Positions 1 through 55,010 of a stretch of 55,010 nt of DNA are shown in pieces. A model generated the notes under the pieces. It worked only from the letters and a program-made list of their open reading frames with translations, was not told the origin of the DNA and ran no database searches. The DNA is from Candidatus Aegiribacteria sp. (GTDB lineage Bacteria; Fermentibacterota; Fermentibacteria; Fermentibacterales; JCC-6). Both the position numbers and the translations under genes were made by a program. The first letter of the stretch is position 1; each line of letters starts with the position of its first letter. Where the stretch lies: positions 1 through 55,010 of the forward strand of contig JAUVLV010000012.1 in the NCBI GenBank assembly GCA_030600545.1. Direction: 5' to 3'.

Positions 1-167
1 GCAGAGATCAAGACAATTAAAATAAACAGATAATTCGATAGCTTAGGCCTGTAAATACACATATTACCCTCCCCTATAGGTACAATAAAATCACATTTCA
101 AAAATACATCATTGCTATTTTGCATGCAAGTGGTTACATTCCTGGTGTGAAAGGAGTACAGTAAGGT

Positions 168-1790
168 ATGAAGCTTTCACTATCGATTCTGATAATCATG
201 ATCTCTCTTGCGAGTGCAACCACCCTCCTCGTTCCCTCTCAATTCCCTGCCATTCGGGATGCCATCAGTGCGGCGCAGGACGGTGATACAGTACTTGTGT
301 CCCCTGGTGAGTATTGTGGTGGTTTCAGTTTCAAGGGGAAGAACATCGTTGTATTGAGTACTCATGGCGCGGACGACACCTTCATCAAGTCACCCTTCGC
401 CGATTACCACTGTGTGATGTTTATGGGCGGGGAGGACAGCACCGCAGTTCTTGATGGATTCAGCATTACCAATATAGGTTTCGACGGCATATCGCATGAC
501 GGCAGAGATCCTGTTGATCATGGTGGTGGAATCTATGTTATTGATTCATCTCCAACGATCAGGAATAATATTGTAACTAACTGTGCAACATTTGGAAGCG
601 GAGCCGGAATATATGTATCCAATTCCAGCTCTCGAATCGAAAATTGCACTATCAGTGACAATCATGCTTACGGAGCTGTCAGCGGTGGAGGACTCTATGC
701 CACATATGCTGGTAATAGTCTACCATTTATAATTATCAATTCCACTTTTTCAAATAATCATTCGCAGTATAATGGAGGACTTCATCTTACTCATTCATAT
801 GCCTTAATAATAAACAACGATATTGTTAACAATTATGCAGATCATGATGCAGGTGGTGTTGGTCTGGGCAGCAATAATCTACACCTATACGGCAATTTCA
901 TCTCCGGGAATGAAGGAGGTTCTGGTGGAGGTGTGCGGATTTATGCAGGCGAAGCCATACTCATCGGAAACCTCATTGTTGAAAATACAGCAGGAATTGG
1001 TGGAGGAGTTGCATGCAGTCCTGGATATCTCCTAATGGAAAACAACACTGTATGCATGAATATTGCGTTAGGTAGTGTTTATGGAACTGGAGGGTTAAGT
1101 ATAACTCAGTGTGATACAGCTGTTGTAACCAATAATATAATCTGGGGTAACCAGGCCCCGAACGGCACTGTTCCGAACCTGCTTGTTTACGATACTTATC
1201 TTACCATAAGTTATTCAAATATAGGTGGTGGATATGATTCAATCTGGGTTGACCCAACTTCAACCTTGAACTGGGGTCCGGGCAACATCGATATCGATCC
1301 TGAGTTCGAGACGGGGCCCTTTGGTGATTATCACCTTCCCTGGGGTTCACCCTGTGTTGACGCAGGCAATCCCGCTTCAGAGTACAACGATCCCGAGGAT
1401 CCCTTCAGCCCGGGTTACGCCCTCTGGCCCGCGATGGGATTTATAAGGAACGACATGGGCGCCTTCGGAGGAGGAGGGGTAGACTACTGGCTTACTGTGG
1501 AGGAGGAAGAATTATCACCGGCTGAAACAGGACTTTCGTTGAAAAGCTTCCCCAATCCGTTCAGTTCATCATGCACAGTGTGTTATCAGCTGGACGAAGC
1601 TTCACAAGTTAATCTTTTGGTGTTCGATCTTTCAGGCCGGCTCGTCGAAACCCTTGTAGATGAGGTTGTTCCCTCAGGCATGCACTCCGAATACTTCGAT
1701 GGCTCCGGCCTCTGCTCAGGTGTATACCTGATAAGACTGGTCGCGGGAGATCTTTCAACCTCACGGAGATGTATAATTATCAGGGATTAG
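168..1790 (+). CDS. Secreted right-handed beta-helix protein with C-terminal type IX-like sorting domain
   Basis: The 540-residue protein starts with a hydrophobic signal peptide (about residues 1-18). It then has a segment typical of pectin-lyase-like repeat proteins (VPSQFPAIRDAISAAQDGDTV). Residues 100-340 are Asn/Gly-rich beta-helix rungs of the form 'I.NN.I..N.A..GGG'. The last 85 residues form a FlgD/type IX-like domain (FPNPFSS, FDLSGRLVETL, GVYLIRL). An AAAGGAG ribosome site lies 12 bases before the ATG. By family knowledge such proteins are exported to the cell surface or medium, and the rungs often bind or cleave polysaccharide, but no catalytic residues are recognisable, so the substrate is unknown. 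PorU/PorV-like genes at the other end of the window could process its tail. The beta-helix and tail calls are solid; the function is not. Confidence 0.85.
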   Translation: MKLSLSILIIMISLASATTLLVPSQFPAIRDAISAAQDGDTVLVSPGEYCGGFSFKGKNIVVLSTHGADDTFIKSPFADYHCVMFMGGEDSTAVLDGFSITNIGFDGISHDGRDPVDHGGGIYVIDSSPTIRNNIVTNCATFGSGAGIYVSNSSSRIENCTISDNHAYGAVSGGGLYATYAGNSLPFIIINSTFSNNHSQYNGGLHLTHSYALIINNDIVNNYADHDAGGVGLGSNNLHLYGNFISGNEGGSGGGVRIYAGEAILIGNLIVENTAGIGGGVACSPGYLLMENNTVCMNIALGSVYGTGGLSITQCDTAVVTNNIIWGNQAPNGTVPNLLVYDTYLTISYSNIGGGYDSIWVDPTSTLNWGPGNIDIDPEFETGPFGDYHLPWGSPCVDAGNPASEYNDPEDPFSPGYALWPAMGFIRNDMGAFGGGGVDYWLTVEEEELSPAETGLSLKSFPNPFSSSCTVCYQLDEASQVNLLVFDLSGRLVETLVDEVVPSGMHSEYFDGSGLCSGVYLIRLVAGDLSTSRRCIIIRD

Positions 1791-1807
1791 TAAGGAAACA
1801 AAACCAA

Positions 1808-1882
1808 TGGCGCTCCCACGGGGAATCGAACCCCGGTTTCCGGCGTGAGAGGCCAGCGTCCTAACCGCTAGACGATGTGAGC
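1808..1882 (-). tRNA. tRNA-Glu (anticodon CTC)
   Basis: The minus strand folds into a complete cloverleaf. The T arm is CGGGG/CCCCG around TTCGATT. The anticodon stem is CTGGC/GCCGG with loop CTCTCAC, giving anticodon CTC at 1847-1849 on the plus strand. The D arm reads TCTAGCGGTTAGGA, the discriminator is G, and CCA is encoded (1808-1810). The acceptor stem has one A-G mismatch at pair 5-68; the other six pairs are canonical. It lies just downstream of gltX, the synthetase for glutamate tRNAs, on the same strand. Both could share a transcript. Confidence 0.93.
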
Positions 1883-1945
1883 ACATTGATTTCAGGCCGC
1901 AAATATCGGATATGCAGGCCGTTTGGTCAAGTCCGGAAGATACTT

Positions 1946-3454
<1,509 letters not shown>

Positions 3455-3680
3455 TCAGCTGTTTCATGATATTTCTTAATTACCGAATATAAGCATCGGA
3501 CTATGCCTTGCAGTAACGGTCGTATTCTCAATTTGAAAAAGGAACTCCATACAGTTTATAGAGGCCCTGAAAATAGCATCACTTGTACGACTAATGTGTA
3601 TGTGATATTGTTTATGTTGATTATTTATGTGCTGAACACTTTCCTTTGGTTTTCGTCTTACCGGAATAGTATGGAGGACA

Positions 3681-4466
3681 ATGAAACTCGAAGAATTTCA
3701 GGCAAAGAGGTTATTCAGGGATTGCGGTATCCCCGCACCTGATGGAGTAATGGTAACCACGGCTGAGGAAGCAAGAAGCGCTGCCGAGAAGATAGGATGC
3801 CCGGTGGTTATCAAGGCGCAGGTTCAGGCAGGAGGTAGAGGTAAGGCAGGAGGAGTGAAACTTGCCGGAACGCCGGCTGAAGCTTACATGGTTTCCGATT
3901 CCATACTGGGCATGGATATAAAGGGTTTAGAGGTAGAAAGGCTGCTCATTGATCCGGCAGTACCTATTGCTGCGGAATACTACGTTGGTATCACAATTGA
4001 CAGAAGGAAGAAACTCCCGGTTATGATGGTCTCCGCATCGGGCGGGATGGATATCGAGAAAGTAGCTGCGGAAACCCCTGATCTGATATTTTTCCAGGAG
4101 ATCAATCCTGAGAGGGGGCTTCGTTCTTTCGAGGCGAAACAGCTTGCATTCAGATTGTTCAACGATAAGAAAAAGGCCATGGCAACAGCCTCAATAATGG
4201 TAAAACTATGGAAGTGTTTTCATGATGTTGATGCTTCTCTGGCAGAGATAAATCCCCTTGCTGAACTAGAGGATGGTTCGATCATCGCTCTTGATGCCAA
4301 GATAGTTCTCGATGACAACGCTATTTTCAAACATCCCGTCATGGAAGAACTGCGGCTCCCCACACCCTCAGAGAAAAAAGAACTCGACGCGAAAAGCCAT
4401 GGATTGAGTTATGTGCAACTCGAGGGAGAAATAGGCTGCATGGTCAATGGCGCGGGTCTGGAGTAA
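3681..4466 (+). CDS. sucC: Succinyl-CoA synthetase beta subunit, truncated (ATP-grasp domain only)
   Basis: SucC with SucD makes succinyl-CoA, or runs in reverse to generate ATP/GTP by substrate-level phosphorylation. The family is about 380-400 residues long; this copy has 261. The ATP-grasp part is intact: MKLEEFQAKRLFRDCGIP, the KAQVQAGGRGKAGGVK nucleotide loop, and the metal-site region DASLAEINPLA. Homology reaches the conserved GCMVNGAGL and stops one residue later at tandem TAA TAG. The whole C-terminal CoA-ligase domain is missing and no sucD follows; instead an opposite-strand gene ends 14 bases away. No frameshift restores the rest. GGAGG lies 5 bases before the ATG. The product cannot be a complete synthetase. 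I infer a deletion, island boundary or assembly junction here. Confidence 0.85.
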   Translation: MKLEEFQAKRLFRDCGIPAPDGVMVTTAEEARSAAEKIGCPVVIKAQVQAGGRGKAGGVKLAGTPAEAYMVSDSILGMDIKGLEVERLLIDPAVPIAAEYYVGITIDRRKKLPVMMVSASGGMDIEKVAAETPDLIFFQEINPERGLRSFEAKQLAFRLFNDKKKAMATASIMVKLWKCFHDVDASLAEINPLAELEDGSIIALDAKIVLDDNAIFKHPVMEELRLPTPSEKKELDAKSHGLSYVQLEGEIGCMVNGAGLE

Positions 4467-4480
4467 TAGGAATCTTGATT

Positions 4481-6328
4481 TCAAACCGTTCCGGCAGTAT
4501 TCCTGAAACTGCTTGATTCTTGAGTACTCTTCTGATCATAGATGATTCGGTAGAGGGAATAACCATCGATTTCAATTACAAAATCCAGCCTTCTGGAATT
4601 AAGGAAGCGCAAACATCTTTCAAGTTTGCCCGGCATCGGGTCATCTGAATTGAAATAAACGTAATCAATTTCCATATGATCCAGAAAAGCCATCTCTTCA
4701 CTGAGAGATTGAGCCAGGAACAATCTTAGAGCTAGAGGATGGTTTTCGATTACAACTATTTCGTGATTACAGAAGTATCTTTCGCGTTTCCATAATGAAA
4801 GCAATCTTGATCCGTCCGGCAGATTGCTGTTACACCATTCATGAAGTGGTTTCACCTCAACTCCGTTACTTACATCAAAACCGATCGATTCGGTGAAAAA
4901 AGGATACGATAATACCGCCTTCACCCGGGTATGAAATGAAGAGATGATCAGAAGTACAATCAGATACCCGTACAATACGTACTTGTTGAAGAAGAGTTTT
5001 TTACTCCAGGTTGCACCGGCAGCAGCGAAGACAGGCGACATAAGATACGCGTACTTGGCGCCCCATTTAATAGGATTGAATGCAATTGAGGAGGTTACTG
5101 CGTATACCAGTACGCAGCTAAGGGGGAAAAGAACTCCGAACCGTTTCCTGGAAACCAGCATATAAACCGTACCGAACAGAAAAAGGTATACGGGCAATCC
5201 CCAGGATTCGATGAGTCTGCCAATGTTCGTAAAGAAACGGTCTGGACTGGTTTCCACCAGAAGATCATTGGAAGCGATGTTGGCTCTGGCGTGAGCGGCT
5301 ATCTCCGGGACCTCAACAATTACATGCTCAGTATCCGGAGGGAAGAATGAAAGTGTATTCGGGTAAAATGGCGCTCCGGTGTGGGCGTACGTGTTAACCG
5401 CGAAAATAGCCGGCAGTAACAGCATAAGGAGTATTCCCGGAAGAATATGTAACAGTTTCCTGTATATCGGTATGAATAGAACAAGGAGTAGAAAGGAAGG
5501 CAGAAGTATGTATGCTGTCACCTTTGTTGCGAGGGCAAATCCCATAGCCAGGAAGGGAATCAATGAAAACGTTCTATCTTCAGTTAAATATTGCTTTAAC
5601 AGTGTACCAATAGCAACTGTTGTGAAAAACAGTACGGTCATCTCGAATTTCGGTAAAGATGCCCATTCTACCAGTATGGAAGTCGCCATGCACGCACTTA
5701 CGCATACAAGCAGACCATTCAAATCACTGCCAAGCAGTTTCCAGGCAGTAATGGCGGCGGCCAGCAGCATAGTCATTTGGAATACCTGCAAAACTACAAG
5801 CTGATCCATTATACCTGTTGATAACGATGCAGGCCATGAAGACAATATCTCACCTGTCCAGGGAAATGCTGAGAATATCGAATCCTCGAAATACGTGAGT
5901 TCACCATTGTTGAGCCACCGATCAGGCGCAACTGCATAAGCGGTTAAAGCATCAGGATTTGTATCCGGAATTGAAGCTTTGAGCAAATTACTTATTAACA
6001 GAAATCCGGTTATCAGGAAAAGAGCGGTTGTCTTCGATCCGGAGAATCTAACCCTTCTCACGATCTGTCTTCCATATTTCAGGAAGAAGCGGGAACCTGC
6101 AAGGGCTCCAATGATAATGATGACAGGCAGCGCTGTTCTGCTGAAAAGGTTCAGAAGGCTGAGCAGAGGGGAGACTGCCAGCAGGAAGATAATTCCTGAA
6201 AACAGTAGGGGAGCCTGGAATTCAGATATCCGGAATATCCTCTTGAAGCAGTGACCATAACCGTATACAGCCATCCAGAAAACGAAGATACGTAGCAGTG
6301 CCCAGACCAGATACAGTATTCTTGGCAA
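4481..6328 (-). CDS. Multi-pass membrane protein, GT-C glycosyltransferase-like
   Basis: A 615-residue integral membrane protein with roughly 12 hydrophobic segments up to about residue 480, then a soluble C-terminal region. After two or three N-terminal helices comes an Asp-containing loop (SIPDTNPDALTAYAVAPDRW) facing away from the membrane, then WTGEILSSWPASL. An acidic first external loop is the usual organisation of GT-C enzymes, which transfer sugars from polyprenyl-phosphate donors, for example in O-antigen or protein glycosylation. I do not recognise a specific family. The next gene on the strand, 24 bases upstream, is a polyprenyl-phosphate sugar transferase, so a joint role in surface polysaccharide is likely. 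The gene ends 14 bases from the truncated sucC. Confidence 0.6.
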   Translation of the reverse strand: MPRILYLVWALLRIFVFWMAVYGYGHCFKRIFRISEFQAPLLFSGIIFLLAVSPLLSLLNLFSRTALPVIIIIGALAGSRFFLKYGRQIVRRVRFSGSKTTALFLITGFLLISNLLKASIPDTNPDALTAYAVAPDRWLNNGELTYFEDSIFSAFPWTGEILSSWPASLSTGIMDQLVVLQVFQMTMLLAAAITAWKLLGSDLNGLLVCVSACMATSILVEWASLPKFEMTVLFFTTVAIGTLLKQYLTEDRTFSLIPFLAMGFALATKVTAYILLPSFLLLVLFIPIYRKLLHILPGILLMLLLPAIFAVNTYAHTGAPFYPNTLSFFPPDTEHVIVEVPEIAAHARANIASNDLLVETSPDRFFTNIGRLIESWGLPVYLFLFGTVYMLVSRKRFGVLFPLSCVLVYAVTSSIAFNPIKWGAKYAYLMSPVFAAAGATWSKKLFFNKYVLYGYLIVLLIISSFHTRVKAVLSYPFFTESIGFDVSNGVEVKPLHEWCNSNLPDGSRLLSLWKRERYFCNHEIVVIENHPLALRLFLAQSLSEEMAFLDHMEIDYVYFNSDDPMPGKLERCLRFLNSRRLDFVIEIDGYSLYRIIYDQKSTQESSSFRNTAGTV

Positions 6329-6352
6329 GAGTGTCCCTTCAAAAAAGAAGAA

Positions 6353-7825
6353 TCAATAGGCACCTTTTCGCAGAAGAATTGCCGGAATGGTCATAATCAG
6401 TATGGACAGGTCCATCCATATTGACCAGTTATCAACGTAATAGAGATCGAGTTTCACCATTTCACGGTACTTAAGATCGTTTCTGCCGGAAACCTGACAG
6501 ACACCGGTCATTCCAGGCAGGACCTCAAGTTTCTTGAAATGTTTGATAGAGTATTTCTTAACTTCTTCGGGAATATGCGGGCGCGGACCTACAAGGCTCA
6601 TGCTTCCTGACAGTACGTTGAAAAGCTGGGGTAGTTCATCCAGACTGAATTTCCGTATAAATCGTCCTACGGGAGTAATGCGTGGATCCCTTCTTAGTTT
6701 GGAAAGAAGTTCATGATTATCTTCGGGCAGGATATCTTCCTTTTCACTATGGGATCCAACCTTCATCGATCTGAATTTTATTAATCTGAATTTTTTGTAC
6801 TTCCTGCCCAATCTTGTCTGGATATAAAAAACAGGAAATCCTGAATCTATTACAAGGCTAATCGCTATCAGAATACCCAGAGGCAAAAGAACTATTACCG
6901 CAGGGATTGCGATGAAAAGATCGAAGATCCTTTTCAGTATGATACTGCTGCCGCTAAGGGGAGGAGGAACGGATTCGATCATCGTTATTCCGCCCATGTA
7001 AAGTACCCTTGTTGTACGTGTAACAAGATCTGAGACGTCAGCGATCAGTTTGTAGGAAATGTCCTCCTGTTCACAGTTGTATATGAGGTTGGCGGTGTCC
7101 TCCCTTGAAAGCTCAGGATCGGTAATTATTATTTCATTTATGCCATTCTCATGTATCCATCTGAACATGGATGAATCCGACTCAAAGCTGAAAACATTGT
7201 TCTGCTTGTTTTCTGCGCGGCCGGAAATTATGAAACCTTTGGTTACGTAAGGAATGAATACCTTTTTCTGCATGTAATCTTCGAGTTCTTTCGCGTAGCT
7301 GTCATATCCGTAGAAAACAACCTTTATTCCTCTGCCTGATCTCAACGCGAACCATCTGTAGAACCTGTGGAAAAGACTGTGCCAGATATAAATCGCGATG
7401 GAAGTGGTTGGAAAAGCGAAGATAAGAATGAATCTTGAGAACATCAGCTGTCTGGAAGCAAAGGTAAAGGCAAAGGTAATAATAACAGCGATGAAAGATA
7501 CTCGAAGTATCCAGGAAAGTTCCTCTACCGATGCGATGCCGAATTCCTTTCTGTAAACTCTGAAAGCTCTGAACATCATCAGCTCCACACAGCCCATCAC
7601 GGAACCTGATACGATGTAGTTCCAGAGTCCGAGCCTGAAATCGTTGTGGATTCCGAACAGCTGTTCCAGGAGATCGGAAAGAGCGAAATGCCGGAGCCAG
7701 TATCCGAGGATGTAAACACCGACAATGAGGATGAAATCTCCCAGGGGGAGAAGAAAGGAAGCGGGGGTTGTTCCTTCTTTTCTCAACTCGGTAATCATCC
7801 TTCCTTTGTACGAGAAGTATCGCAT
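6353..7825 (-). CDS. Undecaprenyl-phosphate sugar phosphotransferase (exopolysaccharide/O-antigen initiating enzyme)
   Basis: About 490 residues in the WbaP/WcaJ-type layout. Four N-terminal membrane helices are followed by a nucleotide-binding-like middle domain (VVFYGYDSYAKELEDYM). A fifth helix (about residues 280-310) precedes the bacterial sugar transferase domain. That domain shows the family signatures KRIFDLFIA, RLGRKYKKFRLIKFRSMK, DELPQLFNVLSGSMSLVGPRP, GMTGVCQVSGR and DLYYVDNWS. These enzymes move a hexose-1-phosphate from a UDP-sugar to undecaprenyl phosphate at the inner membrane, starting a polysaccharide repeat unit. Start choice is uncertain: ATG 7825 (used), ATG 7798 with AAGGA close by, or an upstream TTG at 7855 with poor spacing. 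It probably forms a transcription unit with the following GT-C-like gene. Confidence 0.88.
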   Translation of the reverse strand: MRYFSYKGRMITELRKEGTTPASFLLPLGDFILIVGVYILGYWLRHFALSDLLEQLFGIHNDFRLGLWNYIVSGSVMGCVELMMFRAFRVYRKEFGIASVEELSWILRVSFIAVIITFAFTFASRQLMFSRFILIFAFPTTSIAIYIWHSLFHRFYRWFALRSGRGIKVVFYGYDSYAKELEDYMQKKVFIPYVTKGFIISGRAENKQNNVFSFESDSSMFRWIHENGINEIIITDPELSREDTANLIYNCEQEDISYKLIADVSDLVTRTTRVLYMGGITMIESVPPPLSGSSIILKRIFDLFIAIPAVIVLLPLGILIAISLVIDSGFPVFYIQTRLGRKYKKFRLIKFRSMKVGSHSEKEDILPEDNHELLSKLRRDPRITPVGRFIRKFSLDELPQLFNVLSGSMSLVGPRPHIPEEVKKYSIKHFKKLEVLPGMTGVCQVSGRNDLKYREMVKLDLYYVDNWSIWMDLSILIMTIPAILLRKGAY

Positions 7826-7922
7826 TTTCCTGTAATGACACAGGGATATTACCAAAAAATCTAACTATACTTCTCAAATGAAACCAGAGAGGTTACCGGA
7901 CCCTTCCATCAGCGGCTTGAGA

Positions 7923-7959
7923 GTATCGATCCGGCGATACGTTGTCGGCTACAATTATA
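7923..7959 (-). promoter_or_regulatory. Possible promoter with inverted repeat ahead of the sugar transferase gene
   Basis: The 302-base stretch 7826-8127 holds no gene. It contains a TATAAT match on the minus strand (7954-7959) and, just downstream, the dyad GTATCG-N6-CGATAC (7923-7940). The dyad would sit at roughly +7 to +24 of a transcript. No good -35 is seen at normal spacing. The dyad could be an operator or a leader hairpin. Confidence 0.3.
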
Positions 7960-8081
7960 TCGCAATAAGCTTTAGTAATATTCAAGTTTTACAGAAATTC
8001 TATATCATCTGCAAGTGTTGATGCGCTTTTAAACGATGTAATTATTATTGAAAGCTTAAGTGGCATAATGCTTTATCTATG

Positions 8082-8111
8082 AAAAAGGGAGGCGGTAATG
8101 AACCGCCTCCC
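8082..8111 (-). terminator. Rho-independent terminator of hup
   Basis: On the minus strand, a perfect 10-bp stem (GGGAGGCGGT/ACCGCCTCCC, 8087-8111) with a 5-base loop is followed by a T run. It begins 17 bases after the HU stop codon. Confidence 0.9.
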
Positions 8112-8127
8112 GTAGAATGATGATTTC

Positions 8128-8400
8128 CTAAAGAACAGCGTCCTTCAGGCCTTTTCCGGCCTTGAATTTTGGTACATTCTTTGATGGATATTCCATCTTC
8201 GATTTGGTGTGAGGATTTACACCAGTTCTGCTCTTGCGGTGTTTTACAGAGAAAGTTCCGAAACCGACAAGGCTGACTTTATCACCTTTACTCAGCGTAT
8301 CTTTGATTCCGTTAAGTACGGCATCAACAGCGATACCTGCCTGCTTCTTGGTGATATCTGCATTTTCGGCAACGTGTGTTACGAGATCTTTTTTAGTCAC
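8128..8400 (-). CDS. hup: HU-family DNA-binding protein
   Basis: A 90-residue histone-like protein of exactly the usual HU length. It reads VTKKDLVTHVAENADITKK at the N terminus, then GDKVSLVGFGTFSVKHRKSR, then the DNA-inserting arm (RTGVNPHTKSKMEYPSKNVPKFKAGKGLK). HU dimers bend and compact DNA and assist replication and repair. The GTG start at 8400 is preferred because GGGAGGGGGTGA precedes it at good spacing and the protein then aligns with the family. Reading could extend back to 8460, but that would overlap the promoter. It has its own promoter and a strong terminator, so it is probably a single-gene transcript. Confidence 0.95.
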   Translation of the reverse strand: MTKKDLVTHVAENADITKKQAGIAVDAVLNGIKDTLSKGDKVSLVGFGTFSVKHRKSRTGVNPHTKSKMEYPSKNVPKFKAGKGLKDAVL

Positions 8401-8433
8401 TTGTTCACCCCCTCCCATTTGCTGTTCCTTAAA

Positions 8434-8460
8434 GCTATAAGGTGGAAAATTCAATGTCAA
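8434..8460 (-). promoter_or_regulatory. Sigma70-type promoter of hup
   Basis: On the minus strand a perfect -35 TTGACA (8455-8460) is followed after 15 bases by TATAGC (8434-8439), or after 17 bases by TAGCTT. The HU ribosome site and GTG lie about 30 bases further on. Confidence 0.6.
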
Positions 8461-8585
8461 CCCCTGAAATTATTTATAAATAACTAATATTTGAAGCTAT
8501 ACCGATGATTATTGAACATCAGGAGTTGAATTTGAGATTTATAATGCACATTGAAAGTAGAATTATACTTGAAATATGGTATAAA

Positions 8586-10778
8586 TCAGAAATTGCTAAC
8601 ATGCTGTTCAATTTTTATATCCGGAATATCTACGATATTGATCTTGAAGTAGAATCCACTATCCACATCGGATATATGTCTTACAAATACAGCTTCCCAG
8701 CAGTGAAGGTTGCGCCTCAGTGTATAACTCTGATTGATGAAGTCTTCATTCATTGCATCGTAATAGGCACTGTATTCAATCGACCAGCCTGGTGTCAGGT
8801 CAAGTGAAGCGGAGAATCGGAGTTTGCTGATGCTCTCCGTATCGTTAAGACCATGCCTGTAATAATGGCTGAGTACTATTCTGAGAGGCATACCAAGCCT
8901 TGTAGTACCTGAATCGGGGAGAAGGGTTCTGTCGTATCCGGATAGTCGCAGGCTTGAGGATACAGAAAGGTTGGTAAGTTCATTCTCGTACAGGTCCCAG
9001 CTTCCATTACCGTTAACGCTGAATTGCGAAAGGGGTGATATGTCCAGGTTCGCCGAAAGAGGGGAAAAGGGGTGTTCTTTGTCTTCCAGATTCGCAGATG
9101 TGGAAAAACTGAGTGATGCTATGTCGAAACGGGTAATTCTGTTACGATCTGACAGTTTTCCCTCGAGTCTGTTCATAAGGGTGAATGAGATGATCCGCCT
9201 GGAAGAGGGAAGGCTGAAATCGGAAAAGTAATAGTATTCGGATCGCGCTGAGTCGGAGTTCATAATGCCGCTTCTGTTTAAATACCTGTCGGGAGCCCAC
9301 TGCAGGGATATGCTGGGAGTGATCGTGTGTCTGAGTGCGTTAAGGCCGAAGATCCTGGTAGAGAAGATACCGTAAATATCTGTTGAGATAGACAGGTTAG
9401 CGGATCCCTGAAGCCACCAAGGGAGGTTGCTGTCGTTCCTGTCCCGGTCATACATGGTGCCGGTGCAGTGGATCGATGGAGCAACCGAAAGCCACCCCAG
9501 TAACCTGCTGGAACCGGTTAACCCGGAGGTAAGTTTCAGAGCGGAGTTCGTGGCTCTAAATTCTTCCATTCTTCTATCCATTGAGAGGTAATGAGCGCTT
9601 GCATTCCAGTAGATGGAATGCCACGGACGGACAAGTGAAGGGTCTGAAGGTGATCTGAAAAGGGGAGAGGAAGGGAGTGAGAGCCTGATATCAGGAATTT
9701 CTTGATTGGATTCAACCTCACCGGGGATAGTATCTGGATTTGTGTTAAGGTATTTTGTTCTGTTCATTACAGCCTGGAAGCTCATTCTGCCGAAGTACCT
9801 GTTCACACTTACCCAGGAATACAATTCTCCAGTCATACGATCCTCTGGATTCTGTTGCGTTTCTTCAAGATAAGAATTGTCACTTAGAAACTCTCCCTGA
9901 ATCCTCACAGTAGTTCCATCGGCAAAATCATGCAGATGGTTGCCAAATGCCATCCATCTGTCGCGGTGGGTTTGAAATTCCCTTCTCCACTCGGTTCGCA
10001 GATTTCCATTGCATATATACCTGACCCGGTGTCTTTCACCCGCTGCCAGTACGAACCTTGTTTTCTCCATGATGTCACCATGTATCCAGAGATCGGAGTA
10101 ATCGGAGAAAGCAAAGTAATATCCCATTTCTCGAAGGTACCTGCCATCCATACTGGTCTGACCTAATTTTGGCAGGGTAAAACCGGACTGGCGCCCGCGC
10201 CTGATTGGAAACACCCAGTATGGAAAGTAGAATACAGGAGTGTTTTCAATGTACAGGTAGACAGGTCTGGCAATGGCTTTATCATCAGGGAAAACCTTCA
10301 TTACAGGACAGTAAAAATAGTAATGAGTGCTGTCCGCATCACATGTTGTGAATCTGGCATCAACGATGTTGAATTCGTTACGACCGATCCTTGTTATCGT
10401 AGCTCCCGTATAGAATCCGAAATCGTACTCTGAAGCTGCGTTCAGTATTCGTCCCTTACGAGTCGAAATGCTGTATATCATCCCGTTGCCCGTTATTGAC
10501 TCTCCACGATCGAACAGCTCGGATTCACCTCTGGCAGTAATGATCTCATCATCCCCGGAGTATTCCACGGTATCCGATTCCAGAGTCATATCCCGGTAAT
10601 CAAGAGATGCTGATCCGATAAGTATCAGATCGCTGTTATCCGGGTAGAAAACCAAAGAATCAGCGGAGTAAGCGATTATTTCAAGCGTTTGTGATGTGAG
10701 AGTGGAATCCCTTGAAGTACTGTCAGCTCCTGCGGTGTCAGCCGCAAATAGTACTGCAAGGATCAGGATAGATGTCAT
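8586..10778 (-). CDS. lptD: LPS-assembly outer-membrane protein LptD (OstA/Imp family)
   Basis: LptD is the beta-barrel through which LPS reaches the outer leaflet. The 730-residue product has a signal peptide (TSILILAVLFAADTAGA). An OstA/LptA-like jellyroll follows (about 30-150), with motifs such as ADSLVFYPDNSDLILIG, DYRDMTLESDTVEY and ITGNGMIYSISTRKGRI. The segment YLYIENTPVFYFPYWVFPI is characteristic of LptD just before the barrel, and the rest is alternating barrel strands. The ATG at 10778 overlaps the stop of the ROK gene (ATGA), implying translational coupling; a longer reading to 10868 is less likely because it would precede the signal peptide. It supports a true LPS-bearing outer membrane, in line with the heptose genes at 17678-19145. 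Confidence 0.88.
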   Translation of the reverse strand: MTSILILAVLFAADTAGADSTSRDSTLTSQTLEIIAYSADSLVFYPDNSDLILIGSASLDYRDMTLESDTVEYSGDDEIITARGESELFDRGESITGNGMIYSISTRKGRILNAASEYDFGFYTGATITRIGRNEFNIVDARFTTCDADSTHYYFYCPVMKVFPDDKAIARPVYLYIENTPVFYFPYWVFPIRRGRQSGFTLPKLGQTSMDGRYLREMGYYFAFSDYSDLWIHGDIMEKTRFVLAAGERHRVRYICNGNLRTEWRREFQTHRDRWMAFGNHLHDFADGTTVRIQGEFLSDNSYLEETQQNPEDRMTGELYSWVSVNRYFGRMSFQAVMNRTKYLNTNPDTIPGEVESNQEIPDIRLSLPSSPLFRSPSDPSLVRPWHSIYWNASAHYLSMDRRMEEFRATNSALKLTSGLTGSSRLLGWLSVAPSIHCTGTMYDRDRNDSNLPWWLQGSANLSISTDIYGIFSTRIFGLNALRHTITPSISLQWAPDRYLNRSGIMNSDSARSEYYYFSDFSLPSSRRIISFTLMNRLEGKLSDRNRITRFDIASLSFSTSANLEDKEHPFSPLSANLDISPLSQFSVNGNGSWDLYENELTNLSVSSSLRLSGYDRTLLPDSGTTRLGMPLRIVLSHYYRHGLNDTESISKLRFSASLDLTPGWSIEYSAYYDAMNEDFINQSYTLRRNLHCWEAVFVRHISDVDSGFYFKINIVDIPDIKIEQHVSNF

Positions 10779-11689
10779 CCTGTTCGATTTCTTCCCATAA
10801 TGGCAGCTCCCTCCGCTCCAGCCTCGGAACAGGACGGAAGCACATTCACGTTCCATTCGCAGTTGCATCTTCTGTGAAATTCCGATTCAGCGTCTTCAAG
10901 GAAGAATTTCGATGCTCCCATGAGTCCTCCGGCAAGGTAAACACCGGCCGGACTGAAGCAATGATACAGATTGGCGAGGCCTATACCGAGCCATGTTCCG
11001 AATTCCTCGTAAGCTTTAAGTGCCGGAACCTTATTCATGGAAGCCAGAAGGGCTATCTCCTTCGGAGTATGATGCGTAGTTTCGTTGGTGTGCTTATTGT
11101 AGTAATCGCTCAAGGCTGCTGATGCCGCGTACCTTTCCCAGCATCCCCTTGATCCGCAGGGGCACGTTATTCCCGATGCTTCTACTGTCATATGGCCGAA
11201 TTCACCAGCGTAGCCCGTACCGTAAACAATAGTGCCGTCCTGTACAATAGTTCCTCCTATACCGGTTCCAACGGTAATCATAAGCCAGAGTCCTTCGGAA
11301 GGTATACGGGATAATTCTATAGCCTGCAATGCGAAGACGTTGCAGTCGTTATCGATAACCACGGGACACTTCAGTATATCCGAAAGCTTTTCCCGCAGCG
11401 GGTAATCGTTCCATCCAGCGAGGTTTGGAGAAAAAATGAGCAGGCCATCCTTAGTGTTCACCAGGCCGGCTATACCTGCGCCAGCGCAAAGGGGTACTCC
11501 ACCGACCTTTGACACAACCTTTCCTATTCTCCGTAGAAGTGAATCCGGCCCGGAGGAAGGGTCGGTTTTCAGTGATTCTACCTTTTCGAAGCCGCCTGGT
11601 TTAAGATACCCGAGGATAGTCGTGGTTCCGCCGATATCAATTCCCCATTGCTTCCCACAACGATTACTCAATGCTGACGATTTCCCCAT
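10775..11689 (-). CDS. ROK-family sugar kinase (glucokinase-like)
   Basis: A 304-residue ROK kinase. The N-terminal phosphate loop is GIDIGGTTTILGYL, the catalytic-site Asp lies in VIDNDCN, the GTGIGG loop binds ATP, and EFGHMTV is followed by the ROK zinc motif CPCGSRGCWE. ROK enzymes phosphorylate glucose or related hexoses/hexosamines at the expense of ATP; the exact substrate cannot be read from sequence. The gene overlaps both the preceding lipoprotein gene (26 bases) and the following lptD (4 bases), so it is in the middle of a coupled operon. A TTG start about 18 bases downstream is an alternative to ATG 11689. Confidence 0.88.
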   Translation of the reverse strand: MGKSSALSNRCGKQWGIDIGGTTTILGYLKPGGFEKVESLKTDPSSGPDSLLRRIGKVVSKVGGVPLCAGAGIAGLVNTKDGLLIFSPNLAGWNDYPLREKLSDILKCPVVIDNDCNVFALQAIELSRIPSEGLWLMITVGTGIGGTIVQDGTIVYGTGYAGEFGHMTVEASGITCPCGSRGCWERYAASAALSDYYNKHTNETTHHTPKEIALLASMNKVPALKAYEEFGTWLGIGLANLYHCFSPAGVYLAGGLMGASKFFLEDAESEFHRRCNCEWNVNVLPSCSEAGAEGAAIMGRNRTG

Positions 11690-13343
11690 CGATCACCTTA
11701 ACCAGCGGGAATGCGGAACGGGGGATCGATACACTCCCAAGGGTACACATTCCTGTTGCACCGAAGTAAATGTTCAGGTTATCAAGATAGTTTTCGAGGG
11801 ATGATCTGGAAGGAACAGATCCTTCCCATGCATTTAATACTATTTTTGCCGTATCGTATCCCTGAGCCGCAAGCATTGTGGGCATTGTATCGTATTCCCG
11901 TTCGTAGAAATAGGAAAACCTCGCTGTTGCGGGATTCATGGAACCGGAACCGAATGAAACCGGGAATACCGAACCTTCAACGTATTCGCCGCCCTGTTCC
12001 AGGAGTATATCATCGTCCCATCCGGACGATCCGAACAGCTGGGATTCAACACGGTAGAATCTCAACTGAGGAGCAAGCTGTATGGCATCCCATGCATCCA
12101 CCGGTAAGAATATCCCGTCCGGATGCAGGTACTTGATAGCGTTTATCTGGTCTTTAAAATCGGTTGCTCCCGATTCGTAACCCTCCATACCCACAATCTC
12201 TCCGCCCAGTTCAAGTACTACCGAACTGAACTGATCAGCGTTGGCAACCGATTCCGATGTGAATTCATGTATTATTGCAAGCCTTGAGCAGCCGGCTTTT
12301 CGTACCGCGTATTCAGCTACGGCAGCCGCATCGTCACCCTGTGAGACAACCAGCCTGTGAACGTAATCGCCGTATTTATCGAGATCGGAGGAAGTTGCAG
12401 CAGGTGTTATCATGGGAAGTGACCATCTTTGCGCCAGAGGAGCTGCGATTTCAGCTTTTCTGCTTGTAAGTGGTCCGATAACAGCCAGGCATAAAGGATT
12501 AGAACCCAGTGAGTTCATGATCTCTTCAACGCCGGTACTCTCATCGGAGCAGTCAAAGGAGACTATTTCAGGTCCCGAGCTGAAAAGCCCGGAAGCTCTG
12601 TCAAAGGCAAGGATAACACCGGACTGTACCCTTTCAGCGTACGAAGAGCCCTCTCCTGTCAGGGGGAGGACAAGAGCAACGAAACCTTCTTCACCGGTGA
12701 TAATTTCCGGTCTTCCGTATCTATCGTGAGCATCGGGAAAGAGCCTGTCGATTTGCATCCCTGTGAGAACAGCCTTTTCGTTGTTTCCCTCAATCGCATA
12801 TCTTTTTTCGAGCTCCAGAAGGAAAAACACCTCAACCCATCCCGTTGCCGGTTCGGTTGTAAGGTAATCCATATCCACTTTTTCCAGAGTGGAACGTATC
12901 ATTTCAATTGCAAATTCTGATTCATCCCGGTCGAGATTATCCTGTTGCATGGCTGAAAGTGTTTCTATAGCGTTTCTGAAAGATCCTCTCTCTATTTCCA
13001 CCTGAGATATAAACAGCATGGAACTGGCTTTACCATGTGAATCGGTGGCTGAATTAAGAGCGTGCGACGCTGCTTCCGCTGCTTCCTCAAGACGACCTAT
13101 AGCGAAGAGAGCTTTTCCTTTTCCAAGCTGCCATGATGAATAGAGAGGATTCTCAGGAAATTCCTCGATAGCTCTGGAGTAATACCTCAGAGCTTCCGGT
13201 ACATTTCCTGAACCGTAAGCGTTCTCTGCCAGGGCTGTAAGACCTTCAGGTGAATCATCGTCCGTAACAGGTCCGCATCCCTGCGTGAAGCTCAGAAGAA
13301 GGATCAGTACTACAATCGGTGAAAAGTAATAACAGTTCTTCAA
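11664..13343 (-). CDS. TPR plus periplasmic-binding-fold lipoprotein (LpoA-like)
   Basis: About 559 residues. The N terminus is a lipoprotein-type signal ending near Cys23 (SFTQGC, an imperfect lipobox). Residues 35-180 are TPR-like helical repeats (NAYGSGNVPEALRYYSRAIEEFP). Residues 220-555 form a type I periplasmic binding domain related to branched-chain amino acid receptors (GFVALVLPLTGEGSSYAERVQSG, AVIGPLTSRK, ITPAATSSDLDKYG). This TPR-plus-PBP arrangement is that of LpoA, the outer-membrane activator of peptidoglycan synthases, which suggests a cell-wall role rather than amino acid uptake; no transporter genes are adjacent. The TTG at 13343 is chosen because GGAGGTG precedes it by 6 bases. 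A terminator of the upstream gene separates it from ppiC. Confidence 0.78.
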   Translation of the reverse strand: MKNCYYFSPIVVLILLLSFTQGCGPVTDDDSPEGLTALAENAYGSGNVPEALRYYSRAIEEFPENPLYSSWQLGKGKALFAIGRLEEAAEAASHALNSATDSHGKASSMLFISQVEIERGSFRNAIETLSAMQQDNLDRDESEFAIEMIRSTLEKVDMDYLTTEPATGWVEVFFLLELEKRYAIEGNNEKAVLTGMQIDRLFPDAHDRYGRPEIITGEEGFVALVLPLTGEGSSYAERVQSGVILAFDRASGLFSSGPEIVSFDCSDESTGVEEIMNSLGSNPLCLAVIGPLTSRKAEIAAPLAQRWSLPMITPAATSSDLDKYGDYVHRLVVSQGDDAAAVAEYAVRKAGCSRLAIIHEFTSESVANADQFSSVVLELGGEIVGMEGYESGATDFKDQINAIKYLHPDGIFLPVDAWDAIQLAPQLRFYRVESQLFGSSGWDDDILLEQGGEYVEGSVFPVSFGSGSMNPATARFSYFYEREYDTMPTMLAAQGYDTAKIVLNAWEGSVPSRSSLENYLDNLNIYFGATGMCTLGSVSIPRSAFPLVKVIDGEIVSIE

Positions 13344-13413
13344 TAAACACCTCCAGTATTCGGTAAATATAAAGCGAATATGAGTCACACAGCGAATATG
13401 GAAAAGGGCAAAG

Positions 13414-13438
13414 AAAAACCCGGGGATAGATCCCCGGG
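13414..13438 (-). terminator. Rho-independent terminator after the PpiC lipoprotein gene
   Basis: On the minus strand, a perfect 9-bp stem (CCCGGGGAT/ATCCCCGGG, 13419-13438) with a two-base turn is followed by five T residues. It begins about 20 bases beyond the stop of the foldase gene. Confidence 0.9.
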
Positions 13439-13458
13439 CTCAATTGAAATGGAAATTA

Positions 13459-14703
13459 CTACTCTCCCGAAGATTCCGTATTACCTTCTTCGATCTCAGA
13501 AATCGTTTCAATGAACAGACTTTCTGGAGGGGTGCCCATGTTTTCGATCATCCACTGGGCATCATCAACAAAATCCGATTCGGGATAGTTATCTATCAGC
13601 TTCTGGAAAGCTATGGTCGCTCTGTCATAATTGCCCATGTATTCCGAAAGCGTAAACCCTATGAGGAACTGTGCCTGGTGGGCATTCACATGTTCAGGAA
13701 AACGGTCGATAAACAATCTGTAGTATTCCACCGCTGTTTCCGGGTTCGATTCCATCAGGTTCTGTGCTGACTGGAAGAGTGAATCGGCCGAAATACTTTC
13801 ATCGGGCAGGAAACTATCCTCATTTATTGTTACACCGTAGTTCTCCTTAAGTTCTGGAATAAGAATATCCTGGAAGTATGAATTAATCAATGCAGGTTTT
13901 AGTGTATTCTCAATTGATTCCCTAACCTCTTCAAGGGGACGTGTACCTTCATCTCTCCTATCGGAAACCTTGAAGAAATGGTAGCCCATGACTGTTGAGA
14001 AAGAACCGATGACATCACCGATCTCAGATTCGAACAGTGCTGTTGAAATCGCAGCCTGCTCTCCGAGGTATGGCATGGGAGCGTTGACGGTAATCCAGCC
14101 TATATCGCCACCTGCTGCTTTTGTCGGTTCATGTTCACTGTAAGTTTCCACTACCGATTCGAATGATTCCCCAGCCTCAAGAGCTTCAGTTATGGAAACT
14201 GTATCTTCAGGCGATGTGATCAACACCTGAGAAACTTTAACCTGGGCTTCCTGACGATAGATATCGTTTACATGATCGTTGTAGTAAGCCAGAACATCTT
14301 CTTCAGGTATTACAACCGCATCCACTACTTCCTGCTGGTAATAGGTCTGTATTAGAGCTCTTTCTCTGGCTGTATCAACCTGCTGCATGGCAAGTTCCAC
14401 CTGTGCAACTACAAATGAGTCTTCCTCCATGCCAAGATTCTTTGCTTCAAGCAGCAGCAGTTCCCTCTCGATAATATGGTTCAGGAGAAGCCTTTTACCC
14501 TCGGTGGATTCAAAGGATGCTCTCTGGTAAGGGGGTATCATTTCAAGTTCTTTGTTAATCATGTTCTCTGTGATCCGGACTTCACCAACAGTGGCCATAA
14601 CCTCGGATGTATCGGCGTCACCAGTGCGGTTTACAGTTTCCTGTGTGCCGCATGCGCCTATGGCAAGAATCATTATTGATGTAAGCAAAAATACAATCCT
14701 CAT
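13459..14703 (-). CDS. Parvulin-type peptidyl-prolyl isomerase lipoprotein with TPR tail
   Basis: 414 residues. A lipoprotein signal ends at Cys18 (LAIGAC). A SurA/PrsA-like N-terminal chaperone domain follows (about 30-150). The parvulin domain (about 155-260) shows VKVSQVLITSP, GGDIGWITVNAPMPYLGEQ, FESEIGDVIGSFSTVMGYHFFKV. The C-terminal 110 residues are TPR-like (AVEYYRLFIDRFPEHVNAHQAQF). Such proteins speed proline isomerisation and escort outer-membrane or secreted proteins through the periplasm; lptD, a typical SurA client, is nearby. The fused TPR end is not part of the usual SurA or PrsA layout and may bind a partner. The gene is preceded by rpoZ (38-base gap) and followed by a terminator. 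Confidence 0.87.
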   Translation of the reverse strand: MRIVFLLTSIMILAIGACGTQETVNRTGDADTSEVMATVGEVRITENMINKELEMIPPYQRASFESTEGKRLLLNHIIERELLLLEAKNLGMEEDSFVVAQVELAMQQVDTARERALIQTYYQQEVVDAVVIPEEDVLAYYNDHVNDIYRQEAQVKVSQVLITSPEDTVSITEALEAGESFESVVETYSEHEPTKAAGGDIGWITVNAPMPYLGEQAAISTALFESEIGDVIGSFSTVMGYHFFKVSDRRDEGTRPLEEVRESIENTLKPALINSYFQDILIPELKENYGVTINEDSFLPDESISADSLFQSAQNLMESNPETAVEYYRLFIDRFPEHVNAHQAQFLIGFTLSEYMGNYDRATIAFQKLIDNYPESDFVDDAQWMIENMGTPPESLFIETISEIEEGNTESSGE

Positions 14704-14741
14704 GAATACTATTTCCTTTCCGTGAAATTAATAAGTAACTG

Positions 14742-14954
14742 TTATTTATCCTCAGCCAGAGAGAACAGAATTTTCTTTTCGGCGATCTCTTCCATGGCTG
14801 TCTGAATTGGTTTTCTCTTAGGGTTTTTAATATCGACCAGAGCTGGAGCACCCGATCTGATTTTTCTTACCCGTTTTGATATGGCAAGAGCAAGAAGATA
14901 CTGATTATCCGTCTGTTCACCCATAATGTCAATTTCTTTGTATGTATTTGGCAT
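14742..14954 (-). CDS. rpoZ: RNA polymerase omega subunit
   Basis: A 70-residue protein with the omega/Rpb6 pattern: DNQYLLALAISKRVRKIRSG then PKRKPIQTAMEEIAEKKI. Omega stabilises the beta-prime subunit and can take part in ppGpp binding. GGAGGT lies 5 bases before the ATG at 14954; an internal ATG (MGEQ) is a weaker choice. It sits between an unknown envelope protein gene and the PpiC lipoprotein gene, probably in one transcript. Confidence 0.85.
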   Translation of the reverse strand: MPNTYKEIDIMGEQTDNQYLLALAISKRVRKIRSGAPALVDIKNPKRKPIQTAMEEIAEKKILFSLAEDK

Positions 14955-15059
14955 CTATACCTCCGGCATACTGCAACTAAATAATTGCAGAAACATATCT
15001 GTTTAATTCTATACCCGCTAAAGCGGACAGTGTTCCAGGGATGAATTTCAGCCTGTTGT

Positions 15060-16472
15060 CTAGTCCATTTCTGTGGTGTTGTTTTCCCTGAATTTGGATT
15101 TAACAAAATCCCAGGTTGGTTCATCAAGAAGATCAACTTCCCGCTCATCGATCTGAAGTGTCCCGAGTTCCGACCGATCCCAGTACTTGATTACTGAAAC
15201 ATGGTCATTGGCTCCCGGGGTAGCTCCTCCAGCACGACTGGGGAAGTTCATGGGATGAGTGAAGAAAACTTCAACCCTTGATGTGTCAGGGTCGGCAGTT
15301 GTATATCCTACGAATTTCATGGTTTGAACCAGTATTGAATCACCCCTTGTTCTGGCCGTTCGGCCGTCAGGGTTTTCATAGAAAACGTAAGTTGTATCGG
15401 GAACGATTTCGAAGACGTATTCACCGCCAAGGGGGTCGATCAGCTGGTCTATCCTGACTTCGAGATTTTCCGGGTTCTTGGGTGTTATTACCAACGGGTA
15501 TCTTTGTGCGAGGTAAGCAGCTTCTTCCTCGACCGTACGGATAAGGTTGGCTCTTGAGACTTGAAGCCTTCTCATGTTACCGTATTCGGGGAAGCTGTAC
15601 ACGATCTGGGTTTCGGACCAGTCCGGTTCCATGAAAATGGAATCAGGGTAGTCTTTTTCCACGAAGCCTCCGACTATACCGCCATGCCTGTCGTGATTAG
15701 GACAGGAGATGGAAAATTGACTTCCAAGGGCGAGCTTTGGATCGTATGCGTAAACCGAGTCGTAGTATCCTGCCTGCCAGATGGAGGGGCATACGGCAAC
15801 CACGATAGAGGAGACGGAATCTTTTCTGACCGGTGCAATGATGTTGTTGAAATTCTGAATAACAGAATTCAAGGAGTCCATGGAAGTGACAAGGTTCACC
15901 TCAGTGTCTATCAGTAACTGGGCACTGAAACCGAGTGAATCGTCAAAGAACTCTCCCGCAGACAGGATATCTTCATCATCGTTCTCTACTTCAAATACGG
16001 GATGCTGCGCGATGTATTCTTCCCTGACAACCACGAGGGAATCAAGAGACATGCCATGAAGGTTCTCGCATTCGCTGATCTCCTGTTCGATATCTGAATG
16101 TTCATCCTGCAGTACTTCAAGTTCAGCTTCGATTCCATGGACAGCAGAAGTGCTCCATAGATTCTTCCATTCATTCGGGATAAGAACCTGCCTGGTATGA
16201 CCGCTTCTAAATGAGACTGCAATACTGTCCTCACTTATCGATGTTTCGAAATACCCTTTTTCCTTTGCATAAGTAAGAAGACTATCGAGATCGGGGGCTG
16301 GATTTCCTTCAGTTTCAAACATGTGCTGGATATTTGCCTTAGCAAGTACGCTCATCTGCGAACGACAGAATTCTCTGGGGACCCTGTAGGTCTCGACTCT
16401 CTGGTGAATCCTGAAGATCAGAAAAGCAGCCAGCAATACTATAAGAATTCTTACAGGAATCTTTGATCTCAT
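15060..16472 (-). CDS. Membrane-anchored protein of unknown function (470 aa)
   Basis: I do not recognise this protein. One N-terminal membrane segment (about residues 7-22, IPVRILIVLLAAFLIF) anchors a large soluble domain outside the inner membrane. Residues 75-125 look helical and charged (a short coiled coil: AELEVLQDEHSDIEQEISE). The rest is acidic, with two Cys-containing stretches (AVCPSIW, ISCPNHDRHGG) that resemble the 'cleaned-up C-P-x-x-H' region of pilin-like or secreted proteins, without a clear metal site. GGAGGG precedes the ATG. It lies between YbbR-like and rpoZ genes on the same strand, which hints at an envelope role in a housekeeping operon. Confidence 0.7.
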   Translation of the reverse strand: MRSKIPVRILIVLLAAFLIFRIHQRVETYRVPREFCRSQMSVLAKANIQHMFETEGNPAPDLDSLLTYAKEKGYFETSISEDSIAVSFRSGHTRQVLIPNEWKNLWSTSAVHGIEAELEVLQDEHSDIEQEISECENLHGMSLDSLVVVREEYIAQHPVFEVENDDEDILSAGEFFDDSLGFSAQLLIDTEVNLVTSMDSLNSVIQNFNNIIAPVRKDSVSSIVVAVCPSIWQAGYYDSVYAYDPKLALGSQFSISCPNHDRHGGIVGGFVEKDYPDSIFMEPDWSETQIVYSFPEYGNMRRLQVSRANLIRTVEEEAAYLAQRYPLVITPKNPENLEVRIDQLIDPLGGEYVFEIVPDTTYVFYENPDGRTARTRGDSILVQTMKFVGYTTADPDTSRVEVFFTHPMNFPSRAGGATPGANDHVSVIKYWDRSELGTLQIDEREVDLLDEPTWDFVKSKFRENNTTEMD

Positions 16473-16586
16473 AGATTATCCCTCCAACAACAGATGCAAT
16501 TTGCCTATTTTTTCTAAATTTGCCTTCTCATTAAACAGCAGACTAAATCTACCCATCTTGTTTTGCAAGTGTCAATACATGTCCTG

Positions 16587-17261
16587 CTAATCTAATTCAG
16601 TAATTACCGGTACGGGTTGAGTAAGTTCAGCAGAGACAGAATTTGGAATTATATAAACAACACCCTCGGGTTTTACAATGGTTACATGTTCATCTTCCGT
16701 ACCAGGGGCAACAGGTATAGTATAACAGCTGTCTAATCGACTTACAATGGATTCAGCACCTGTTACCTCAACCTTTGAATCTGATGTTACCTGCCAGTAA
16801 TATCTTTCAGGTATACCTGCGGATGAAACTATTCCCACGGGAAGATTTCTGATGATATTCCGGTCAATGATGAGTTCAATGTTGCCAGGAGTGAATGTTG
16901 TAGCCTCAAGGCTGGAGTACCTGCCTTCCCTGAATACTATGTTGTTTCCCGTGAGTTCTCTGGTTATGAGTATGGGAAAATCCTGGTTCTGATCACCTAA
17001 AGCAATATTCACCTGAATGGCATTGGGGTGTCTTATCAGCTGGTCGCGGAGGACACCACTTCCTTTTCCCGTGAATGTTACCTCAATCGAGTCATAGCTG
17101 ATTTTATTCAATACAATGAAATCCGGGGCGATGGAAGGGGGTAACAGCGGCAGGCTGTAATTGATCTCGAAACGGTTCTCATCCATTGAGAATATCCACA
17201 ACGCTACAGATACGATAACAGCCAGTATCCATTGCCATAGACTGGTCTGATTCCTTATCAT
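16587..17261 (-). CDS. YbbR-like domain membrane protein
   Basis: 224 residues. An N-terminal membrane anchor (WQWILAVIVSVALWIFSM, about 9-26) shows the W..A...S..LW pattern of YbbR/CdaR proteins. Two YbbR-type beta domains of about 85 residues follow (YDSIEVTFTGKGSGVLRD; VEVTGAESIVSRLDS). In Firmicutes CdaR regulates the diadenylate cyclase CdaA, normally encoded just upstream; no CdaA gene is visible here, so the partner is unknown. A CAGGAG site precedes the ATG. It shares a strand with the DUF3467 gene, 30 bases upstream. Confidence 0.8.
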   Translation of the reverse strand: MIRNQTSLWQWILAVIVSVALWIFSMDENRFEINYSLPLLPPSIAPDFIVLNKISYDSIEVTFTGKGSGVLRDQLIRHPNAIQVNIALGDQNQDFPILITRELTGNNIVFREGRYSSLEATTFTPGNIELIIDRNIIRNLPVGIVSSAGIPERYYWQVTSDSKVEVTGAESIVSRLDSCYTIPVAPGTEDEHVTIVKPEGVVYIIPNSVSAELTQPVPVITELD

Positions 17262-17291
17262 GATACTCCTGCCATGGGACGATGTTCCCGC

Positions 17292-17612
17292 TTATTCAGG
17301 TTCGATTTCCTTTTCAGCTGCTGGATTCTGAAAACCGAATGCATTCTGACCATCGATATCCAATTTCCCGAATTTTCCTTCGTACGATTCTATTTGTGAT
17401 TCCAGTGTCTTTACAAGAGCTTTCATCCTGTGCGGTGATACTATTACCCTTGATTTGAGTTTAGCGTTTTTTACTCCGGGTACTATTCTTGCAAAATCGA
17501 GGATGAATTCGGCTCTGGAAGCTGCCACGAAGAAGACATTGCTGTATACTCCATCAATGTCAGCGGCGTCGGCGTTGATTTGAGGCGGTTGTTTCATCAT
17601 CTTTGGTTTCAC
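17292..17612 (-). CDS. DUF3467 family protein
   Basis: A 106-residue protein with the DUF3467 pattern: DGVYSNVFFVAASRAEFILDFA, VIVSPHRMKALVKTLESQI, and an acidic C terminus. The family is small, soluble and widespread, with no firmly established function that I know. The GTG at 17612 is chosen because AAAGGAG lies 5 bases before it; longer readings to 17687 run into the divergent promoter region. The divergent gene at 17678 is a heptose kinase. Confidence 0.82.
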   Translation of the reverse strand: MKPKMMKQPPQINADAADIDGVYSNVFFVAASRAEFILDFARIVPGVKNAKLKSRVIVSPHRMKALVKTLESQIESYEGKFGKLDIDGQNAFGFQNPAAEKEIEPE

Positions 17613-17677
17613 GGCTGCTCCTTTTATTGGTTGCCGGTACAATAGATTATATACCCAATTTCCGGACGGAGGAATTC

Positions 17678-18694
17678 TTGATACCAAAACACAATATTGA
17701 AAACATACTCGATAGACTGCAAGGGAAAAGGGTACTGGTTACAGGTGACCTTATACTTGATCACTATATTGAAGGTAAAGTTGACAGGATCTCGCCCGAA
17801 GCTCCTGTTCCCATTGTATCTCTGGAAAGAACTGGAGAAAAATGGGTTCCTGGTGGAGCTGCCAATGTTGCGAGGAACATCTTCTCCCTTGGCGGCATTC
17901 CTCTCATGGCTGGAACTGCCGGGGACGACAGTGAAGGCAGACTGCTTGTTGAACTTCTTGAGAAGGAAGGCGTGGACACTGCTGCCGTTATCCTCGATTC
18001 CAGCAGACCTACAACATCGAAGACGAGAATCATGTCCGGGGGCCATCAGCTCATCAGACTTGACAGAGAGGTTACGGAACCTGTCTCAGAGAAAATACAG
18101 AATTTAATATCCTCTTGTATTGAGCGAATCACCGGAGAGCTGGATGCCATAGTTCTTGAGGATTACAACAAAGGTGTACTTGCTCCCGGTCTGATATCCG
18201 AAATTCTGGCAGTTTCACGCAGGGAGAATATTCCGGTGGCAGTGGACCCGAAATTCATGAACTTTTTCGAGTTTCGCGGATGTACCCTTTTCAAGCCCAA
18301 CAGACTGGAAACATCCCGTGCCCTTGGAATGGAAATAAAGACTGTCGATGATGCGATTGAAGCCGGTAATCGACTTCTTGAAAGGCTTTCGGCGGGTTCG
18401 GTTCTAATAACTCTGGGCGGAGACGGCAGCGTGCTCTGCAGGAAAGACATCGAACCGTTCTACAGACCTGTTGCGGCAAGAGATGTTTTCGATGTCTCAG
18501 GCGCAGGCGATACTGTAATCGCTGTTATGGCGCTTTCTCTTGCAGCTGGTCTGTCCCTTGATGACGGTGTCAGAATATCCAGTTTTGCAGCGGCCGCAAC
18601 CTGTTCTGAACCCGGGGTCTATGCGGTGAAACCTTCGGACATCGTTAAGGAGGTGGAGCGTTATTCAAGAAGAAAGAATACTGACCAGAACTGA
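17678..18694 (+). CDS. hldA: D-glycero-beta-D-manno-heptose-7-phosphate kinase
   Basis: A 338-residue PfkB/ribokinase-family enzyme matching the kinase half of HldE (RfaE domain I). It reads GKRVLVTGDLILDHYIEGKVDRISPEAPVPI, GGAANVARNIFSLGG, and the C-terminal PfkB signature VFDVSGAGDTVIAVMAL containing the catalytic Asp. It phosphorylates heptose-7-phosphate to the 1,7-bisphosphate on the way to ADP-heptose for the LPS inner core. The TTG at 17678 follows GGAGGAATTC and matches the family N terminus; upstream codons to 17603 are not conserved-looking. The nucleotidyltransferase follows as a separate gene rather than a fusion. Confidence 0.92.
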   Translation: MIPKHNIENILDRLQGKRVLVTGDLILDHYIEGKVDRISPEAPVPIVSLERTGEKWVPGGAANVARNIFSLGGIPLMAGTAGDDSEGRLLVELLEKEGVDTAAVILDSSRPTTSKTRIMSGGHQLIRLDREVTEPVSEKIQNLISSCIERITGELDAIVLEDYNKGVLAPGLISEILAVSRRENIPVAVDPKFMNFFEFRGCTLFKPNRLETSRALGMEIKTVDDAIEAGNRLLERLSAGSVLITLGGDGSVLCRKDIEPFYRPVAARDVFDVSGAGDTVIAVMALSLAAGLSLDDGVRISSFAAAATCSEPGVYAVKPSDIVKEVERYSRRKNTDQN

Positions 18695-18704
18695 AGCGGC
18701 TGAA

Positions 18705-19145
18705 TTGAGCGAGAAACTTCACTCTTCCGGGCGTACGATTGTTTTTACAAACGGATGTTTTGATATACTTCACCCCGGTCATGTGTACATTCTCAGGACA
18801 GCTCGTTCGTTCGGGGATCATCTGTTTGTCGGAATAAATACCGACGATTCCGTAACCAGGCTTAAGGGTACCGACAGGCCTGTTAACGATCTTCGCTCGC
18901 GGATGGATTTATTGGCTGAGATGAGATCTGTGGATTTCGTGGTGCCGTTCGATGAAGATACCCCTCTGAAATTGATCGAAGAGATAAAACCGGATATCCT
19001 GGTGAAGGGGGGGGATTACGAAGTGAAATCCGTTGTTGGAGCTGATTACGTCATTTCAAACGGAGGCAGGGTTGAGATAGTTCCTCTCCTGAAGGAGTTT
19101 TCAACGACCGGCATCATCAGCGTTCTCAATAGTATTAAAGAATAG
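18705..19145 (+). CDS. hldC: D-glycero-beta-D-manno-heptose 1-phosphate adenylyltransferase
   Basis: The cytidylyltransferase-fold partner of the preceding kinase (RfaE domain II). Motifs are IVFTNGCFDILHPGHVYIL (HxGH nucleotide motif) and the ISxTxx-like end KEFSTTGIISVLNSI. It adds AMP to heptose-1-phosphate to give ADP-heptose after dephosphorylation. The given start is a TTG at 18705 with no ribosome site. Family members usually begin about 14 residues earlier, and the in-frame reading IQEERILTRTEAAELSEK starts with ATT at 18663, 9 bases after TAAGGAGGT (18646-18653) inside the end of hldA. An AUU or CTG (18681) start is therefore quite possible. Confidence 0.9.
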   Translation: MSEKLHSSGRTIVFTNGCFDILHPGHVYILRTARSFGDHLFVGINTDDSVTRLKGTDRPVNDLRSRMDLLAEMRSVDFVVPFDEDTPLKLIEEIKPDILVKGGDYEVKSVVGADYVISNGGRVEIVPLLKEFSTTGIISVLNSIKE

Positions 19146-19241
19146 GGCGCCTTGACCTCAGCCCTCTGCTGGAGTAGAAAAGGCACACTTAAGAAATTCA
19201 TAAAATAGTAACATATCATTAATTAAATTGAAGGAGTGTAA

Positions 19242-21311
19242 ATGACTGCTTCCCAGATGGTTTTCCGGTATTTTGGACTATTCGTAGTTGTACTGACCGG
19301 TCTTGTGGCTGTCCTCAGGTATAGAAGTCTGAAAAAGGAATCCCGTGGTAATGACAGAATGATACATCTGGCCGATCTTATCCATTCCGGTGCCATGACC
19401 TATCTGAAAACACAATACCATGTTCTGATGTACTTCGTTGTTTTTGTTGCTGTTGCATTGTTCTTTGGAGTAGATCACGGTACTGCACTGGCATTCGTAT
19501 GCGGTGCGGGATTCAGCATGATCGCAGGTTACATTGGAATGAATGCTGCGACAATTGGTAATGTCAGAACCACTGATGCGGCCAGGAGAAGTCTTGCAGA
19601 AGCACTGTCCGTGGCTTTCAAGAGCGGCAGTGTAATGGGGCTTGCGGTTTCAATGTTGGGGTTGCTTGGAGTATCGATCTTCTATCTCCTGTACAACGAC
19701 ATCATCCCTGTAAAGGAATTTCTTGAATCGATACTGGGAACCGTTTCGCTTGAGAACATCGCAGGTTTCGGAATGGGTGCCAGTTCGATTGCCCTCTTTG
19801 CCCGGGTAGGCGGAGGTATATTTACAAAGAGCGCGGACGTTGGTGCTGACCTTGTGGGGAAAATCGAAGCCGGGATTCCGGAAGATGATCCCCGTAACCC
19901 CGCGGTTATCGCAGACAACGTCGGTGACAATGTCGGTGATGTTGCCGGAATGGGTGCGGACCTCTTCGAATCCTATGTGGGCAGCATTATTGCGGCCATT
20001 GTTCTAGCCTTTGGTTTCAGTCTGTCAGGCATACCTGTTGGATTACTTCCTTCAGGGTCAGGCGCTACTGCCCAGACTCTTATTGCCCTGCCAATTATTC
20101 TGGCTGCGCTCGGTACTCTGGCAAGTATCGCGGGAGTTCTCTCTGTCAAGATGCTAAGCCGCAAGGGAAGTCCTGCTACGGTTCTGAGGAATGCGACATT
20201 CATAAGCACTGTTTTGTCAGTAGCCCTTGCTTTAGGCGCAATTCTCTTTTTTGAGGTCAGCATAGGTGTATTCTGGGCTATCATCAGCGGTGTTGTCGCA
20301 GGAACGGCAATTGGTCTTGTTACCGAATATTACACGAGCGGAGGTCCTGTAAGGAGAATCGCAAAGAGCACCAGAACGGGACCTGCAACGTGCATCATTG
20401 AGGGAATCGCGGTTGGAATGGAATCCACCATATTCCCTATTCTCTTCATAGCCGCTGCGATTATGGTGAGCTTTCATTTTGCCGGACTGTACGGAATTGC
20501 TCTGGCTGCCCTTGGTATGCTGATGAATGTTGGAATGACAATGTCAGTTGACGCGTACGGCCCGGTTGCAGACAATGCAGGCGGCATAGCCGAAATGGCT
20601 GAACTCCCCGGAGAAGTTAGGAAAAAAACCGACAAGCTTGATTCTCTCGGTAATACGACAGCTGCTATGGGCAAGGGTTTTGCCATCGGTTCGGCTGCCC
20701 TGACAGCCCTTGCGCTTTTCAGCGCTTACGCCGCCTCAACCGGGCTTCAAGCGATTGATCTTCTTAAATCGAACGTTGTAGCCGGTCTTCTTTTTGGAGC
20801 CCTGCTGCCGTACGTATTCGCCTCGATGACTTTAAGGGCAGTTGGCCGGACAGCTATGAAAATGGTTGAAGAAGTGCGCAGGCAGTTCCGTGATATAAAA
20901 GGATTAATGGAGAAAAAAGCAGAGCCTGATACCGCCAAATGTGTAGAAATAGCCACCGAGGGCGCACTTAAGGAAATGATACTTCCAGGTATTCTAGCCG
21001 TTATTATTCCAGTTATTATCTACTTCGCGTTCGGTGAAGCCGGTGCTGAAACCCTTGGCGGGGTTCTTGCCGGTGCCATAGCATCGGGTGTTCTTCTTGC
21101 AATTTACATGTCCAATTCGGGCGGTGCGTGGGACAATGCCAAGAAATACATCGAGGCGGGCAACCTTGGGGGAAAGGGTTCCAGTGAGCATAATGCAGCC
21201 GTTATAGGAGATACAGTGGGTGACCCTTTCAAGGATACAAGCGGACCCTCCCTTAACATTCTTATTAAGTTGATGGCGATGGTTTCACTCGTGATTTCAC
21301 AGATCAAATGA
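19242..21311 (+). CDS. hppA: Membrane-bound ion-pumping pyrophosphatase (K+-dependent type)
   Basis: A 689-residue protein of about 16 membrane helices. It carries the pyrophosphate- and Mg-binding acidic motifs [39 protein letters not shown] and, near the end, [19 protein letters not shown]. The enzyme hydrolyses cytosolic pyrophosphate and pumps H+ or Na+ across the inner membrane. In the [18 protein letters not shown] stretch an Ala occupies the position that is Lys in K+-independent enzymes. This marks the K+-dependent group, which includes the Na+ pumps; which ion is moved is not decided by what I can see. AAGGAG precedes the ATG. It suits an anaerobe saving energy from biosynthetic PPi. 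Confidence 0.95.
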
Positions 21312-21325
21312 TATGAGGAGATGAA

Positions 21326-21571
21326 ATGAACGGTAAAGCGCTGGAGTTCAACGATCAGAATGTAGCAGCTGAAATCGAAAAGATCAGACCTGTTCTTCAG
21401 AGGGATGGTGGAGATATCCAGTTCATCGGTATCGAAGACAAGGTGGTTAAAGTAAAGCTTCAGGGAGCATGCTCCGGTTGTGCCATGGCTACGGTTACTC
21501 TTCAGTGGACCGTTGAGAGAAATCTTAAATCGGTATTCCCTGAGATCGAGAAGGTGGAAAACGTCCAGTAA
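21326..21571 (+). CDS. NifU-like C-terminal domain iron-sulfur scaffold protein
   Basis: An 81-residue stand-alone NFU domain: EIEKIRPVLQRDGGDIQFIGI then LQGACSGCAMATVTL with the CxxC pair (Cys49/Cys52 region) that holds a [4Fe-4S] cluster between two subunits. It delivers clusters to apoproteins. A GAGGAG site lies just before the ATG, and the gene is 14 bases after hppA. It slightly precedes rsmB, with which it may be co-transcribed. Confidence 0.9.
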   Translation: MNGKALEFNDQNVAAEIEKIRPVLQRDGGDIQFIGIEDKVVKVKLQGACSGCAMATVTLQWTVERNLKSVFPEIEKVENVQ

Positions 21572-21599
21572 CGGGTCCCGGGGTATTGCTGTTCGAAGG

Positions 21600-22775
21600 G
21601 TGGTAATTGAATCCCTTGCTGGTATGGATCACAATTTCAACCTCAGCGGGAGGGACAGGGCGTTCGCCCTGAGGCTCCTGAGGGAAACGACCGTATGGCA
21701 GGTCAGGCTCGATAGGGCACTGGCCAGTTTCTGTTCCAAACCCCTCGGTGATCTGGACGTAATAGTTCTTGCCGCACTCAGGGCTGGAGCCGCACAGCTG
21801 ATCATTCTGCATACGCCTTCGCATGCAGCCGTTTCTGCCACCGTCAGCGCCCTTTCCGGTCACAGAGCTTCAGGTCTCGTGAACGCTGTCCTGCGGAAGC
21901 TGGCAAAAGAGGGAGAACCTGACACGGTAAAAGCTCCTCTAAACGAGATATGGTCACATCCCCCATCTCTGACCGCCAGATGGGTTTCGAGGTTCGGAAG
22001 AGAAAAAACCGAAAAACTCATGGAATGGAACAACAGCGTGCCGGATATCGGAAGCTGCTTCCCCGGAATGACAGAGAATCTTGAGAAGGGTCTGTATATT
22101 GATGACTACAGGATTCTTGAGAGAACCGGGATGAACCCTCTTCATTCGACAACGGAAAAGATTTACATTCAGGATGAAGCTGCTGCCGTTGTAGCTAAAG
22201 CTGCAGCGGAGCTTGCAAAAGGAGGTTCCGTACTCGAAATCGGCGCAGCTCCAGGCGGCAAGACACACCATCTTCAGGCAACCGCTGATTACGTGGTATC
22301 TGTGGACTCATCCTTATCAAGGATGCGTAGATGGCTTGAGAATATGGCAAGACTTGAGTGGTGCAACAGCATCCCGGTCGTTGCCGATGGTAGGATGCTG
22401 CCATTCAAAGATAGCTTTGATCTGGTATTCATCGATGCCCCGTGTACGAATACCGGAGTTTACAGAAGGCGATGTGATGCCCGATGGAAATGGTCCGACG
22501 AATACCTTGAAAATTCTGTTGCACTGCAGAGGGAACTCCTCCGATCCGCAGCTGAGCTTGTTGTGCCGGGTGGTATTCTGATATACTCAACGTGCAGTCT
22601 GGAGGAAGAGGAGAACCGTTCGCAGGTTGAATGGTTCGAAAAAAACGCGGACTATTTTCATCTTCAGAGCTTCTCCGAACCGCATGAGCTTGTCAGGGAC
22701 GGTATGATTTGCATATTTCCCCCTGACCATGGAATAGACGGTCTTTTTGCCGCAGCCTGGAGGAGGGATCAGTGA
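21600..22775 (+). CDS. rsmB: 16S rRNA (cytosine-C5) methyltransferase RsmB/Sun
   Basis: About 391 residues: an N-terminal NusB-like RNA-binding domain (LSGRDRAFALRLLRETTVWQ, AAVSATVSALS, GLVNAVLRKLA) then a SAM-dependent Rossmann methyltransferase (YIQDEAAAVVAKAA, VLEIGAAPGGKTHHL, FIDAPCTNTGVYRRRCDARW, STCSLEEEENRSQV). The two cysteines in DAPC and STCS are the catalytic/release pair of RNA m5C enzymes; the usual product is m5C967 in 16S rRNA. The start is uncertain: GTG 21600 is used, and the frame is open further back into the NifU-like gene. The stop overlaps the GTG of the PASTA gene (GTGA). Confidence 0.9.
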   Translation: MVIESLAGMDHNFNLSGRDRAFALRLLRETTVWQVRLDRALASFCSKPLGDLDVIVLAALRAGAAQLIILHTPSHAAVSATVSALSGHRASGLVNAVLRKLAKEGEPDTVKAPLNEIWSHPPSLTARWVSRFGREKTEKLMEWNNSVPDIGSCFPGMTENLEKGLYIDDYRILERTGMNPLHSTTEKIYIQDEAAAVVAKAAAELAKGGSVLEIGAAPGGKTHHLQATADYVVSVDSSLSRMRRWLENMARLEWCNSIPVVADGRMLPFKDSFDLVFIDAPCTNTGVYRRRCDARWKWSDEYLENSVALQRELLRSAAELVVPGGILIYSTCSLEEEENRSQVEWFEKNADYFHLQSFSEPHELVRDGMICIFPPDHGIDGLFAAAWRRDQ

Positions 22776-23533
22776 AACCGGTTGTCAGATATGCAATTTT
22801 AGCCGTAGCAGCCGCGATACTTGCATTTATTGCAAGTTCGGTTCTGGCTCCTTCCATTTTCAGGACGCCACGGTTTATTTCATCAATTGGTGCCGCCTCG
22901 GCACCCGTAACGGTTCCGGACGTTACAGGTCTTTCAAGACAGGATGCCCAGCGGGAAATAGAATCGGCGAACCTGGTTCTTGCCGGCCAGTGGTCGGAAT
23001 ACGGCCCTATGGGAAGCATGGGCAGTGTCATAAGGCAGGATCCACCTCCCGGATCGATGACTCCAAGGGGAGCCCCTGTAAGCATTTTCTGGAATATAGG
23101 TCCACTCTACAGGAACTACTGTCCCGATTCTCTTCTTGGTCTTTCCGCGGTAAAAGCCGAGGAGGAGATTGCGGACTGGCAGCTGTATTCCATTGGAAGA
23201 AGCTGGGTACCCCATCCTTCAATTCCCGAGGGAATGGTTATTGGTGTCTGTCCCAGACAGTACGACAGCCTGTCAGTTACGGTACCTGTAAGATTACTTG
23301 TATCAACGGGATGGGATGGAATTCCCCGTTTCGTTGGATTGTCGCTTGGCGATGCCCTGGAGATCGCGGAAAACGGTAACCTCATCCCTGTTATCGAAGA
23401 GAGGGTAACCGGTGATATCCTTCAGGACGGGAGGATCATTGAGCAGCAGCTACCCGCCGGTTCGAGGTATGCTCCCGGTGACACTATAAAGATGGTCGTT
23501 GGAAGAACAAATACCGAATGGGGAACCTGGTAA
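22772..23533 (+). CDS. Membrane-anchored PASTA-domain protein lacking a kinase domain
   Basis: 253 residues: one N-terminal membrane helix (YAILAVAAAILAFIASSVLA, about 7-26) and three consecutive PASTA repeats (VPDVTGLSRQDAQREIESA; DSLLGLSAVKAEEEIADW; IPRFVGLSLGDALEIAENG) projecting outside. PASTA domains bind muropeptides or beta-lactams in Ser/Thr kinases and PBPs. In many bacteria the gene order is rsmB, phosphatase, PASTA kinase, rsgA, rpe; here only this PASTA protein lies between rsmB and rpe. It may be a kinase-less remnant or a sensor/adaptor for peptidoglycan. GGAGG precedes the GTG, which overlaps the rsmB stop. Confidence 0.88.
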   Translation: MKPVVRYAILAVAAAILAFIASSVLAPSIFRTPRFISSIGAASAPVTVPDVTGLSRQDAQREIESANLVLAGQWSEYGPMGSMGSVIRQDPPPGSMTPRGAPVSIFWNIGPLYRNYCPDSLLGLSAVKAEEEIADWQLYSIGRSWVPHPSIPEGMVIGVCPRQYDSLSVTVPVRLLVSTGWDGIPRFVGLSLGDALEIAENGNLIPVIEERVTGDILQDGRIIEQQLPAGSRYAPGDTIKMVVGRTNTEWGTW

Positions 23534-24183
23534 TGGGAAAAGTAATGATAGCTCCCTCGGTTCTCGGTTGTGATCAGGGACATCTGGCTGAGGAAGCTCT
23601 GAGGCTTCAGAAAGCTGGAGCCGACATGATTCACCTTGACGTGATGGATGGAGTGTTCGTTCCGGTACTTACGGTAGGGGCCGCTGTTGCGGAATCGATT
23701 GTGCGGCATGTAGATATTCCGATTGACGCTCATCTGATGGTTCAGGAACCCTCCAATCTGATAGTGGCCTTCGCGAATGCGGGATGCAGTTACATTACGG
23801 TACATGCGGAAATTACCGCGCACCTTGACAGGTTGCTCGGGCAGATAAGAACTGCGGGAGCCAGAGCAGGTGTGGCGGTAAATCCTTCAACGCACGTTGA
23901 TTTCCTGAGATGGGTTGCGCCCGTTGTTGATCTTGTTCTTATAATGACCGTTAATCCGGGTTACGGAGGACAGGAGCATATGAAGTATCTCCATGAGAAG
24001 ATATCTGAATCGAGACGGATCCTCGACAGCAACGGCGGAAGTGAAGTTCTGATATCCGTGGATGGCGGAGTCACCGATTCCAATGCAAAACAGCTGATAT
24101 CCGCCGGAGCCGATATCCTTGTTTCGGGTTCCTTCATAACAGGTTCCGATGATCCTGCTGCAGCAATAGAGAGACTCAGATGA
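23533..24183 (+). CDS. rpe: Ribulose-phosphate 3-epimerase
   Basis: A 216-residue TIM barrel with the family metal and active-site motifs: APSVLGCD, MIHLDVMDGVFVP (His and Asp metal ligands), DAHLMVQEP, MTVNPGYGGQ, SVDGGVTDSN (catalytic Asp), ADILVSGSFI. It interconverts ribulose-5-P and xylulose-5-P in the pentose phosphate pathway, which also feeds heptose synthesis. ATG 23533 overlaps the TAA of the PASTA gene (TAATG); an ATG five codons upstream is also in frame. The stop overlaps the next gene (ATGA). Confidence 0.95.
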   Translation: MGKVMIAPSVLGCDQGHLAEEALRLQKAGADMIHLDVMDGVFVPVLTVGAAVAESIVRHVDIPIDAHLMVQEPSNLIVAFANAGCSYITVHAEITAHLDRLLGQIRTAGARAGVAVNPSTHVDFLRWVAPVVDLVLIMTVNPGYGGQEHMKYLHEKISESRRILDSNGGSEVLISVDGGVTDSNAKQLISAGADILVSGSFITGSDDPAAAIERLR

Positions 24184-24515
24184 AATATCTCCTGGTACTC
24201 GCGCTGACTCTGGTGATTCTTTCGGGATGCACAACGAATAGAACCAGGATCATTGACCAGGATGAAATGGACAGGATATGGGACGAACTGGCTGTTCAAG
24301 CCTGCCTGACAAGAATCGATTCCATCGGTTTTGAAATAGAAGGTTTACTCTATCACGAAGACCTTGCCGGAGATGACAGAACTTTGAGGGAACTGCTTCC
24401 GGATACACTTCCTGTATGTCCCGTTTCGGGTCTTGAGTACATCATCGAGGAAACCGAGTCAGAAATCACCATCACCTGCCCGTCAGGGCACGGGTCACTG
24501 ACGCTGGAGAAATAG
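24180..24515 (+). CDS. Small lipoprotein of unknown function
   Basis: 111 residues with a textbook lipoprotein signal (VILSGC, Cys17). The mature part is acidic and ends with a Cys pair in VCPVSG and ITCPSGHGS. The latter 'PVSG-x-Y' / 'CPSGHG' pattern resembles the tail found in pilin-like or T2SS-like proteins of FCB genomes, but I cannot assign a function. It overlaps rpe by 4 bases. Confidence 0.75.
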   Translation: MKYLLVLALTLVILSGCTTNRTRIIDQDEMDRIWDELAVQACLTRIDSIGFEIEGLLYHEDLAGDDRTLRELLPDTLPVCPVSGLEYIIEETESEITITCPSGHGSLTLEK

Positions 24516-24516
24516 T

Positions 24517-24816
24517 ATGGATAAAGATGAAATTATTGGTTTACTCAGGAAATCCCATAGTACTTTGTCAGTGGAATATGGTGTTTCTCGAATCGCCTTA
24601 TTCGGTTCGGTCGCCAGCAATACGATGCAACCTGATAGTGATGTTGATCTCCTGATAGAATTTCAGTATCCGATAGGGTTTAGATTCAATCAACTCGTGG
24701 AATATATTGAAGGTGTTCTGGGTATGAAGGTCGATATATTGACCAGGGACGGGATCAGGAATATCCGCGTGAAAGCGGTCGCTGAAAATATCGAAAGAAA
24801 CTTGATTTATGTCTAA
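24517..24816 (+). CDS. MNT-domain nucleotidyltransferase (MntA-type antitoxin)
   Basis: A 99-residue minimal nucleotidyltransferase with the complete motif RIALFGSVASNTMQPDSDVDLLIEF (GS...DxD) and a third acidic strand (KVDILTRDG). In characterised HepT/MntA systems this enzyme AMPylates the HEPN toxin HepT and neutralises it. A hepT-like gene begins inside its last codons at 24809 but is broken, so this appears to be a surviving antitoxin. The pair interrupts an otherwise housekeeping operon just before ffh, and was probably acquired. Confidence 0.85.
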   Translation: MDKDEIIGLLRKSHSTLSVEYGVSRIALFGSVASNTMQPDSDVDLLIEFQYPIGFRFNQLVEYIEGVLGMKVDILTRDGIRNIRVKAVAENIERNLIYV

Positions 24817-25117
24817 AAAAGAATATTCTGCCATTCTTGAAGATATGAAAGAAGCCATCAAAAGAATCATGTCCTATTCCAAGAACATGACTTATGAGGA
24901 TTTTGCATGTGATGATAAAACACAGGATGCAACAATCAAAAATATTGAAATATTAGGCGAGGCTGCATAGCTGCTTCCAGATGAAATAAAGACACAGTTT
25001 ACGAATATCCCATGGAAAGACATTGCTGAAATCTCATATCACTCCCTGTCAATCAGAGTACGGATAGCTGACTCTGAAAAAACAGGCTTACATTCGAGCT
25101 TGTATTATTCCGTTTAG
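24809..25117 (+). pseudogene. HepT-like HEPN toxin remnant with in-frame TAG
   Basis: Reading from ATG 24809 gives a HepT-type start (ILEDMKEAIKRIMSYSKNMTYEDF, then IKNIEILGEAA). It meets TAG at 24968-24970 and resumes in the same frame with LLPDEIKTQFTNIPWKDIAEI. After that the conserved HEPN R-x4-H RNase motif is not recognisable; the nearest match, RVRIAD, has Asp in place of His. The frame closes at 25115-25117. The toxin is therefore probably dead twice over (nonsense codon and lost catalytic His). It overlaps the MNT gene by 8 bases. Confidence 0.75.
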
Positions 25118-25133
25118 CGGTGTATATTTGCAT

Positions 25134-25169
25134 GCTCTGTGGGCTACCGCGCAAGTAGTCAGGCAGAGC
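25134..25169 (+). other. Imperfect stem-loop ahead of ffh
   Basis: GCTCTG (25134-25139) pairs with CAGAGC (25164-25169), and CTAC with GTAG inside it. It lies in the leader between the hepT remnant and ffh. It is too short and lacks the GGAAG tetraloop region of SRP RNA. It could be a leader hairpin; no T run follows. Confidence 0.25.
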
Positions 25170-25201
25170 GGTATATTATTCAGTAACTGTGGAGGAACTT
25201 T

Positions 25202-26521
25202 TTGTTTGAGAATCTGACAGACAGGCTTTCGGATGCTTTCAGGAAACTGACAGGCAGGGGAGTGCTTACGGAATCCGATATCAAGCAGGCAATGCGTCAG
25301 GTACGCAGAGCTCTGCTGGAGGCCGACGTTAATTTCATGGTTGCGAAACAGTTCGTCAGTGATGTAAGCACAAAAGCCATGGGTGAGAAGGTTCTTAAAA
25401 GCCTTGCGCCCGGCAAACAGGTTATCAAGATAGTAAACGATGAGATCGTTGAACTGCTTGGAACGGACAGATCGCCCCTTCAGCTCTCCGGTAAACCGCC
25501 TCTGGTTTACCTCCTTGTAGGACTGCAGGGATCGGGCAAGACCACAACGGCAGCCAGGCTTGCCTGGTGGCTGTCTGAGAAAAAGGGCAAGAGATCTCTT
25601 CTGGCCGCATGTGATCTTCAGAGGCCGGCAGCAATCGATCAACTGGAGAAACTGGCAGAGGACGCTAACGCCGGCTTTTACGGCCGCAGAGACACGAAGA
25701 ATCCTGTAGCGGTTCTGAAGGGTGCTGTAAAGGAGGCACGGCTCAAGAGTTACGATATAGTGATCGCCGATACAGCCGGCCGGCTTCATGTGGACGATGA
25801 CCTGATGAGCGAACTTGAAAACGTAAGCAAAGCTGCGGACGCATCCGAAACGCTGCTTGTGCTGGACGGTCTTTCCGGTCAGGACGCAGTGAACGTTGCT
25901 GTAGAGTTCCATAAAAGAATAGGGTTCACAGGTTCGGTCATCACCAAGATGGACGGTGACTCGAGGGGTGGTGCAGCTCTTTCGTTCAGAGCGGTAACCG
26001 GGAAGCCCATTAAATTCCTTGGAACGGGTGAGGGTGTTGATGGAATTGAACCTATGGATCCGCAGCGACTTGCTGGCAGAATCCTTGGAATGGGTGATGT
26101 GGTCGGCCTGGTTGAAAAGGCGCAAACCACGTACGATGTAAAGGAGGCTCAGAAGCTGGAGAAGAAGCTCGTCTCCAATTCCTTTACGCTCGAGGATTTC
26201 GCCAGGGAACTGAAACGCATACGGAAAATGGGTTCTCTCACGGACCTTCTTGGAATGCTGCCAAAGAATATGAGGCCTTCCGGGGTGGAAATCGATGAAT
26301 CACAATTCATCAGAACGTCCGCGATTATCGGTTCAATGACAGTTAGGGAAAGACTCCACCCGGAGATCATTAACGGAAGCAGGAGAAAAAGAATCGCGAT
26401 GGGCAGCGGCACAAAGGTGAACGATGTGAACAGGCTGCTGCGTGAGTTCAGATCGATGAAAAAAATGATGAAGCGGATGAAATCGGGAAAGGGAATAGGA
26501 GTTCCCGGATTATTCCGCTGA
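25202..26521 (+). CDS. ffh: Signal recognition particle protein Ffh (SRP54)
   Basis: 439 residues. An N domain (about 1-90, SDIKQAMRQVRRALLEADVNF) is followed by the GTPase G domain with GLQGSGKTTTAARLA (P loop), ACDLQRPAAIDQL, ADTAGRLHVDDDL, TKMDGDSRGGAAL and FLGTGEGVDGIEPMDP. The Met-rich M domain (from about 330) binds SRP RNA and signal peptides, with IIGSMTVRERLHPEII and SGTKVNDVNRLL. It directs membrane proteins co-translationally to FtsY. The TTG start follows GGAGGAAC. It heads the ribosome-biogenesis block that runs to yraN. Confidence 0.96.
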   Translation: MFENLTDRLSDAFRKLTGRGVLTESDIKQAMRQVRRALLEADVNFMVAKQFVSDVSTKAMGEKVLKSLAPGKQVIKIVNDEIVELLGTDRSPLQLSGKPPLVYLLVGLQGSGKTTTAARLAWWLSEKKGKRSLLAACDLQRPAAIDQLEKLAEDANAGFYGRRDTKNPVAVLKGAVKEARLKSYDIVIADTAGRLHVDDDLMSELENVSKAADASETLLVLDGLSGQDAVNVAVEFHKRIGFTGSVITKMDGDSRGGAALSFRAVTGKPIKFLGTGEGVDGIEPMDPQRLAGRILGMGDVVGLVEKAQTTYDVKEAQKLEKKLVSNSFTLEDFARELKRIRKMGSLTDLLGMLPKNMRPSGVEIDESQFIRTSAIIGSMTVRERLHPEIINGSRRKRIAMGSGTKVNDVNRLLREFRSMKKMMKRMKSGKGIGVPGLFR

Positions 26522-26537
26522 TAAATGGAGGTGAAGT

Positions 26538-26858
26538 TTGGTAATTATCCGTCTCAAGAGAATAGGAAGCACTGGCGAGCCTTCCTTCAGAATTGTAGCG
26601 GCCGACAGGCGTAAAGCCGCGACCGGCAAATTTCTGGAGAGCTTTGGCTACTACGATCCCCTTCGCAAGCCTATGGAAGTAAAAGTTGATGAAGAGAGAG
26701 TTTTCCACTGGCTTTCCAGGGGAGCCCAGGTTTCCGATACGGTGAGAACTCTTCTGAAGAAGACCGGAACCTGGCAAAAGTGGCATAAAATGTCTTCTGG
26801 CGAAGAAGAAGTTAAACCAGAAGTAGTGTTTATTAAAGGCGCGAATAGAACTTCGTAA
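26538..26858 (+). CDS. rpsP: 30S ribosomal protein bS16
   Basis: 106 residues with the S16 signature VIIRLKRIGSTGEPSFRIVAADRR and SFGYYDPLRKP. It is a small-subunit assembly protein contacting 16S rRNA. The TTG start at 26538 follows GGAGGTGAAG. The order ffh-rpsP-KH-rimM-trmD-rplS is a widely conserved bacterial arrangement. Confidence 0.96.
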   Translation: MVIIRLKRIGSTGEPSFRIVAADRRKAATGKFLESFGYYDPLRKPMEVKVDEERVFHWLSRGAQVSDTVRTLLKKTGTWQKWHKMSSGEEEVKPEVVFIKGANRTS

Positions 26859-26912
26859 AACCTGAACTGGTGCGAACGCAGGCTGAACTGGCATCAAAAC
26901 TGGAGGATCCTC

Positions 26913-27143
26913 ATGAAAGAGCTTGTCGAACTTATGGCTAAGGTACTTGTCGCAGATCCCGAAGCTGTTTCCGTTGAAGAAACAGTCGAAGAAGACGTTA
27001 CCGTCTTCGAATTGAGGGTAGCTGAAAGTGATCTGGGCAGGGTCATAGGCCGCGAAGGCAAAATAGCTAAAGCTATGCGACTTATTATCAGATCTGCTGC
27101 TGCTCGTCTCGAGCAGAAAGCTACAGTCAGAATTATTGACTGA
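26913..27143 (+). CDS. khpA: KH-domain RNA-binding protein KhpA (YlqC)
   Basis: A 76-residue single KH domain with the GxxG loop in GRVIGREGKIAKAMRLII. In Firmicutes KhpA pairs with KhpB and binds RNAs affecting division and cell wall; the gene's position between rpsP and rimM is conserved. GGAGGATCCTC precedes the ATG. Its stop overlaps the rimM start. Confidence 0.93.
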   Translation: MKELVELMAKVLVADPEAVSVEETVEEDVTVFELRVAESDLGRVIGREGKIAKAMRLIIRSAAARLEQKATVRIID

Positions 27144-27666
27144 TTCTGAAATACCAGTTCCCGATGATATTGTATATCTCGGGTATGTTGAAAAGACACA
27201 CGGGCTGAAGGGCGGACTCCGGGTCCGATTGTTTTCTGGGTACGGAGTTGGTGATATTCCGGTGGGAACGGTGATTCTGCTGAACAAAAGCAGGCCTCTT
27301 ACAGTGAGTCGATGTACCTCTGGAGGAGACTCAAGGGTCAATCTCACTTTTGAGGAGATCGGTAATCGTAACGATGCGGAGAAATGTAGAGACGGCTCAA
27401 TCTACATAACCATTGATAAGGTCGATAAAGAACTGGAATTTGTTCCTCTTTACAGCTTTTCCGGATTTGAGATACATTCCCGCGGGTGTCTTATGCGAAT
27501 AGTTGATGTTGAGCCGGCCAGTGCGAATCCTCTGCTTATTGTAGAGAACAACGGGAGCAGATTTCATGTTCCCGTGATACTCGCGATGAATGAAGGGTCG
27601 ATTAACTGGGAGAAAAAAGTAATTGAGCTTGATCTTCCAGAAGGTCTGGAAGACCTCCCGCTGTGA
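27136..27666 (+). CDS. rimM: Ribosome maturation factor RimM
   Basis: 176 residues: N-terminal barrel (VYLGYVEKTHGLKGGLRVRLFSG) and C-terminal PRC-type barrel (FEIHSRGCLMRIVDVEPASANPLLIV, ending HVPVILAM). RimM helps 30S maturation around S19 and the 16S 3' domain. The TTG at 27136 lies within the end of khpA. A 12-base gap separates it from trmD. Confidence 0.93.
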   Translation: MTDSEIPVPDDIVYLGYVEKTHGLKGGLRVRLFSGYGVGDIPVGTVILLNKSRPLTVSRCTSGGDSRVNLTFEEIGNRNDAEKCRDGSIYITIDKVDKELEFVPLYSFSGFEIHSRGCLMRIVDVEPASANPLLIVENNGSRFHVPVILAMNEGSINWEKKVIELDLPEGLEDLPL

Positions 27667-27678
27667 TTGGAGCTTTAA

Positions 27679-28431
27679 ATGCAGGCAGCAGTAGCAACAC
27701 TGTTTCCGGACCTGTTTGCTCCCTTCATGGAACATGGGATTGCTGGAAGAGCTGTTGAAAACGGTCTGGTTGATCTTTCGATCTTCGATATAAGAGACAG
27801 GGCTGTTAACAGCAGGGGATCGGTTGATGATTATCAGTTCGGCGGCGGAGCCGGTATGCTGCTCCGGCCGGAACCGCTGTTCGATACACTCGAACGGATT
27901 CCCTGGAGGGATGAAGCAAGGGTTATTTTTATGACCCCCCAGGGGAAAAGACTCGATCAGCCCTTTGTGCGAGAGCTTGCGGAATCCAGCAGGATGATAA
28001 TATTCTGCGGCAGGTATGGCGGTATCGATCAAAGGTTCAGAGATGCGGCCGTGACCGATGAGATCAGCGTAGGTGATGCGGTGGTATCCGGCGGTGAGAT
28101 TCCTGCGATGTTCCTTATGGAAGCGGTATTCAGATGGCTTCCGGGAGTTCTGGGGAGAATGGAATCCGCGGAATCAGATACTTACGCTACCGGGCTGCTG
28201 GATTACCCGAGGTATACAAGACCTGCCGATTACAGAGGTATGAAAGTTCCTGAAGTGATCCTTTCGGGAAATCATGCGGACATTGAGCAGTTTCGATTAA
28301 GAAAAGCAATGGAACTAACATTGAAAAATCGGCCGGATTTGATAGATTCGGGAAGTGAAGAGACTATAAGAGAGCGATTTATCCGCGCGCTGCGGCTGGC
28401 GGATCGACAGAAGGAGCAAAAGAATGGATAA
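27679..28431 (+). CDS. trmD: tRNA (guanine-N1)-methyltransferase TrmD
   Basis: 250 residues of the knotted SPOUT family. Motifs are [67 protein letters not shown] (SAM trefoil knot), and [21 protein letters not shown] with the catalytic Asp. It makes m1G37 and prevents +1 frameshifting. GGAGC precedes the ATG, and the end overlaps rplS by 8 bases. Confidence 0.96.
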
Positions 28432-28786
28432 TATTATCAGGGGTATTGAATCTTCTCAGATCAGGGATGATTATCCCGAGTTCAGAGCAGGGGATACGGT
28501 GAAGGTTCACTTCCAGGTTCTGGAAGGCGACAAGACTCGAGTTCAGATCTTTCAGGGAATAGTCATTTCCCGAAGGGGAGGCGGAGCCTCCGAGACGTTT
28601 ATGGTAAGGAAAATCTCAGGCGGTGTAAGTGTTGAGAGAGTTTTCCCGCTAAATACACCTCTTATCGAAAAGATCGAAGTAACCAGAACCGGAAAGGTCC
28701 GCAGGGCCAAACTTTTCTTCCTTCGTAACAAGACGGGCAAAGCCGCAAGAATCAAAGAGAAGAAAACGTACGGCGCCAGGAACTGA
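28424..28786 (+). CDS. rplS: 50S ribosomal protein bL19
   Basis: 120 residues with the L19 pattern: [47 protein letters not shown] and [12 protein letters not shown]. It lies at the subunit interface. AAAGGAGC-type ribosome site AAGGAGCAAAAG precedes ATG 28424 inside the end of trmD. It ends in TGA, confirming that TGA is a stop here. Confidence 0.96.
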
Positions 28787-28790
28787 TACT

Positions 28791-29417
28791 ACGGAAACTC
28801 AGCTTCACCGGTTCGACGAAAGCTACCGGTCGAGATTTCACTCATTTGCTGGAATAGATGAGGCTGGGAGAGGTCCTCTTGCCGGCCCTCTCGTAGCTGC
28901 AGCGGTGATGCTGCCCCGGAATGCCGATATCAGGGAAGTTAACGACAGCAAAAAGCTTTCCGGCAGTAAACGCAGGCGGCTTTTCCCGGTTATAATCGAA
29001 GAATCGGAATGTTGGGCAACAGGTATTGTTGAACACTCCGAGATAGACAAAGTAGGTATGACTGAAGCCGTTCGCCTTTCCTTTATGCGAGCTGCCGAAG
29101 CACTGGACAGACATCCCGAACTGTTTCTCATCGATGGCCTTCCTGTGAAAAATCTTTACCTTCCCGCGGAATTCATTGTAAAAGGTGATTCGAAAAGTCT
29201 TTCAATAGCTGCTGCCAGTATAATCGCCAAAGTTACAAGAGACGATATCATGGTAAAGGCTGACCGGCAGTATCCCGGTTATGGGTTCGCTTCCAATAAA
29301 GGCTATGGAACGAGAGCGCACATGGAAGCTATCAGGAAGCTGGGTCCTTCCCCGATTCACAGGATGTCCTTTGCCCCCATGAAGAATGACAAGCAGCTGA
29401 GGTTTCGCTTTGAGTAA
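28791..29417 (+). CDS. rnhB: Ribonuclease HII, no canonical start codon found
   Basis: RNase HII nicks RNA embedded in DNA. The frame holds FAGIDEAGRGPLAGPLVAAAV (first catalytic Asp and Glu, near 28857), LIDGLP (Asp), KGDSKSLSIAAASIIAKVTRD (Asp) and a normal C terminus. The family N terminus LHRFDESYRSRF is also in frame. Yet no ATG, GTG or TTG exists in frame between the rplS stop and the catalytic motif; the first ATG (28905) would delete the active site. ACG at 28791, 9 bases after AGGA, is used as a provisional start. A one-base sequence error is the other explanation. Its stop overlaps yraN. Confidence 0.85.
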   Translation, partial: TETQLHRFDESYRSRFHSFAGIDEAGRGPLAGPLVAAAVMLPRNADIREVNDSKKLSGSKRRRLFPVIIEESECWATGIVEHSEIDKVGMTEAVRLSFMRAAEALDRHPELFLIDGLPVKNLYLPAEFIVKGDSKSLSIAAASIIAKVTRDDIMVKADRQYPGYGFASNKGYGTRAHMEAIRKLGPSPIHRMSFAPMKNDKQLRFRFE

Positions 29418-29769
29418 AATCTCAAGGGAAGCCGAATCCTTCGTATGTCTATGGCTTGAGGACAGAGGGTGGACCATAGAAGCCCGGAACTACAGAACGC
29501 GCAGGTCAGAGATCGATATAGTCGCAAAGAAAGAAGATGTACTATCATTCGTCGAAGTGAAATTCGCTTCCGACAATTCTGCTACGGTTACACTCGGCAA
29601 GATAGATTCTGTGAAGCAGGCAAAACTGGTGCATGCAGCTATGGTTTATCTTTCAAAGAAACCTCCATCCGGTCAGATACGATTCGATGTTGCGATTGTC
29701 AGAGGTTCATACATGAACCTTCGCATGGACACTTACCTGGAGGATGCTTTCCGTCCTGACATCATGTAG
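29410..29769 (+). CDS. UPF0102 (YraN-like) endonuclease-fold protein
   Basis: 119 residues with the YraN pattern: REAESFVCLWLEDRGWTIEARNYR, SEIDIVAKKEDVLSFVEVKF (restriction-endonuclease-like E...D...ExK), AATVTL-type loop and IRFDVAIV. The fold is that of PD-(D/E)xK nucleases; activity in cells is not established. The TTG start lies in the end of rnhB. It is the last gene of the ffh block. Confidence 0.9.
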   Translation: MSKISREAESFVCLWLEDRGWTIEARNYRTRRSEIDIVAKKEDVLSFVEVKFASDNSATVTLGKIDSVKQAKLVHAAMVYLSKKPPSGQIRFDVAIVRGSYMNLRMDTYLEDAFRPDIM

Positions 29770-29847
29770 ACCTGCAGAAATTTGATTGTCTCAGCTCGTT
29801 TTTCGAATGGATTGGGCTTTCCGTTCAGGAAGTAGTTTCCTTTTCCG

Positions 29848-31965
29848 TTAATTATCTTCCATTCCCAGTTCCTTAAAGAAGAAGGTGTAGAGGTCGGTAA
29901 CACGGTCCAGCCTTTCGGAGAGGCCCACCGCTCCCCCGTGTCCGGATCTGGCATGAATCGACATCAGGATGGGAGCATCTCCGGCCTGGGCAGCCTGCAA
30001 TCTTGCTCCGTACTTGAAGCTGTGCCCGGGAACAACCCTGTCATCGTGATCTGCAGTTGATATCAGAACCGGTGGATACTCAATGCCCGGTTCGATGTTG
30101 TGGTATGGAGAGTAGTCGAGAAGGAACTCGAACTCATCCGGATTGTCCGGATCACCGTATTCGGATGTCCATGCCCATCCAATGGTGAACAGATGGAAGC
30201 GAAGCAGATCCATTACGCCCATGGAGGGAACAGCCGCGCCAAACAGATCAGGCCTCATATTCAGGCATGCTCCGATCAGTGTTCCACCGTTGGAGCTTCC
30301 GGAGATGGCGAGCTTCGGAATCGAGGTGTAACCCTCATCTATCAGGTACTCCGCTGCGCAGATGAAATCGCCGAATACAACAGGACGGTTTTCCTTGATT
30401 CCCGCCAGGTGCCACTCATCTCCGTATTCTCCTCCCCCGCGGATGCAAGGAATAGCATAGATACCGCCCATCTCAAGCCACACAAGCCTGGAAGTATTGA
30501 ACCAGGGGCTCATTGATACCCCGAATCCTCCGTAGCCGTTCAATAACGTAGGGTTGGAACCGTCAAGTTCTATGTTCTTCGGGTAAACAATAAACATGGG
30601 TATCATCGTTCCGTCGTGACTTTCGTAAAAAATCTGTTTTTCTTCGTATGCGGAAAGGTCCGCATCGATCTCTGGCGCCCATAGAAATGTGCTCTCACCG
30701 GTCTCGAAATCGTACCGGTAAACCTCTCCCGGATGCAGGAATGAACTGAACAGATAAAACGTTTCTGTGTACGACTGAGATCCCCAGAAGCCCCATACTG
30801 TGCCAGGACTGGGGAGTTTAAGCTCCTTTTGAAACTCACCTTCAATGTCGTACAGGTATACTCTGTCGTAGGCATCCCACGAGTACTGAAGCACCAGCGA
30901 TTCGTTGTTGTTCAGTATGGAAGCACTATTCAGTATCTCCTCCGTTTCAGGTACGATCTCACTCCAGTTCTCCCGGGAGGGTGAATCCGTATCGATGCAG
31001 ATAATCTTATTGTTGGGAGCGTCAAGATCGGTTATGAAGTAAAAATTTTCTCCAATGTTGCCAATCGGCAAGTAGCTTGCGTCGAAATCCCCCAGTAACT
31101 CTACCACCTGCCGATCTTCAGAAAGAAGATCTATATAAAAAAAACCGTTTTTACTCACCAGTTCAGTGTCATAAAGCCCGATGATCAGGTACCTGCCGTC
31201 TTCCGTCGCATAGGCTCCCAACATCCAGTCAGGTTTATCTGGACGCTGGTACACCAGAATGTCCTCATACTGCGAAGTTCCGAGACTGTGGAAGAAAACC
31301 CTCTGATTCTCGTTTCGCTCGGTGTACTCCTGGTCCTCCATGGGTTCATCGAATCTGGTGTAGTAAAAACCAGTGTTGTCGGCGTTCCAGCTGACACCGC
31401 CCTTGGTCCAGCGGATGGTATCGGCCAGGCTGATGCGTGTCTCTATATCCATAACGTACCAGGTAGCCCAGTCCGAGCCACTTTCGCGGGTTGCCCAGGC
31501 CAGCAGCTTACCGTCCTCGGATACATTGGTTCCGGCCAGAGAAAGTCTTTCTTCCTCCGGGAATTCGTTCGGGTCGATAAGCACAATAGGTTCATCATCA
31601 AGATTCTCGCGGCAGCAGAATACGGAGTGATTCTGAAGCCCGTCGTTGAGGTTGAAAAAGTAGCGCTCTCCTATCATGTAAGGCATCGAGTAGCGCTGGT
31701 AGTTGTAAAGCTTCTCGAGTCTCTCCCTTATCCAGTCCCTGCGTGGAATCGCTTCTATATAACAGTCCCAGATCTCGTTCTGGGCGGCTATCCACGACAG
31801 AGTTTCTTCGGAATTCACATCTTCGAGCCACCGGTAAGGATCCGGAACGAGTGTTCCGAAGTAGTCATCAACCTGATCAGACACGTTGCATTCCGGATAT
31901 ACGATTTCTCCCGCTCCGGTAAAAGTGAAGATCATCAGGGCAAAGAGTAATACTATAGCTTTCAA
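29848..31965 (-). CDS. Secreted prolyl oligopeptidase (S9A family)
   Basis: 705 residues: a signal peptide (KAIVLLFALMIFTFTGAGE), the S9A N-terminal segment VPDPYRWLEDVNSEETLSWIAAQN, a seven-bladed propeller (about 80-430) and an alpha/beta hydrolase domain. The nucleophile is Ser about 558 in SGSSNGGTL; the acid lies in DHDDRVVPGHS and the His in ARSGHGGAVG. It cleaves short peptides after proline, here in the periplasm or outside, unlike the usual cytosolic enzyme. TTG start preceded by GGAGGAG. It probably digests peptides imported or released by the secreted proteases of this organism. Confidence 0.93.
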   Translation of the reverse strand: MKAIVLLFALMIFTFTGAGEIVYPECNVSDQVDDYFGTLVPDPYRWLEDVNSEETLSWIAAQNEIWDCYIEAIPRRDWIRERLEKLYNYQRYSMPYMIGERYFFNLNDGLQNHSVFCCRENLDDEPIVLIDPNEFPEEERLSLAGTNVSEDGKLLAWATRESGSDWATWYVMDIETRISLADTIRWTKGGVSWNADNTGFYYTRFDEPMEDQEYTERNENQRVFFHSLGTSQYEDILVYQRPDKPDWMLGAYATEDGRYLIIGLYDTELVSKNGFFYIDLLSEDRQVVELLGDFDASYLPIGNIGENFYFITDLDAPNNKIICIDTDSPSRENWSEIVPETEEILNSASILNNNESLVLQYSWDAYDRVYLYDIEGEFQKELKLPSPGTVWGFWGSQSYTETFYLFSSFLHPGEVYRYDFETGESTFLWAPEIDADLSAYEEKQIFYESHDGTMIPMFIVYPKNIELDGSNPTLLNGYGGFGVSMSPWFNTSRLVWLEMGGIYAIPCIRGGGEYGDEWHLAGIKENRPVVFGDFICAAEYLIDEGYTSIPKLAISGSSNGGTLIGACLNMRPDLFGAAVPSMGVMDLLRFHLFTIGWAWTSEYGDPDNPDEFEFLLDYSPYHNIEPGIEYPPVLISTADHDDRVVPGHSFKYGARLQAAQAGDAPILMSIHARSGHGGAVGLSERLDRVTDLYTFFFKELGMEDN

Positions 31966-32042
31966 GAGACTCCTCCAATTATATAAGAGAACTCAGGATT
32001 ATCCCGTGTAATACAATACAGTTTTCATTATTGCTGAAATAT

Positions 32043-32972
32043 TCAAATGTCAGCCCCGGTTCCATTGTCGGCTTGATGTGAGTTCTTCCTTTTGCTTATC
32101 ATTTTTCCAATCCTGAACACCCCCCTGGAAAGCCACCAGATCGGAGTAAGCAGGAAACCGATTGTTTTATCTATACCTGCGGAAAACTCATATTCGTGTG
32201 TGGTCCTGCGTGATTCATCTACCAAAGTAAAATAGTCAGCGTTACCTTTCAGGTTGTCCTTTAGATTTTCGTAAGGTTTCAATAATACACGCATGAGGCC
32301 AGCCTTTGAGTCGAAATAATCTTGCATATCCTTTTCCAGTAATGGTTTCGATGTTTTCCATAATGTGCTGTAAGGGCCTAACAGGCACCTGGGCTGGTGT
32401 GATATATTCGACTGACCGATATACACTCCCATATCTTTAATTCCCAGCTCATTCAGCATCCTTTTTTCCTCATCGCGAGTAACAGCATTTTCGTAGAGGT
32501 CATTAACGTATAGAATGTTGTATTCCTTCATAAAATTGGCAAATCGATTAACGATACCAGGCATGCACTCTGGGTGATCAGATTGGGCACGGGACATCCC
32601 ATTTGAAATATGTCCGATGTTATATTTCAGGCACATTTCTATCGAATCAACCAGCATAGCCATTTTGCATCCAAGACAAATATGCCCCGGGGCTCCGCTT
32701 GTGCAATAGGAAAAATAGTCCTGACAGAATCCATTCCAGATCTTTCTTCTGGTTTTATTACAGTTAACGATATGGTGTTCATAAATATTGTCAGGAAAAA
32801 GCTCACTTAAGGTCTTTGCATATTTCCTGCTGTTGTTAACAAAAACAGTATAATCGATATCAAATGTAACCAGAACAATACGTTTGAATTTCTTTGCACA
32901 TAGAGCAGCAACTAACGTTGAGTCCAGCCCTCCTGAATACAAAACAAGCACCGAATCTTCAGGCCCTGTCAT
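32043..32972 (-). CDS. PP-loop ATP pyrophosphatase-like protein, function unknown
   Basis: 309 residues with the PP-loop YSGGLDST (residues 12-19) of the adenine nucleotide alpha-hydrolase superfamily (QueC, ThiI, TtcA, NadE, AsnB). These enzymes adenylate a substrate and release PPi. Four Cys follow the loop: Cys83, Cys90 and the pair Cys99/Cys102 (ICLGCK), which could hold zinc or Fe-S as in thiolation enzymes. A later SHQPRCLLGP motif contains another Cys. The last 60 residues have a hydrophobic, amphipathic stretch (TIGFLLTPIWWLSRGVF) and a basic tail. It lies 4 bases after the cyclase gene, so is probably co-expressed. No named family recognised. Confidence 0.75.
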   Translation of the reverse strand: MTGPEDSVLVLYSGGLDSTLVAALCAKKFKRIVLVTFDIDYTVFVNNSRKYAKTLSELFPDNIYEHHIVNCNKTRRKIWNGFCQDYFSYCTSGAPGHICLGCKMAMLVDSIEMCLKYNIGHISNGMSRAQSDHPECMPGIVNRFANFMKEYNILYVNDLYENAVTRDEEKRMLNELGIKDMGVYIGQSNISHQPRCLLGPYSTLWKTSKPLLEKDMQDYFDSKAGLMRVLLKPYENLKDNLKGNADYFTLVDESRRTTHEYEFSAGIDKTIGFLLTPIWWLSRGVFRIGKMISKRKNSHQADNGTGADI

Positions 32973-32976
32973 ACTG

Positions 32977-35900
32977 TCATTCCTCTTTCTTCAGTTTGTC
33001 CAGTTTTGCCCGGAGATCCCAGCTGGGTGTTTTCCTCAGAACATCTTCTCCCAGCTTCAGGCATTCACTGAGAACTTTTTTATCTCCGGTGGTCAGATAG
33101 ATCTCTCGTAGGAAGTCGAACCGTCCCGATCCTTCAGACATCAGCTCCAGCCCCTTTCTCAGCACCTCTGCAGCTTCATCCAGCCTGTTCTGGAGCCGCA
33201 ACAGTCTGCCACTGCACCAGGCTATAGGGGAAGTAAAGTCAATTGGAACAGACCACTCATCGATCTGTTTGATCTGCTTTCCTGCCTCTTCAAGCCGTTC
33301 CATGTCCATCAGGATGTGAGTTCTCTCAAGGGCGTAATCGATCCGGTGAATTCCCAATCCATCTTCCCGGCAGACGTTCAGAGATGCGTCGATAAGTTCC
33401 AGTGCCCGTTCGAGCTTGCCTACTCTCCGCAAGGCACCACTCAGGTTGGCCTGGGATATCGAGAGATCCGCACTTCCGCCATACTTCCTTGCAAGCTTTA
33501 CGGATTCCTCAAGAAGTTCGAAGGCCTTCTCGGAAGGGGCTTCCCTTTCCAGCATTGTGCCCAGATTACCCAGAGCCTGCAGCTCCAGCAGGCGGCTTCC
33601 TGTCTTCCGGGCTAGCTCCAGGTGCCTGCGTGTCATCCTCTTTCCATCGTTGAACCTGCCGGGCAGATACTTGTAGATCAGTGCCAAATTACCCACAGCC
33701 AGGGTTTCCATTACCAGATTTCCAGTCTCTACAGCATAGGTTAACACCTGCCTTAACGGTTTTTCTGCCTCTTCCAGCTGACCCAGGCGAATCATGCATC
33801 CAGAGGCGTTACCCAGAGCCTTTGCTGCCACCAGTCTTTGCTCAAATGTTCCGTCCTGCAACTCGTCGTGTACAGAAAGAAGGTATTCCTTTGCCTTCTC
33901 TGTTCTAGCCTGCAGCATAAGTATTCGTCCCTGGAGGAGGAGTATCTGCGGTCTCAGTTCGGGGTTCATTTCCTCAAGGTCTTCAAGCAGTTCCTGTGCC
34001 TCCTGCGGCCTGCCGAGGTTCGTTGCCAGGTTAACCCGCATCATTCGCACCCTGGCTTGATCTTTAGAATTGAGGTTCTCTTCCCCCGCTGCCATCTCAA
34101 TGGCTTTTCCGGCTTTCTCCCAGCTACCGCTGGAGGAGTGCAGATCAAAGATCATCCTGTGGGCATCAAGTCTTTTGTTAACATCATCAGACAGATCAAG
34201 AACCTTTTTCATCTGGTCCAGGCAGGTAGTAGTCATCCTTCTGGAAAATGAGTGTCTGCCAGCTTCAATGTACCAGTACGAAGCCTCCTCTGTGCGGTCT
34301 GCCTGCTCCATATGATAGGCTATACTCTGTGCCTTTTCCGGTCGGTCAGCCCAGATTTCCATTATTTCCTTCGCTGCCCTTTTATGAAGCCTCCTGCGCT
34401 CCGAGTGAAGCTGAAGATGGTAAGCGGCCTCCCGCAGCAGAATGTGAATAAAGCTGAATCGTCCGTCTGGTGTGCGTTCCCACACCCTCTCAACAATACC
34501 CATATCGAGAAGGTCGTTCAGATTCTCATCTGATCTGATGCGTTGGAGTATACTGGGATCAAAAGCCCTGCCGAGTACGCTGGCAGTGAGTGCTGCCTCC
34601 TTCAGCTTCGGTTCCAGCCTGTCCAGCCTTGCTACAAGCAGCGCATGAATGCTGCCTGGAAAGCTCTCTTCATTGGGAGGACCTGCAGATGATGAAAGCA
34701 TCCCGGCATACTGTTCCATGAAGAATGGAATCCCCTCGGTACGCCGATGAAACCAGTCCAACAGCTTCTCAGAAGGTTCCCTGCCCAGGCTCCACTGCAG
34801 GAAGCTCCTGCAGCCGAATCTTGAAAGTGGTGACAGTTTCATCTCTTCAGGGATCAACCCCAGATCTCCGATTGTTTCGTTCATACCCGGTCTTGCCAGT
34901 AGAAGTATCGGTGGTCTGCTCTGCCCCAGTTCTTCCAGCACTGCAGCCAGCAGTTTTCCTGAGTCGGGATCCATCCGCTGCAGGTCGTCAAGCACGATGA
35001 CAGTCTTTTTAAGCAGGCAATGTCCTCTGATGAAGGCGGCAGTGACAGATACGATGTTTCGGAACCTGCCCTTAGGATCCAGTCTCTGGTATAGTGATCT
35101 CTCACGGTGGAGACCAGCCATGGCTGCAAGTACGGATTCCGCCCTGAGCAACTCGTCTGCTGTCTCATTGGCCACCGGATCATCAAGTTCATCCAGAAGA
35201 TTGATAAAACCGTAGAGCTTTTCACGGAAAACAGTCAACCCTCCCTTACTGATCTTAAGTCCCATCCATTCTCCCAGCCAGCGGGAAAAGATGTCCAGAC
35301 CTCCAGCTGACACACTTTCACACAGGAGAGAAATAAAGAAAATGTTTCCCATCCTTCGGCTGAGCTCTCCTGCCAATCTTGTTTTGCCCATACCGGTAAC
35401 TCCGGTAAGGAGGATCTGTGTACCCTCTTTCATCACCTCAATTTCAATTCGGTCTAAAAGCTCATCTCTTTCAATAAGCGGGGACACGGGCTCGGCTGCA
35501 GCAACCCTTTCCTTCCAGGGCGAGAGTACAAGAGACTGAACCGGGAGGGAGATACCTTTCAAAGAAATTTCCTTCTCGCACTGTAACCCGAGACGTGATG
35601 TGCGGTTGAAAACCGGTCCGCTGCAGATAGTGTTCCATCCGGCAAAACCATGAAGACGGGCCGCGAGGTTCACCGAAGGCCCGAGAACCGTGTATGATTC
35701 CAGAAGGGGTGTATTCAATGTCCCGCTGAAAACCAGACCGCTGGCAGTTCCGGCTCTCACCCTGCCGGGGGCCCTGGCAAAAACCTGCTGCAAAAAAACA
35801 TCTGCGCGACGGGGGTCGTCCTCTCTTGAAACAGGGGCTCCGAAAACCACCAGAATATGGTAGTCTTCCATACCGGCCTCCAGACCCGATACATAACCGC

Positions 35901-36570
35901 CAAGTTCCCCGGCGGTCTTGAGAACGAGTTCCTGAAAATCTCTGGGACAGCTGTTTCCCCTGCGGTTCTCCAGTGATACGAAAATGCTGATGACCTGCCT
36001 GAATTCATTCACCAAAGTATCGCCAAAGAGTTCCGGCGGAGTGAAACAGGGTGTTGGAATAGTTCCAGTTCTCGTTGGGACAGGTGTGTCTTCTCCGATG
36101 GGCTGAGAAAAATGATCGGGAGAACAGTCTGAATTCGCTACGACAGCCTGTCTGACGGCAGAGCCCTGGAAACTGTAGAATGTCCATTCATTCAAAGGAA
36201 TAACATCCCAGACTATCAGACCTTCTCCAACCGAGGTTCTAACCGGCAGAATGTTAGATTCCTCCGGTGAGCGGATCTGTTTGCAGGCGTTCCAGGCATC
36301 CTTGGCGCCGTCAGGAAAAACCAGAGTGACAGCATCGCCGGCGAATGAAACAGGAAAGCCTCCATTCCCCGCGCCAGCTTCAACCACACGGGAGAGGGTG
36401 CAGCTAACCTCCCGCGAGATAAGCTCCGCACCTTCGGCGCCCAGGACAGTCATCCTGTCGAACCGGGATGTGAAGCCACAGATGTCCGCTATAAGCACTG
36501 CTCCCCCGAAGCTTCCGGAGAGCTCACCCCGGAGGAGCACTTCTTTAATAAATGAAGGAGCGTGGTTCAA
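32977..36570 (-). CDS. Soluble adenylyl cyclase-like protein: tandem cyclase domains, STAND-type ATPase, TPR repeats
   Basis: A 1197-residue protein. Domain C1 (about 22-145) has both metal-binding Asp of class III cyclases: Asp29 in LIADICGFTSRF and Asp79 in VSFAGDAVTLVF. Domain C2 (about 190-350) lacks them (IFVSLEN, ILVVFGAP) but has the transition-state pair Asn301/Arg305 in YTVLGPSVNLAARL. One active site at the C1-C2 interface is expected, as in animal sAC (ADCY10). An ATPase follows with Walker A TGVTGMGKTRLA (about 389-400), Walker B IVLDDLQRMD, and from about 720 many TPR helices. Such proteins make cAMP (or cGMP) in response to signals sensed by the C-terminal part. TTG start after AAAGG. 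The PP-loop gene follows immediately. Confidence 0.85.
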   Translation of the reverse strand: MNHAPSFIKEVLLRGELSGSFGGAVLIADICGFTSRFDRMTVLGAEGAELISREVSCTLSRVVEAGAGNGGFPVSFAGDAVTLVFPDGAKDAWNACKQIRSPEESNILPVRTSVGEGLIVWDVIPLNEWTFYSFQGSAVRQAVVANSDCSPDHFSQPIGEDTPVPTRTGTIPTPCFTPPELFGDTLVNEFRQVISIFVSLENRRGNSCPRDFQELVLKTAGELGGYVSGLEAGMEDYHILVVFGAPVSREDDPRRADVFLQQVFARAPGRVRAGTASGLVFSGTLNTPLLESYTVLGPSVNLAARLHGFAGWNTICSGPVFNRTSRLGLQCEKEISLKGISLPVQSLVLSPWKERVAAAEPVSPLIERDELLDRIEIEVMKEGTQILLTGVTGMGKTRLAGELSRRMGNIFFISLLCESVSAGGLDIFSRWLGEWMGLKISKGGLTVFREKLYGFINLLDELDDPVANETADELLRAESVLAAMAGLHRERSLYQRLDPKGRFRNIVSVTAAFIRGHCLLKKTVIVLDDLQRMDPDSGKLLAAVLEELGQSRPPILLLARPGMNETIGDLGLIPEEMKLSPLSRFGCRSFLQWSLGREPSEKLLDWFHRRTEGIPFFMEQYAGMLSSSAGPPNEESFPGSIHALLVARLDRLEPKLKEAALTASVLGRAFDPSILQRIRSDENLNDLLDMGIVERVWERTPDGRFSFIHILLREAAYHLQLHSERRRLHKRAAKEIMEIWADRPEKAQSIAYHMEQADRTEEASYWYIEAGRHSFSRRMTTTCLDQMKKVLDLSDDVNKRLDAHRMIFDLHSSSGSWEKAGKAIEMAAGEENLNSKDQARVRMMRVNLATNLGRPQEAQELLEDLEEMNPELRPQILLLQGRILMLQARTEKAKEYLLSVHDELQDGTFEQRLVAAKALGNASGCMIRLGQLEEAEKPLRQVLTYAVETGNLVMETLAVGNLALIYKYLPGRFNDGKRMTRRHLELARKTGSRLLELQALGNLGTMLEREAPSEKAFELLEESVKLARKYGGSADLSISQANLSGALRRVGKLERALELIDASLNVCREDGLGIHRIDYALERTHILMDMERLEEAGKQIKQIDEWSVPIDFTSPIAWCSGRLLRLQNRLDEAAEVLRKGLELMSEGSGRFDFLREIYLTTGDKKVLSECLKLGEDVLRKTPSWDLRAKLDKLKKEE

Positions 36571-36731
36571 ATAAACCTTTCAGGAATTCGATAATAAAGA
36601 AACAGATTCACCATCATCAATAAATGCCTTGAGAAATGCTTAAAAATTCCCTTCCAGAGAGACAATAGAAAGAGCGGTTCTACTCTGTCAAGTTATTGAA
36701 CAGCCGCAAGAGCTTTCTTTGTGATCGAAGC

Positions 36732-36747
36732 TTTAACCCGGGTTAAA
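36732..36747. promoter_or_regulatory. 16-bp perfect palindrome in the divergent intergenic region
   Basis: TTTAACCCGGGTTAAA lies between the divergent cyclase gene and the GHL10-like gene, 95 bases before the latter. A GCAGC/GCTGC hairpin follows at about 36754-36768. A dimeric regulator could bind here; no regulator gene is adjacent. The rest of 36571-36841 shows nothing recognisable. Confidence 0.35.
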
Positions 36748-36841
36748 TGAAGGCAGCCTTTGCTGCAACGTTTCCGGATTTGCCCGGTTGCGATAATAGC
36801 AGTATTGTCTTTCTCACAAAGAAATTAATTTGGAGGTTCCC

Positions 36842-37840
36842 ATGAGTATCATTACCATTCTGATTGCCGGTATCATGTCCGTAACGGGAATATGGAGCCG
36901 CTGGGACAGGAACGATGGAAACTGGGATGATCTGGCTCCGCTTCTTGCCGCTAACGGTTACGATACAGTGTTCTATATGGCTGCCTATGGGACTGTTATA
37001 GATGGAGAAGGTCTGCAGGAATGTCTGAATGCATGCCTTCCTATGGGTATTGATGTCCATGCATGGGTAGTTATGTGGAGAACGGATTACGCTCCTGATG
37101 TCCAGCAGGGAAGTATGCTCAGGGAAGGGAGAATGCAGGCGTACAGCGATGGAGAGGTAATACACAACTGGATGAACCCAACCGACCCCCGGAATGTAGA
37201 ACTCATGGCAAGGATATGTTTACGAATCGCGGCAGAATATCCTGTTACAGGAATTCATCTTGATTACATCAGGTACAAGTCCTACCTTTCGGGTTACTCC
37301 GAGAGTACCCGGGACAGATTTCTGGATGAAATGAGCCTGAGATCCCTCAATTGGCCTGATGACTGCATCCGGGATGGACAGTACTACGACAGTTTCATGG
37401 AATGGCGTGCAGGAAAAATGACCGATGCCGTTCGCGCGGTACGGGATTCTCTTAACAGAATCAACCGGGTTGTTCATCTGTCTGCCGCGGTGATGCCCCA
37501 TGAAAGGGAAATGCTTCTCTTCGGCCAGATGTGGAACAGGTGGCTTGAGCAGGGTCTTATTGATTTCGCGGTAACCATGAACTACACCGAATCCGATTCA
37601 CAGTATGTAATCTGGTGTGAAGATCAGGTTGAGATGGCAGGTGACAACACAATCCTCTGCGGAATAGGAGAACTGTCCGCTTCTTCTGCACTCTCGGAGC
37701 GGGAAACTCTCCATCAGATAGCTCTTGCTGAGAACATGGGGTTCGACGGATTCGTCATCTACCATCTGTGCGATGAGGTTATAGAGAAACTGGAAAGCTC
37801 CCGCGACTCCGACCCGGGCAACCGGTCCAGCAGAAATTAA
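36842..37840 (+). CDS. Secreted GHL10/DUF187-like glycosidase-type protein
   Basis: 332 residues with a short signal sequence (SIITILIAGIMSVTG). A TIM-barrel follows with motifs of the glycosyl hydrolase-like 10 group: GYDTVFYMAAYG, MGIDVHAWVVMWR, NPTDPRNVELM, and TGIHLDYIRYK, where the Asp is the family's conserved acid. Later VVHLSAAVMPHE and DFAVTMNYTES complete the barrel. Members are thought to act on cell-wall or surface glycans. GGAGGTTCCC precedes the ATG at 36842; a TTG 12 bases earlier is unlikely. It is followed, 6 bases on, by a C25 peptidase gene, suggesting a secreted pair. Confidence 0.8.
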   Translation: MSIITILIAGIMSVTGIWSRWDRNDGNWDDLAPLLAANGYDTVFYMAAYGTVIDGEGLQECLNACLPMGIDVHAWVVMWRTDYAPDVQQGSMLREGRMQAYSDGEVIHNWMNPTDPRNVELMARICLRIAAEYPVTGIHLDYIRYKSYLSGYSESTRDRFLDEMSLRSLNWPDDCIRDGQYYDSFMEWRAGKMTDAVRAVRDSLNRINRVVHLSAAVMPHEREMLLFGQMWNRWLEQGLIDFAVTMNYTESDSQYVIWCEDQVEMAGDNTILCGIGELSASSALSERETLHQIALAENMGFDGFVIYHLCDEVIEKLESSRDSDPGNRSSRN

Positions 37841-37846
37841 GGAATT

Positions 37847-39226
37847 ATGATTTCTATTATTGTTTCGATGATTCTCGCTTATGCAGTCATTCCTACCGGC
37901 CCTTCGGTTTTGAGCATGGAGGAAACTGAAACATCACCGCTTGAGATTCTTCCCGCTTCATTTCAGACTGTTTCGACTGTCAGGGGCAGCGACGGGAGCA
38001 AGGTTCTTATAATTGTTGCAGATTACCTTGCGGACCCTCTGGCGGCTACTCTTGCGCAGTTTCAGAGCGATATCGCATCGGATGGATGGACTGTCGAGAT
38101 GCAGGTCATGAGCGGCGGTACCGTTGAAGACATTAAAACCCTTCTTCAAAGCACATCGAATCTGGACGGTGCCGTTCTTGTTGGTTTTTTGCCATGCGCA
38201 TGGTACGAAGTTGGACAGGAAGAATTCCCCTGCGAGCTGTTCCTGATGGACCTTGACGGCAGCTGGACGGATTCTGACCTTGACGGGCTTTACGATGGCC
38301 ATGGTGGTGATGTGGCGCCGGAGATATGGGTCGGCAGGATAGATTCCCATACCGCATACGGTCCCGAGCTGCTTCTGCTTACAGAATACTTCGCCAAGAA
38401 CCATATTTACAGAACAGGATCGATGGGATTGAACCCTGAGGCAATGACCTTCAACGATGACGACTGGAACTATTACACGGATTGCGGTCTCGACGATATT
38501 TACGGATCTTCGAGTGTCACCGTCATCAATTCGTCCAGCCAGACAACGGCTGAGAATTATCTCCTCAACCTTGATCAAGGGTACGAATTCGTACATTTGA
38601 TGGCCCATTCGTGTCCCTGGGGCCATACTTTCAAAGTACCTGGAGGGATGGCAGGCACCGTAATGGTTCCGGAGATAGCCCAGGTTAACCCCCATACCGC
38701 GTTCCTGCAGCTGTTCAGTTGTTCCAACGCAAGGTGGGTTGAAGAAGGGTGCCTGGGAAACTGGTACCTTTTCGGTACCGATTACGGACTGCTTATTTCA
38801 GGTGCTGCAAAAACGGGCTCGATGCTGGATTTTGAGGAATTCTATGGTCCTCTGGCTGCAGGGCTTAATTTTGGAGAGGCTTTCAGGGAGTGGTGGAATT
38901 ACGAGGCGCAGGGAGGATTTTCTTCCTGGGAGATAGCATGGTTCTACGGGAACGCGCTGCTCGGAGACCCTACCCTTAAACCTCTTGCAAGTGACATGGG
39001 AATCGGATCACATTTATCGGGACAGCAATATTCCGAATACGAACAGATTTCGTCCAGCTCATTCTCAGACTGCTTCCCGGATGCAGCATCCAACAACGAT
39101 ACACCACGGCGTACGGTTGCCACATGGCTTTCCGGGGAGAACGGACGGCTGGATATCGCTGCCCGGCTATACGAAGAGGGGTCAGGGTGGGGCCCTGTAA
39201 TCTACGTTGACGCTGACGAATACTGA
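37847..39226 (+). CDS. C25 (gingipain-like) peptidase, catalytic part, ending at an in-frame TGA
   Basis: 459 residues: signal peptide (SIIVSMILAYAVIP), then a gingipain-type alpha/beta domain. The likely catalytic pair is His254 (FVHLMAHSCPWGH) and Cys292 (LQLFSCSNARW), as in clan CD peptidases. NLDGAVLVGFLPCAWYE and PEIWVGRIDSHT are typical early strands; many acidic loops (DLDGSWTDSDLDGLYDG) may bind calcium. The frame stops at TGA 39224-39226 and then continues open, in the same frame, to 40327, where the sorting tail is. Without readthrough the product is secreted but lacks the C-terminal domain. It may thus be shortened, recoded or a pseudogene. Confidence 0.85.
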   Translation: MISIIVSMILAYAVIPTGPSVLSMEETETSPLEILPASFQTVSTVRGSDGSKVLIIVADYLADPLAATLAQFQSDIASDGWTVEMQVMSGGTVEDIKTLLQSTSNLDGAVLVGFLPCAWYEVGQEEFPCELFLMDLDGSWTDSDLDGLYDGHGGDVAPEIWVGRIDSHTAYGPELLLLTEYFAKNHIYRTGSMGLNPEAMTFNDDDWNYYTDCGLDDIYGSSSVTVINSSSQTTAENYLLNLDQGYEFVHLMAHSCPWGHTFKVPGGMAGTVMVPEIAQVNPHTAFLQLFSCSNARWVEEGCLGNWYLFGTDYGLLISGAAKTGSMLDFEEFYGPLAAGLNFGEAFREWWNYEAQGGFSSWEIAWFYGNALLGDPTLKPLASDMGIGSHLSGQQYSEYEQISSSSFSDCFPDAASNNDTPRRTVATWLSGENGRLDIAARLYEEGSGWGPVIYVDADEY

Positions 39227-39289
39227 GATGTCGGAGTCTCGGCCTGTTATCACGATACATCCCCCTGGATAGCCTGGAGTGATTTCGAA

Positions 39290-40327
39290 TTGTCTACCTA
39301 CAGTTACAGGATAAAGACCGCATGCGGTGATGATTTTTCTCAAGTTGAAGTGCAGGTTGAACAGGAGGGATACCAGATGAGCCCGTGCCTGGCCTCAACA
39401 GGCACAGTACTCTGGCTGGCCTGGCTGGACTGGGATGCGGAGGGCGGCGCGGTAATGCTGAAGAGTATCGACGGCACGTTTCCGGCATCTCAGTTAAGCG
39501 CTATTGGGGAATGGTGCCAGAATCCTGAGCTTATCGTTGATAATTCGGGAACCGTTCACCTCGTATGGGAGGAGCGGTTCCCTTCCGGCAGCAGGATAAT
39601 GTGGTGCTGTGGTGATCTGTCCGGTTTCAGTTCTCCCGTTGAGGTATCCTCAGGTGAGTTATGCCATTCTCCCAGTCTCGATATAGACCGGGCAAGCACT
39701 GAGATATGCCTTCTGTGGATTGACGAGGCAGGTGATGCTTCAATAGAACTCCGGAGCTGGAACGGAACCGGGTGGGGAGACGAAGAATCTGTCTATACTA
39801 CGGAAGAACGCATATGGGGAGCTTTTCTGAGTAAATTGCCTGAGCCTCTTGGAACAGGTGTCATCTGGCAGCAGGGATGCGGAGCTTCCTCAAAGATAAT
39901 GGGTTATCCACTGGGAGGTTCCGAGCCACTGGAACTTCTCCCTTTCGCAGGTCCGGCCTGGTCTCCCGTTTCTACGTTGGATGATCTGTTCTGGGCCGGC
40001 AACGAAGGTGATGGATGGGAAATATATATTCATGATCTCTCAGGTCTTGGTATCGGCAGACAAGAATCTGCAGGAATAGTACCATTGCCCTGGATAGTGG
40101 AGAATCCGGTCAGGGAAAGCATGATCATCTCTCTGCAGGTGAACAGCTCCGCCTTTGAATCCGATATCCGTATCTACGATCTTACCGGAAGGATCGTACT
40201 CAGCAGACGACTAACCGTACAGCCTGGAGTTGAAACCCGGCTTGATTGTTCGATGCTTCCATCGGGTATTTACATGATCAGCTTCAGGGAGGGAACGTTG
40301 CCCGGCAGGTTCGTACTTTTGAAATAG
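39290..40327 (+). CDS. C-terminal part of the C25 peptidase gene, with FlgD/type IX-like sorting domain
   Basis: This reading frame is the uninterrupted continuation of the preceding peptidase frame (the TGA at 39224 is 22 codons before this TTG). It encodes beta-propeller-like repeats with W/D-rich motifs (GTVLWLAWLDWDAEGG, GTVHLVWEERFPSG) and a C-terminal tail (VENPVRESMIISLQ, RIYDLTGRIVLSRRL, LPSGIYMISF) resembling type IX sorting domains. There is no signal peptide, and no ribosome site before the TTG. It is best read as the downstream half of one gene of about 826 codons, 37847 to 40327, rather than as its own gene. Confidence 0.75.
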   Translation: MSTYSYRIKTACGDDFSQVEVQVEQEGYQMSPCLASTGTVLWLAWLDWDAEGGAVMLKSIDGTFPASQLSAIGEWCQNPELIVDNSGTVHLVWEERFPSGSRIMWCCGDLSGFSSPVEVSSGELCHSPSLDIDRASTEICLLWIDEAGDASIELRSWNGTGWGDEESVYTTEERIWGAFLSKLPEPLGTGVIWQQGCGASSKIMGYPLGGSEPLELLPFAGPAWSPVSTLDDLFWAGNEGDGWEIYIHDLSGLGIGRQESAGIVPLPWIVENPVRESMIISLQVNSSAFESDIRIYDLTGRIVLSRRLTVQPGVETRLDCSMLPSGIYMISFREGTLPGRFVLLK

Positions 40328-40369
40328 GAGTATCTGGATATTCTCCTTCAGGAGAACGGATAAGTACGC

Positions 40370-41710
40370 TCAGTTCTTATGATTTACATATTCAGGATAT
40401 AGCTTTTTCATGCATTCAGGACATAAACCATGACTGAACTGCGCATCTGATCGCTTGGATATGTATTCCTCTATCTGTTGCCAGTAACCGGAATCATCAC
40501 GGATCTTTTTACAGGAAGCACAGATTGGAAGCAGTCCACTGAGCATGTTTACTTCAGCGAGAGCTTTCGTAAGTTTTTCATTAGCCTTCACAAGTTCAAT
40601 ATTCTTCAGCCTGTAGATCTCGTTTTCCCTTTCCTTCTTCTCAGTATCGTAGCTTACCTGAAGTTCGTTATACTTCTTACTGCTTTCTTCCGTAAATATT
40701 TCATCATTAAGCTCTTTGAACATATTATAATATTTAAGAGCTTCCCTGAAATCACCCTTCTGTTCAAGGATGGTTGATATTGTTTCGAAGCAATTCTTTC
40801 TCAGAAAGGGGACATCAAGCTCTTCTGCAATGGCAAGGCCTTGTCCTGCATAATCAAGAGCTTCAGCAAACTGATCAGTCAGAGCATACGTAAGACCGAT
40901 ATTGCGGAGCGTTTCAACAGTTGCATGCCTGTCTCCCGTCTCCCTTTCGATCTCGAGTGCTCTGAAGAAATATTCCAGCGATTTATCGTAGTCGTTAAGA
41001 TCGGTTAAAAGTATCCCTATATTTATAATAGAATGTGCAACCCCTCTATTTTCGCCAAGCTGTTCTCTTATTTCAAGTGCTTTCTTATGGTATTCAAAAG
41101 CCTTCTGATATTCTCCGGAATTCCGATAAATACCTCCTGCATTGTTATACGAAATTGCGAGATTGCTTTTGTCATCGATATTTTCAAGTGTCCTGATAGC
41201 TCGGTTGTAATAATCCAGAGCTTTCTTTTCGTCACCTATTCTACCGCAGATAATTCCGATATTGTTGTACAATGCTGCTATACCCTGTTCATCACCGATA
41301 TTCTCATGAATTTTAAGTGACTGCATGAAGTAATCAAGAGCTTGATCGAATTCAGCCATTCTCAGATATGTCGCGCCAATTCTGTTCAGCGTTGTAGATT
41401 TATTGCTGTCATTACCGGTTTTGTCAGTAATATTCAGTTCTCTGAAACCATATTCCAGAGCGGTCTGATACTCGCCAATACAATGATAAGCCCAGCAGAG
41501 TTCATTCAGTATAACGGATTCCAGTTTTTTATCTTCAATATCCTGAAGAAGCTCCAATCCCTGTTTCCCGAATTCAATTGTTTTTGCCGGATTAATTTCC
41601 CTGAAGGCTACAGTCAGATCAGCGAGAATCCTGATTCGATCCTGGCCACTCGTTCCAGGAAGTTCCTTCAGGAGTGTTTCATTATCTTTTTTCTCGGATA
41701 TTTCAGCCAT
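40370..41710 (-). CDS. TPR protein with C-terminal Cys-rich 'CASCKKIRDD' domain
   Basis: About 446 residues. Residues 10-360 are eight or so TPR units (ATYLRMAEFDQALDYFMQSLKIHENIGDEQG and relatives), resembling the Rap/LuxR-type TPR arrays of sensor proteins. A coiled coil (about 365-395) leads to a final 60-residue domain: MLSGLLPICASCKKIRDDSGYW, EEYISKRSDAQFSHGLCPECMKKLYP. This tail, with CxxC twice, is usually seen at the ends of response regulators and PAS/histidine kinases, where it is unexplained; the Cys probably bind zinc. No kinase, REC or DNA-binding domain is present. ATG 41710 (after AAGGA) is preferred to ATG 41734. Cytoplasmic; likely an adaptor. Confidence 0.85.
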   Translation of the reverse strand: MAEISEKKDNETLLKELPGTSGQDRIRILADLTVAFREINPAKTIEFGKQGLELLQDIEDKKLESVILNELCWAYHCIGEYQTALEYGFRELNITDKTGNDSNKSTTLNRIGATYLRMAEFDQALDYFMQSLKIHENIGDEQGIAALYNNIGIICGRIGDEKKALDYYNRAIRTLENIDDKSNLAISYNNAGGIYRNSGEYQKAFEYHKKALEIREQLGENRGVAHSIINIGILLTDLNDYDKSLEYFFRALEIERETGDRHATVETLRNIGLTYALTDQFAEALDYAGQGLAIAEELDVPFLRKNCFETISTILEQKGDFREALKYYNMFKELNDEIFTEESSKKYNELQVSYDTEKKERENEIYRLKNIELVKANEKLTKALAEVNMLSGLLPICASCKKIRDDSGYWQQIEEYISKRSDAQFSHGLCPECMKKLYPEYVNHKN

Positions 41711-41897
41711 ATCATCCTTCTGCCTGAAGTTCATCTGGAATCAGAAATTCATTCTCTATTTCTTTCCGAATGATAATACTACTGTCAATCGGGATATGTC
41801 AATTTTAGTTAGATACCGACAGTATCTGATTCGGATGGCCCTTGAACTCTTCTTCAATTATGCGTAAACTAAGAGTAAAAGAACCGGGGAGGGTTGT

Positions 41898-43433
41898 ATG
41901 CTTGCTCGCACAAGAAGCCTGGCTGTGTACGGAATAGATTCTTATCCTGTTGAAATCGAAGCTGATATGTCTTTGGGGCTTCCAACCTTTACTATTGTAG
42001 GCCTTCCGGATAACGCTGTGCGCGAATCCCGACAGCGGATAAAATCCGCGATAGCAAATCTGGGTTTCAAGCTCCCCGGAAAGAAGATAACCATCAACAT
42101 GGCGCCAGCTGGTAGAAAGAAGGAGGGTCCTGGGTTCGACCTGCCCATCGCTATAAGCATCCTTGCCGCTTCCGGGATAATTCCGAAGGAGGCTGTCGAG
42201 GACTTCTACTTTGTAGGTGAACTTGCGCTTAATGGAGCCCTCCGGCCAGTCAGGGGAGTTCTTTCCATGGCCGACCGAGCACGCAAGAAAAGCCATTCAG
42301 GGCTTGTGGTTCCGCTATCCAATTCCGCTGAGGCAGCGGTTGCTGCGGGGCAGAATGTATTTCCGGCGGAGAACCTCGGGAGTGTGATTGACTTTCTGCT
42401 TAATAAAATAACCATTAAGCCTGCCAGTTACTCTCCTGTACCTGAGAGAACCTATGGAAAGCCCGAACCGGATTTCAGGGATGTAAGGGGTCAGGAGTTA
42501 GCCAAAAGGGCTCTTGAAGTAGCAGCCGCCGGCGGACACAACATACTCATGATCGGTCCCCCGGGATCCGGGAAAACCATGCTTGCTCGAAGGCTTCCTT
42601 CCATTCTTCCGCCTCTGCTTCCCGAAGAAGCGATTGAGACCACCAAGATTCACAGCGTTGCCGGTCTTCTGGAACCGGGAAACGCCCTCCTTGAAATCCG
42701 GCCCTTCCGTTCGCCGCACCATACGATTTCGGATGCGGGGCTGATAGGAGGGGGTGTTATACCCGGGCCCGGGGAGGTAAGCCTTGCGCATAGGGGAGTC
42801 CTTTTTCTCGATGAACTTCCGGAATTTAGAAGGAACGTTCTGGAAGTTCTCAGGCAGCCGCTTGAGGATGGTACCGTAACGATAACAAGGGCGTCAATGA
42901 CAATGACATTTCCGGCGAATTTTACACTTGCTGCTGCTATGAATCCCTGTCCGTGCGGATACTTTACCGATCCCGGCCATTCATGCAACTGTACCGGCCC
43001 CCAGATACAGAGATATCTCAACAGAATATCCGGGCCTTTGATGGACAGAATTGATATTCATGTTGATGTTGCCCCGGTAGCGTATCGCGATCTTTCCTGC
43101 AACATTCCGACCGGCGAGTGTTCCTCGGATATCAGAAAACGGGTAATTAGAGCGAGAAAGCGCCAGGAGGAACGGTTCTACGGAGTCAGTGGACTTCACT
43201 GCAACGCCGGAATGAATTCCCCGCTGGTAAGGAAATACTGTGGACTCGACGAAGAAGTCAGGAAACTCCTGAAATCAGCGATGGAACTCTACGGTTTTTC
43301 CGCGAGAGCTTACGACCGGATAGTTAAGGTTTCCAGAACAATCGCTGACCTTGCTGACTCCTCCGATATAAAGCCTGCGCATATCGCAGAAGCCGTGCAG
43401 TACCGCTCCATGACCGGGCAGATATATCCCTGA
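41898..43433 (+). CDS. comM: YifB/ComM-family AAA+ ATPase (Mg-chelatase-like)
   Basis: 511 residues: N-terminal lon-protease-like fold (VEIEADMSLGLPTFTIVGLPDNAVRES), then the ATPase with GPPGSGKTMLARRLPSILPPL (Walker A), FRSPHHTISDAGLIGGG, LFLDELPEFRR (Walker B), the Cys cluster NPCPCGYFTDPGHSCNC and C-terminal domain (RAYDRIVKVSRTIADL). In Vibrio and Haemophilus ComM is a hexameric branch-migration helicase that extends recombination of imported DNA. GGGGAGGGTT precedes the ATG. It is followed by the ABC-2 exporter gene 110 bases on; a GGTCAG/CTGACC hairpin (43440-43459) lies between, without a T run. Confidence 0.93.
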   Translation: MLARTRSLAVYGIDSYPVEIEADMSLGLPTFTIVGLPDNAVRESRQRIKSAIANLGFKLPGKKITINMAPAGRKKEGPGFDLPIAISILAASGIIPKEAVEDFYFVGELALNGALRPVRGVLSMADRARKKSHSGLVVPLSNSAEAAVAAGQNVFPAENLGSVIDFLLNKITIKPASYSPVPERTYGKPEPDFRDVRGQELAKRALEVAAAGGHNILMIGPPGSGKTMLARRLPSILPPLLPEEAIETTKIHSVAGLLEPGNALLEIRPFRSPHHTISDAGLIGGGVIPGPGEVSLAHRGVLFLDELPEFRRNVLEVLRQPLEDGTVTITRASMTMTFPANFTLAAAMNPCPCGYFTDPGHSCNCTGPQIQRYLNRISGPLMDRIDIHVDVAPVAYRDLSCNIPTGECSSDIRKRVIRARKRQEERFYGVSGLHCNAGMNSPLVRKYCGLDEEVRKLLKSAMELYGFSARAYDRIVKVSRTIADLADSSDIKPAHIAEAVQYRSMTGQIYP

Positions 43434-43543
43434 AGGCCAAGGTCAGGCTTGACTGACCTCATTGTAAATGCGCTAACGATGTAATATTGTATTACCTTCA
43501 GAATCACCGATTGTATCTAATTACTCTGGACAGGGAAAATTCT

Positions 43544-44500
43544 ATGATTGAAGAACCAGCTGAGATGGAATCTGTAATCAAGGTAAGCGGTCTTTCGCGC
43601 TTGTTCGAGGATTTTACCGCCGTTGACAACATCGATTTTCAGGTTGCCAAAGGGGAGATTTTCGGGTTTCTTGGTCCCAACGGTGCCGGCAAGACAACTA
43701 CCATCCGAATGTTGACCGGTGTTATCGAGCCTACCAGCGGTTTCGCCACGATTCAGGGCCACGACATAAAAAAGGAATCCATCCTTTCCCGAGAGCATAT
43801 TGCAGTAGTTCCCGAGCAGGCTAACGTTTACCTTGACCTTTCGGTCTGGAGAAACATAATGCTTATGGCTGAGCTTTACGGAATTCCAAGGGCCAGGCGA
43901 ATAAAGGAAGGGGAAAGACTTCTGGAAACCCTGGGGCTGTTGAACAAAAGAAACAGTAAGGCTCGCGAGCTGTCAAAGGGTCTCAAGCAAAGACTGATGC
44001 TTTGCGCGGCCCTTGTTACAGATCCCGAAGTGCTTTTTCTTGATGAACCCACAAGCGGGCTTGATGTACAGAGTGCAAGGCTTATAAGGAAAATTGTCAT
44101 GGAACTGAACGCTGCAGGGCTTACGGTTTTCTTAACTACGCACAACATGGTTGAAGCCGGTGACATCTGTTCAAGGGTAGCAATAATCAATAATGGACGC
44201 ATTGCCGCAATTGATACACCCGAGAAACTCAGATCCATGACCAGCAAACGTCATTACGTTGAAGCGGTGTTCAAAGACCTGGCACCACCTTTGGAGAAGC
44301 TGAAATCCCTTCCCGGTGTAATCAGGCTGGAATCGGACCAGCGTATCTTCAGGCTGTACACTACGACTCCGGGAAGCGTTGCTACTTCTCTTGCGATATT
44401 AACAGCAGAGCTGGGGCTCGAACTCGATCAGCTGAAAACGCAAAAGCCCAGCCTTGAGGATGTATTCCTTTACTACATCGAGGACGGAGGTTCCGAATGA
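43544..44500 (+). CDS. ABC transporter ATP-binding protein (ABC-2 export type)
   Basis: 318 residues with Walker A GPNGAGKTTTIRM, Q-loop region VVPEQANVYLDLSV, signature LSKGLKQRL, Walker B VLFLDEPTSGLD and a switch His (TTHNMVE). The C-terminal extra domain (about 225-318) is typical of NatA/DrrA-like exporters of small lipophilic compounds. The ATG at 43544 is chosen over one at 43487 because AGGGAAAA precedes it and the domain begins shortly after. Its end overlaps the permease (ATGA), so the two form one exporter. Confidence 0.92.
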   Translation: MIEEPAEMESVIKVSGLSRLFEDFTAVDNIDFQVAKGEIFGFLGPNGAGKTTTIRMLTGVIEPTSGFATIQGHDIKKESILSREHIAVVPEQANVYLDLSVWRNIMLMAELYGIPRARRIKEGERLLETLGLLNKRNSKARELSKGLKQRLMLCAALVTDPEVLFLDEPTSGLDVQSARLIRKIVMELNAAGLTVFLTTHNMVEAGDICSRVAIINNGRIAAIDTPEKLRSMTSKRHYVEAVFKDLAPPLEKLKSLPGVIRLESDQRIFRLYTTTPGSVATSLAILTAELGLELDQLKTQKPSLEDVFLYYIEDGGSE

Positions 44501-45264
44501 CTACTTCATCTGATCAGCATATCTGGAGAAGTCAGCTGCACGGCTCTCTGGTAATCCTGAAAAAGAACGTTCTTCTTTATTACCTTAAACCTCCCGTTCT
44601 GATATTCGGTGTACTCTTTCCGGTGTTCTTTTTTCTCGCTTTCAAAATGGGAAGATCAGTCTCAACCGGCGGTGTTGTCCCGGGAATGGTTGCTATGGCG
44701 CTCTGGTTTACCGCAACCGCAATAGGTCCTCTGGTTACTCCGTGGGAACGACGGGCTAAAACCTACGAGCGGCTTATATCCAGCCCGATATCTCTACGCT
44801 CTATACTTGCGGGGGACGTTCTGAGTGGTTTTTTATTTGGCTGTGTTATTACAGTAATACCGGTAATTCTGGGTCTGTTTCTTACCGATGCCCGAATTGC
44901 GAATTTTCCCCTTCTTGTCGGTGGTATATTGATGGGAGCATTGAGTTTTTCTTCTTTGGGCATTCTTCTTTCAGCACCCCCCGCGGCAAGTCCATCGAAC
45001 ATAATGCTTCTTTCAAGCCTGGTTCGACTTCCGCTGCTTTTTGTAAGCGGGATATTCGTTCCAATCGGGCAGATGCCCGGATGGGCGGTATGGGTGGCGC
45101 CGCTGTCCCCGTTATCCTACACAAGTTCCCTGATAAGAGCGGCTTACGGAAGTGTTCCCTACTTCCCGGTGTGGCTGTGTTTCCTTGCGCTTTTTATCTT
45201 CACATCTGGTCTTTTCATAGCTTCGTGCCGATTCCATAACATGTACCGTGCAAAGGGGCTGTGA
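44497..45264 (+). CDS. ABC-2 type transporter permease
   Basis: 255 residues with six membrane helices: an N-terminal helix (PPVLIFGVLFPVFFFLAFKM), the ABC-2 central block (VPGMVAMALWFTATAIG, WERRAKTYERLISSPIS) and a C-terminal part with LLFVSGIFVPIGQMPGWAVWVA. It would pair with the ATPase encoded immediately upstream to export a drug, lipid or peptide; the substrate is not readable. It ends 15 bases before the convergent znuB gene. Confidence 0.92.
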   Translation: MTTSSDQHIWRSQLHGSLVILKKNVLLYYLKPPVLIFGVLFPVFFFLAFKMGRSVSTGGVVPGMVAMALWFTATAIGPLVTPWERRAKTYERLISSPISLRSILAGDVLSGFLFGCVITVIPVILGLFLTDARIANFPLLVGGILMGALSFSSLGILLSAPPAASPSNIMLLSSLVRLPLLFVSGIFVPIGQMPGWAVWVAPLSPLSYTSSLIRAAYGSVPYFPVWLCFLALFIFTSGLFIASCRFHNMYRAKGL

Positions 45265-45279
45265 CAGCTGATTTATTAA

Positions 45280-46092
45280 TCAGGCGACTCCCGACCTGAT
45301 CCTCTCGACGATAAGTGAAAGTCCGTAAGCGAATGCCGCGATAATTATGATAACGGCCCCCGGCGGCAGGTTCAGCATCCATGCGAGGGAAAGGCCTGTC
45401 AGGTTGAATACCGCTGCCAGAATAGATGCGAGTATCATCATTTTCCACAGGCTTCCCGTATACATCTCGGCGATGGCGGCGGGAATAGACAGCATGGCGA
45501 TTACCATGATAAGGCCGGTTATCTTCATGAGAAGTACTACTGTCAGCGCTGTGAGTATCAGGAATATCCCCCTGATGAATTTAGTTGGTACTCCCTGGAG
45601 CATGCTGAATTCCTGATCGAATGAAACCGCGAGAAATTCTTTGTACAAACCTGTGATTACAAGAAGAATTACGATGTCCAGAACAGCCGCATACGTTATA
45701 TCAGAAGCAGAAACCGCAAGCAGACTTCCGAAAAGCCAGCTCATCAGATCCGCCGAATAGGTTCCGGAAATCTTTATGAAAATTAGCCCCGAGGCCATAC
45801 CTGTTGCCCACATTGCAGCCATGGCCGTATCGGTTCTTATCCTTTTTTCTGAGGAAACAGCTGATATTCCGATTGCTGATATCGCGGCGAAACCTGTTGC
45901 TCCTATCATTGGATCGAAACCCATCAGGTATGCCAGACCCAGACCTCCGAATGAGGCATGTGCAATGCTTCCGGCAAGGGATGACATTCGATTCACTGTT
46001 ACTAGTGTGCCGATTATGCCGCAGGCTATAGACCCAAGGAGTGATGCGATCACCGCATGCTGCATGAATGTATAACCCAGTGCGTCGATCAT
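45280..46092 (-). CDS. znuB: Zinc ABC transporter permease ZnuB-like
   Basis: A 270-residue ABC-3 family permease with about eight helices: YTFMQHAVIASLLGSIACGIIGTLV at the start, then RMSSLAGSIAHASFGGLGLA and RTDTAMAAMWATGMASGLIF, which carry the ABC-3 signature patterns. It is the channel of the system whose ATPase and binding protein precede it, with a 4-base overlap to znuC. Zinc is the most likely metal because a Zur-type regulator heads the operon; manganese cannot be excluded by sequence alone. Confidence 0.9.
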   Translation of the reverse strand: MIDALGYTFMQHAVIASLLGSIACGIIGTLVTVNRMSSLAGSIAHASFGGLGLAYLMGFDPMIGATGFAAISAIGISAVSSEKRIRTDTAMAAMWATGMASGLIFIKISGTYSADLMSWLFGSLLAVSASDITYAAVLDIVILLVITGLYKEFLAVSFDQEFSMLQGVPTKFIRGIFLILTALTVVLLMKITGLIMVIAMLSIPAAIAEMYTGSLWKMMILASILAAVFNLTGLSLAWMLNLPPGAVIIIIAAFAYGLSLIVERIRSGVA

Positions 46093-46853
46093 GGTACCGT
46101 TTTCTTATCCTTTTCCAGTACTCTGTGTGGAATTCCTCCGTGGGAGATCAGTTCAAAAGGACAGCCGTAAGCCTTTGCCACCGATTCAGATAACAGTTCT
46201 TCATCGTGACTTATCAGGTTTCTGTTAATACATGCGATGCTCTTTACATGGGATGACACAGCGCCTACATCGTGGGTGACGAGCACAATGGTTATCGTAC
46301 TGTTCAGTTCCGCAAGGAGATTGAAAAAGCTTTCCTGCGTGTTATGATCAACACTTGCTACAGGCTCATCAAGCAGGAGTATCTGTGGATTACCTGCAAG
46401 TGCTCTGGCTATCAGTACACGCTGCTTCTGACCACTTGAGAGTGAGTTTATTTCATCACCGGCAAGGTCTCGCACATCCAGCCTTTCAAGGTTCATTTCA
46501 GCTGTTTTCCTGTCCTTGCAGGTGAATCTGCCTATCAGGCCGGTGTTTTTCAGCCTCCCCATGAGAACAACATCCATCACAGTGATTGGAAATGACTCGT
46601 CAGGTATTACCTGGGGTACATAGCCAATTTCAGAGCGGGATATTTCCGGAGGTCTGCCGAGAACCGCAACGCTTCCTTCCCAGGGTACCAGCAGACCCAG
46701 AATAACTTTGAGGAGTGTTGTTTTACCGCCTCCGTTGGGTCCTATGACTGCGAGGAAATCGTCCTTCGGGACGGTAAGATCGATATCATGGATTACAGGG
46801 TTGTCTCTGCGGTAACCTGCTGTAACACCTTTAAGTCCGATTACTTCGTTCAA
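46089..46853 (-). CDS. znuC: Zinc ABC transporter ATP-binding protein ZnuC-like
   Basis: 254 residues with Walker A IGPNGGGKTTLLKV, Q-loop YVPQVIPDESFPITVMDVVLMG (a stretch typical of metal importers), signature LSSGQKQRVLIARAL, Walker B ILLLDEPVASVD and switch His (VTHDVG). It powers uptake through ZnuB. It overlaps znuA by 4 bases (46850-46853) and znuB by 4. Confidence 0.93.
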   Translation of the reverse strand: MNEVIGLKGVTAGYRRDNPVIHDIDLTVPKDDFLAVIGPNGGGKTTLLKVILGLLVPWEGSVAVLGRPPEISRSEIGYVPQVIPDESFPITVMDVVLMGRLKNTGLIGRFTCKDRKTAEMNLERLDVRDLAGDEINSLSSGQKQRVLIARALAGNPQILLLDEPVASVDHNTQESFFNLLAELNSTITIVLVTHDVGAVSSHVKSIACINRNLISHDEELLSESVAKAYGCPFELISHGGIPHRVLEKDKKTVP

Positions 46854-47761
46854 TCAGAACCCTCAGTTCCCGAAAGCTGTTCCGCTACATTGTAAAGATT
46901 GTTGCTCCAGTCCTCTGCCAGTGGATCTATGTACAGTACTTCAGCATCTATCTCAGCCGCTATTGCCTCAGCTGAAGAGGTACTGAACTCGGGGGAAACG
47001 AAAACAGCCGAAATGTCGTTCTCCCTGGCGTAGTTTACAAGGAGGGACATTTCTACTGGTGATGGCTCGCTGCCAGCTGTCTCGATAGGTATCTGAACAA
47101 GGCCGAATTCATCGGCGAAGTAGCCCCAGGCAGGATGAAAAACGATAAAACTCCTGGAGGATGAAGAATCGACCATTGCGTGTATTCTGTTCTGAAGTGA
47201 ATCTATCTCCGAGTTAAAACCCTCCAGATTCGCCATGTATTCATCCGTTCGGGAACTATCAAGCAGTGACAGCTCATCAGCGATGACCGCTGACTGGCTC
47301 CGGACCAGTTCCGGCGACAGCCATACGTGCGGGTCCGGAGAACCGTGAGAATGTCCCTGAGACACCGATGATGTATCATGGCCGGTAACGGTGTACCGGT
47401 CGATTGGGAGTCTTACGATGTTTTCAATAGTGCTTCTTACGTTCAGTTCAGGGCTGGCGCCTGTAAACCTTGGAAGCCATGGGGTTTCAAAAGGAACTCC
47501 AACTGTGAACCATACATTTGCATTGCTCATATTCCTCATATCCGATGGGGACGGTTCGTACGTGGCTGGGTTTGCGCCTGGAGGTACGACCACGAATACG
47601 TCAACAGAATCTCCCATTATCTTTTCTACGAAATATCTTTGTGGCAGAATGCTTACAGCCACTGACAGGTTATCTTTATCGACAGGTGCTCCTTTTGTGC
47701 AGCCAGCCGGGAGGAGTATGAGCCAGAGGATAAGAGCTGACATGATTATTTTTTTGAACAC
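46850..47761 (-). CDS. znuA: Zinc-binding lipoprotein ZnuA-like (SBP cluster A-I)
   Basis: 303 residues: a signal with lipobox-like LLPAGC (Cys21), then the cluster A-I fold. Metal-site segments are DPHVWLSPELV (His), FIVFHPAWGYFADEFG (His) and VSPEFSTSSAEAIAAEI (acid). The first usual His (PPGASPHTFEP) is replaced by Ala in PPGANPATYEPSP, so one ligand may come from elsewhere. A short His-rich loop (GHDTSSVSQGHSHGSPDPH) precedes the second ligand, as in ZnuA proteins. The GTG start (47761) lies inside the end of zur. Captures zinc in the periplasm for ZnuBC. Confidence 0.9.
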   Translation of the reverse strand: MFKKIIMSALILWLILLPAGCTKGAPVDKDNLSVAVSILPQRYFVEKIMGDSVDVFVVVPPGANPATYEPSPSDMRNMSNANVWFTVGVPFETPWLPRFTGASPELNVRSTIENIVRLPIDRYTVTGHDTSSVSQGHSHGSPDPHVWLSPELVRSQSAVIADELSLLDSSRTDEYMANLEGFNSEIDSLQNRIHAMVDSSSSRSFIVFHPAWGYFADEFGLVQIPIETAGSEPSPVEMSLLVNYARENDISAVFVSPEFSTSSAEAIAAEIDAEVLYIDPLAEDWSNNLYNVAEQLSGTEGSD

Positions 47762-48165
47762 TTATAACACGTTCCTTCCAGGAAGAAATCCGAATTCACT
47801 ATTTTAAAATCACCGGCTTTCTCGACCATTCTAATAAATTCATCCGGAAGACTGCAGGAAACAGGAAATTTTTTACCGCATTCATCACATTTGAAATGGC
47901 CATGATCGGGATAGAAGGAACGGGAGCAACGGTAACGCAGAATTCCTTCGGAGTTCCTGTCCGGCCTGAGAAAACCGACTTTTTCAAGGGAACCAAGGCA
48001 TCGATGAACTGTTGATATATGAGGATCAGAAGTAAGTATGTCATGAATATCTTTGGCGGAAAGGCCACAGGCACCATCAATGAAAAGTTCAATAACCCGC
48101 TTTTTAAGGGGGGTAATTCTCAGCCCGCTTTCCCTGAGCTTCTTACAAATACTGATTAAATCCAT
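47746..48165 (-). CDS. zur: Fur-family metal-dependent regulator, probable Zur
   Basis: 139 residues: winged-helix domain (ESGLRITPLKKRVIELF, GLSAKDIHDILTSDPHISTVHRCLGSL with the Fur recognition-helix pattern) and a dimer domain with two CxxC pairs (KCDECGKKFP, TCYKCSKK) for the structural zinc and His residues (DHGHFKC) for the sensing metal. The position at the head of znuACB and its overlap with znuA indicate zinc-responsive repression. ATG 48165 is chosen because TTAAGGA precedes it. Confidence 0.88.
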   Translation of the reverse strand: MDLISICKKLRESGLRITPLKKRVIELFIDGACGLSAKDIHDILTSDPHISTVHRCLGSLEKVGFLRPDRNSEGILRYRCSRSFYPDHGHFKCDECGKKFPVSCSLPDEFIRMVEKAGDFKIVNSDFFLEGTCYKCSKK

Positions 48166-48179
48166 AGATTTTTCCTTAA

Positions 48180-48202
48180 CGCAAATCAATTGCGATAATA
48201 TA
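48180..48202 (-). promoter_or_regulatory. Probable Zur operator with promoter -10 of the zur-znuACB operon
   Basis: The perfect dyad CGCAA-N5-TTGCG (48180-48194) lies just downstream of an AT-rich -10 (TATATT on the minus strand, 48197-48202) and about 15 bases before the zur ATG. The size and arms (CAAT...TTG core) are typical for Fur/Zur-like operators. No good -35 could be picked out. Confidence 0.55.
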
Positions 48203-48263
48203 TACTGCAGACGGTGTGACAGCAAGCTAACCTTTACCCATATTCGTCCTTCGGGAGGTGAAT

Positions 48264-48974
48264 GTGGTATTATCGGTTCAAACAATTAAAAGCAATTTCC
48301 AAAAAGCAAGGGAGCTTGTGAAGGATTCCCTTGAATTCTGCGGAGAAAGCAGCCGGGAAGTTAAAATAATGGCCGTCACTAAAACTCACCCGGTGAATAT
48401 TGCGAGCAAGGCAATTGAAGCCGGTATCACACTGCTTGGAGAGAACCGTGTGAGTGAGGGGGGACGCAAGATAAAAGCCCTGGGTAAGGATTCCGCTGAA
48501 TTCCATATGATCGGTCCCATACATACGGGAGAAGTCCGTCAGGCCGTACGGGATTTTCACTGGATCGATTCTGTCGGAAGAATGAAAATAGCCCGGGAGA
48601 TTGCGCGAAGAACAGTTTCAAAAGGGTTGGAACAGCCAGGTATCCTGATCGAGGTTAATACGTCCGAAGAAGAATCCAAGCATGGTTTCAGCCCCGATTA
48701 CCATTTGCTGGAAGATGTCCTGGGAGAGATCGGTGGAATCGGTTTGCGCATATCGGGATTGATGACAGTAGGACCCCTTGGGGGAAGCGAATTGGATACG
48801 TCGGAAGCCTTTTCTCTTCTCAGAATCCTGAGAGACCGTTTGAGGGACAGTTGCGATCATGACCTGTCCGAGCTATCCATGGGAATGAGTGATGATTTCC
48901 AGCTTGCGGTTAAGGAGGGGGCCACAATAGTCCGACTTGGAAGATACATTTTTGGCCCCAGACAGATCTATTGA
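48264..48974 (+). CDS. yggS: YggS/PLPBP family pyridoxal-phosphate homeostasis protein
   Basis: A 236-residue PLP-binding barrel with the Schiff-base Lys in KIMAVTKTHPVN, then GENRVSEG, FHMIGPIHTGEVRQAV, LIEVNTSEEESKHGF, GLMTVGPLGG and SELSMGMSDDFQLAVKEGATIVRLG, which binds the cofactor phosphate. The family buffers intracellular PLP. The GTG at 48264 follows GGGAGGTGAAT. It is divergent from the zinc operon and lies next to divIVA, a conserved pairing (yggS with division genes) in many bacteria. Confidence 0.93.
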   Translation: MVLSVQTIKSNFQKARELVKDSLEFCGESSREVKIMAVTKTHPVNIASKAIEAGITLLGENRVSEGGRKIKALGKDSAEFHMIGPIHTGEVRQAVRDFHWIDSVGRMKIAREIARRTVSKGLEQPGILIEVNTSEEESKHGFSPDYHLLEDVLGEIGGIGLRISGLMTVGPLGGSELDTSEAFSLLRILRDRLRDSCDHDLSELSMGMSDDFQLAVKEGATIVRLGRYIFGPRQIY

Positions 48975-49081
48975 AATGGAATTGACTTCAGATGAGCCGC
49001 AAATATTATTATTAAATATGTATGTACTGAAGATGTAGTCAGTTTTCCTGATGTTGTCAGATATGGAAATGGAGAATCATC

Positions 49082-49615
49082 GTGCGTATTACACCCCTTG
49101 ATATAAGAAGACAGAATTTCCGCAAAACCATGAGAGGTTACGATGCCGATGAGGTGGAAGCATTTCTTGAAATGGTTGCTTCAGCCTGGGAGGAACTGGT
49201 CGAGAACCTTGAGAATGCGGAAAAGGAACTGATAGTTCTAAGAGCCAGGGCATCGGATTTTGATCGGATGGAAGGTGCGGTAAGAGATGTACTCGTACAG
49301 CAGCAGCAGAGCGCGGCACAGGCAAGGAAGGAAGCTGACAAGGAGGCTGAACTTATAATTATGGATGCCGAGGTGAAGGCATCAAATCTTTTTTCCCAGG
49401 CCCGCGAACGGGTTCAGGTACTGACTGAAACCATACGCGAGCTGCAGGATAGAAGATTATCCGTGCTGTCGCAGATCAGGTCTTTCGTTGACTCACAGAG
49501 AAAGATGCTGGATATCGAGGAGGAAAGAATAAAATCTGAGATGATCCCTGACGAGGAAAAGCTTCCAGGCGAAGAGAATGGCGATTCTCCGATGCTGGAA
49601 CTTACGGAACTGTAA
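49082..49615 (+). CDS. divIVA: DivIVA-domain protein
   Basis: 177 residues beginning with the DivIVA membrane-binding motif MRITPLDIRRQNFRKTMRGYDADEVEAFLEMV, followed by a long coiled coil (about 35-165) and an acidic tail. DivIVA proteins sense membrane curvature at poles or division sites and recruit partners. The GTG start at 49082 matches the family N terminus. It is 2 bases from the PorU-like gene, so polar or septal positioning of secretion is a possible link, though this may be coincidence. Confidence 0.9.
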   Translation: MRITPLDIRRQNFRKTMRGYDADEVEAFLEMVASAWEELVENLENAEKELIVLRARASDFDRMEGAVRDVLVQQQQSAAQARKEADKEAELIIMDAEVKASNLFSQARERVQVLTETIRELQDRRLSVLSQIRSFVDSQRKMLDIEEERIKSEMIPDEEKLPGEENGDSPMLELTEL

Positions 49616-49617
49616 CA

Positions 49618-52600
49618 ATGACTATCCTGATGATTATACTGCTGGGTTCAGGCTCCATTTCGGAGCCTGCGTTGCGGGTTGATGATGTGCCTGTCCGGGT
49701 GGGCAGCTCCGCAACCTCTTTTACCTGGGAGTGTCCGGATATCCAGCTCCTCGAGGGTTTGCCTGATGGTTTAACGGGTTATCTGGCTGACAACTGCGGT
49801 TTTTCGGGCTCTTCAGGTTCAGTGTTGCTTCCCAGGGCGAATCTTTATCTTGCGATTCCCCCCGGAGCGGATACTGAACTGGAAATTATCCCGGAGGGAG
49901 TCCGTTATCTTTCTGGAGGAACAGTTTCCTGCGTGAGTGTGTCTCCCGACGGAGTAGATCAGTTCCAGGCAGCGGATGCCGGAGAGATTCCCGGAATATG
50001 GGGTTCAATTGCCGGTACCGGAACTTTCCGTAGAGCAGGTTACGTTCAAATTCAGCTGCATCCTGTAATAAGCCGTAATGGTGCTCTTTACACCGCCGAC
50101 AGGTTCAAAATACGTTTAAGCTATTCCCCTGCCGGATCATCGATTTCTGTCTCAGGAATAACCGGCTCCATATTCGATGCCCTTTTCGAAGGAGGAAATC
50201 ATGTCTGGGAAGTTCCCGAAGAGCGAAATGGTTCAAGTCCTTTCTGGGGCCTGCCATGGTACGCTCTCGATATTGATACAGCAGGAATCTACTGTGTTAC
50301 CGGGGCAGATATTCCAACAGTAGCTGGAACTCCATCGTCCAGTCTTTCCCTATTTTGCGGCAGAGGACGCGAGATGGATAAAAAACCCTGGGCTAATGAA
50401 TACAGCCCCAGACCGGTTCCCGTCATCGTTGAAGACGGTGGAGACGGCATATTCGATTCGAATGACAGGTTCTTTTTCTTCGGAAGAGGGCTGGCATGGT
50501 GGGAGTCCGAAGACGATCAAATGCCTTTGCATTACAACCACAGGTACTGTACCCAGAACACCTACTGGCTCACATGGGGTGGGGAAGACGGAGCCAGGAT
50601 GAACATTCAGAACGGGGAATTGACCGGTGCTCCGGCCATGTCCGACAGTTTCCTGGCAAGGCAGCATTTTGAGCAGAATCTTGTCAGAACCCATGACATT
50701 GTAAGTTTCTCAGATGACTGGGGCTGGATTAAATCTGAAGGCAGTACCGATACCTGGGATTATTTCAATTTTGATGCTCCAGGGACTGTGGGCAGCGGTT
50801 ACCTGAAGCTTAATCTAGCCTCAAATCAGAGCAAGACCCACCGCATCAGGATAATGCTGAACTCAACCCTGGTATGTGACACCACCTGGGCCGGGATAGG
50901 TTTATTCCTGCTCACTACACCTCTTGAGGGAATTCAGGATACGGGGAACAGTCTCAGTCTGAAGATAGTAAGGAATAATGAAAGCGATACGGTTTTCCTT
51001 AACTGGTTTGAAGTGTTCGGATGGACCGGCATGTCATTATCGGGACAGGCTCAGATACCGCTTGAATGGTGGCCTGTGTACGACCGGCAGGAATTAACAT
51101 GGGGAAACGATCTCAGTAATGCCCTGATATTTCTCGTGGGCGGTGATTCACTTGCTGAAAACATCAACGTAGATAACACATACAAATTCGAATTTGAAAT
51201 ACCTTCATCATGGAAAGCAAGGGAACTGTGGATCTCCGATTACGGGGATATGCGCTCTCCAGCACAAGTGCGGTATGAATCACCCGGCAGGATCATAGGA
51301 ACGATGGATGGTGCCCGGAGCATTTACGTAGCGGCTGATGAATTCTACAATGATATTATCCCTCTGACACAAGTTGCCGGGGACATCATTGCAGTGAAAG
51401 CTTCAGAGATTTACAACGAGTTCAACGGAGGTGTTAGAGATCCCAGGGCTATCCAGGCAATGGTTTCTCGTATTTTGGATTCATGGGATCCAATTCCCGA
51501 GAATCTGATTCTTGTAGGGGGTGGTACATGGGATCCCCTCAATTTCGTTTCCACCAGGATATCCTACATTGATATTCTCTACTTGAGTGCGTATTCACTT
51601 GTATCGGACGATGAGTTTTCGATAGTTAATGGATCTGCGCTTCCCCAGATAGCTGTATCCAGAATGGGGATAAACAACCGTTCTGATTTGCAGCTGATTG
51701 TAGACAGGAGTCTTTCGTACCGAAACATGCAGAACTGCGGGGAATGGCAGACTGTTGTGCTGGGTGCTGCCGACGATGAGCGGTCACCTCTTCACAGCGG
51801 TGACGAAAGATATCATATGCAGGGTGTCGAAAGATTACTTACGGATCATCTTCCAGATGTAATGCGCCCTGAAAAACTCTATCTGATCTTTTACGCCTGG
51901 AACAGCTTATGGAAAAAACCCCAGGCGCGGGAGGATTATATCAACCTCTGGAGCGAAGGGGCTCTCATTTCTTTGTACCTCGGCCATGGTGCATTTGACC
52001 AGCTGGCAGACGAGGGACTTCTATACCTTGAGGATAGTGGGCTCCTTGCCTGTGAACAGCGGCTTCCTTTGGCCCTGTTCGGTTCCTGCGATGTCGGGCA
52101 GTTCCAGAACCCTTCAACAGAATGTCTGGCACAGCAGGTAACAACCTCTCAGGCAGGTGGAGCGATACTCGGTTTTGGTGCTACCGACAAAACATCAGGT
52201 CTAATGAACGAAAACTTCTTTGCCTATATTCTGGACAACCTGTTCGGCGAATCTGATCTTTCTGCGGGCATGTGCATATTGCTTTCGAAGATCAGTGCCG
52301 GTTACAGCACCAATCAAGCCCAGTACGCACTTTTTGGTGACGGTAACCTCAAACTTGCGTTTCCCTGGGAATCATTCGAAGTTTCTGGAGATACTCTGTT
52401 TTCCGGGGAAGAGGTTACTTTAAACGGTACAGCTCCATCAGATGGTATTATTTTCGTTGAATCCTTTGAATCGTGTCAACCAGATACATACTACACCTTC
52501 AGGCAGCATCTACCCATCGAATACCTGTCACTTCCAGGTAAATTCTATTCAGGTACAGTTTCCGCTGAACCCGATTACAGCGTATCCATGTTCGTACCTG

Positions 52601-53361
52601 TTGACAGTGATACCGGAACCCTTGCCAGGACCCAGCTCACGTTTATTGACGAAAACAGTATTGCGGTTGCATCAACTTATCCAGCTATACTTGCAAGAGG
52701 CAATCCCCTGCCGGATACCGAAGGTCCTGAGATAGAACTGTGGATTGAGGGATACCGGAACGTAAGCAATCCCGAAGTATCGGGTAACGTATATGTAAAG
52801 GCAGTTTTATCGGATAGTTCCGGAATCAATCTTCTGGGTAATATTGGACGACAGCTTGCTCTTTACATCGATGGTACTCCAGGTGATGTTTCGGACTGTT
52901 TCCAGTACAACACAGGTTCAAGTACCACAGGTGAGCTCAGGGTTGAAATTGGTGTTCTTGAATCCGGGAACCATACGATTGAATTAAGAGCGTCCGACGG
53001 ACTTCTGAATTCATCCAGTACAGAGGTCGAGTTTTCCATCACCGATGATAATTCTTTCAGGATAAACAATGTGTTTCCCTATCCCAATCCCTGTGCCGAT
53101 GGAACTGCGATCAACTGGAGCCAGACCTCGCCTGGAAGGGTTGATATCTCTATTTATTCAGTGGCTGGAAGACGGGTTATCACATTCGGGAACATTGAAG
53201 GAACGGCTGGATATAACCAGTGCTGGTGGGACGGAAAAGATGCCGATGGAGATGCTGTAGCCAGTGGAACATATATATTTGTTGTATCTGCTGCTTCGCT
53301 TTCCGACTCTGGAGAAACTTCCGAGGTTACCGGAATAATAGCCGTTGTACGAAATCTATAA
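49618..53361 (+). CDS. PorU-like C25 peptidase with type IX-like C-terminal domain
   Basis: 1247 residues: signal peptide (TILMIILLGSGSIS), about 550 residues of N-terminal beta domains, then the gingipain-family catalytic domain with His790 in LYLGHGAFDQ and Cys824 in LFGSCDVGQF. A bacterial Ig-like segment follows (IELWIEGYRNVSNPEVSG), and the C-terminal domain has YPNPCADG, SVAGRRVITFG and GTYIFVVSA. In Bacteroidota PorU is the surface peptidase that removes sorting domains and joins cargo to A-LPS; it keeps its own tail. The size, order and the adjacent PorV-like gene support that role. Two bases separate it from divIVA. Confidence 0.85.
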   Translation: MTILMIILLGSGSISEPALRVDDVPVRVGSSATSFTWECPDIQLLEGLPDGLTGYLADNCGFSGSSGSVLLPRANLYLAIPPGADTELEIIPEGVRYLSGGTVSCVSVSPDGVDQFQAADAGEIPGIWGSIAGTGTFRRAGYVQIQLHPVISRNGALYTADRFKIRLSYSPAGSSISVSGITGSIFDALFEGGNHVWEVPEERNGSSPFWGLPWYALDIDTAGIYCVTGADIPTVAGTPSSSLSLFCGRGREMDKKPWANEYSPRPVPVIVEDGGDGIFDSNDRFFFFGRGLAWWESEDDQMPLHYNHRYCTQNTYWLTWGGEDGARMNIQNGELTGAPAMSDSFLARQHFEQNLVRTHDIVSFSDDWGWIKSEGSTDTWDYFNFDAPGTVGSGYLKLNLASNQSKTHRIRIMLNSTLVCDTTWAGIGLFLLTTPLEGIQDTGNSLSLKIVRNNESDTVFLNWFEVFGWTGMSLSGQAQIPLEWWPVYDRQELTWGNDLSNALIFLVGGDSLAENINVDNTYKFEFEIPSSWKARELWISDYGDMRSPAQVRYESPGRIIGTMDGARSIYVAADEFYNDIIPLTQVAGDIIAVKASEIYNEFNGGVRDPRAIQAMVSRILDSWDPIPENLILVGGGTWDPLNFVSTRISYIDILYLSAYSLVSDDEFSIVNGSALPQIAVSRMGINNRSDLQLIVDRSLSYRNMQNCGEWQTVVLGAADDERSPLHSGDERYHMQGVERLLTDHLPDVMRPEKLYLIFYAWNSLWKKPQAREDYINLWSEGALISLYLGHGAFDQLADEGLLYLEDSGLLACEQRLPLALFGSCDVGQFQNPSTECLAQQVTTSQAGGAILGFGATDKTSGLMNENFFAYILDNLFGESDLSAGMCILLSKISAGYSTNQAQYALFGDGNLKLAFPWESFEVSGDTLFSGEEVTLNGTAPSDGIIFVESFESCQPDTYYTFRQHLPIEYLSLPGKFYSGTVSAEPDYSVSMFVPVDSDTGTLARTQLTFIDENSIAVASTYPAILARGNPLPDTEGPEIELWIEGYRNVSNPEVSGNVYVKAVLSDSSGINLLGNIGRQLALYIDGTPGDVSDCFQYNTGSSTTGELRVEIGVLESGNHTIELRASDGLLNSSSTEVEFSITDDNSFRINNVFPYPNPCADGTAINWSQTSPGRVDISIYSVAGRRVITFGNIEGTAGYNQCWWDGKDADGDAVASGTYIFVVSAASLSDSGETSEVTGIIAVVRNL

Positions 53362-53463
53362 CTGGTGGAGTTGTTACCTGATAATCAGCTTAACTGGAAC
53401 AGCCAACAGAAACTAATTACATATAAGGACTGGAACAACTTCCGGTTTCAAGCAGGAGGAATA

Positions 53464-54468
53464 ATGAAAAATGGACTTCTATTTATTGTCCTGATTCTTG
53501 CCATGGCTTCGATTTCGCACGCATCCACGGCAAGCGTCATCTGGATGACAATAACTCCCGGGGCTCGCCCGAATGGTATGGGAGAAGCCTTTACAGCTTT
53601 GGCCGATGACGCCACAGCATCGTACTGGAATCCGGCAGGACTGGCTTTCGTCGATACAACCAAACAGGAACTTACACTGCAGCACAGCAACTGGCTTCCA
53701 CAGCTGGCAGATGATCTGTACTACGAATTTCTGGGTTATGCCACTCGTATTGACGGGTGGGGCGGTGTTGGAGGCAACATCACTTTCATGTCGATGGGAG
53801 AGCAGCTTGAAACAACCGAACAGGGACAGGAGCTGGGAACATTCTATTCTTACGGAGTTGCTCTTACCGGTTCCTTTGGAACCGAAGTAGCGCCAGGCGT
53901 TTCTGTGGGATTGGGATTGAAATTCATTTACGACCATCTCTACTACCAGGATTCTGGCAAAGGTACATCTTTCGGGGCTGACTTTGGTGTACTGTACCAT
54001 ATTCCCATGGAAGAACTCGGGCTTGAAAGCGCCGGGCGTGTAAATGTAGGAGCCAGCCTGTCGAACCTCGGACCAAACATGAGCTATGGAGGTAATTCCG
54101 AGAACAATCCACTTCCTCGAACCATCAGAATGGGATTAGCCTATATACCATTCGATTCTCATCTTTCACGCCTTAGATGCACAGCCGATTACAGCAAGCT
54201 TCTGACCAACGTTGACGAAGGAATGTCAATTGAGTTCAATGAGAACAAGTGGGGAGCGGGAGCTGAATTCTGGTATTACGACCTTCTGGCACTCAGGGCA
54301 GGATATATCCATGATACAGAAGGCATTTCAACCATCCAGGGACCTACCTTCGGAGCAGGTCTTCAATACGCCGGCTTTCAGCTTGATATGGCCTTTATAC
54401 CTGTAGAGAAGAATCTTCAGGGCTCAGGGAAGTATAATTCCAAGTATTCCCTTTCCGTAAGATTCTAA
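53464..54468 (+). CDS. PorV/PorQ-like outer-membrane barrel protein
   Basis: 334 residues: signal peptide (KNGLLFIVLILAMASISHAS), then a FadL-like barrel with the PorV/UPF0164 opening MTITPGARPNGMGEAFTALADDATASYWNPAGLA, which is diagnostic of the family. In type IX systems PorV carries cargo from the translocon to PorU. The ATG at 53464 follows AGGAGGAATA; the open frame upstream to 53365 lacks a ribosome site. It is followed, 7 bases on, by a secreted-protein gene. Confidence 0.87.
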   Translation: MKNGLLFIVLILAMASISHASTASVIWMTITPGARPNGMGEAFTALADDATASYWNPAGLAFVDTTKQELTLQHSNWLPQLADDLYYEFLGYATRIDGWGGVGGNITFMSMGEQLETTEQGQELGTFYSYGVALTGSFGTEVAPGVSVGLGLKFIYDHLYYQDSGKGTSFGADFGVLYHIPMEELGLESAGRVNVGASLSNLGPNMSYGGNSENNPLPRTIRMGLAYIPFDSHLSRLRCTADYSKLLTNVDEGMSIEFNENKWGAGAEFWYYDLLALRAGYIHDTEGISTIQGPTFGAGLQYAGFQLDMAFIPVEKNLQGSGKYNSKYSLSVRF

Positions 54469-54475
54469 AAAATAT

Positions 54476-55010
54476 ATGAAAATATTCGTAATTCTGCTGT
54501 TGTTCATTTTAGTAGGAGTTGTATCGGCCGCTGCTCCGATTATTCACGGGACTATGCCCCCGCTGCATGAAAGACCCTCGGAAGGAATTGCCATTTCCGG
54601 ACCGGGCAAGGTCGACAGTTCTGACGATATTATGAATATCTGCATGATTAGAGCGCAATTTCTGGAGGATTTTACTGATGAAACCTCTGGAAACGGTAAA
54701 ATCAATCTGAAAGCCGACCCACCTCATAACAGGGAATACTTCCAGGGAATAGCTGACGATTTTGCATCGTATTACGAGGATATCAGTGGCGGACAGCTTG
54801 TACTGTCAATTGATATTTACCCCGCTTCACTTGACGGAGCCTATACTCTTCAGCATCAGATGATGTACTACGGAGACGATGATGATTACATGCAGGGGGC
54901 ATGCCTGCTCTTTCGCGATGCTGTGCTGCTTGCCGATGAGGATGTGGATTACAGTCAGTATGACGCAGTTATTATCGTACATGCCGGTGCCGGACAGGAG
55001 GCTGATATAC
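54476..55010 (+). CDS. Secreted protein, M6-peptidase-like, cut off by the window end
   Basis: The first 178 residues are in the window. A signal peptide (KIFVILLLFILVGVVSA) is followed by a segment like the N terminus of M6-type secreted peptidases (NICMIRAQFLED, ASYYEDISGGQLVLSIDIYP, YSQYDAVIIVHAGAGQE). The metal motif HExxH would lie further on and is not seen, so the call is tentative. It is 7 bases after the PorV-like gene and likely a client or component of the same secretion locus. Confidence 0.6.
   Translation, partial: MKIFVILLLFILVGVVSAAAPIIHGTMPPLHERPSEGIAISGPGKVDSSDDIMNICMIRAQFLEDFTDETSGNGKINLKADPPHNREYFQGIADDFASYYEDISGGQLVLSIDIYPASLDGAYTLQHQMMYYGDDDDYMQGACLLFRDAVLLADEDVDYSQYDAVIIVHAGAGQEADI

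Follow-up and report, generated by a model that had tools for sequence, protein, structure and literature searches.

This locus raises the question of whether bacteria hold a direct counterpart of animal soluble adenylyl cyclase (sAC), with one active site shared between the two halves of a single chain. The window (the whole stretch of DNA analyzed, 55,010 nucleotides of Candidatus Aegiribacteria sp. contig JAUVLV010000012.1) carries a gene for a 1,197-amino-acid two-domain class III cyclase-STAND NTPase-TPR protein (32977..36570, minus strand), and, judged from conserved residues and structure models, we consider it rather probable that this is a STAND receptor whose output is a class III cyclase with a composite site, probably active. 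The first-pass annotation gave no strand; the minus strand is that of the 1,197-amino-acid frame, and all features below lie on it. The gene is one open frame from a TTG at 36570 to a stop at 32977-32979, and TTG stands at the aligned start in four of five translated coding sequences, the window's included.

Gene layout and the predicted composite catalytic site

The C1 cyclase homology domain (residues ~16 to 148; 36127..36525), delimited with an AF2 model and alignments to human sAC C1, holds both metal-binding Asp. Asp29 (36484..36486), within ADICGFTSRF, aligns with sAC Asp47, and Asp79 (36334..36336), in FAGDA, aligns with sAC Asp99; each is present in 13/13 rows (the window and 12 orthologues) and in 84/84 rows of the wider family. 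The C2 domain (residues ~186 to 354; 35509..36015; from PDB phmmer, AF2, conservation, and alignment) holds the transition-state pair in YTVLGPSVNLAARL: Asn301 (35668..35670; sAC Asn412) and Arg305 (35656..35658; sAC Arg416), found in 83/83 and 82/83 family rows, respectively (one row of the 84 ends at a contig end). Both are invariant in the 13 rows, as is Thr294 (35689..35691), which aligns with the adenine contact Thr405 of sAC. C1 has Arg140/Val144 where Asn/Arg would stand, and C2 has Ser199/Tyr237 in place of the metal Asp pair (by alignment; numbers counted by hand). The first-pass description of these half-sites, including its exact residue numbering and the sAC-like division of labor with Asp only in C1 and Asn/Arg only in C2, is thus confirmed, and so is its ATPase followed by TPRs behind the cyclase pair (AAA_16 and TPR Pfam matches).

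Two Asp, an Asn, and an Arg would therefore come together in one predicted composite site, the residue set of a class III nucleotidyl cyclase. A symmetric homodimer was rejected, because the half-sites are split between C1 and C2. In contrast, in the single-domain cyclases examined the same domain carries the two Asp together with the Asn (9/9), and the Arg as well in 8/9. An Asp-only C1 and an Asn/Arg-only C2 in one chain are also common to the bacterial two-domain family at large. Both cyclase domains of the window protein have diverged beyond the reach of Pfam: PF00211 had no match at an E value of ≤1, and the genome has nine PF00211 matches, of which the window gene is not one.

Structure prediction, a check proposed with the first-pass annotation, gave a confident, jointly packed model of the front part (residues 1 to 364; 65 sequences; pLDDT, 91.9; pTM, 0.90), and its best PDB matches by fold, ranks 1 to 24, were all human sAC (E, 5e-22 to 1.5e-18; identity, 18 to 19%; whole-chain rmsd, 7 to 11 Å). 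TM scores by query length were 0.70 to 0.76 over both domains for these sAC entries versus 0.57 to 0.66 for the two-domain transmembrane-cyclase entries in the top 50. Both the fold and the way C1 packs on C2 are predicted with confidence, and we infer a putative joint C1-C2 cleft from the two-domain fold match. The sAC structures were probably part of the AF2 training data. A phmmer search of the PDB with residues 1 to 357 as a whole found human sAC (E, 4.8e-8); with each stretch taken singly, C1 did not reach significance (0.85) and C2 gave a weak match (0.001).

Behind C2 lie a STAND-type NTPase core and a helical region (residues ~365 to 780; 34231..35478; from AAA_16, conservation, AF2, and the Foldseek match 6mfv), with a conserved Walker A (GVTGMGK, ending at Lys396), Walker B (VIVLDD, 524 to 529), and GxP (613 to 615). 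The AAA_16 match covers residues 367 to 557, with TPR matches after it in the Pfam scan. A TPR superhelix, probably the sensor, occupies residues ~781 to 1190 (33001..34230; from Pfam TPR models, AF2, and domain identities). Residues 355 to 1197 were modeled with a pLDDT of 89.4 and a pTM of 0.81; the best PDB match was 6mfv, a STAND protein with a TPR sensor (E, 1.5e-13; TM, 0.51), and the second was Avs3. The predicted P-loop NTPase core, the GxP, and the repeat superstructure behind them are those of a STAND protein.

Relation to soluble adenylyl cyclase

C1 and C2 share ancestry with C1 and C2 of sAC. The C1 domains, that of sAC included, fall on one side of a branch (100/99), and the C2 domains, again with that of sAC, fall on another (98/86), with single-domain cyclases outside both groups; one duplication is therefore shared. 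Separate phylogenies of C1 and C2 had been suggested as a check: each domain joins its sAC counterpart, but a clade of human sAC and the window orthologues was rejected (AU test; p, 1e-7; C1+C2 tree). Two outcomes had been named in advance as counting against the sAC idea, a fold with no joint cleft and C1 and C2 in unrelated clades with decayed pockets, and neither was found in full.

A paralogue from the same genome, G000:C33, sits inside the human sAC clade (100/99), in which rows L130, L131, L136, L139, L152, and L153 were retrieved with that paralogue as the query. Human sAC is itself a long branch (1.68) entered as two catalytic fragments, and one protein is present in the C1+C2 tree as two rows, L085 and L135. 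The orthologue group of the window gene stands on a long stem (1.30 in the C1+C2 tree; C1 stem, 1.39 in the separate-domain tree), which is consistent with a changed or weakened function. These trees indicate that the window gene belongs to a derived branch and that other bacterial proteins are closer to sAC.

The first-pass annotation saw a special counterpart of sAC that might help trace the origin of the eukaryotic enzyme. The shared duplication, fold, and half-sites stand, whereas the special status does not, given the AU result and how widespread the architecture is. Its sAC-like reading of FAGDA and the region around YTVLGPSVNLAARL also falls away, FAGDA and YTVLG..VNLAAR being general motifs of the bacterial family. 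Many bacterial phyla share the C1-C2-NTPase order; a Walker A lies behind C2 in 75/80 named loci, and Pfam TPRs are present in all five of these that were scanned. The window protein has the domain order of this bacterial two-domain cyclase-STAND-TPR family, and its C1 and C2 cluster with the C1s and C2s of the family. The plan of animal sAC, a C1-C2 composite site plus a STAND-type NTPase, is thus indicated to be an ordinary, widespread bacterial design from one shared domain duplication. Better candidates for the origin of sAC are G000:C33 and its relatives in Chloroflexota, Cloacimonadota, WOR-3, and Desulfuromonas (genomes as recorded); the bicarbonate-site Lys is present in 5/7 of the G000:C33-type set.

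Base pocket, bicarbonate site, and catalysis

Lys95 of the sAC bicarbonate site is Ser75 in the window protein (36346..36348), Ser in 13/13 rows with no Lys in 84 family rows, and Arg176 is Val143, with no Arg at that site in the 84 family rows. Control by bicarbonate, suggested at first, is therefore not expected through the sAC site, although bicarbonate might act by some other mechanism; a bicarbonate sensor working by the sAC mechanism was rejected. The idea that the protein is the direct counterpart in bacteria of the animal enzyme, an ATP-specific adenylyl cyclase regulated by bicarbonate or ATP state, draws on human sAC being the best PDB match in both sequence and fold, on the same division into half-sites, on the retained equivalent of Thr405, and on the shared C1-C2 duplication. 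The loss of Lys95 and Arg176, together with that of the base Lys described below, and the tree in which the same-genome paralogue takes the place in the sAC clade make it very unlikely.

Lys334, which recognizes the base in sAC, is Gly229 here (35884..35886; Gly in 13/13 rows, in the VSGL stretch of the alignment), and nucleotide preference therefore cannot be read from the sequence. The base-pocket rule in PMC4215837 gives Lys/Asp or Lys/Thr for adenylyl cyclases and Glu for guanylyl cyclases (sAC residues from PMC12867704 and PMC12250328); Gly229/Thr294 is none of these, and the Glu expected of a guanylyl cyclase is absent. The base pocket has Glu with Ala in 21/84 family rows, all of them Bacteroidota-type records, so the base site changes by lineage within the family. 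That variation and the constancy of Gly229 among the orthologues would fit a cyclase for a non-ATP nucleotide (GTP or a pyrimidine), with a pocket rebuilt around Gly229/Thr294. We regard this as quite unlikely, since the second adenine contact (Thr405 in sAC) is kept and the substrate need not change with the loss of one Lys. The likeliest substrate is ATP, with relaxed specificity. The family raises the question of nucleotide choice in a testable form. One speculative, improbable proposal is that this Fermentibacterota STAND receptor has a rebuilt base pocket and gives a cyclic-nucleotide signal that is different from, or mixed relative to, that of the STAND-cyclase paralogues in the same cell, with the family pocket diversified by lineage (Lys/Thr, Gly/Thr, and Glu/Ala) and several signal chemistries run by one switch.

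The DKG loop motif of sAC is also lost, which together with the change at Lys334 takes away the base-side features of the animal enzyme. This loss, the missing base Lys, the long stem, and the failure of either domain to reach a Pfam model could point to a cyclase pair that is catalytically dead and serves the STAND switch as a regulatory module, either structural or nucleotide binding. Pseudoenzymes usually lose some metal or transition-state residues, whereas here all of them are invariant in 13/13 rows. C2 is the most conserved domain, with 74/169 invariant columns among 11 rows versus 45/133 in C1, 50/196 in the NTPase, and 76/410 in the TPRs, the smallest share among the folded parts. Values of dN/dS against L018 are low in C1 (~0.21) and C2 (~0.15), with ~0.14 in the NTPase and ~0.24 in the TPRs. 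The gene is under purifying selection, and a dead pair is unlikely. The gene is interrupted in 2 of 15 orthologue-bearing relatives: in G003 it lies in two frames, and in G028 it is split and has two in-frame stops. G005, of the same genus, gave no match at an E value of ≤1e-10.

The proposed STAND switch, known systems, and surroundings

For the STAND receptor with a cyclase output, catalytic activity, the switch cycle, and an inducer are all inferred. The C-terminal TPR superhelix would be the likely sensor of an inducer, either a protein or a small molecule. By analogy with PH0952 and MalT, the NTPase core may be closed with ADP, opened by ADP-to-ATP exchange on inducer binding, and then multimerize. 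C1 and C2 would form one active site, to which C1 brings Asp29/Asp79 and C2 brings Asn301/Arg305 and Thr294, and the open switch would let it make a cyclic nucleotide. The genome has seven cNMP_binding matches, so possible cyclic-nucleotide receptors are present.

Like the PH0952/MalT-type STAND ATPases (best fold match, 6mfv), the window protein joins an NTPase core to a TPR superhelix. MalT has a DNA-binding output, whereas the output here would be the N-terminal cyclase pair. With ADCY10 it shares the fold, the C1-C2 pseudoheterodimer with the metal Asp in C1 and the Asn/Arg in C2, and a STAND region predicted to follow them, but not the clade, the base Lys, or the bicarbonate Lys and Arg. 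For full-length sAC, PMC12802110 describes a predicted STAND domain that contains a P-loop.

Plasmid-borne AAA-TPR proteins of rhizobia and related bacteria also combine a cyclase domain, an ATPase, and TPRs in one chain (the Sinorhizobium meliloti single-cyclase-domain protein aligned over residues 212 to 1071 at 24% identity). Unlike the window protein, they have one cyclase domain with all catalytic residues (four domains examined) and are therefore presumably symmetric homodimers. Spirulina CyaC shares the class III fold (21 to 24% identity) and a Thr in the base pocket but has a single cyclase domain per chain and is a homodimer when active. The best NCBIfam match was the TOMM system kinase/cyclase fusion (TIGR03903; E, 8.4e-26; residues 379 to 800), at 90 of 706 bits, far under the cut-off, and the window protein has no kinase domain by Pfam or NCBIfam.

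The sAC-like cyclases of Chloroflexus, reportedly described by Kobayashi, Buck, and Levin in 2004, are said to have two cyclase domains and a long sAC-like C-terminal region. The window protein resembles them in these features and in its bacterial host but lacks the Lys95, Arg176, and Lys334 of sAC. One of them was reported to be bicarbonate stimulated, as cited in PMC11006738. Literature searches found no study on Fermentibacter with adenylate cyclase, and searches on sAC/Chloroflexus, class III cyclase/AAA/TPR, STAND/sAC, and STAND/two cyclase domains showed no study of the bacterial family among the titles listed (subscription papers lying outside).

Neighboring genes suggested no inducer or pathway. 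The PP-loop gene 4 bases downstream was not supported as an operon partner, since tblastn did not match it to any of the other loci, many of which have little flank. Rfam found no family around the gene. A promoter-like pair lies at 36691-36662, 92 to 121 bases upstream of the start, in a scan giving 10 such sites in the stretch versus 4.8 expected by chance. A defense role (Pycsar- or Avs-like) was not supported, the PADLOC matches being weak (best, a TPR model; E, 2e-4); Avs3 nevertheless ranks second among the structural matches to the STAND part. A methyltransferase with an amidohydrolase-like gene (identified by eye) occurs in 7 of 10 neighborhoods, the window being counted among the 10 (upstream in six, downstream in one, and absent beside the window). 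TPR proteins are present on differing sides in 6 of the 10, the window's own included, and may match one another only as TPRs.

Gene, domains and predicted folds

The cyclase-NTPase-TPR gene (36570 to 32977, minus strand) is a single open frame of 1,197 codons with a TTG start, and its translation placed every residue named in the first-pass annotation (Asp29 and Asp79 in cyclase domain C1, Asn301 and Arg305 in cyclase domain C2) exactly. In a Pfam scan, only an AAA_16 domain and TPRs exceeded the cut-offs; neither cyclase domain reached PF00211, and the gene is absent from the nine PF00211 matches of its own genome (assembly, 2.29 Mb; completeness, 73%). Residues 1 to 357, searched against PDB with phmmer, matched human soluble adenylyl cyclase (sAC) best (E, 4.8e-8; both halves aligned), followed by Spirulina CyaC (E, 2e-6), and the domain stretches queried singly matched weakly (E, 0.85 for C1 and 0.001 for C2).

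The AlphaFold2 model of residues 1 to 364 (65 sequences; pLDDT, 91.9; pTM, 0.90) retrieved human sAC at all of PDB ranks 1 to 24 (E, 5e-22 to 1.5e-18; TM, 0.70 to 0.76 spanning both domains; 18 to 19% identity; rmsd, 7 to 11 Å), and the entries for two-domain transmembrane cyclases among the first 50 scored a TM of 0.57 to 0.66. Judged by these two-domain matches, the predicted fold is an sAC-like arrangement and does not suggest domains lacking a joint cleft, in keeping with the annotation. Residues 355 to 1197 (pLDDT, 89.4; pTM, 0.81) were predicted to fold most like the TPR-sensor STAND protein 6mfv (E, 1.5e-13; TM, 0.51), with Avs3, also a STAND protein, as the second match. The P-loop Gly and Lys and the GxP Pro615 were invariant in a 43-row alignment, with the GxP Gly613 in at least 90%.

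The whole protein was searched against 60 genomes (E ≤ 1e-10, a match to any part counted) and matched 43, namely 41 of the 42 genomes related at the level of the order or below (own genome counted) and 2 of 18 from elsewhere; top matches in named genomes bore the record names Candidatus Fermentibacteria, Fermentibacteraceae, Candidatus Sabulitectum and Hyd24-12. Pieces at ≥55% identity occurred in 15 relatives, 12 of which were aligned with the window protein (three partial or split ones omitted). Asp29, Asp79, Ser75, Thr294, Asn301 and Arg305 were invariant in this alignment, and the VSGL stretch with Gly229 was identical across all rows. Over 11 full-length rows, the share of invariant columns was highest in C2 and, among folded parts, lowest in the TPRs. 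The order of parts is C1, C2, NTPase and TPRs, and dN/dS against locus L018 (~0.21 for C1, ~0.15 for C2, ~0.14 for the NTPase and ~0.24 for the TPRs) places the gene under purifying selection. Counter to this constraint, the orthologue is, as assembled, interrupted in 2 of the 15 relatives: in genome G003 it is broken into two overlapping frames near residue 558 (G003:C67:26348-29934; L031, L047), and in genome G028 it contains two in-frame stops and is also split near residue 900 (G028:C76; L030).

A bacterial family with a variable base pocket

A family scan (one genome per species, querying with an alignment of 17 members) found at least 475 relatives among at least 593 matched stretches. 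The best 80 of these, which were analysed, came by record name from Fermentibacteria, WOR-3, Anaerolineae and other Chloroflexota, Saprospiraceae and other Bacteroidota, Treponema/Spirochaetales, Cloacimonadota, Delongbacteria, Neomarinimicrobiota, one Desulfuromonas and others. Behind C2, 75 of these 80 loci carried a Walker A motif, and four of the five misses were frames of ≤473 amino acids. Adding the window protein, its own-genome paralogues L006 (C33) and L008 (C61) and L018 gave an 84-row set, in which the first and second metal Asp were each present in 84/84 rows, the Asn in 83/83 and the Arg in 82/83. This near-invariance makes the split active site a property of the wider family; the division of half-sites between C1 and C2 is present as annotated, but is shared across the bacterial two-domain family. 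Nine single-domain cyclases (five from the own genome) carried both Asp and the Asn within one domain (9/9), and eight also the Arg.

The roles assigned to sAC residues follow excerpts of PMC12867704 and PMC12250328. By alignment, the metal-binding Asp47 and Asp99 correspond to Asp29 and Asp79, the pyrophosphate-receiving Lys144 to Arg111, the adenine-contacting Thr405 to Thr294 and the base-reading Lys334 to Gly229; of the bicarbonate residues, Lys95 corresponds to Ser75 and Arg176 to Val143 (its place counted from Lys144). No Lys at the Lys95 site and no Arg at the Arg176 place was found in any of the 84 rows. The Lys334 site held Gly in 30 rows, Glu in 21, Lys in 16, Leu in six and others in 11, and the Lys334/Thr405 pair varied by lineage: Gly/Thr in 28 rows (window included), Glu/Ala in 21, every one a Bacteroidota-type record, and Lys/Thr in 15 plus human sAC. 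Guanylyl cyclases are marked by Glu at the Lys334-equivalent place, as excerpted from PMC4215837; on sequence, the Gly/Thr pair of the window protein fits neither cyclase class.

The guanylyl-cyclase-like Glu/Ala loci (L076, L080, L081, L083, L086, L087, L090, L093, L098, L101, L103, L104, L106, L112, L113, L114, L117, L119, L120, L123 and L125) are recorded as Bacteroidetes/Bacteroidota/Bacteroidia, Saprospiraceae/Saprospirales or Lewinella; L126, placed in Bacteroidota by NCBI, has Lys/Thr instead. L121 (a Fermentibacteria record) and L008 (G000:C61), two-domain cyclase-NTPase proteins with Lys/Thr at the base-contacting sites, form a close pair (branch support, 100/99), and the TPR part of L121 is strongly repetitive and matches the nephrocystin-3 TPR model.

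Phylogeny and relation to sAC

In a separate-domain tree, 32 C1s including that of human sAC lay on one side of a branch (100/99), 32 C2s including that of human sAC were set apart by another (98/86), and the nine single-domain cyclases fell outside both groups, as in an earlier quick tree. C1 and C2 therefore do not sit in unrelated clades; each groups with its own sAC counterpart, which most simply suggests a single duplication beneath both sAC and the bacterial two-domain family.

A combined C1+C2 tree (44 rows) placed human sAC inside an eight-row set (100/99) with L006, L130 (a Desulfuromonas-named record), L131 (WOR-3), L136 and L152 (Cloacimonadota) and L139 and L153 (Chloroflexota). 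The branch leading to human sAC is long in this tree, and the bacterial rows of the set except L006 were retrieved using the C33 paralogue as query. The window orthologues lay outside the set, adjoining other Fermentibacterota proteins, and forcing human sAC together with them was 52.7 log units worse (p, 1e-7). A smaller grouping, of sAC with L006, L130 and L131 alone, was neither supported nor rejected (p, 0.49). Lys95 was present in human sAC and its bacterial relatives L130, L136, L139, L152 and L153, absent from L006 and L131, and found in none of the 36 rows outside the set, leaving 38 bacterial rows without it.

The window gene belongs to a known kind of bacterial protein, with an altered base pocket, and is not a special counterpart or forerunner of sAC. 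As a forerunner, the C33 gene of the same genome would have been the better candidate. This paralogue (G000:C33:34847-38164; L006, L011), a two-domain cyclase-NTPase with an open frame of 1,297 amino acids in which Ser replaces Lys95 and Met replaces Lys334, grouped with human sAC, unlike the window gene.

Proposed switch and neighbouring genes

The sAC-like cyclases of Chloroflexus, which reportedly combine two cyclase domains with a long tail resembling that of sAC, are of the same known kind; the window protein differs by its altered base pocket. Bicarbonate activation has been claimed for the Chloroflexus enzymes (excerpt of PMC11006738). TPR-sensor STAND proteins are described, in excerpts of PMC6468293, as closed around ADP at rest and as passing to an open ATP form that multimerises. 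By analogy, an inducer would bind the TPRs of the window protein, the NTPase would open, C1 and C2 would be brought into active geometry, and cyclic nucleotide would be produced, with the own genome's seven cNMP_binding matches as possible receptors. Full-length and truncated sAC were not distinguished by the nucleotides tested, as far as excerpts of PMC12802110 go, which argues against a readily visible nucleotide effect through the predicted STAND domain of sAC.

A PP-loop ATPase-like gene (32043-32972, minus strand; QueC match, E 4e-6) starts 4 bases past the cyclase gene stop; a tblastn search of the other loci compared, many of which have short flanks, gave no match to it. Elsewhere in the window, a PorU-like type IX secretion sortase gene (E, 6e-104, below cut-off) lies immediately ahead of a gene of the PorV/PorQ family (E, 3e-69, above cut-off), the two spanning 49618-54468 on the plus strand, and the gene at 168-1790 carries a T9SS sorting tail.
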